A DNA stretch of 20,110 nt from a virus. The stretch lies in IMG/VR virus record IMGVR_UViG_3300032293_000302, positions 1 to 20,110 of that record, one strand, 5' to 3'. Position numbers and translations under genes: made by a program. Position 1 is the stretch's first letter. Each line of letters starts with the position of its first letter. Positions 1-20,110 of this stretch are shown here, piece by piece. The notes under the pieces are model-generated. The model saw nothing but the letters and a program-made list of their open reading frames with translations. It searched no databases and was not told where the DNA came from.

Positions 1-71
1 TACACGGCCTTGACAGTTGCGTTGCGGTTTCGGCGTTGGGAGCCTCTCTTTTGGATGGGTTGTTCGGGCAT
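1..71 (-). CDS. 5' end of an unidentified basic protein (3' part outside window)
   Basis: An ATG at 71-69 opens a frame that runs off the window edge without a stop, giving 23 codons. The peptide begins MPEQPIQKRG and continues with several Arg, Asn and Lys residues, so the N-terminus is basic and probably disordered. The start sits 2 nt beyond the stop codon (76-74) of the preceding gene. It is directly preceded by the C-rich leader CTAATCCCCTAACC also found before other genes of this module, which supports the start. The spacing implies co-transcription with the early-type operon. Too little is visible to assign a function. Confidence 0.6.
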   Translation of the reverse strand, partial: MPEQPIQKRGSQRRNRNATVKAV

Positions 72-90
72 GGTTAGGGGATTAGTTGGT
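72..90 (-). promoter_or_regulatory. C-rich leader motif, copy at start 71
   Basis: Read on the minus strand, ACCAACTAATCCCCTAACC directly abuts the ATG at 71. It is one of four close copies in this module and overlaps the stop codon of the upstream gene. A translation-initiation or regulatory role is inferred only from position and repetition. Confidence 0.4.
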
Positions 91-319
91 ACTTGCGTCC
101 GTTGTGTTCAATGATTTCGGGGGGTCGGTTGTTTCTGATTGCGCCATGTGAATTCTCATAGTAGATTTCATTGCCTTGAGAATCGTATTTACACTTATCC
201 CAAAATCCAGAGCAATTTTCTCTGTAGATTGTTCTGCTATTCTTATCTCGGATTTCCAAGTCACCATTCGCCTCAAAATCCCAGTTCAGCCATTGGCCGA
301 TTGTTTGTCCGTCTTTCAT
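74..319 (-). CDS. Small protein with two 21-residue D.....IY.EN..G repeats
   Basis: This is an 81-residue protein. The ATG at 319-317 is preferred over the start at 391 because the 391 start would overlap the upstream gene by 71 nt, whereas 319 lies 1 nt after that gene's stop. The middle holds two tandem units with a period of 21: residues 24-38 (RDKNSRTIYRENCSG) and 45-59 (YDSQGNEIYYENSHG). They share D, I-Y, E-N and G at equivalent places. The units resemble YD/RHS-like beta-hairpin repeats seen in small phage proteins. The C-terminus is HNGRKYQLIP. No catalytic motif is visible and the function is unknown. It lies between the 149-residue gene and the truncated basic gene in one operon. 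Confidence 0.7.
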   Translation of the reverse strand: MKDGQTIGQWLNWDFEANGDLEIRDKNSRTIYRENCSGFWDKCKYDSQGNEIYYENSHGAIRNNRPPEIIEHNGRKYQLIP

Positions 320-320
320 C

Positions 321-770
321 TTAACTGGTTTTAAAAGTAACAGCGATGCTTGGTTTTGTCCCTTTGGCGGGACATACGGGGACCGCTTCACCCGTAGCTT
401 CGTCGTACACCGTTGCCTTGCCAGCGTTGCGGAAGGCCATTTTCAGCAGTTCTTCACGGGCTTTCATGGATGCCTGCAGGTCGCTCCACACTTGGTCGTG
501 CTGGTAGTCGGGTGTCAACGCCCCCTCCTTGACTTGAATCTCTGCACCGAAGGCGGAAAAGGTCTTGCCGTGCTTTTCCGCTTCGTCCCTCACGATGTCC
601 TCGGTCGCCTTTAGGACTTGCTCCAGGGCTTTGACGACCGCCTTCAAGCGTACATGGGCGGCGATGGGGTTGACCTCGCCTTCCTCGATGCGGAGGATAA
701 GGCCAGCGGCGATGTCGGCGATGTCCTGCTTGGAGATGTCCGACTTGGGGATGGTTACTAAATGGTTCAT
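321..770 (-). CDS. Conserved-type phage hypothetical protein, helical
   Basis: This is a 149-residue protein. The ATG at 770 overlaps the upstream stop as ATGA, which fixes the start and rejects a longer frame opening at 866. Residues 12-115 look almost entirely helical, with a charged amphipathic stretch at 36-66 and another at 92-113 (VWSDLQASMKAREELLKMAF). The C-terminal tail (121-149) is extended, reading YDEATGEAVPVCPAKGTKPS and then alternating hydrophobic residues, which suggests a beta strand. The architecture recalls small proteins encoded beside recombination genes in Bacteroidota phages, but I do not recognise a characterised family. Its position two genes downstream of the probable annealing protein suggests an early, non-virion role. 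Confidence 0.75.
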   Translation of the reverse strand: MNHLVTIPKSDISKQDIADIAAGLILRIEEGEVNPIAAHVRLKAVVKALEQVLKATEDIVRDEAEKHGKTFSAFGAEIQVKEGALTPDYQHDQVWSDLQASMKAREELLKMAFRNAGKATVYDEATGEAVPVCPAKGTKPSIAVTFKTS

Positions 771-1012
771 GGCATTTTGGTGGTTTGTTTGGATTGGAAT
801 AGAAGATAGAAGGAGTAAACTTTGCCGTTCCAAAGTTGACCATACGGCAGGTGTGCCGAGAACCAAAGCAGTTCGCTCAAAGTCAAATCATGGTGCGAAT
901 AATTGGTTTTTAATATATCAAGCAACTTTTCTCCAACAGTGGGGTGTTCTGCTTTAATGTCGAGTATAGCCTTGTACACATCGGCGTTGCATTGGGTCAG
1001 TAGGTTGTCCAT
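767..1012 (-). CDS. Small hypothetical protein
   Basis: This is an 81-residue protein starting MDNLLTQCNA. The start at 1012 lies 3 nt beyond the stop of the annealing-protein gene, and its own TGA forms an ATGA overlap with the next gene. The N-terminal 45 residues look helical and the second half is aromatic-rich (SELLWFSAHL, then Y/F/W-rich). There is no signal peptide and no recognisable motif. Tight coupling on both sides supports it as a real gene of the early module. Function unknown. Confidence 0.65.
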   Translation of the reverse strand: MDNLLTQCNADVYKAILDIKAEHPTVGEKLLDILKTNYSHHDLTLSELLWFSAHLPYGQLWNGKVYSFYLLFQSKQTTKMP

Positions 1013-1015
1013 GGC

Positions 1016-1576
1016 TTATTTTTTAGAGAGTTGGTTTTGGATGAATACGATGCCCTTCTCGAAACGGGCGGGGGTCATTTGGTCAAAATCTTTCATGAAC
1101 CGCTCCTGCTGGTCAGCGGGGAGTTTCTGCACCAGTTTGAGGAAGTCGGCTTTGAGCGTTGCAACGGTTAGGTCGTCGTAGGCGGGAACAAGGCCGAGTT
1201 TGTCGGTCAAGTCATTGAACTGGTCCTGCTTGGCAATAGCCATGGAAACCTCGTTGGCGCTGGCAATGCTCGTTTCAATCCCGATTCCAAGGGCGGCCAA
1301 GGCACGGCCAAAGGCAGAGGTTTCGCAGTTTTCGACATAACTCGTTTTGTTAATCATGGACGAGGTGCGGTCCTCATGGGCATGGCCCGTTGCACGGATG
1401 CGGCCATCGGCATCCCGAATCATTGCTTTGATGCAGCAGCGGTCGGGTTGCAGGTCAACGAGGTCGGATTCAATGGACCAACCTGCATAGGCTGGCTCGT
1501 TGCGGAAGAACAGGAGGCGTTGGTTGACTTCAACATAGTCCTTGCCTTTGATGTTGGTGGTTTTAAACTTGTGCAT
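1016..1576 (-). CDS. Probable single-strand annealing / recombination protein (Sak3/ERF-like)
   Basis: This is a 186-residue protein. The ATG at 1576 follows the C-rich leader; a TTG at 1606 could add 10 residues but lies inside the upstream small gene. The N-terminal two thirds contain YVEVNQRLLFFR (14-25), then an extended beta region with ATGHAHED (62-69). Next comes the conserved block INKTSYVENCETSAFGRALA (75-94), followed by LGIGIETSIASANEV (96-110). That block is typical of phage single-strand annealing proteins of the Rad52-like/ERF/Sak group, in which the beta core and following helices bind ssDNA and assemble rings. The C-terminal 70 residues are helical and variable. Its presence defines this module as DNA recombination/replication. 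The superfamily is fairly likely; the exact family is uncertain. Confidence 0.55.
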   Translation of the reverse strand: MHKFKTTNIKGKDYVEVNQRLLFFRNEPAYAGWSIESDLVDLQPDRCCIKAMIRDADGRIRATGHAHEDRTSSMINKTSYVENCETSAFGRALAALGIGIETSIASANEVSMAIAKQDQFNDLTDKLGLVPAYDDLTVATLKADFLKLVQKLPADQQERFMKDFDQMTPARFEKGIVFIQNQLSKK

Positions 1577-1595
1577 GGTTTGGGGTTTAGTTGGT
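1577..1595 (-). promoter_or_regulatory. C-rich leader motif, copy at start 1576
   Basis: Minus-strand ACCAACTAAACCCCAAACC directly precedes the ATG of the annealing protein and contains the stop codon of the upstream 39-residue gene. It is nearly identical to the copies at 72-90 and 1707-1725. Confidence 0.4.
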
Positions 1596-1706
1596 GATAA
1601 TTGCAAAAAAGAATCTGCCGAAAAATGCGAGGCCGAGGCAGGCGGTCAGCACGATGTAACCCGTCGCAAGGGCGGCTTTGAGTTTGGTTTTGGTTTCGTG
1701 GGTCAT
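1587..1706 (-). CDS. 39-residue single-pass membrane peptide
   Basis: The ATG at 1706 opens a 39-codon frame ending at TAA 1589-1587. The N-terminus, MTHETKTKLK, is charged. Residues 11-37 form one hydrophobic segment containing YIVLTACLGLAFFG, followed by a single Arg and FFFAIITN, so a single transmembrane helix with the basic end in the cytoplasm is expected. The gene fills the space between its neighbours exactly. It is preceded by the C-rich leader, and its stop codon lies inside the leader of the next gene. That placement is the main evidence for reality. It could be an accessory membrane factor (superinfection, lysis timing or signalling); nothing in the sequence decides. Confidence 0.6.
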   Translation of the reverse strand: MTHETKTKLKAALATGYIVLTACLGLAFFGRFFFAIITN

Positions 1707-1725
1707 GGTTTTGGGGTTAGTTGTT
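1707..1725 (-). promoter_or_regulatory. C-rich leader motif, copy at start 1706
   Basis: Minus-strand CAACTAACCCCAAAACC abuts the ATG at 1706 and includes the TAA of the preceding gene. It is the third copy of the leader. Confidence 0.4.
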
Positions 1726-1965
1726 GAACATATTGTGGGTCATAACGCCATTCTTGAAAATCCAATGGCCTTGCACATCGGTGCTGGTTTCTTCGTACAC
1801 ATGGACCTCGTATTCCTCCGTAAGGCACTTGGCTATTGCAAAAGCCGAACCCTTGCTATATGAGGTTACGAGGGTGTACTGGTCGCCTCCGCAGATTTCT
1901 TTGGACACGGGGTCAGTCGTTGATTCTACGACGATGACGGGGTATTTTTTGATGGTTTGTGGCAT
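1717..1965 (-). CDS. First gene of the leftward early unit, hypothetical
   Basis: This is an 82-residue protein beginning MPQTIKKYPVIVVESTTDP. The ATG at 1965 is preferred to a TTG at 1989, because a TTG start would lie on the candidate -7 box (1994-1987). The sequence looks mixed alpha/beta: strand VIVVES, strand YTLVTSYSKG, helix AFAIAKCLTEE, strand EVHVYEE, then a WIFKNGVMTHN tail. This is compatible with a small compact soluble fold. No motif is recognised. As the first gene after the divergent promoter region it may be expressed early and strongly; that is inferred from position only. Confidence 0.65.
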   Translation of the reverse strand: MPQTIKKYPVIVVESTTDPVSKEICGGDQYTLVTSYSKGSAFAIAKCLTEEYEVHVYEETSTDVQGHWIFKNGVMTHNMFNN

Positions 1966-1980
1966 GGTTGGTGGTTTAGT
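1966..1980 (-). promoter_or_regulatory. C-rich leader motif, variant at start 1965
   Basis: Minus-strand ACTAAACCACCAACC directly precedes the ATG at 1965. It is a weaker match to the leader at the next three starts of the operon, but here it lies in non-coding sequence downstream of a candidate promoter, so coding constraint cannot explain it. Confidence 0.4.
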
Positions 1981-1986
1981 GTCCGA

Positions 1987-1994
1987 CAAAGTTA
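1987..1994 (-). promoter_or_regulatory. Candidate leftward promoter -7 box TAACTTTG
   Basis: TAACTTTG on the minus strand matches the Bacteroidota -7 consensus TAnnTTTG exactly and lies 21 nt upstream of the ATG at 1965. It predicts a start point near 1980, just before the C-rich leader. No convincing -33 TTTG is seen at the usual distance, so this rests on the -7 box and its position. Confidence 0.45.
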
Positions 1995-2122
1995 CAACGC
2001 CTCTACCATTTTGCGACCGCTCGTGTCATTTTTTTATGATTTTCTTTTTGGGCATTTACACCCGATGCGGTATAAGATTTTCAAAACTCTCTGTTTTCGC
2101 CATATTTCTGCGCTATCGGGTA

Positions 2123-2130
2123 TAAATTTG
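2123..2130 (+). promoter_or_regulatory. Candidate rightward promoter -7 box TAAATTTG
   Basis: TAAATTTG matches TAnnTTTG exactly and ends 4 nt before the ATG at 2135. Transcription would begin on or next to the start codon, implying a leaderless message for the endolysin unit. It is flanked by the repeated TGCGGTAT. A -33 box is not clear. Confidence 0.45.
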
Positions 2131-2134
2131 CGGT

Positions 2135-2386
2135 ATGACCTACCACTCCACCCGACCCGCCAAAGCCCTCACAAACGCCTTGGAGCGGCTGATGATAGCC
2201 GTTGCACCCGCTGACCTGGAGCAGAACCACGCCCTCCTGTGCGAATACCGCCGTGCCTGCGAGTTGCTGGGCTACGACCCCGCCAAGGCTCAATGGTCGG
2301 GGATTCACGAGGTGTCTGCCTCCCAGTTGCCCACCGAGCAGGATCATACCGTTTGTTATTACCCCCTCTTAAACCCCGAAGAATGA
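2135..2386 (+). CDS. Hypothetical protein co-transcribed with the endolysin
   Basis: This is an 83-residue protein beginning MTYHSTRPAKALTNALERLM. It is one of only two genes on the plus strand, and its TGA overlaps the amidase start as ATGA. Residues 8-48 look helical (EYRRACELLGYDPAKAQW). The C-terminal third is less structured and ends YYPLLNPEE. There is no transmembrane segment or signal peptide, so it is not an obvious holin. Coupling to the amidase suggests a lysis-related or regulatory role, but no function is visible. Confidence 0.65.
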   Translation: MTYHSTRPAKALTNALERLMIAVAPADLEQNHALLCEYRRACELLGYDPAKAQWSGIHEVSASQLPTEQDHTVCYYPLLNPEE

Positions 2387-2808
2387 GAAACATCACCCAC
2401 CTCGTTGTGCATTGCACGGCCACGCCTAAGAACACCACCATCGCATCCATCCGCCGCCATTGGAAGGAGGGGTTGGGCTGGAAGGCGGTGGGCTATCACA
2501 AAATTATAGAACCCAACGGGAACATCCTCACGCTTGCGACGGATGACAAGACCACCAACGGGGTTGCAGGACACAACGCTACTTCGCTCCATGTGTCCTA
2601 CATCGGGGGGAAGGATAGCGACGACCGAAGCATTCAGCAGAGGCAAGCCATCGCAGGGGTGCTGCTCTCTTGGTTGCAGAAGTACCCCAAGGCCCGCATT
2701 TGTGGCCATCGGGACTTTCCAGGGGTTGCGAAGGAGTGCCCGCAGTTTAACGCTGAAAAGGAGTACGGCTACCTGTACCTAACCGCCAACGATACGCAGG
2801 AGGGATAG
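2383..2808 (+). CDS. Endolysin: N-acetylmuramoyl-L-alanine amidase (Amidase_2, T7-lysozyme type)
   Basis: This is a 141-residue protein with MRNITHLVVH at the N-terminus. The ATG at 2383 overlaps the previous stop; a longer frame from 2239 is rejected because it runs through the upstream gene. The residues expected for T7-lysozyme-like zinc amidases are present in order: H10 (VVHCTAT), Y38 (GYHK), H109 (CGHRDFPG), K117 and C119 (KECPQF). These correspond to the H/Y/H/K/C set that binds zinc and cleaves the bond between muramic acid and L-alanine. Length matches a single-domain endolysin with no cell-wall-binding domain. There is no signal peptide, so it needs a holin, encoded on the opposite strand at 4016-4240. 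Confidence 0.9.
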   Translation: MRNITHLVVHCTATPKNTTIASIRRHWKEGLGWKAVGYHKIIEPNGNILTLATDDKTTNGVAGHNATSLHVSYIGGKDSDDRSIQQRQAIAGVLLSWLQKYPKARICGHRDFPGVAKECPQFNAEKEYGYLYLTANDTQEG

Positions 2809-2815
2809 TTTGCGG

Positions 2816-2838
2816 AAGGTAGCGGATTCCGCTACTTT
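2816..2838. terminator. Hairpin between convergent operons
   Basis: AAGGTAGCGG and CCGCTACTTT form a 10-bp stem (one G-T pair) around a 3-nt loop ATT. It begins 7 nt after the amidase stop and lies between convergent units. It has no long T-tract, only A/T at both ends of the stem, which would serve either direction. Confidence 0.6.
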
Positions 2839-2842
2839 AGGC

Positions 2843-2859
2843 GTACGATTTCTTCGTAC
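2843..2859. terminator. Second hairpin between convergent operons
   Basis: GTACGA and TCGTAC form a perfect 6-bp stem with loop TTTCT, 4 nt from the first hairpin and 3 nt from the phosphoesterase stop. It is weak alone. With its neighbour it probably insulates the two converging transcripts. Confidence 0.4.
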
Positions 2860-2862
2860 AGG

Positions 2863-3747
2863 TTAATACAATCGGTCCGCAGGCGTGAAGGTGGCGTGGA
2901 GTTGCAACTCTGGACCTTTGTTGTCCTTGCTTGCGTTCCTGCTGGTTTCCAACTTCATCCAATATCCGCCCAAAGGCTTCGGGCCTCTTCCTCGCTCAGT
3001 GTGAAAGCCCATGTAGCCCCCATCCCATTCTTCCTTGTAAGTCGCAGTACGCAGTTGGTGAATAGGTTTTTGAAGGAGCGTTTTGGTAGAACGGTCATAG
3101 CGGTGAATCATATTTTGGTGATAGTACAATTCGTGGACATGGCCCATCCAAGTCAAGTCGTAGCCTTCGGTTCCGGCAAGGAGCCTCTGATCGTGAATTA
3201 CTCCGCGGCTGACCACCCCTCCCCCACTATGCCCATGAAAATAATGCACTACGAAGTTTACGCCACGGATTGTGTCGTGAAGCACTCGGATGTCAATGGT
3301 TCCTCCGTAGCCACCAAGTTGAACCGTTGTTCCTGCCTCGTAGTTTAAAATACTGGTAACGGCCAAGAGCGGGTCAAATTCGGTATGCTTGATGATGCTG
3401 GTTTCGTGGTTCCCGTAGCCGATTAAAAGAATGTGATTGGCGTATGGCTTCAACCAATTGGCCGCATCTTCGGTGACCGCTTGCAGATAGTTGTTGACTT
3501 GGTGTTCGGGGCGCACTCCTGACTTGTCAGCCCGTTTATCATAACGGCCACCCATAAGGCAAAGGGTATCGCCGTTTAGTATGATGGCGGCATTCCTGCG
3601 CAAGGCTTCGTCCAAATGATTTTTGAGCAACCCCCTATCGCAATGCGGGTTGTCCCAATGCAGGTCGCTGATGAGCAAGAACTCCTGCCCGCTTTGGCAG
3701 GTAATGTCATGGATGTTTCGGGAATGCTTGGTGAGTGGTAGAATCAT
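2863..3747 (-). CDS. Calcineurin-like metallophosphoesterase
   Basis: This is a 294-residue protein. The five metal-binding blocks of the family appear in order: D28-x-H30 (ISDLHWD), G59-D60 (LNGDTL), G112-N113-H114-E115 (GYGNHET), H168/H171 (HYFHGH) and G202-H203-x-H205 (MGHVHELYY). They predict a dinuclear metal centre hydrolysing phosphomono- or diesters. The start at 3747 overlaps the upstream stop as ATGA. It is the last gene of the long minus-strand operon, after holin-type genes. Related enzymes in phages may act on nucleic acids or nucleotides; the substrate cannot be read from the sequence. The C-terminal 60 residues (GYWMKLETSR and onward) are variable. Confidence 0.85.
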   Translation of the reverse strand: MILPLTKHSRNIHDITCQSGQEFLLISDLHWDNPHCDRGLLKNHLDEALRRNAAIILNGDTLCLMGGRYDKRADKSGVRPEHQVNNYLQAVTEDAANWLKPYANHILLIGYGNHETSIIKHTEFDPLLAVTSILNYEAGTTVQLGGYGGTIDIRVLHDTIRGVNFVVHYFHGHSGGGVVSRGVIHDQRLLAGTEGYDLTWMGHVHELYYHQNMIHRYDRSTKTLLQKPIHQLRTATYKEEWDGGYMGFHTERGRGPKPLGGYWMKLETSRNASKDNKGPELQLHATFTPADRLY

Positions 3748-4019
3748 TGCATGGCTTTTAGCGTTGCGTTCTCGGACTCAAGTGCATGGATGGTAGTTTC
3801 CAAACATTCTATCCGCTGACGCAAAACTACAAGTTCATTGCGTAATTCTATTAACTCTTTGTTTTGTGCTTCGGCCGTAGCCTGCCACATAGCCAGCACC
3901 GCTTGCGCTTGCTTGACCTGGAGGGAATCCGCTTGGAAGCGTCCCCGTGTCAGCCAAGCAACTGCACCCCCGACGATTGCGGAGATGGACCCGATGATAG
4001 TGGTTTCAATCAGGTTCAC
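3744..4019 (-). CDS. Small membrane-anchored coiled-coil protein (lysis-region accessory, spanin-like architecture)
   Basis: This is a 91-residue protein starting at a GTG (4019-4017) that overlaps the holin stop as GTGA; its own stop overlaps the phosphoesterase start. Residues 6-24 (TTIIGSISAIVGGAVAWLT) form one transmembrane helix, followed by a basic RGRFQ. Residues 33-90 show a heptad-like coiled coil (ELIELRNELVVLRQRIECLE). A TM anchor plus coiled coil beside a holin resembles inner-membrane spanins or holin accessory proteins. No cognate outer-membrane lipoprotein was found, so a spanin role is tentative. Confidence 0.7.
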   Translation of the reverse strand: MNLIETTIIGSISAIVGGAVAWLTRGRFQADSLQVKQAQAVLAMWQATAEAQNKELIELRNELVVLRQRIECLETTIHALESENATLKAMQ

Positions 4020-4240
4020 GCCTTGGGTGCTTCGGGTTTAGCCTTTACTTTCTCCACGGCCATCCAACCTACTGATAGCAAAGTAATTATCGCACCGATA
4101 ATTTCGGTGAGCGTGGCGGCATCAATGACACCTTTGGCGACGAGTGTACCACCGATAAATGTCAGCAAGTGGCGAAGTAGTGCGATGACGGCTGATTGCA
4201 TGAGGTTGGGTTTGTTAGGGTTGCGCTTAAATAGTCCCAT
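4016..4240 (-). CDS. Holin (Pam3-gp28-like)
   Basis: This is a 74-residue protein. The ATG at 4240 is chosen because it begins 11 nt after the upstream stop; a longer frame from 4345 would overlap the upstream gene by 94 nt. After a basic MGLFKRNPNK the core reads ALLRHLLTFIGGTLVAKGVI (19-38), then DAATLTEIIGAIITLLSVGW, giving two hydrophobic segments split by a short acidic turn, and then a basic tail. This arrangement and the RHLLT..GG.LVAKG..D pattern match small phage holins that permeabilise the inner membrane and release the endolysin. Confidence 0.75.
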   Translation of the reverse strand: MGLFKRNPNKPNLMQSAVIALLRHLLTFIGGTLVAKGVIDAATLTEIIGAIITLLSVGWMAVEKVKAKPEAPKA

Positions 4241-4251
4241 GATGGTATATG

Positions 4252-4515
4252 TTATTTGCTTTGCGGTGTTGCAAATTTTTGATAATCTGCGGTGTATTGT
4301 TCGTCCCATCCGAGATATGTATGCACGCCGCAAGGGGCGGGCCAAACGATGTATGGGTTGAGCGATGCAGGGCAGTCGTCTTGGAATAACACATCCACGC
4401 AGACGGTGTTATCTATCGTGCCGACTGGCACGGCGGAGTCCAGCGGTTGCAGGGTTGCGAGCAACTTTTCAGCGGTGGCCCCGTCGGGGAAGGCAAACTT
4501 GCGGAAGGTGGGCAT
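4252..4515 (-). CDS. Small hypothetical phage protein
   Basis: This is an 87-residue protein starting MPTFRKFAFPDGATAEKLLA. The start overlaps the fibre stop by one base (TAATG). The N-terminus suggests a small alpha/beta domain (helix 13-22, strands TVCVDVLF). The C-terminal half has two Cys (CPASL, PCGVHTY) and an aromatic LGWDEQYTADYQKF. Similar short proteins occur between tail-fibre and holin genes in Bacteroidota phages, without a known role. A link to the fibre (chaperone or tip) or to lysis is possible but unproved. Confidence 0.65.
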   Translation of the reverse strand: MPTFRKFAFPDGATAEKLLATLQPLDSAVPVGTIDNTVCVDVLFQDDCPASLNPYIVWPAPCGVHTYLGWDEQYTADYQKFATPQSK

Positions 4516-5726
4516 TACAATGTGGTCAGCGATTGGAGTTCATCATTCGTGAGGCGGGTAGTGTAGAGGGCCATAGCACGAAGGCGGCAGTTGCCGATAG
4601 CATTTGTCGTGCTTAAATCAAGGGATATTTGATTGAGTTGAGTGATTATTTGTGCGCCTCCATTTGTGAGCGTGTATTGCGTTCCGTTCACAAAACAAAC
4701 CACTCCCGAACCATCATAGCCCCAAGCAATTTTGACTCCATTTGCAGTCGATGGCGTGGACAAATTATCGCTTTGTCCATTCACAATACTTCGCACGATG
4801 TTTGTGCTGGCAACCGCTAACCCGATGTTATTGCTTGACCCAAAAATTTGAATCCAACGAGTCGCCGTGGAGGCCAATCTCAACGAGTAAGTTATGTCTA
4901 GGTAGAATGTTCCAGCCGTCTGCCCGATGGACCCGCTGACTGCTCCTGTTACGCTTATTAAATCACCGCTTCGGCTACCCGTTCCTGTGGTGGTGGGGAT
5001 ATAAGAAGTCGCCACCGAGCCTGTTTCGAGTTGTGCGCCCCATAGGTCAACGCTTACGCTTTGGTCTGCCGTAAAGCCTCCACGATTCCCAATCATTACA
5101 CTTGTATTTCCTGAAACAACACCCGATTCCGTACTTGTATATCGCAGCCAAGAACTTGTCAATGCACCCGAAACAAGTGTGTCCTTGGCCCTAATGTAAA
5201 ACTGCTTGCCGACATCGCCCGCCGCCGTAGCCTTGGCGTACACGCTAAGGGTGTATGTTCCGCTTGTGGCTAAATTTATGACTTGCTGAACTTGGCTAAA
5301 ATTTGCAGAACCCGATGTTGCCGAGCCTCTATCAAAAACAATCGTTTCCGCAGTCGTTGTGCCGTCAGGTGCAACTACGGCGTTTGCAGTGATTGCTGGG
5401 AGCAACCCCGTACCGCCTGAAACACGGGTCCAAGTCGTGTTGAACGCTTCGCTCTGCAAGCAAAGGTTGGTCCCCGCAGGCTCTGCCAAAAGAGCAGGGC
5501 AGCCAACTGTTAAACCGCTTGTTGTAGCATAGTCCAACCTCGGTATGCCCGACGCTACGGATGCGATAAGCCCCGCAGAATCAAGTCGCCGTGCAGTTGT
5601 GTCACGGGTGACGGTGAAGTCCCCCGCCCCCGTTGTCGCTGGGGCTACGGGTACAGGGATTTGGGAATACAAACGCCCCGTCTTGGAGCGATAGGGGACA
5701 ATGAGTAAAGATGGTGCTGCGGGCAT
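4515..5726 (-). CDS. Tail fibre / receptor-binding protein with carbohydrate-binding-like and ConA-like domains
   Basis: This is a 403-residue protein rich in Thr, Ser, Gly and Ala, as in phage fibres. Residues 61-100 carry the familiar fibre segment PRLDY followed by ALLAEPAGTNLCLQSEAFN. A jelly-roll resembling carbohydrate-binding modules follows (110-245), closed by AQLETGSVATSYIPTTTG (231-248). Residues 255-403 look like a LamG/concanavalin-type beta-sandwich, including GYDGSGVVCFVNGTQY and ending LYTTRLTNDELQSL. Together these suggest a surface protein that contacts host glycans. The start at 5726 lies 1 nt after the preceding gene's stop. The domain calls are pattern-based; the receptor is unknown. 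Confidence 0.75.
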   Translation of the reverse strand: MPAAPSLLIVPYRSKTGRLYSQIPVPVAPATTGAGDFTVTRDTTARRLDSAGLIASVASGIPRLDYATTSGLTVGCPALLAEPAGTNLCLQSEAFNTTWTRVSGGTGLLPAITANAVVAPDGTTTAETIVFDRGSATSGSANFSQVQQVINLATSGTYTLSVYAKATAAGDVGKQFYIRAKDTLVSGALTSSWLRYTSTESGVVSGNTSVMIGNRGGFTADQSVSVDLWGAQLETGSVATSYIPTTTGTGSRSGDLISVTGAVSGSIGQTAGTFYLDITYSLRLASTATRWIQIFGSSNNIGLAVASTNIVRSIVNGQSDNLSTPSTANGVKIAWGYDGSGVVCFVNGTQYTLTNGGAQIITQLNQISLDLSTTNAIGNCRLRAMALYTTRLTNDELQSLTTL

Positions 5727-5727
5727 T

Positions 5728-6024
5728 TTAATCTAAATTATAGGTTCGCACTTGTAGGCAGTTTTCAAAAAGGGTTTCTTTGGCCGTGGCTGAATCGGCG
5801 GTTGCACGGTTGTTGAACACCGCCCACACCGTGTCCGTCCACACGAAGAAATTGTAATCTTGGAAGGTGTCAATGAATCGGGCTTGCAGGCAATCGTTGC
5901 TTGCGGTTTCGGCAGCGGTTGCGCCGTCAGCAGATGCACGGACATTGTAGGCAGCCCAATAAGGGTTGCCCGAACCGCCGAGTATTAGCGAGCGGGGATA
6001 GCCGTATCCGTAGCCTAAAAACAT
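5728..6024 (-). CDS. Small protein with two copies of the W..[FY]N.RA.AD motif
   Basis: This is a 98-residue protein. A Gly/Tyr-rich start (MFLGYGYGYPRSLILGG) precedes two 28-residue units at 23-50 and 67-94 (period 44): WAAYNVRASADGATA and WAVFNNRATADSATA, each followed by E-T, four residues ending in C, and LQ. The same motif occurs once near the N-terminus of the 788-residue tail protein encoded at 16034-18400. Location directly upstream of the fibre gene and the shared motif suggest a virion component, perhaps in the tail tip or fibre attachment. The start at 6024 lies 3 nt after the upstream stop. Confidence 0.7.
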   Translation of the reverse strand: MFLGYGYGYPRSLILGGSGNPYWAAYNVRASADGATAAETASNDCLQARFIDTFQDYNFFVWTDTVWAVFNNRATADSATAKETLFENCLQVRTYNLD

Positions 6025-6027
6025 CGC

Positions 6028-6303
6028 TTACAGGAATGTATATCCGATGACGCTACCGACGCTTGGAGTGACGGCCGTAATCTTCCCGCCGTTCCTGCCG
6101 CTGATGACGATACCAGCGGACACGGACTTGCCGCTCAACGAGTAAGCGGTCAGCAGGTCCTCCCCTCCTGTACCCGTTAGGGTCGTGAAGGTTGCGGCGG
6201 CATTCACCACGATGAAGTCAAAGTTTGCGCCCGATACGGCTGCGTCAATGAACTGCATTGACCCGCCCTGTCCGAGCATTTGTTGTAAGATTGGAGTTGG
6301 CAT
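6028..6303 (-). CDS. Small structural-type protein, beta-rich
   Basis: This is a 91-residue protein. A short helix (MPTPILQQMLGQGGSMQ) is followed by alternating short strands rich in Gly, Val, Ala and Thr (FDFIVVNAAATFTTLTGTGG; SVSAGIVISGRNGGKITAV). Proteins of this size and composition lie beside neck and fibre genes in Bacteroidota phages and are often virion proteins. The start at 6303 follows a C-rich leader-like stretch (CTAAATACCCCAAGC). No enzyme motif is visible. It could be a decoration, adaptor or trimerising module; this is inference. Confidence 0.6.
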   Translation of the reverse strand: MPTPILQQMLGQGGSMQFIDAAVSGANFDFIVVNAAATFTTLTGTGGEDLLTAYSLSGKSVSAGIVISGRNGGKITAVTPSVGSVIGYTFL

Positions 6304-6331
6304 TGCTTGGGGTATTTAGGGTAAATGTAGG

Positions 6332-6835
6332 TTAGGTCGGAATTTCACAAATGGAGTGAGAGTACGGGATAGCAAACGATAGAGTAGCCACCCACCCCGC
6401 TGTGCGGTCATCTCGGCTCTCTACAAACCTCGTAAGGCTGACGCTGGTACTTAGCGTCCACTCTTGCGTCGGGTCGTTTGTAAGGGCTGAAATAAAGTCC
6501 TGGGCGATTTGCAGTTGGTCGCTCAAAACTTCATCCTCATTGTCTTGCCAACCCATCGTCGGGCTTCCCGAAACCACTCCACCCATCGTGGCAATGGATT
6601 CCACTCGGTCGCTAAAATAGACCCCGACCACAAGAGCCAAACTCCCAAGGTCAGTACTCGCTGACTGAACATCCGCAAATACCAAAGGATATACGATTCG
6701 CTCACGGCTTGGGGTTCGCAGGTTGATGGTGTTGTCGGTCCCGATTGCAAGCGGGTCCCCCGTTCCGAAGGAGTTTACTTGCGGGTGAGCATTTGCAAGA
6801 GCAAGGAGTGCTTGCTTTATTCGTATCCAAGACAT
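6332..6835 (-). CDS. Neck / tail-terminator-like protein
   Basis: This is a 167-residue protein. A helix-rich start (MSWIRIKQALLALANAHPQV) precedes strands (IVYPLVFADVQ; GSLALVVGVYFSDRV), a helix (EVLSDQLQIAQDFISALTND) and a final beta pair (ESRDDRTAGWVATLSFAIPY) ending CEIPT. This alpha/beta layout and length fit tail-terminator or neck proteins that cap the tail tube and bind the connector. Its location immediately after the connector gene supports a head-tail joining role. I assign it by architecture and context rather than a diagnostic motif. Confidence 0.55.
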   Translation of the reverse strand: MSWIRIKQALLALANAHPQVNSFGTGDPLAIGTDNTINLRTPSRERIVYPLVFADVQSASTDLGSLALVVGVYFSDRVESIATMGGVVSGSPTMGWQDNEDEVLSDQLQIAQDFISALTNDPTQEWTLSTSVSLTRFVESRDDRTAGWVATLSFAIPYSHSICEIPT

Positions 6836-6877
6836 AGGCTTGTAGTTTCAAAATGTTTTTAGAGTGTGCGCCCATGT

Positions 6878-7453
6878 TCAGCAGTTATTGCAGTAGGGGT
6901 CATAGGGCCAAGGGCGGTCCAAGCCAGCACCACGGCGCAGGGTTCTTGCATCCAAGGCCATCCCTGTGTTGTAGTTGGTGCCGGTGGGGTAGATGGTGTC
7001 CAAAGCCGATGGCGGGGAGTTAAAGAGCGGGTAATTTGCCTTCTGCTCCATGAGGTAGCGGGTAATCCTTTCGGAGTACCACTCCGCATCATTCTTCACT
7101 TTGTCGGTGAGGCGGGTAATCTCGTCCATGGACATTTGGGAACTTTCCTCGCTGGTTCTGCGGACCATTCCTTTGTTCATGTACTTGAACGCCAAGACCA
7201 TCGGGAGTTCGTAGTAGAGCCATTGCACCATAGCGGGTTGGATGTAGTCCTCCAGCAGGGTGGTGTTCAATGCCGTGGTCGTACCGCTCACTACCTGCCC
7301 GACCATTTCCGAGTACAGGGCAGACCCGACTATCGGCTGAATCCGCATCTCCTGCACCTTCACGATGGTAGGCCGAATTTGGGTAAACGAAACATTCTCG
7401 TTTATGACCGAGTTGTCCAGCAGGGTTTGTTCGCTGATAAATAGTGCCTTCAT
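6878..7453 (-). CDS. Head-tail connector (head completion) protein
   Basis: This is a 191-residue protein with an ATGA overlap with the portal stop. It begins MKALFISEQTLLDNSVINEN and contains VQEMRIQPIVGSALYSEMV (33-51), LEDYIQPAMVQWLYYELPMV (67-86), a helix around the SMDEITRLTDKVKNDAEWYS region, and RITRYLMEQK (129-138). The mostly helical fold and these patterns resemble the gp6-like/DUF6712-type connectors of Bacteroidota phages, which attach as a ring below the portal. The C-terminal 40 residues are loop-rich and end in CNNC. Position directly after the portal agrees with the role. Confidence 0.7.
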   Translation of the reverse strand: MKALFISEQTLLDNSVINENVSFTQIRPTIVKVQEMRIQPIVGSALYSEMVGQVVSGTTTALNTTLLEDYIQPAMVQWLYYELPMVLAFKYMNKGMVRRTSEESSQMSMDEITRLTDKVKNDAEWYSERITRYLMEQKANYPLFNSPPSALDTIYPTGTNYNTGMALDARTLRRGAGLDRPWPYDPYCNNC

Positions 7454-9570
7454 GCTTTTGAAATTTTGTTGCCCTTACGGATGACCAACTGCTGCTCCCA
7501 AATGTGCCTGCATTGGGGGCGGTTCACTCCGCTGGCCGTGTGATACCAACCGCCACGGCGGTTCCAAACGCTATATCCCATGATGTTACTGATGCCGTTG
7601 ATGTCGTCCCTTGTGTACACCTTCCCTTGGTCAGCCAAGTCCAACATGACCTTGCAGAACTCACGGCTGGTGCGTTTGTCCTTGTTGCTGAATCCAGCGG
7701 CCCAAGAGTATTTGTACCTCACTTCCAGCACGGGTTCGGCCACTTCCTTGATGTTTTTGGGCAAGCCTTGCTCGGCGATTTGGTCCACCGCCCTTGCGAT
7801 GGGGTAACGGTCTTTTGTAATCAAGTACGCCACCCGCTTTGCGACCTTGGCTTTGCTGACCCCGAACTCCTTGGCCATTTCTTCCACGGAGGCTTCACGA
7901 TTCTTCTTGCGGTACTTTTCAATTTTCTCGTCAAGTTCCTTTTCTTCCTCCCCAAGTTCAGCGAAGGCTTGACGCACTTGGTCGTCTAAGTCGGCATCAA
8001 AGCGCATTGGCTTGGAATGCATGACAACATAGTCGTCCGAACTGCTCCCAAACTTACTTGCAACCACCTCCAAGACCTTAAATTCCTCGTCCCCCCATCC
8101 GTAATCCTCGGTGTCTTCTTCGCCCCACATAGGCTCGGAAAACGCCTGCTCTTGCACTCCGAGCAGGGTGTTCACTTCTTCGGGGGTCAACCCGAAACCA
8201 GCGGATAGCATCGTGCGGGCCATCTCCAAGGTAATTTTTTCTTGGGCATAGTGGCGGACGATTCGCATGAGGTTTTGGTACTCACGGCCCGACAATTTTT
8301 TGATGTTGTCGTTGCTCATGACTGCAGGCGTTTGCGGAACCTCGTCGGGTTGGGCGTTCGGTCCCACCACATCGGCGGGTTGCTTTTCCAACGCAGGGAG
8401 GCCCGCTTTTTCCCGCAGTTCTTCGGGGGTCATAATGGTGAGCAGGGCTTGTTCACTCAATCGCTCGGTGATGGGTTCCACGGGAATCAGTTCCATCCCT
8501 TCCACGCCGTTGAAGGATCCAAGATAGTTGATCATCCGCTCCACCTTCCGCACTCGGTCGTTCACATAAGTCGCTTTGAATAGTTCGTACGCCTCAACCA
8601 GTTCCTGCCGCCCTCCCAGTTGGCCTTCGGTCTTTACTCCGAATAGCATCGGGTTCACGACACGGTGGCTGATAAAGATTTCTTGCTGCACGGTCTTGTT
8701 GAGAATCTCAAACTGCTTGTCCATATCGGACGGGGTCAACGGTTCCAAGGTGGGAGCCTTTGAAACATCGTCGTTGAAGGTCACCACAAAGCGACCTGCA
8801 TTGTCGGTCCCCGAAAACTTGCGTTTGATTTGACGCTCAATGTCGCCTTGCTCTTCGGGCGTTGGGATTCCGTTGTTGAAGTTTATCAAGTACCCGCCCC
8901 AAAAGTTGTTTTTGAGGTTGTTCACATGGAAGTTGGCAATTTGACAGTCCGCTTCAATATATGCAAGCCCCCCCATGTATTCGGGGAGGGGGTAGGACTT
9001 CACGCCAGCGGCATAGACCCTGTAATAGAACAGTTGCTTACCGATTCGGTTGTCAGCATCAAAGGCGGGGATTTTCTCTACATCCCCGATTTTGGGGTAG
9101 AGTTGGACCATTGCATCGTCGTACCAATCGGCCACTTGGAACATCCGCTCGTCCTTGTCAACACGAATCTTTTCAAAGGGGATATGCTCCATCTTGGCAA
9201 TGGTTCCCATTTTGTTCCATGTGACTGCGACGGCAAACCCGTTGAATAGTTCAAGGTCCAAGACGAGTTTCTCGGTGATGTCGTTCAAGTCGTCATGCTC
9301 GGATAGGCCGTCAAAGAACTTGGCGTAGCGGGCCTGCTGCTCCACGGTCATCTTCTCCCCTGGTTGCCATCCACCGCCCACGATGTAGTTGACCTTCCCG
9401 TTGACGATAGCGTTGTGCTTGCTGCTCCTTCGGTAGTTGTCCAGCAGATAGTAGGGGTACTCGTTGAAAGCCCCGTAGGTGATGTACTTGCCCGCTTTGT
9501 TTTCAAGCATCACGGGGACCTTGTGTTCAATGCCAAGCCATTGGGTGAATGATTGTTTTATAGAACTCAT
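7450..9570 (-). CDS. Portal protein fused to an HTH-like linker and a MuF-like C-terminal domain
   Basis: This is a 706-residue protein. Residues 25-395 follow a portal layout: an N-terminal wing (YNEYPYYLLDNY-like, 34-46; IVNGKVNYIVGGG, 55-67), stem and clip around 205-350 (NFHVNNLKNNFWGG; VQQEIFISHRVVNPMLFGV, 294-312). The portal forms the dodecameric DNA gate of the capsid. Residues 440-545 are charged and helical. Residues 558-583 (REASVEEMAKEFGVSKAKVA) look like a helix-turn-helix. Residues 617-696 (YSWAAGF..., REFCKVML, YTRDDINGIS, YSVWNRRGGWY, CRHIWEQQ) form a conserved C-terminal domain with a Cys/His/Trp ending reminiscent of MuF-type minor head proteins. Both ends are coupled to neighbours by ATGA overlaps. 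The portal identity is more certain than the domain labels of the C-terminal half. Confidence 0.75.
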   Translation of the reverse strand: MSSIKQSFTQWLGIEHKVPVMLENKAGKYITYGAFNEYPYYLLDNYRRSSKHNAIVNGKVNYIVGGGWQPGEKMTVEQQARYAKFFDGLSEHDDLNDITEKLVLDLELFNGFAVAVTWNKMGTIAKMEHIPFEKIRVDKDERMFQVADWYDDAMVQLYPKIGDVEKIPAFDADNRIGKQLFYYRVYAAGVKSYPLPEYMGGLAYIEADCQIANFHVNNLKNNFWGGYLINFNNGIPTPEEQGDIERQIKRKFSGTDNAGRFVVTFNDDVSKAPTLEPLTPSDMDKQFEILNKTVQQEIFISHRVVNPMLFGVKTEGQLGGRQELVEAYELFKATYVNDRVRKVERMINYLGSFNGVEGMELIPVEPITERLSEQALLTIMTPEELREKAGLPALEKQPADVVGPNAQPDEVPQTPAVMSNDNIKKLSGREYQNLMRIVRHYAQEKITLEMARTMLSAGFGLTPEEVNTLLGVQEQAFSEPMWGEEDTEDYGWGDEEFKVLEVVASKFGSSSDDYVVMHSKPMRFDADLDDQVRQAFAELGEEEKELDEKIEKYRKKNREASVEEMAKEFGVSKAKVAKRVAYLITKDRYPIARAVDQIAEQGLPKNIKEVAEPVLEVRYKYSWAAGFSNKDKRTSREFCKVMLDLADQGKVYTRDDINGISNIMGYSVWNRRGGWYHTASGVNRPQCRHIWEQQLVIRKGNKISKA

Positions 9571-10121
9571 AGCGTGTGTACGGTGAAGTTGAGGGCCGAA
9601 ATCGTGATAGCACCGCCATCGTTCACGGCGTTGATGTAGATGGTAAATTCATCATTGACTGCACCTTGCAGAATCGCTTCAAGAGTGACCGAGTGGCCGT
9701 TGTTGTGGCCCGTGGTGATGTCGGTCATCGATTGCTGAATAACCGTTCCGTTTTTGGCGATGTAGATGAGGATTTGGTTGCCGTTGCCCTGCGAGAATAC
9801 CATGCTTGCCGATACCCGCAAAGCGGCATTCGTCGTCCCCGTGTAGGTGATAGCGGTGGTTGTGCGGGTAAAGTTGTATGTCGTCAGCAGTCCCGATTTC
9901 AGTGGGGTTGTCAACTTGACTGCACTCCCTTGGGTTGGGGTGAAGTTCTTGGATTCGTCCAGGTACAGGTTCGCCACGCCCCGCTCTCGGTCCAAGGTAG
10001 CGGTATCGGCGAGGTCGTCGAATAGTCCACCCACACGGGCGGCGGTGTTCGCTCCTGCAGCGGTTTCGTTGGTGATGGTGGCAGCAGATGCTACCAACTG
10101 ACTGCGGGTTTGTACGCTCAT
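9567..10121 (-). CDS. Beta-rich virion accessory protein (C1q/TNF-like C-terminal half)
   Basis: This is a 184-residue protein. Residues 1-45 form a helical N-terminus (MSVQTRSQLVASAATITNET, then ARVGGLFDDLADTA) of the type used to attach fibres to virions. Residues 60-184 are beta-rich, with ALRVSASMVFSQGNGNQILI, YIAKNGTVIQQS and a final SALNFTVHTL. The order of strands resembles the C1q/TNF-like jelly-roll often found at the tips of phage fibres. ATGA overlaps link it to its upstream neighbour and to the portal. A head fibre or decoration role is plausible next to the portal; the fold call needs structure prediction. Confidence 0.6.
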   Translation of the reverse strand: MSVQTRSQLVASAATITNETAAGANTAARVGGLFDDLADTATLDRERGVANLYLDESKNFTPTQGSAVKLTTPLKSGLLTTYNFTRTTTAITYTGTTNAALRVSASMVFSQGNGNQILIYIAKNGTVIQQSMTDITTGHNNGHSVTLEAILQGAVNDEFTIYINAVNDGGAITISALNFTVHTL

Positions 10122-10516
10122 GCGAAAGAGGGGTCAAAGGTGGAATCAAACACTCGCTCATCGGACGAACCGAAGACGGTGTACTGGATGGAATTGGCGA
10201 AGGTGTTGAAGGTCAGCGAAACTACTTGGACATACGCCAAGCCCGTTTCAACCACCGCAACGGCTGCACCAACCGTGGAAGAGGTATCGTAAACCTCATA
10301 CTTATACGACCCCGTTTCAAGAGAGCCGACAACGATGGAAAACTTGTCATAGCGGTTCGTGTAGGAAGAAAGGTTGGCCGATTTCAGCAGGGTGAAGTCG
10401 GTCGTGGCGTTCTTAGCGATGTTCGTGAGCCGCAAGATGTAACGGTCGCCCGTGCTTGCCCGCTGCGTCCAAGTGACGACGATTGTGTTGGTGGTGTTGG
10501 GGGATAGGTAAATCAC
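10118..10516 (-). CDS. Small beta-sandwich virion-type protein
   Basis: This is a 132-residue protein. I chose the GTG at 10516 because it lies 31 nt after the glycosyltransferase stop and has AGGGG five nt upstream; the ATG at 10627 would force an 80-nt overlap. The sequence is beta-rich: NTIVVTWTQR, YILRLTN, FTLLKSANLSSYTNRYDKFS, GSYKYEVYD, VVETGLAYV. The pattern of a short strand-rich domain with a TNRYDKF-like centre recurs in Bacteroidota phage structural proteins of unknown role. The stop overlaps the next gene as ATGA. It probably decorates the virion together with that neighbour. Confidence 0.6.
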   Translation of the reverse strand: MIYLSPNTTNTIVVTWTQRASTGDRYILRLTNIAKNATTDFTLLKSANLSSYTNRYDKFSIVVGSLETGSYKYEVYDTSSTVGAAVAVVETGLAYVQVVSLTFNTFANSIQYTVFGSSDERVFDSTFDPSFA

Positions 10517-10520
10517 TCTA

Positions 10521-10525
10521 CCCCT
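10521..10525 (-). promoter_or_regulatory. Shine-Dalgarno-like AGGGG deciding the GTG start at 10516
   Basis: AGGGG sits 4 nt upstream of the GTG on the minus strand (AGGGGTAGA-GTG). Most other starts in the window have no such sequence, so it helps select this start. Confidence 0.45.
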
Positions 10526-10547
10526 AAATGTAGGATGCGCCCGAATT

Positions 10548-11624
10548 TCACAATTTGCGCCCGATGCTTCGGTAGAGTTCGGCCCTCCGCTCGGCGGTCT
10601 TGCTGATGTCAAACCGCTCACGGACATCCTTGCTCAACTGCATGGCAAGCCCCTTGGCGTAGTCGGGTTCGTTCACAAACTTGCGGACGGCCTTGTACCA
10701 TGCGTCTTTCTTGCCGTAGGGTATCAGTAGACCGTTGTGGCCGTGGACGATTATGTCGGTGTAGGGGATGGTTTCCGAGGCGATGATAGCCTTGCCCATC
10801 CAGCCTGCTTCAACCACTTTCAGTTCGCTTTTGAGCCTGTTGAACTTCGTGTCCCGGAGCGGTGCGATAGTGGCGTTGATGAAATTATATCCCCCGACAT
10901 AGGAGTAAATGTCAGCGGCTTGGATGCGTCCGTAATTCTTGTTCAATCCCCTGCACGATAGCATCCGCTCGTAGTCATCGTAGACGGGGTTGCCGTCGTT
11001 CCACCCGCCGAGGTAGATTTTGTATCTCCCGTCAAGGGACTTGTCGTGAGCCAGCAGGCCAAACGAATGCTCCACCAAGGCGATGTCCTCCTGATGCTGC
11101 GCCCCACCAAACCAGCCAATCTTGAACAGGTGCGGCTCGGGTTCGGCCGTCGTGTCGGGCAAGTACTGCTGGTAAGCCTCGTATGGTTCGTTGGGGAGGA
11201 TGGTGACGGCCTTGTTGAGCAGGCGAATCTTCTGCGCCAAGTGTTCGGTGGTCGTGGTCACATGGTCAGCCAAGCGGATGTGTTCACGAATCTGCTCGTC
11301 CAACTTGGTGTCCAAATAGTGCCGATACATGATATGCCCCGATTCCAACACCCAGTAGTCGTCAAGGTCCAAGATTACCTTGGCCCCAAACGCCGTGAGA
11401 GCCTCGTAGACCTTCCGAATTTGCTCCAAGGTACCTTGACACCACAAGCGATTGAAAAGCCACACATCGACCGTCTTTAGGTCTTCATCCTTGACATTGG
11501 CGATGTTATCGACGCATACATAATCGAACTCCGTGAAGTTGTCGCCAAGGTAGGCGTTCGGCATCTCCAAGCGGTAGAAGGAACACCCCGTCGGGTGGGC
11601 GTTGTAAACGATGCAAATTCTCAT
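10548..11624 (-). CDS. GT-B fold glycosyltransferase (GT4-like)
   Basis: This is a 358-residue protein. The ATG at 11624 gives a canonical N-terminal strand, MRICIVYNAH; a longer frame from 11708 would place the terminator hairpin inside the coding region. The N-terminal Rossmann half has ILDLDDYW (84-91) and TTTTEHLAQK (123-132). The C-terminal half has KIGWFGGAQHQEDI (168-181), YLGG (204-207) and the nucleotide-sugar region LKVVEAGWMGKAIIASETIP (268-287) followed by HNGLLIPYG (296-304). This is the usual GT4-type order. It would transfer a sugar to an unknown acceptor: virion protein, phage DNA base, or host surface glycan. Its own terminator/promoter context makes it look like an inserted moron gene. 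Confidence 0.8.
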   Translation of the reverse strand: MRICIVYNAHPTGCSFYRLEMPNAYLGDNFTEFDYVCVDNIANVKDEDLKTVDVWLFNRLWCQGTLEQIRKVYEALTAFGAKVILDLDDYWVLESGHIMYRHYLDTKLDEQIREHIRLADHVTTTTEHLAQKIRLLNKAVTILPNEPYEAYQQYLPDTTAEPEPHLFKIGWFGGAQHQEDIALVEHSFGLLAHDKSLDGRYKIYLGGWNDGNPVYDDYERMLSCRGLNKNYGRIQAADIYSYVGGYNFINATIAPLRDTKFNRLKSELKVVEAGWMGKAIIASETIPYTDIIVHGHNGLLIPYGKKDAWYKAVRKFVNEPDYAKGLAMQLSKDVRERFDISKTAERRAELYRSIGRKL

Positions 11625-11627
11625 GCC

Positions 11628-11635
11628 CAAAGGTA
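11628..11635 (-). promoter_or_regulatory. Candidate promoter -7 box TACCTTTG for the glycosyltransferase
   Basis: On the minus strand TACCTTTG matches TAnnTTTG exactly and lies 3 nt before the ATG at 11624, directly after the T-tract of the upstream terminator. It predicts a leaderless or nearly leaderless transcript. The -33 region would fall in the terminator hairpin and shows no clear TTTG. Confidence 0.45.
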
Positions 11636-11636
11636 C

Positions 11637-11668
11637 AAAAAAAAGGGCCACCCCTTGCGAGATGGCCC
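11637..11668 (-). terminator. Rho-independent terminator after the tail-tube gene
   Basis: On the minus strand GGGCCA (11668-11663) pairs with TGGCCC (11650-11645) around a 12-nt loop and is followed by eight T (11644-11637). It lies 48 nt after the tail-tube stop. Confidence 0.75.
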
Positions 11669-11682
11669 AGACCACTAAACCA

Positions 11683-11702
11683 TGCGGGGTATGAGGCCCG
11701 CA
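11683..11702 (-). terminator. Additional hairpin just after the tail-tube stop
   Basis: TGCGGG (11702-11697) and CCCGCA (11688-11683) form a perfect 6-bp stem with an 8-nt loop. It lies between the tail-tube stop and the T-tract terminator. It has no T-tract of its own and may stabilise the 3' end of the message. Confidence 0.4.
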
Positions 11703-11715
11703 GGTCAAAGATACG

Positions 11716-12243
11716 CTACGACCCGCTGATTTGTGCGGTCAGCGCAGAGAATGTTGCTGGCAAGATGTTCAGCATTGCATCGGGTTCCATGCCCGTCAGC
11801 GTCATCTCGTAGCCTGAACGGTCGCCGAATGCAGTACCCGTTCCAGCAGTCCCAGCGGAGGCTTCCAAGCCATTCGCAGCACCCAACACCCAGTAGCGGT
11901 TGTTGTTGTCTTGGACGATGACCAGCAAGCGGTTACGAGCCAAGAGGCGCAGTTCATTCCGCACGGCGGTCTGCAACTTGTTGATTGTAAAGGTTACTTC
12001 GGGCGTGTAGAACAAGGTTCCGTTCTCGGTGCTTGCGTTCAAGGTTTCCGTCATGGACGAAGTGGCCTTGGTCAAGTCGTACTCGTAGAATCCCGATGAG
12101 AAACCCGTAAAGCCTGTGACCGTTCCGCTTCCGTTGGTGTTCACGGAACCCGTTGGGTTGAAGGCTTGGACAAAGACAGTTTTGATGCCGCCGACTGAAT
12201 CACGGCATCCGAGGGCGTAGCCCGTAGTGAGAGAACAAGACAT
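11716..12243 (-). CDS. Probable major tail tube protein
   Basis: This is a 175-residue protein. It starts MSCSLTTGYALGCRDSVGGI and contains FYEYDLTKATSSMTETLNAS (52-71), NGTLFYTPEVTFTINKLQT (74-92), NELRLLARNRLLVIVQDNNN and RYWVLGAANGLEA, ending in a strand pair (GYEMTLTGMEP). This strand-helix-strand order, the TET-type strand and the closing TGMEP are typical of a structural family in Bacteroidota phages whose gene lies beside the major capsid gene, and it fits a tail-tube subunit. Terminators flank the gene on both sides, as expected for a protein needed in many copies. An alternative is a head decoration protein. Confidence 0.5.
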   Translation of the reverse strand: MSCSLTTGYALGCRDSVGGIKTVFVQAFNPTGSVNTNGSGTVTGFTGFSSGFYEYDLTKATSSMTETLNASTENGTLFYTPEVTFTINKLQTAVRNELRLLARNRLLVIVQDNNNRYWVLGAANGLEASAGTAGTGTAFGDRSGYEMTLTGMEPDAMLNILPATFSALTAQISGS

Positions 12244-12272
12244 AGTGTATTTTTAGAGGGTTATGTTATACT

Positions 12273-12302
12273 AAAAAAGCGGGGGGAAGTTTCCCTCCCC
12301 CC
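12273..12302 (-). terminator. Rho-independent terminator after the major capsid gene
   Basis: On the minus strand GGGGGGAG (12302-12295) pairs with TTCCCCCC (12288-12281, one G-T pair) around a 6-nt loop GGAAAC, followed by GC and six T (12278-12273). It begins 6 nt past the capsid stop codon. Confidence 0.75.
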
Positions 12303-12308
12303 TTACAC

Positions 12309-13235
12309 TTAGGCCAACTTCCAGTCAACGATGAGGTCAGGGTAAGCAACCTGGACACCAACTTTGAAGGCTGCTTGGAAGCGGACTTCATCGTTGTCCT
12401 GCGAGTACCACAGGGAGAAGTTTTCTTCGTCAGAAAGCAAATCCGTCGCATAGACAAAATTGCCTAAGTAACTGCAAACCAAGCGGTTGTAACCAAGCAA
12501 GCCTGGGACCGCAACCACACGGACATTGGTACCAGGGTAGATGATGTCACCATCGGCCAGCCCTTGCAGGTCAACTTGGTTGTACATGACGCTGGCGTTG
12601 GTGGTGGACTTGAACGCTCCAATCAAGGTGCGGAAAGTGTCCCAACCGCAGAAGATAACCAAGTCGTTGCGGGTCAAGATGGCCTGCGGAATGCGGTTGT
12701 AAATGTTATCAAAAATGCTGATAGCATTGCTTGTGGTGATACCAACGGAGGCAGACACGGCAGCGGTGTTACCCGATACGGTTGAACCCGATGCAGCGTT
12801 CAAGATTGTCAGCAAGCCAGTCACCAGGGTAGAACCCGACCAGATAGCGTTCTCCAACGCTTCAGCGATGCGAAGGGCTTTCTGCTCGGCGAATGCTTGC
12901 TCGAATGGAACACCGTCATAAGTTGAACCAGCGGTCAACTGCGACTGCATCCAATACTGTTCCAGCGAACGAGGGCAAAGAGCCTCTTGAACTTTCATGG
13001 GCGCAACGGTGACATTCCTTTGCGAGAAGGTCGTGGTTCCTGCTGCGGTCCATCCGCAGGAAGTACCCGCAGCAAGAGCAGCATCCGTGTCCATCAAGTT
13101 GAGGGCAGCGGCTGATTTTACACCAACCTGCTTTGTGAACAAGGCGGCGGTGCGGGCCGAGAATACGGCCTTAGTGATGAGCGGCAACCTTTGCTGCTCG
13201 GTGTAAGCGGTTAGAGTTCCAAGAGAAAATGACAT
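12309..13235 (-). CDS. Probable major capsid protein
   Basis: This is a 308-residue protein. It begins MSFSLGTLTAYTEQQRLPLI and has a helical N-arm with TAALFTKQVGVKSAAALNLM. A central block (VAPMKVQEALCPRSLEQYWM, 76-95; LRIAEALENAIWSGS) matches the spine-helix region of Bacteroidota-phage capsid proteins. The C-terminal half (LVIFCGWDTFRTLIGAF; VRVVAVPGLLGYNRLVCSYL; VGVQVAYPDLIVDW) has an A-domain pattern seen in HK97-fold capsid proteins. It is preceded by protease and scaffold genes in the usual order and followed by a strong terminator. The upstream leader TTAACCCCCAAAC resembles the C-rich leaders of the early module. Confidence 0.75.
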   Translation of the reverse strand: MSFSLGTLTAYTEQQRLPLITKAVFSARTAALFTKQVGVKSAAALNLMDTDAALAAGTSCGWTAAGTTTFSQRNVTVAPMKVQEALCPRSLEQYWMQSQLTAGSTYDGVPFEQAFAEQKALRIAEALENAIWSGSTLVTGLLTILNAASGSTVSGNTAAVSASVGITTSNAISIFDNIYNRIPQAILTRNDLVIFCGWDTFRTLIGAFKSTTNASVMYNQVDLQGLADGDIIYPGTNVRVVAVPGLLGYNRLVCSYLGNFVYATDLLSDEENFSLWYSQDNDEVRFQAAFKVGVQVAYPDLIVDWKLA

Positions 13236-13260
13236 GGCTTTTTTGTTTGGGGGTTAAAGT

Positions 13261-13893
13261 TTATTTGGAGTTTTTGAGAGTTTGGATTGCTTGGGCGAGG
13301 TTGTTGAAGTTCTGCTGGGCAGATGCCTTCCGTTGCTCCACGATAGCGGAGGCGGTTGGCTTGGGGGCTTCGGAAGGGAGTTCGGCGACCTTCTCAACGA
13401 TGTCGGTCATGGTTTCCATCTGCGATGCAAATGCGGCCATCTTGTCCTTCATTTTTCCCATTTCCGTGTAGGCGGCTTTGAGTTCCTCCATGATGCTGAC
13501 GAGGTGCTTCTTGACGATTTCTTCAACCATCAATGGGTCCACCATCGGATAGCCTTCGGCGATTTCACTCACCACTTCACCCGCAACTTCGGGCGTGATT
13601 TCAGCGGCAACGGCGACTTCTTCGGCAGGTGCTGGGGCTTCGGCTACAACCACTTCGGTGATTTTGCCACCTTCGGTTTTGATGACACCAACGCCTTCCA
13701 CTTGATGCTCACCATCGGGAGCGGGCAGGGTTTCGTCTTCGGTGATGACATACACGGCGGTACCTGCAACGAGGTCGCCGTCCACTCGGACAACAGTACC
13801 ATCCACCAACTTGTAGTCGGCAAAGGCTTGCTTTTGGGTTGTGAACTTGCGGAGTTCAGTCCGCAAAGTGTCAATGGCTGCTTTTAGGTTCAT
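13261..13893 (-). CDS. Scaffold-like head assembly protein
   Basis: This is a 210-residue protein. Residues 1-19 form an N-terminal helix (MNLKAAIDTLRTELRKFTTQ). Residues 23-83 are a small strand-rich domain (FADYKLVDGTVVRVDGDLVA). Residues 84-112 are an acidic Ala/Pro/Glu linker. Residues 118-165 form a helical, Met- and Lys-rich coiled coil (EEIVKKHLVSIMEELKAAYT), and a helical C-terminus follows (QNFNNLAQAIQTLKNSK). This is the architecture of phage scaffolding proteins, placed between protease and capsid genes. The small strand-rich domain is common in Bacteroidota phage scaffolds. The starts and stops are 3-4 nt from the neighbours. Confidence 0.65.
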   Translation of the reverse strand: MNLKAAIDTLRTELRKFTTQKQAFADYKLVDGTVVRVDGDLVAGTAVYVITEDETLPAPDGEHQVEGVGVIKTEGGKITEVVVAEAPAPAEEVAVAAEITPEVAGEVVSEIAEGYPMVDPLMVEEIVKKHLVSIMEELKAAYTEMGKMKDKMAAFASQMETMTDIVEKVAELPSEAPKPTASAIVEQRKASAQQNFNNLAQAIQTLKNSK

Positions 13894-13896
13894 AGA

Positions 13897-14490
13897 TTAA
13901 AGGGATTTGTAGGTTGGGTTGATATGTTGCAAAAAGTTGGTCAAATCGTCTGCGAGGCCAGCTAGTGCGACCTCCAGTTCAGTCCCCGTGTTCTTCATGC
14001 CGAATAGTCCCTCCACGGAGAAACCCTTGAAGGCGTGGCGGTTCTCCCACACCTCGTCGTTCTCTACTTTGAACGACCCGAACCAAGAGCCATCGGGGGT
14101 GTCCTCGTAGCCTTTGGGGGCAAGGATGCCCCGCTCGGTGTCGGTGATGTAACTCTCAAACATGAAAACCCCGTCAAGTTCGGCATTGTGGTAAGCGTTC
14201 ACATTGTGCTGGTTCCCTTGCTTGAAATACTTCTGCACGATCTTCCTGATCGTGGCCTTGTCAAATACCACATAGTACTCCCCGTATGTGTCGTCTTTCC
14301 GATAGATGGGCGTGTCTGCCAGCATGAGCGGTCCCGTCAGCACTCGGCGTTCTCCCGTTTCGGCGAATCGTTGCGGGGTCTTGGCGAAGGCTTGGAAGGG
14401 TTTCTCAATAGCAGGCATATCAACGAGGGCCACGAATTGCACGCCTTCGTCCACCTCGTCCACGGTCATTCGGTACACGGGAAGTTCCAT
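13897..14490 (-). CDS. Prohead maturation protease (XkdF-like)
   Basis: This is a 197-residue protein. MELPVYRMTVDEVDEGVQFV is followed by VDMPAIEKPF (23-32), the typical opening of XkdF-like phage serine proteases. GPLMLADTPIYR (53-64) follows, then NQHNVNAYHNAELDGVFMFE (93-112), where H101 (or H95) is a likely catalytic His. The next segments are SWFGSFKVENDEVWE (135-149) and KGFSVEGLFG (155-164), where S158 is the likely nucleophile. These proteases cleave scaffold and capsid during head maturation. The downstream scaffold and capsid genes are its expected substrates. The start at 14490 lies 17 nt beyond the tape-measure stop. Confidence 0.75.
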   Translation of the reverse strand: MELPVYRMTVDEVDEGVQFVALVDMPAIEKPFQAFAKTPQRFAETGERRVLTGPLMLADTPIYRKDDTYGEYYVVFDKATIRKIVQKYFKQGNQHNVNAYHNAELDGVFMFESYITDTERGILAPKGYEDTPDGSWFGSFKVENDEVWENRHAFKGFSVEGLFGMKNTGTELEVALAGLADDLTNFLQHINPTYKSL

Positions 14491-14507
14491 GGTGGTAGAT
14501 GTATGGG

Positions 14508-16031
14508 TTAGCCCAATGTTGCAAATTCGGACAAGCGGCGCACCCTGTTGGTCGTCTGCTGGATGTCACGCTCCACGACATAGGCTCGCATGGGTTGGGA
14601 GCCTTGACCTTGGCCCGATGACAGGTCGCCCGTTCCGAGGTTGGTCGTTTGGGGGCTTGCAAAAATTGCAGGCGGGGTCATGCTTGCACCCGATGCTCCA
14701 CCCATAACATTGCTATTTGGTGCGCTTCCTCCACCGCCTTGGAATTGGGTCGCTTTAATCTTGGCCACATTTGCAAGACCAGCGGCAAGGGCAAGACCTG
14801 CCTCCACGAATCGCTGACCTGGGAAGACGGTTTCCGTTGGCTTGATAGCCAAGGCCGAGTTGACGGCAAGGTAAGTGCTGACAATGGCTTGGGCGATGCT
14901 TGCGGCCTTCGCTACATTGAAGGCCCGCCGTTGGGCTTCCTCGCTCTTGCCTGCACTTGCTTGGATGATGTCCCCGATGACGGCGAAGGATTGCCCGACA
15001 TATTTCTCACGGAGGGATGCGAGGTCCGCTTCCCGTTGTGCTTGCCCCGCTGCTGACTTCGCTTCGGCATCGTTCCGCATCCGAATATTTCGCAAGTACG
15101 CATCCCGATTGCGGAGCATTTGGTCCTCTTGGAGTTGGTCCTGCTTCATGATGCGGTCCAGTTCCATCTCGTAGAGCGTAAGGTTCAAGTCCTCCACAAA
15201 CTTGATAATGGCGTTGTTTTCTGCTTGCAGGTTCAGTAGGCGTTGCTTGGTGGCCGCTTCCTCATCCTTGCGGCGTTGCTCCTGTTGGGCTTTGCGTTTG
15301 TTGTCAGCGGCAATGAGGCTATCGGTGTGCTTGTCGTATGCTTGGCGGTACTGCTCCAACTGCGCTTCCTCCCGTTGCAGGGCCATGGCCTGCTCCGCTG
15401 CCCGTTGCTTCGGGTCGGGTAGGTTGAGGTATCGTCGGACCGCTGCGGTTAGGTCGTCCCACTTGGCTATCAATAGCCCGATCGCCGCAACTGCTGCACC
15501 GATACCCGTGGCAAGGAGTGCGATGCGGAACGCTTTCATCGCTCCCGTGCTGGTTCCAACGGCTACGGCGTACAATGCCTGCGCCGCTGCTTGGCCTTGG
15601 GTTATCAAGATTGAATCCTTGTTCAGCAGGTTGGCCACCTGCTGCACCCCGTTGGCGAGGGCCATGGCTGCTTGGACCTTGACCAAGGACTTTTGCAGTT
15701 CTTCTTCCTCCGCTCCAAACAAGGCCGCCGCACCCTGTGCAATTTGGAATCCCGCAGTAATACCTTGAATGGCCCCGACGAAGGTGTCAATGGTTCGGGT
15801 GTCCGAGGCGAGGTTCTTGATTCGCTGCTGCGTGTCCCCGATTTGGTCTTTGAGCCGTCCCGCTTCTTTCTCCATTTCACGGAACGCTTTGGTCCCGTCT
15901 TGGCCAGCGAGGGCCATGTCCGCAAGGGTCTTCTGCAGTTCCCGCAAGCGGGTCTTTGCGCTGGTCGTTCCAGCGGCGGTCGAATCTTTTAGCCCTACTT
16001 CGAGGACTATTTCTTTGGTTACATCTGCCAT
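14508..16031 (-). CDS. Tail tape-measure protein
   Basis: This is a 507-residue protein. Residues 1-110 form a helical N-terminus with VLEVGLKDSTAAG and coiled coil. Residues 120-190 are Ala-rich and hydrophobic, including AFRIALLATGIGAAVAAIGL (167-186). Residues 205-360 are a long charged coiled coil. A second hydrophobic, Ala-rich stretch lies near 378-404, then a Gly/Ser/Pro-rich linker, and the C-terminus (RAYVVERDIQQTTNRVRRLS) matches the closing segment of many tape-measure proteins of Bacteroidota phages. Tape measures set tail length; by the usual rule of about 0.15 nm per residue, 507 residues would give a tube of roughly 75 nm (inference). No frameshifted chaperone gene is visible beside it. 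Confidence 0.75.
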   Translation of the reverse strand: MADVTKEIVLEVGLKDSTAAGTTSAKTRLRELQKTLADMALAGQDGTKAFREMEKEAGRLKDQIGDTQQRIKNLASDTRTIDTFVGAIQGITAGFQIAQGAAALFGAEEEELQKSLVKVQAAMALANGVQQVANLLNKDSILITQGQAAAQALYAVAVGTSTGAMKAFRIALLATGIGAAVAAIGLLIAKWDDLTAAVRRYLNLPDPKQRAAEQAMALQREEAQLEQYRQAYDKHTDSLIAADNKRKAQQEQRRKDEEAATKQRLLNLQAENNAIIKFVEDLNLTLYEMELDRIMKQDQLQEDQMLRNRDAYLRNIRMRNDAEAKSAAGQAQREADLASLREKYVGQSFAVIGDIIQASAGKSEEAQRRAFNVAKAASIAQAIVSTYLAVNSALAIKPTETVFPGQRFVEAGLALAAGLANVAKIKATQFQGGGGSAPNSNVMGGASGASMTPPAIFASPQTTNLGTGDLSSGQGQGSQPMRAYVVERDIQQTTNRVRRLSEFATLG

Positions 16032-16033
16032 GG

Positions 16034-18400
16034 TTATCCTTCGGAGGGTAGTTCGGGGTTTACGGGGGGTTCATACCCTGGGTCAACAGGGTCGGGGTCA
16101 ATGGGGCCGTTGAACAGGAATTCGGGGTCGCTTGCAATCGGGGTCGTCGTGGTTGCAGCAAAGTCGGTGAGGTTGAGGATGCGTCGGAGCGTGACACGGC
16201 ACGGCTTCATCTGCCCTACGAGGTAGTCCCGAATTTCGAGCAGTCGCCAACGGATGCCGCCGTAATAGACGGGCTTTCGGAAGTCAAGTTGGTAGATGTC
16301 CACAGAGGATAGCAGCATCGTTAGTTCCAACTGCAAGGCTTCTTGGGACACCGTTTCGTTGATGTAGTTGAGCCAGTAGGTGTTGTAGAGATTATTGTTC
16401 GTGTAGGCGTACGGGTTGCCACTTGCGTTCACGGCGTTGTAATAGACCAACCTTGGCTGCCCGAAGGCGAGGTCCACGCTGGGGGCGTAGGGGTTGTCAA
16501 TGTGGGACACGAACGGCATCTTGAGGATACCCACAGATAGTGCCGTGTTCCCGCTGACCCCGTATTGGTAGGCCCATTCGGTCTGCCCTTCGATGAGGTT
16601 GTACTGCGCTAATCGATAGCCCGTTTGCAGAGGCTTGATGGTTCCGCTTGCGAGAGTTCCGTCGATGTCCCAAGTCCTGCCCACGATTTTGTCGGTGCTG
16701 AAAGATGCGGGTATAAGTGTCCCGCATAGTGTTTCAACCACCTTGTCCCCCTTGCCGTAAAAGTTGCCCGTGTTGAAGATTCGCCCGCCGTAGCCTTCCC
16801 TTGCAAGCGGGTAGGACTGCTTGTAGGTTTTGGACAGGTAGTCCCCCATGTCCTTGTACTTGAAGATGATGTTGGTATAGGCATTCGGGTCGCCATTGGT
16901 CAGCACCTGCTCTGCGTTCTCGTCGGACTTTTGCGACCAGTCCACCACGCCCGACGAGTAGAAGTCCTTCCAAGGTTCAATGTACAGGAGTTTGGGGTCC
17001 TGCGGGTCGGGCATGAACTGCAAGTTGAACATCTTCTGCAAATCTTGCAGGAGGTCGCTCTGCTTGACATCGGCAGGCAGGGCCGTCCGCATATCCAGCG
17101 TTCCGACATTACTCCAATTCTCAAGGCACTCAAACTGTATGCTGCAATTTGGTTGCTGGTCAAAACTCGCCACTTGGGAATCAACTATGAGCCTAACATT
17201 TATCCCCGCACGAATTGAAATATTTGAAAAAACCACATCTTGAAACGCATCCTTGGTAAAGATTGAGTTCCATGAGCCATCATTGTTTAATGCTGGTATG
17301 AGGGCTATATTTTGATTGTTTGTTGTATCTCTTAACGATATACCGAAAGGAAGCCTTGTCCCAGGTGCGGACCAAGTAAATTTTAATTTTACCCTAATAT
17401 TCCACCGAGTGGTCAAATTTGGCGACACGAATGTGCTTGACGATGCGACCCAATAGTTTGGCCTATCATAAAGCGGAGGCGTTGAATCGTCTTGAAAAAG
17501 CAGGAACCCCGTTACGGCAGAATAATTCGCCCCACTACCTCTTGCAAAAATATTGGACCCCGACAAGTTGACGGGCATCGTCCCCGCTGCGTATGGGATG
17601 ACCAGTTTATTGAATAGCGACGAGTTAAAGAATGTGCTCGAATAACGGAACCCCGCCTCGGCGAAGATGAGGTCCACCATCTTCTTGATATAGATGCTAG
17701 GACCGAGCCTCCACCATGGTGCTTGGAACCAGCCGCCGCCTTGGTTCAAGATGTCCGTGAACCCCGCCGCATCCACAACCCCGTAAACATACCCGCTGCT
17801 CAACGCACCCGATGCCGTCCAAGTGCCGCTGACATGGCCGCTGGTGGGCGTGTGGTTCATTCCCGTAACGCCCGCCGTGTTGACGAGCATATTCCCCTCA
17901 ATGGCTTTGAAGAGGGACACATTATCGGTGAACAACCCCACCTCGTAGGTGACGGTTCCTTTGGTTTTGCTCATGGAGAGCAGTTGCAGCACTCCGCTGA
18001 ATACCTGCACCCCATCCTCCCACATGGCGGCACGGATCCGCTTGTTGGGTTGGAATCCACCCACGAAGGATTGGATGTTGTAGGCATACGCAAAGCAGGC
18101 CCGATTCGTCGGGGTGTTCGGCAGGGTTATCGTCTTTGAGAACGACCCCCGTTGCTTGGTCACATCCTCAATATCCCCGATGGAATAGGTGACCGCAATG
18201 TCCGTCCCGCCCATCGTGTCCAGCACATAGGCAAGTTCGGGCATGGCATTCAGCCCCGCAAAGCGCAGGTACAGGCAGTCAAAGCAGGCGTCCTCCTTGG
18301 TGTCCGCTCCATCCGCATCGGCACGGGTGTTGAAGTTGTTCCACGCCGCCAAGTCGTTGATGAAACTGGTTGTCGGGTAGGCTATGAGGGTTACGCTCAT
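16034..18400 (-). CDS. Large tail protein (distal tail / baseplate hub-like)
   Basis: This is a 788-residue protein. Residues 20-47 carry the W..FN.RA.AD motif (WNNFNTRADADGAD...CL) also found twice in the 98-residue protein at 5728-6024. Residues 70-150 contain VTYSIGDIEDVTKQRGSFSK, TITLPNTPTN, FQPNKRIRAAMWEDGVQVFS and GVLQLLS. This is a pattern of Bacteroidota-phage tail-tip proteins that start with a distal-tail-type domain. The remaining 600 residues are mixed beta-rich domains with many aromatic residues and end in a Pro/Asp-rich tail. A role as tail-tip hub or tail-associated protein fits its place beside the tape-measure gene. The start overlaps the upstream stop as ATGA. Confidence 0.6.
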   Translation of the reverse strand: MSVTLIAYPTTSFINDLAAWNNFNTRADADGADTKEDACFDCLYLRFAGLNAMPELAYVLDTMGGTDIAVTYSIGDIEDVTKQRGSFSKTITLPNTPTNRACFAYAYNIQSFVGGFQPNKRIRAAMWEDGVQVFSGVLQLLSMSKTKGTVTYEVGLFTDNVSLFKAIEGNMLVNTAGVTGMNHTPTSGHVSGTWTASGALSSGYVYGVVDAAGFTDILNQGGGWFQAPWWRLGPSIYIKKMVDLIFAEAGFRYSSTFFNSSLFNKLVIPYAAGTMPVNLSGSNIFARGSGANYSAVTGFLLFQDDSTPPLYDRPNYWVASSSTFVSPNLTTRWNIRVKLKFTWSAPGTRLPFGISLRDTTNNQNIALIPALNNDGSWNSIFTKDAFQDVVFSNISIRAGINVRLIVDSQVASFDQQPNCSIQFECLENWSNVGTLDMRTALPADVKQSDLLQDLQKMFNLQFMPDPQDPKLLYIEPWKDFYSSGVVDWSQKSDENAEQVLTNGDPNAYTNIIFKYKDMGDYLSKTYKQSYPLAREGYGGRIFNTGNFYGKGDKVVETLCGTLIPASFSTDKIVGRTWDIDGTLASGTIKPLQTGYRLAQYNLIEGQTEWAYQYGVSGNTALSVGILKMPFVSHIDNPYAPSVDLAFGQPRLVYYNAVNASGNPYAYTNNNLYNTYWLNYINETVSQEALQLELTMLLSSVDIYQLDFRKPVYYGGIRWRLLEIRDYLVGQMKPCRVTLRRILNLTDFAATTTTPIASDPEFLFNGPIDPDPVDPGYEPPVNPELPSEG

Positions 18401-19572
18401 AGGATTGAATTGTCGTAGGCTACGGCCACCTCGATTTGCAACTGCGTGAGGCGGTCATTTCGTCTGGTTACAAATTGATACTGGTTGGCATTGACCACCG
18501 CTTCCACAAGGGTTCCACCGAGTTCGAGCCATACATACCCGCTGCGGACCATCTCAATCAGCCACTCGGATTCGGCATCGGTTAGCCAGTCGCTATTCAA
18601 AGCATACACGAAGTCAAACGACCCCGCCCAAACCTTGTTGTAGGTGGTCGTGGCATACACATCGGAGTTGTACCCAAAGACCTCCCGCTGGATGTTGGCC
18701 CGCTTGCGGTTCTTCATCGTGAAGGTGTACGAATCAATCCCGCCGTACTTATTGACGAAGTGGACGGGGATGGAATCAAACCGCTCGCAGGGGCCGAAGG
18801 TGAAGGTGGTTATATTTAGACCCCCAATGGAATTGCTAAAAAACTGCACGGTGTAGGAATCTCCTTCCACCGCTCCGCTCAATGCAGAAATAGTTCCCGA
18901 CAAGTTCGCAGGACCGCAGGCAAAGCGTTGGATGTTGTAGTCGGTCGTTCCCGAAAGGCTGGGGCTGACTGCAAAGTCGTAATCGACGGACTTGTAGTTC
19001 ACCCGTGCCGAAACGAGCCAAGTGTCGTCGGGCGATGCGGTTGTGTACTTGGTGGCGTTGATAGCAAGGAAATTGCGTCCCCCATGGTACACGGTAAATG
19101 CTCGTTGGGTTGTCAGCGGTCGAGAAATTTGAAAACTGCTCCCGATGCGGAAGTACGGACTTAGGCTCCAGTCAGCAAGTTCCAACTGCTCCAAGTTCCC
19201 CGCAAAGGCCATCACCCCGCTGACCGTTGTGGTCGCTCCTGTCACGGCGGGGGTGTTCCCGTACTCCTGCGTGAAGTCCAACCGATACCCCGAATAAAAC
19301 CCCGAATGTTCCACGAATCCCGTCTGCGTCAGCGATGGGGCGGTCGGGGCTACCAATGTTTCAACCACCTTCTGCACATCAAAGAACCCGAAGTTGGTGG
19401 TCGGCAGTTTGTCGCATTTCAGCCGTGCCAGCGTCGTGCCTGCGGGGTTCTTCACATCGCAGACATAGCGATAGTTCGGTTGGGCAATCAGCGAGCCGCT
19501 GACTTTGTAGAGCATCTTGTTGTAAACGGGCGTGGCCGCAAGGGGCGACCCTGATAATACGGATATGGACAT
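18397..19572 (-). CDS. Tail-tip / baseplate-type structural protein
   Basis: This is a 391-residue protein, beta-rich throughout. It begins MSISVLSGSPLAATPVYNKM and continues with a strand pair (NYRYVCDVKNPAGTTLARLK) and FGFFDVQKVVETL (61-73). The second half has HFVNKYGGIDSYTFTMKNRK (272-291), a conserved block in tail proteins of Bacteroidota phages, then SDWLTDAESEWLIEMVRSG and a closing strand set (LQIEVAVAYDNS). The gene lies 3 nt from its upstream neighbour and overlaps the large tail protein gene by ATGA. A tail-tip subunit that works with the 788-residue protein is the best reading; the exact position in the tail is unknown. Confidence 0.55.
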   Translation of the reverse strand: MSISVLSGSPLAATPVYNKMLYKVSGSLIAQPNYRYVCDVKNPAGTTLARLKCDKLPTTNFGFFDVQKVVETLVAPTAPSLTQTGFVEHSGFYSGYRLDFTQEYGNTPAVTGATTTVSGVMAFAGNLEQLELADWSLSPYFRIGSSFQISRPLTTQRAFTVYHGGRNFLAINATKYTTASPDDTWLVSARVNYKSVDYDFAVSPSLSGTTDYNIQRFACGPANLSGTISALSGAVEGDSYTVQFFSNSIGGLNITTFTFGPCERFDSIPVHFVNKYGGIDSYTFTMKNRKRANIQREVFGYNSDVYATTTYNKVWAGSFDFVYALNSDWLTDAESEWLIEMVRSGYVWLELGGTLVEAVVNANQYQFVTRRNDRLTQLQIEVAVAYDNSIL

Positions 19573-19575
19573 GGG

Positions 19576-20110
19576 TTATCGGGAAGTTGAAAGGCTGACC
19601 TGCTTGCCCAAGACCTCCGAAATAGTATTGACAAGCAAATCTATTTGTTCGGGGGTGAGGGCATTGGTGAGGAACTTGGTGGCGTATAGGCCACGCCTGC
19701 GGACAAAGTAGGTGATAGACCTTGCGTCTGCGAGTTTCTGCTCTTCAACGGTCCGCATGGCTTTCTTCTCACGGGAATAGGTTGGCGTGACCAAAATCCC
19801 TTTGTCGGTAATCCAGTCCGCAATCGCTTGGGTCATCGGGCCAACTTGGTCACTCTTGCCTCCACCCTTCTTCTTGAATGAGAATGGTGAGTTTGGCGCA
19901 CGGGTTGAACTGATAGTCCCCCGCACTCCTTGGTCCACGAATTTCCAATAAGGGTTGGCAAGAAGGTTGACTGCAATCTTTTCGGCAGTCAAGGGGATAG
20001 GGTCAAAATCAAGGCTTGCGGATAGCGTCCCCTTGGCGTTCACATCCTTGCCGTCCTCCCGACCCGTGAGCAGGTTCTTTTGTGCAAGTTTGATGATATT
20101 CTTCAGCCAA
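19576..20110 (-). CDS. Neck / tail-completion-like protein (5' end outside window)
   Basis: The frame is open to the window edge (177 residues visible), so the GTG at 20043 is not a safe start. The upstream codons continue in the style of the protein: LKNIIKLAQKNLL, then GKDVNAKGTLSASLDFDPI. Next come NPYWKFVDQGVRGT, SPFSFKKKGGG, a helix containing IADWITDKGI, and FVRRRGLYATKFL. An amphipathic helix, a strand set, a K/G-rich loop and a final helix match the gp10-like tail-completion proteins that join head and tail in many phages. The start lies beyond 20110. Confidence 0.6.
   Translation of the reverse strand, partial: WLKNIIKLAQKNLLTGREDGKDVNAKGTLSASLDFDPIPLTAEKIAVNLLANPYWKFVDQGVRGTISSTRAPNSPFSFKKKGGGKSDQVGPMTQAIADWITDKGILVTPTYSREKKAMRTVEEQKLADARSITYFVRRRGLYATKFLTNALTPEQIDLLVNTISEVLGKQVSLSTSR

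Follow-up and report, generated by a model that had tools for sequence, protein, structure and literature searches.

Why does the portal protein of a phage carry a winged helix-turn-helix (wHTH) near its C-terminus, and what may this fold contact in the virion? The question is raised by the window, the whole 20,110-base virus record analysed here, in which an open frame at 7450-9570 on the minus strand encodes P0001, a protein of 706 residues plus stop. A sequence-only reading had described it as an unusually long portal fused to a helix-turn-helix (HTH)-like stretch and a MuF-like C-terminal domain. The portal call was right: the portal profile phrog_33693 matches residues 18-330 with E 1.7e-41. 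The core (residues 18-350; 8521..9519, minus strand) also matches phrog_11226 with E 5.4e-28 and shares 30% identity with the portal of P12024S, and P0001 belongs to the Nonlabens phage P12024 type of portal. The length of 706 residues is confirmed; that it would be unusual among the kin, whose cluster representatives span 395 to 1171 residues, is not.

The neighbours of the gene fit a head module. The next gene downstream (6878..7453, minus strand) encodes a DUF6712 protein (PF20459, E 1.9e-20), which is likely to act as a head-tail connector; this gene order is kept in relatives. Upstream are a probable major capsid protein (12309..13235, minus strand; phrog_11320 E 1e-15, P12024S gene 2 E 2e-11, and a weak match to PF05065 with E 0.05) and an XkdF-type prohead protease (13897..14490, minus strand; PF14550 E 4e-11). 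Amid the head genes there is a group 1 glycosyltransferase gene (10551-11708, minus strand; PF13692 E 1.3e-6). The only plus-strand gene recognised in the window is an amidase (PF01510) at 2239-2808, likely an endolysin.

The P0001 portal belongs to an abundant aquatic phage group: IMG/VR yields at least 599 stretches that match, and the best 80 of them were retained. One scan of genome contigs found no relative there, and the terminase profile PF03237 matches 5 of 12 records. As to the host, our guess by analogy with Nonlabens phage P12024 would be a member of the Bacteroidota.

Between the core and the wHTH the minus-strand gene encodes three segments. A variable linker (residues 390-430; 8281..8403) takes a 53-residue insert in the relatives L071 and L079 and has a dN/dS of 0.115, the highest among the regions measured. 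A helical segment (residues 430-480; 8131..8283; dN/dS 0.026), recognised by eye, resembles the YNGAQI...SALEI segment of other portals, also by eye. The GW...FG...Y segment (residues 490-524; 7999..8103), again seen by eye, has the counterpart GWDD..D..VF..FGE...FE.V in the sister branch (portals of L238 and L242 to L320), matched by eye with only a partial MAFFT alignment.

The wHTH occupies residues 541-603 (7762..7950, minus strand). Its HTH motif, read from the translation as EEMAKEFGVSKAKVAKRVAY, lies at residues 563-582 (7825..7884, minus strand); the earlier reading had placed the stretch at 558-583, and profiles, Pfam, fold and kin all uphold it. The structure prediction proposed there as a check was run on residues 477-706. 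The resulting model (me0a851dedac0) is poor outside the HTH, with a mean pLDDT of 58.8 overall and about 80 on the HTH helices. Predicted helices at 541-556, 562-569 and 573-585 form the three-helix HTH core, and VIA aligns the model with an AsnC-family/Lrp-type HTH with Z 6.8 and rmsd 1.8 over 47 residues. With Foldseek, the same model had no match in the PDB at an E lower than 0.17. The predicted fold at 541-603 is an HTH, and we consider the wHTH of P0001 genuine.

The profiles point to the same place. When P0001 alone is compared with Pfam, its HTH matches are all sub-threshold and cover about residues 553-600, one of them starting at 530. In the relative L238 the MarR family passes the curated cut-off (24.7 versus 24.6 bits), and MarR_2 matches 17 of the 19 wHTH rows at E up to 0.1. 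A profile made from these 19 rows of both branches (A8) finds AsnC/Lrp and MarR structures as its leading PDB matches, from E 1.3e-6. The wHTH is found at the same position in the sister-branch portals, and a profile restricted to that branch matches P0001 at 555-603; the P0001 tail scores 11.2 bits against a maximum of 8.5 in 2000 shuffles, while in the set of 83 portals the E is only 0.0096. With this profile 15 of 18 branch rows reach E 1e-3, and the three of the P0001 group are weaker (worst 0.025).

How is the wHTH distributed in the family? A wHTH profile, built from rows already labelled HTH by their C-terminal GGW motif, finds 18/18 cluster representatives of the branch and 0/65 of the others. 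Since 65 of 83 representatives are without it, the wHTH is not needed for portal work as such. In a tree built on the portal core (first 360 residues; 82 of 86 tail clusters plus P0001, the dropped rows being startless or shorter than 400 residues), which bears a long-branch warning, the wHTH label changes once (100/100). In 600 pairs drawn from 76 sequences the dN/dS is 0.089 for the wHTH, 0.054 for the C-terminal domain and 0.032 for the portal core; on these estimates, the wHTH is under purifying selection.

The C-terminal Cys/His domain follows at residues 611-706 (7453..7740, minus strand). It bears YSVWNRRGGWY at 666-676 and CRHIWEQQ at 687-694, and positions 437-514 of phrog_33693 match it with E 2.1e-4. 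All 63 rows of its alignment A6 share an invariant Y, R, F, C, G, C and H, and 50 of them match phrog_33693 at E up to 0.1. The predicted fold of a relative's domain is confident (pLDDT 87.9). That this domain shares one open frame with the portal holds true, although as a fusion it is nothing particular to P0001: the domain lies inside the portal frame in 293 of 297 portals read to the stop, a count that leaves out 3'-cut portals, contains many near copies and was made with a profile derived from 63 of the relatives counted. The C-terminal domain is therefore a regular component of the portals in this family, and the wHTH is the real addition.

The departures from this arrangement are few. 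In L143 and L147 the Cys/His domain is on a separate frame just downstream of the portal; in L143 the portal frame ends at 2537, overlapping the next one, which is open from 2518. By eye, the L143 portal ends in a JAB-like sequence and its separate Cys/His frame has ART-like sequence, a natural split of the fusion. The L135 and L083 portals are missing the domain, L135 having a 421-residue family portal at 1367-2629 followed by another small frame, and in L246 the domain match is within the portal's own frame. A fusion of the domain with the XkdF protease was also considered because structure rows in BFVD carry the XkdF label. We set it aside as unproven: the domain occurs once per record in 20 of 20 records, and at the loci read it lies outside the portal frame only in L143 and L147.

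Is this domain a MuF domain? The earlier reading was correct about the motifs and their conservation, but the likeness to MuF found no support in Pfam or hhalign. PF04233 gives no match at E up to 1 in any of 20 records, and PF06152 none at E up to 10 in those 20; when the 63 rows of the domain were compared with Pfam at E up to 1, MuF was also absent from the matches. Profile comparison by hhalign with 8 MuF rows does not support a relation. With 88 MuF rows, of PF04233 type only, the score is 8.6, which is below the mean of 40 column shuffles (10.3) and below the reversed profile (13.4). On the sequence tests, we do not assign the domain to MuF. In structure space, when the domain was searched against BFVD with Foldseek, every row below E 0.001 was labelled portal or XkdF or had no name, and 'minor capsid protein' appeared in just two rows, at E 3.3 and 4.3. 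With VIA nothing reached Z 2 or more for a relative's domain among 22 PDB chains aligned. These results do not show the fold of the domain to be new, nor to be different.

The domain might still be a true MuF that has diverged far, and P0001 a portal-MuF fusion with an inserted wHTH. MuF rows and A6 rows share the order R-x-x-[H/C] ... C-x-[C/H], the gene placing is MuF-like (fused to the portal, or directly after it in L143/L147), and ADP-ribosyltransferase cargo occurs in the family. Portal-MuF fusions are described in Microbacterium phages (clusters EA3, EA5, EA8 and EB; PMC7302621), and the Porphyromonas phage009a portal combines Portal_Mu, MuF and a nuclease-like domain (PF06074, PF04233, PF18810). 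Against these stand the Pfam and hhalign results above, and we regard such a distant MuF origin as rather unlikely. It can be reconciled with a contact between the wHTH and DNA.

The linker of these portals accepts other domains too. An ART-PolyVal (ADP-ribosyltransferase) domain is present in the portal genes of L138 (residues 426-663) and L141 (residues 821-926), and the ART domains of the family portals lie either in the linker or beyond the C-terminal domain. A GRGGT/WGGdAG-type domain recurs in the linkers of L133, L159, L186, L213 and L228; it has no Pfam match in the four scanned (L133, L186, L213 and L228). DUF3721 appears sub-threshold among the linker inserts. Portals of this kind may thus be a loading dock for cargo packaged in the head. 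Effector domains fused to a portal or to MuF have been described (PMC9503650; PMC5576092).

Such variety of inserts would suit a wHTH that is itself cargo, delivered or passive, at an insertion-prone linker and without a role in the head. The GRGGT-type insert, which comes and goes on the tree, changes 6 times on the core topology that has a single change for the wHTH. The wHTH is, besides, retained in all 18 branch representatives and under purifying selection, and we consider cargo an improbable explanation. What, then, does the wHTH contact? In P0001 the recognition helix carries a net charge of +4, residues 545-605 carry +4 and residues 606-706 carry +8, within a protein of -16 overall. 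In the 15 rows of the sister branch the wHTH ranges from -1 to -9 and its recognition helix from -3 to +1. By charge, DNA binding is therefore no kept property of the wHTH, and contact with a protein becomes nearly as likely as contact with DNA. The wHTH could be a protein-interaction module that, in assembly, docks the portal to the scaffold, the capsid or some other protein of the head and does not bind DNA. It is a fold frequently used for protein contacts, and the near-neutral or acidic recognition helices in 15/15 sister rows, along with the acidic wHTH, speak for docking; the +4 helix in the group of P0001 itself speaks against it. We regard this as a serious, if tentative, competitor.

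Another thought is a role of the wHTH in recognising the packaging site, by which it would assume part of the work of the small terminase, since HTH folds are frequent in small terminases. However, portal C-termini face the capsid interior, the terminase docks outside, and most relatives are without the wHTH. This makes a packaging-site role very improbable.

We favour, with a probability of about 40%, the reading in which wHTHs tethered to the portal would contact packaged DNA at the inner mouth of the channel, much as may be the case for SPP1 gp7. Like that of other portals, the C-terminal region of P0001 would be inside the capsid, with about twelve units of wHTH and end domain arranged around the inner channel mouth. 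There the wHTH, along with the basic end domain, would contact DNA packaged near the portal, either the last-packaged end or the DNA held at the channel, and the end domain would act like a minor head protein tethered to the portal. According to work on SPP1, gp7 is bound by the portal, targeted into the procapsid and supports infection; its DNA binding appears there in the title of a cited paper (PMC6316719). By this analogy the tethered wHTH, together with the basic end domain, could keep hold of DNA near the channel or guide it, and the contact may help to hold or release the packaged DNA, as the separate, portal-bound gp7 does. It is more doubtful that a widespread branch of aquatic phages carries in the portal ring itself a wHTH that recognises DNA, with about twelve tethered heads gripping or sensing the genome end in packaging and release.

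Portals are usually regarded as channels and docking rings. Here a fold usual in gene regulators immediately precedes the conserved Cys/His end domain, and its retention across a large phage branch would make it testable whether portal subunits hold or sense the end of the packaged DNA. In the open-licence literature searched, mostly by listings, no description of a wHTH in a portal was found; portal-MuF fusions are already known.

How does P0001 compare with known systems? With the winged helices of Lrp/AsnC and MarR its wHTH shares the fold and the profile match; unlike those free regulators, the portal wHTH is embedded in a virion protein and, within the sister branch, acidic. The portals of the Nonlabens (Persicivirga) phages P12024S and P12024L are alike in the core (30%) and have the same C-terminal Cys/His domain with 34% identity, and their gene neighbourhood is shared in part with the window. 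However, they have 560 residues and are without the wHTH.

The Microbacterium and Porphyromonas phage009a portals, like P0001, are single proteins that join a portal to a further head domain. In the passages of PMC7302621 on the former a wHTH goes unmentioned, and none is among the Pfam matches of the latter. SPP1 gp7 and Mu gpF differ from the P0001 end domain in being encoded by a separate gene, and the MuF profiles and rows compared, gp7 itself being outside this comparison, show no sequence relation to it. Nevertheless, gp7 and gpF are likewise head proteins bound to the portal or encoded beside it, and the MuF family likewise has effector fusions; with the P0001 family, MuF proteins also share the order of the Arg, His and Cys positions given above.
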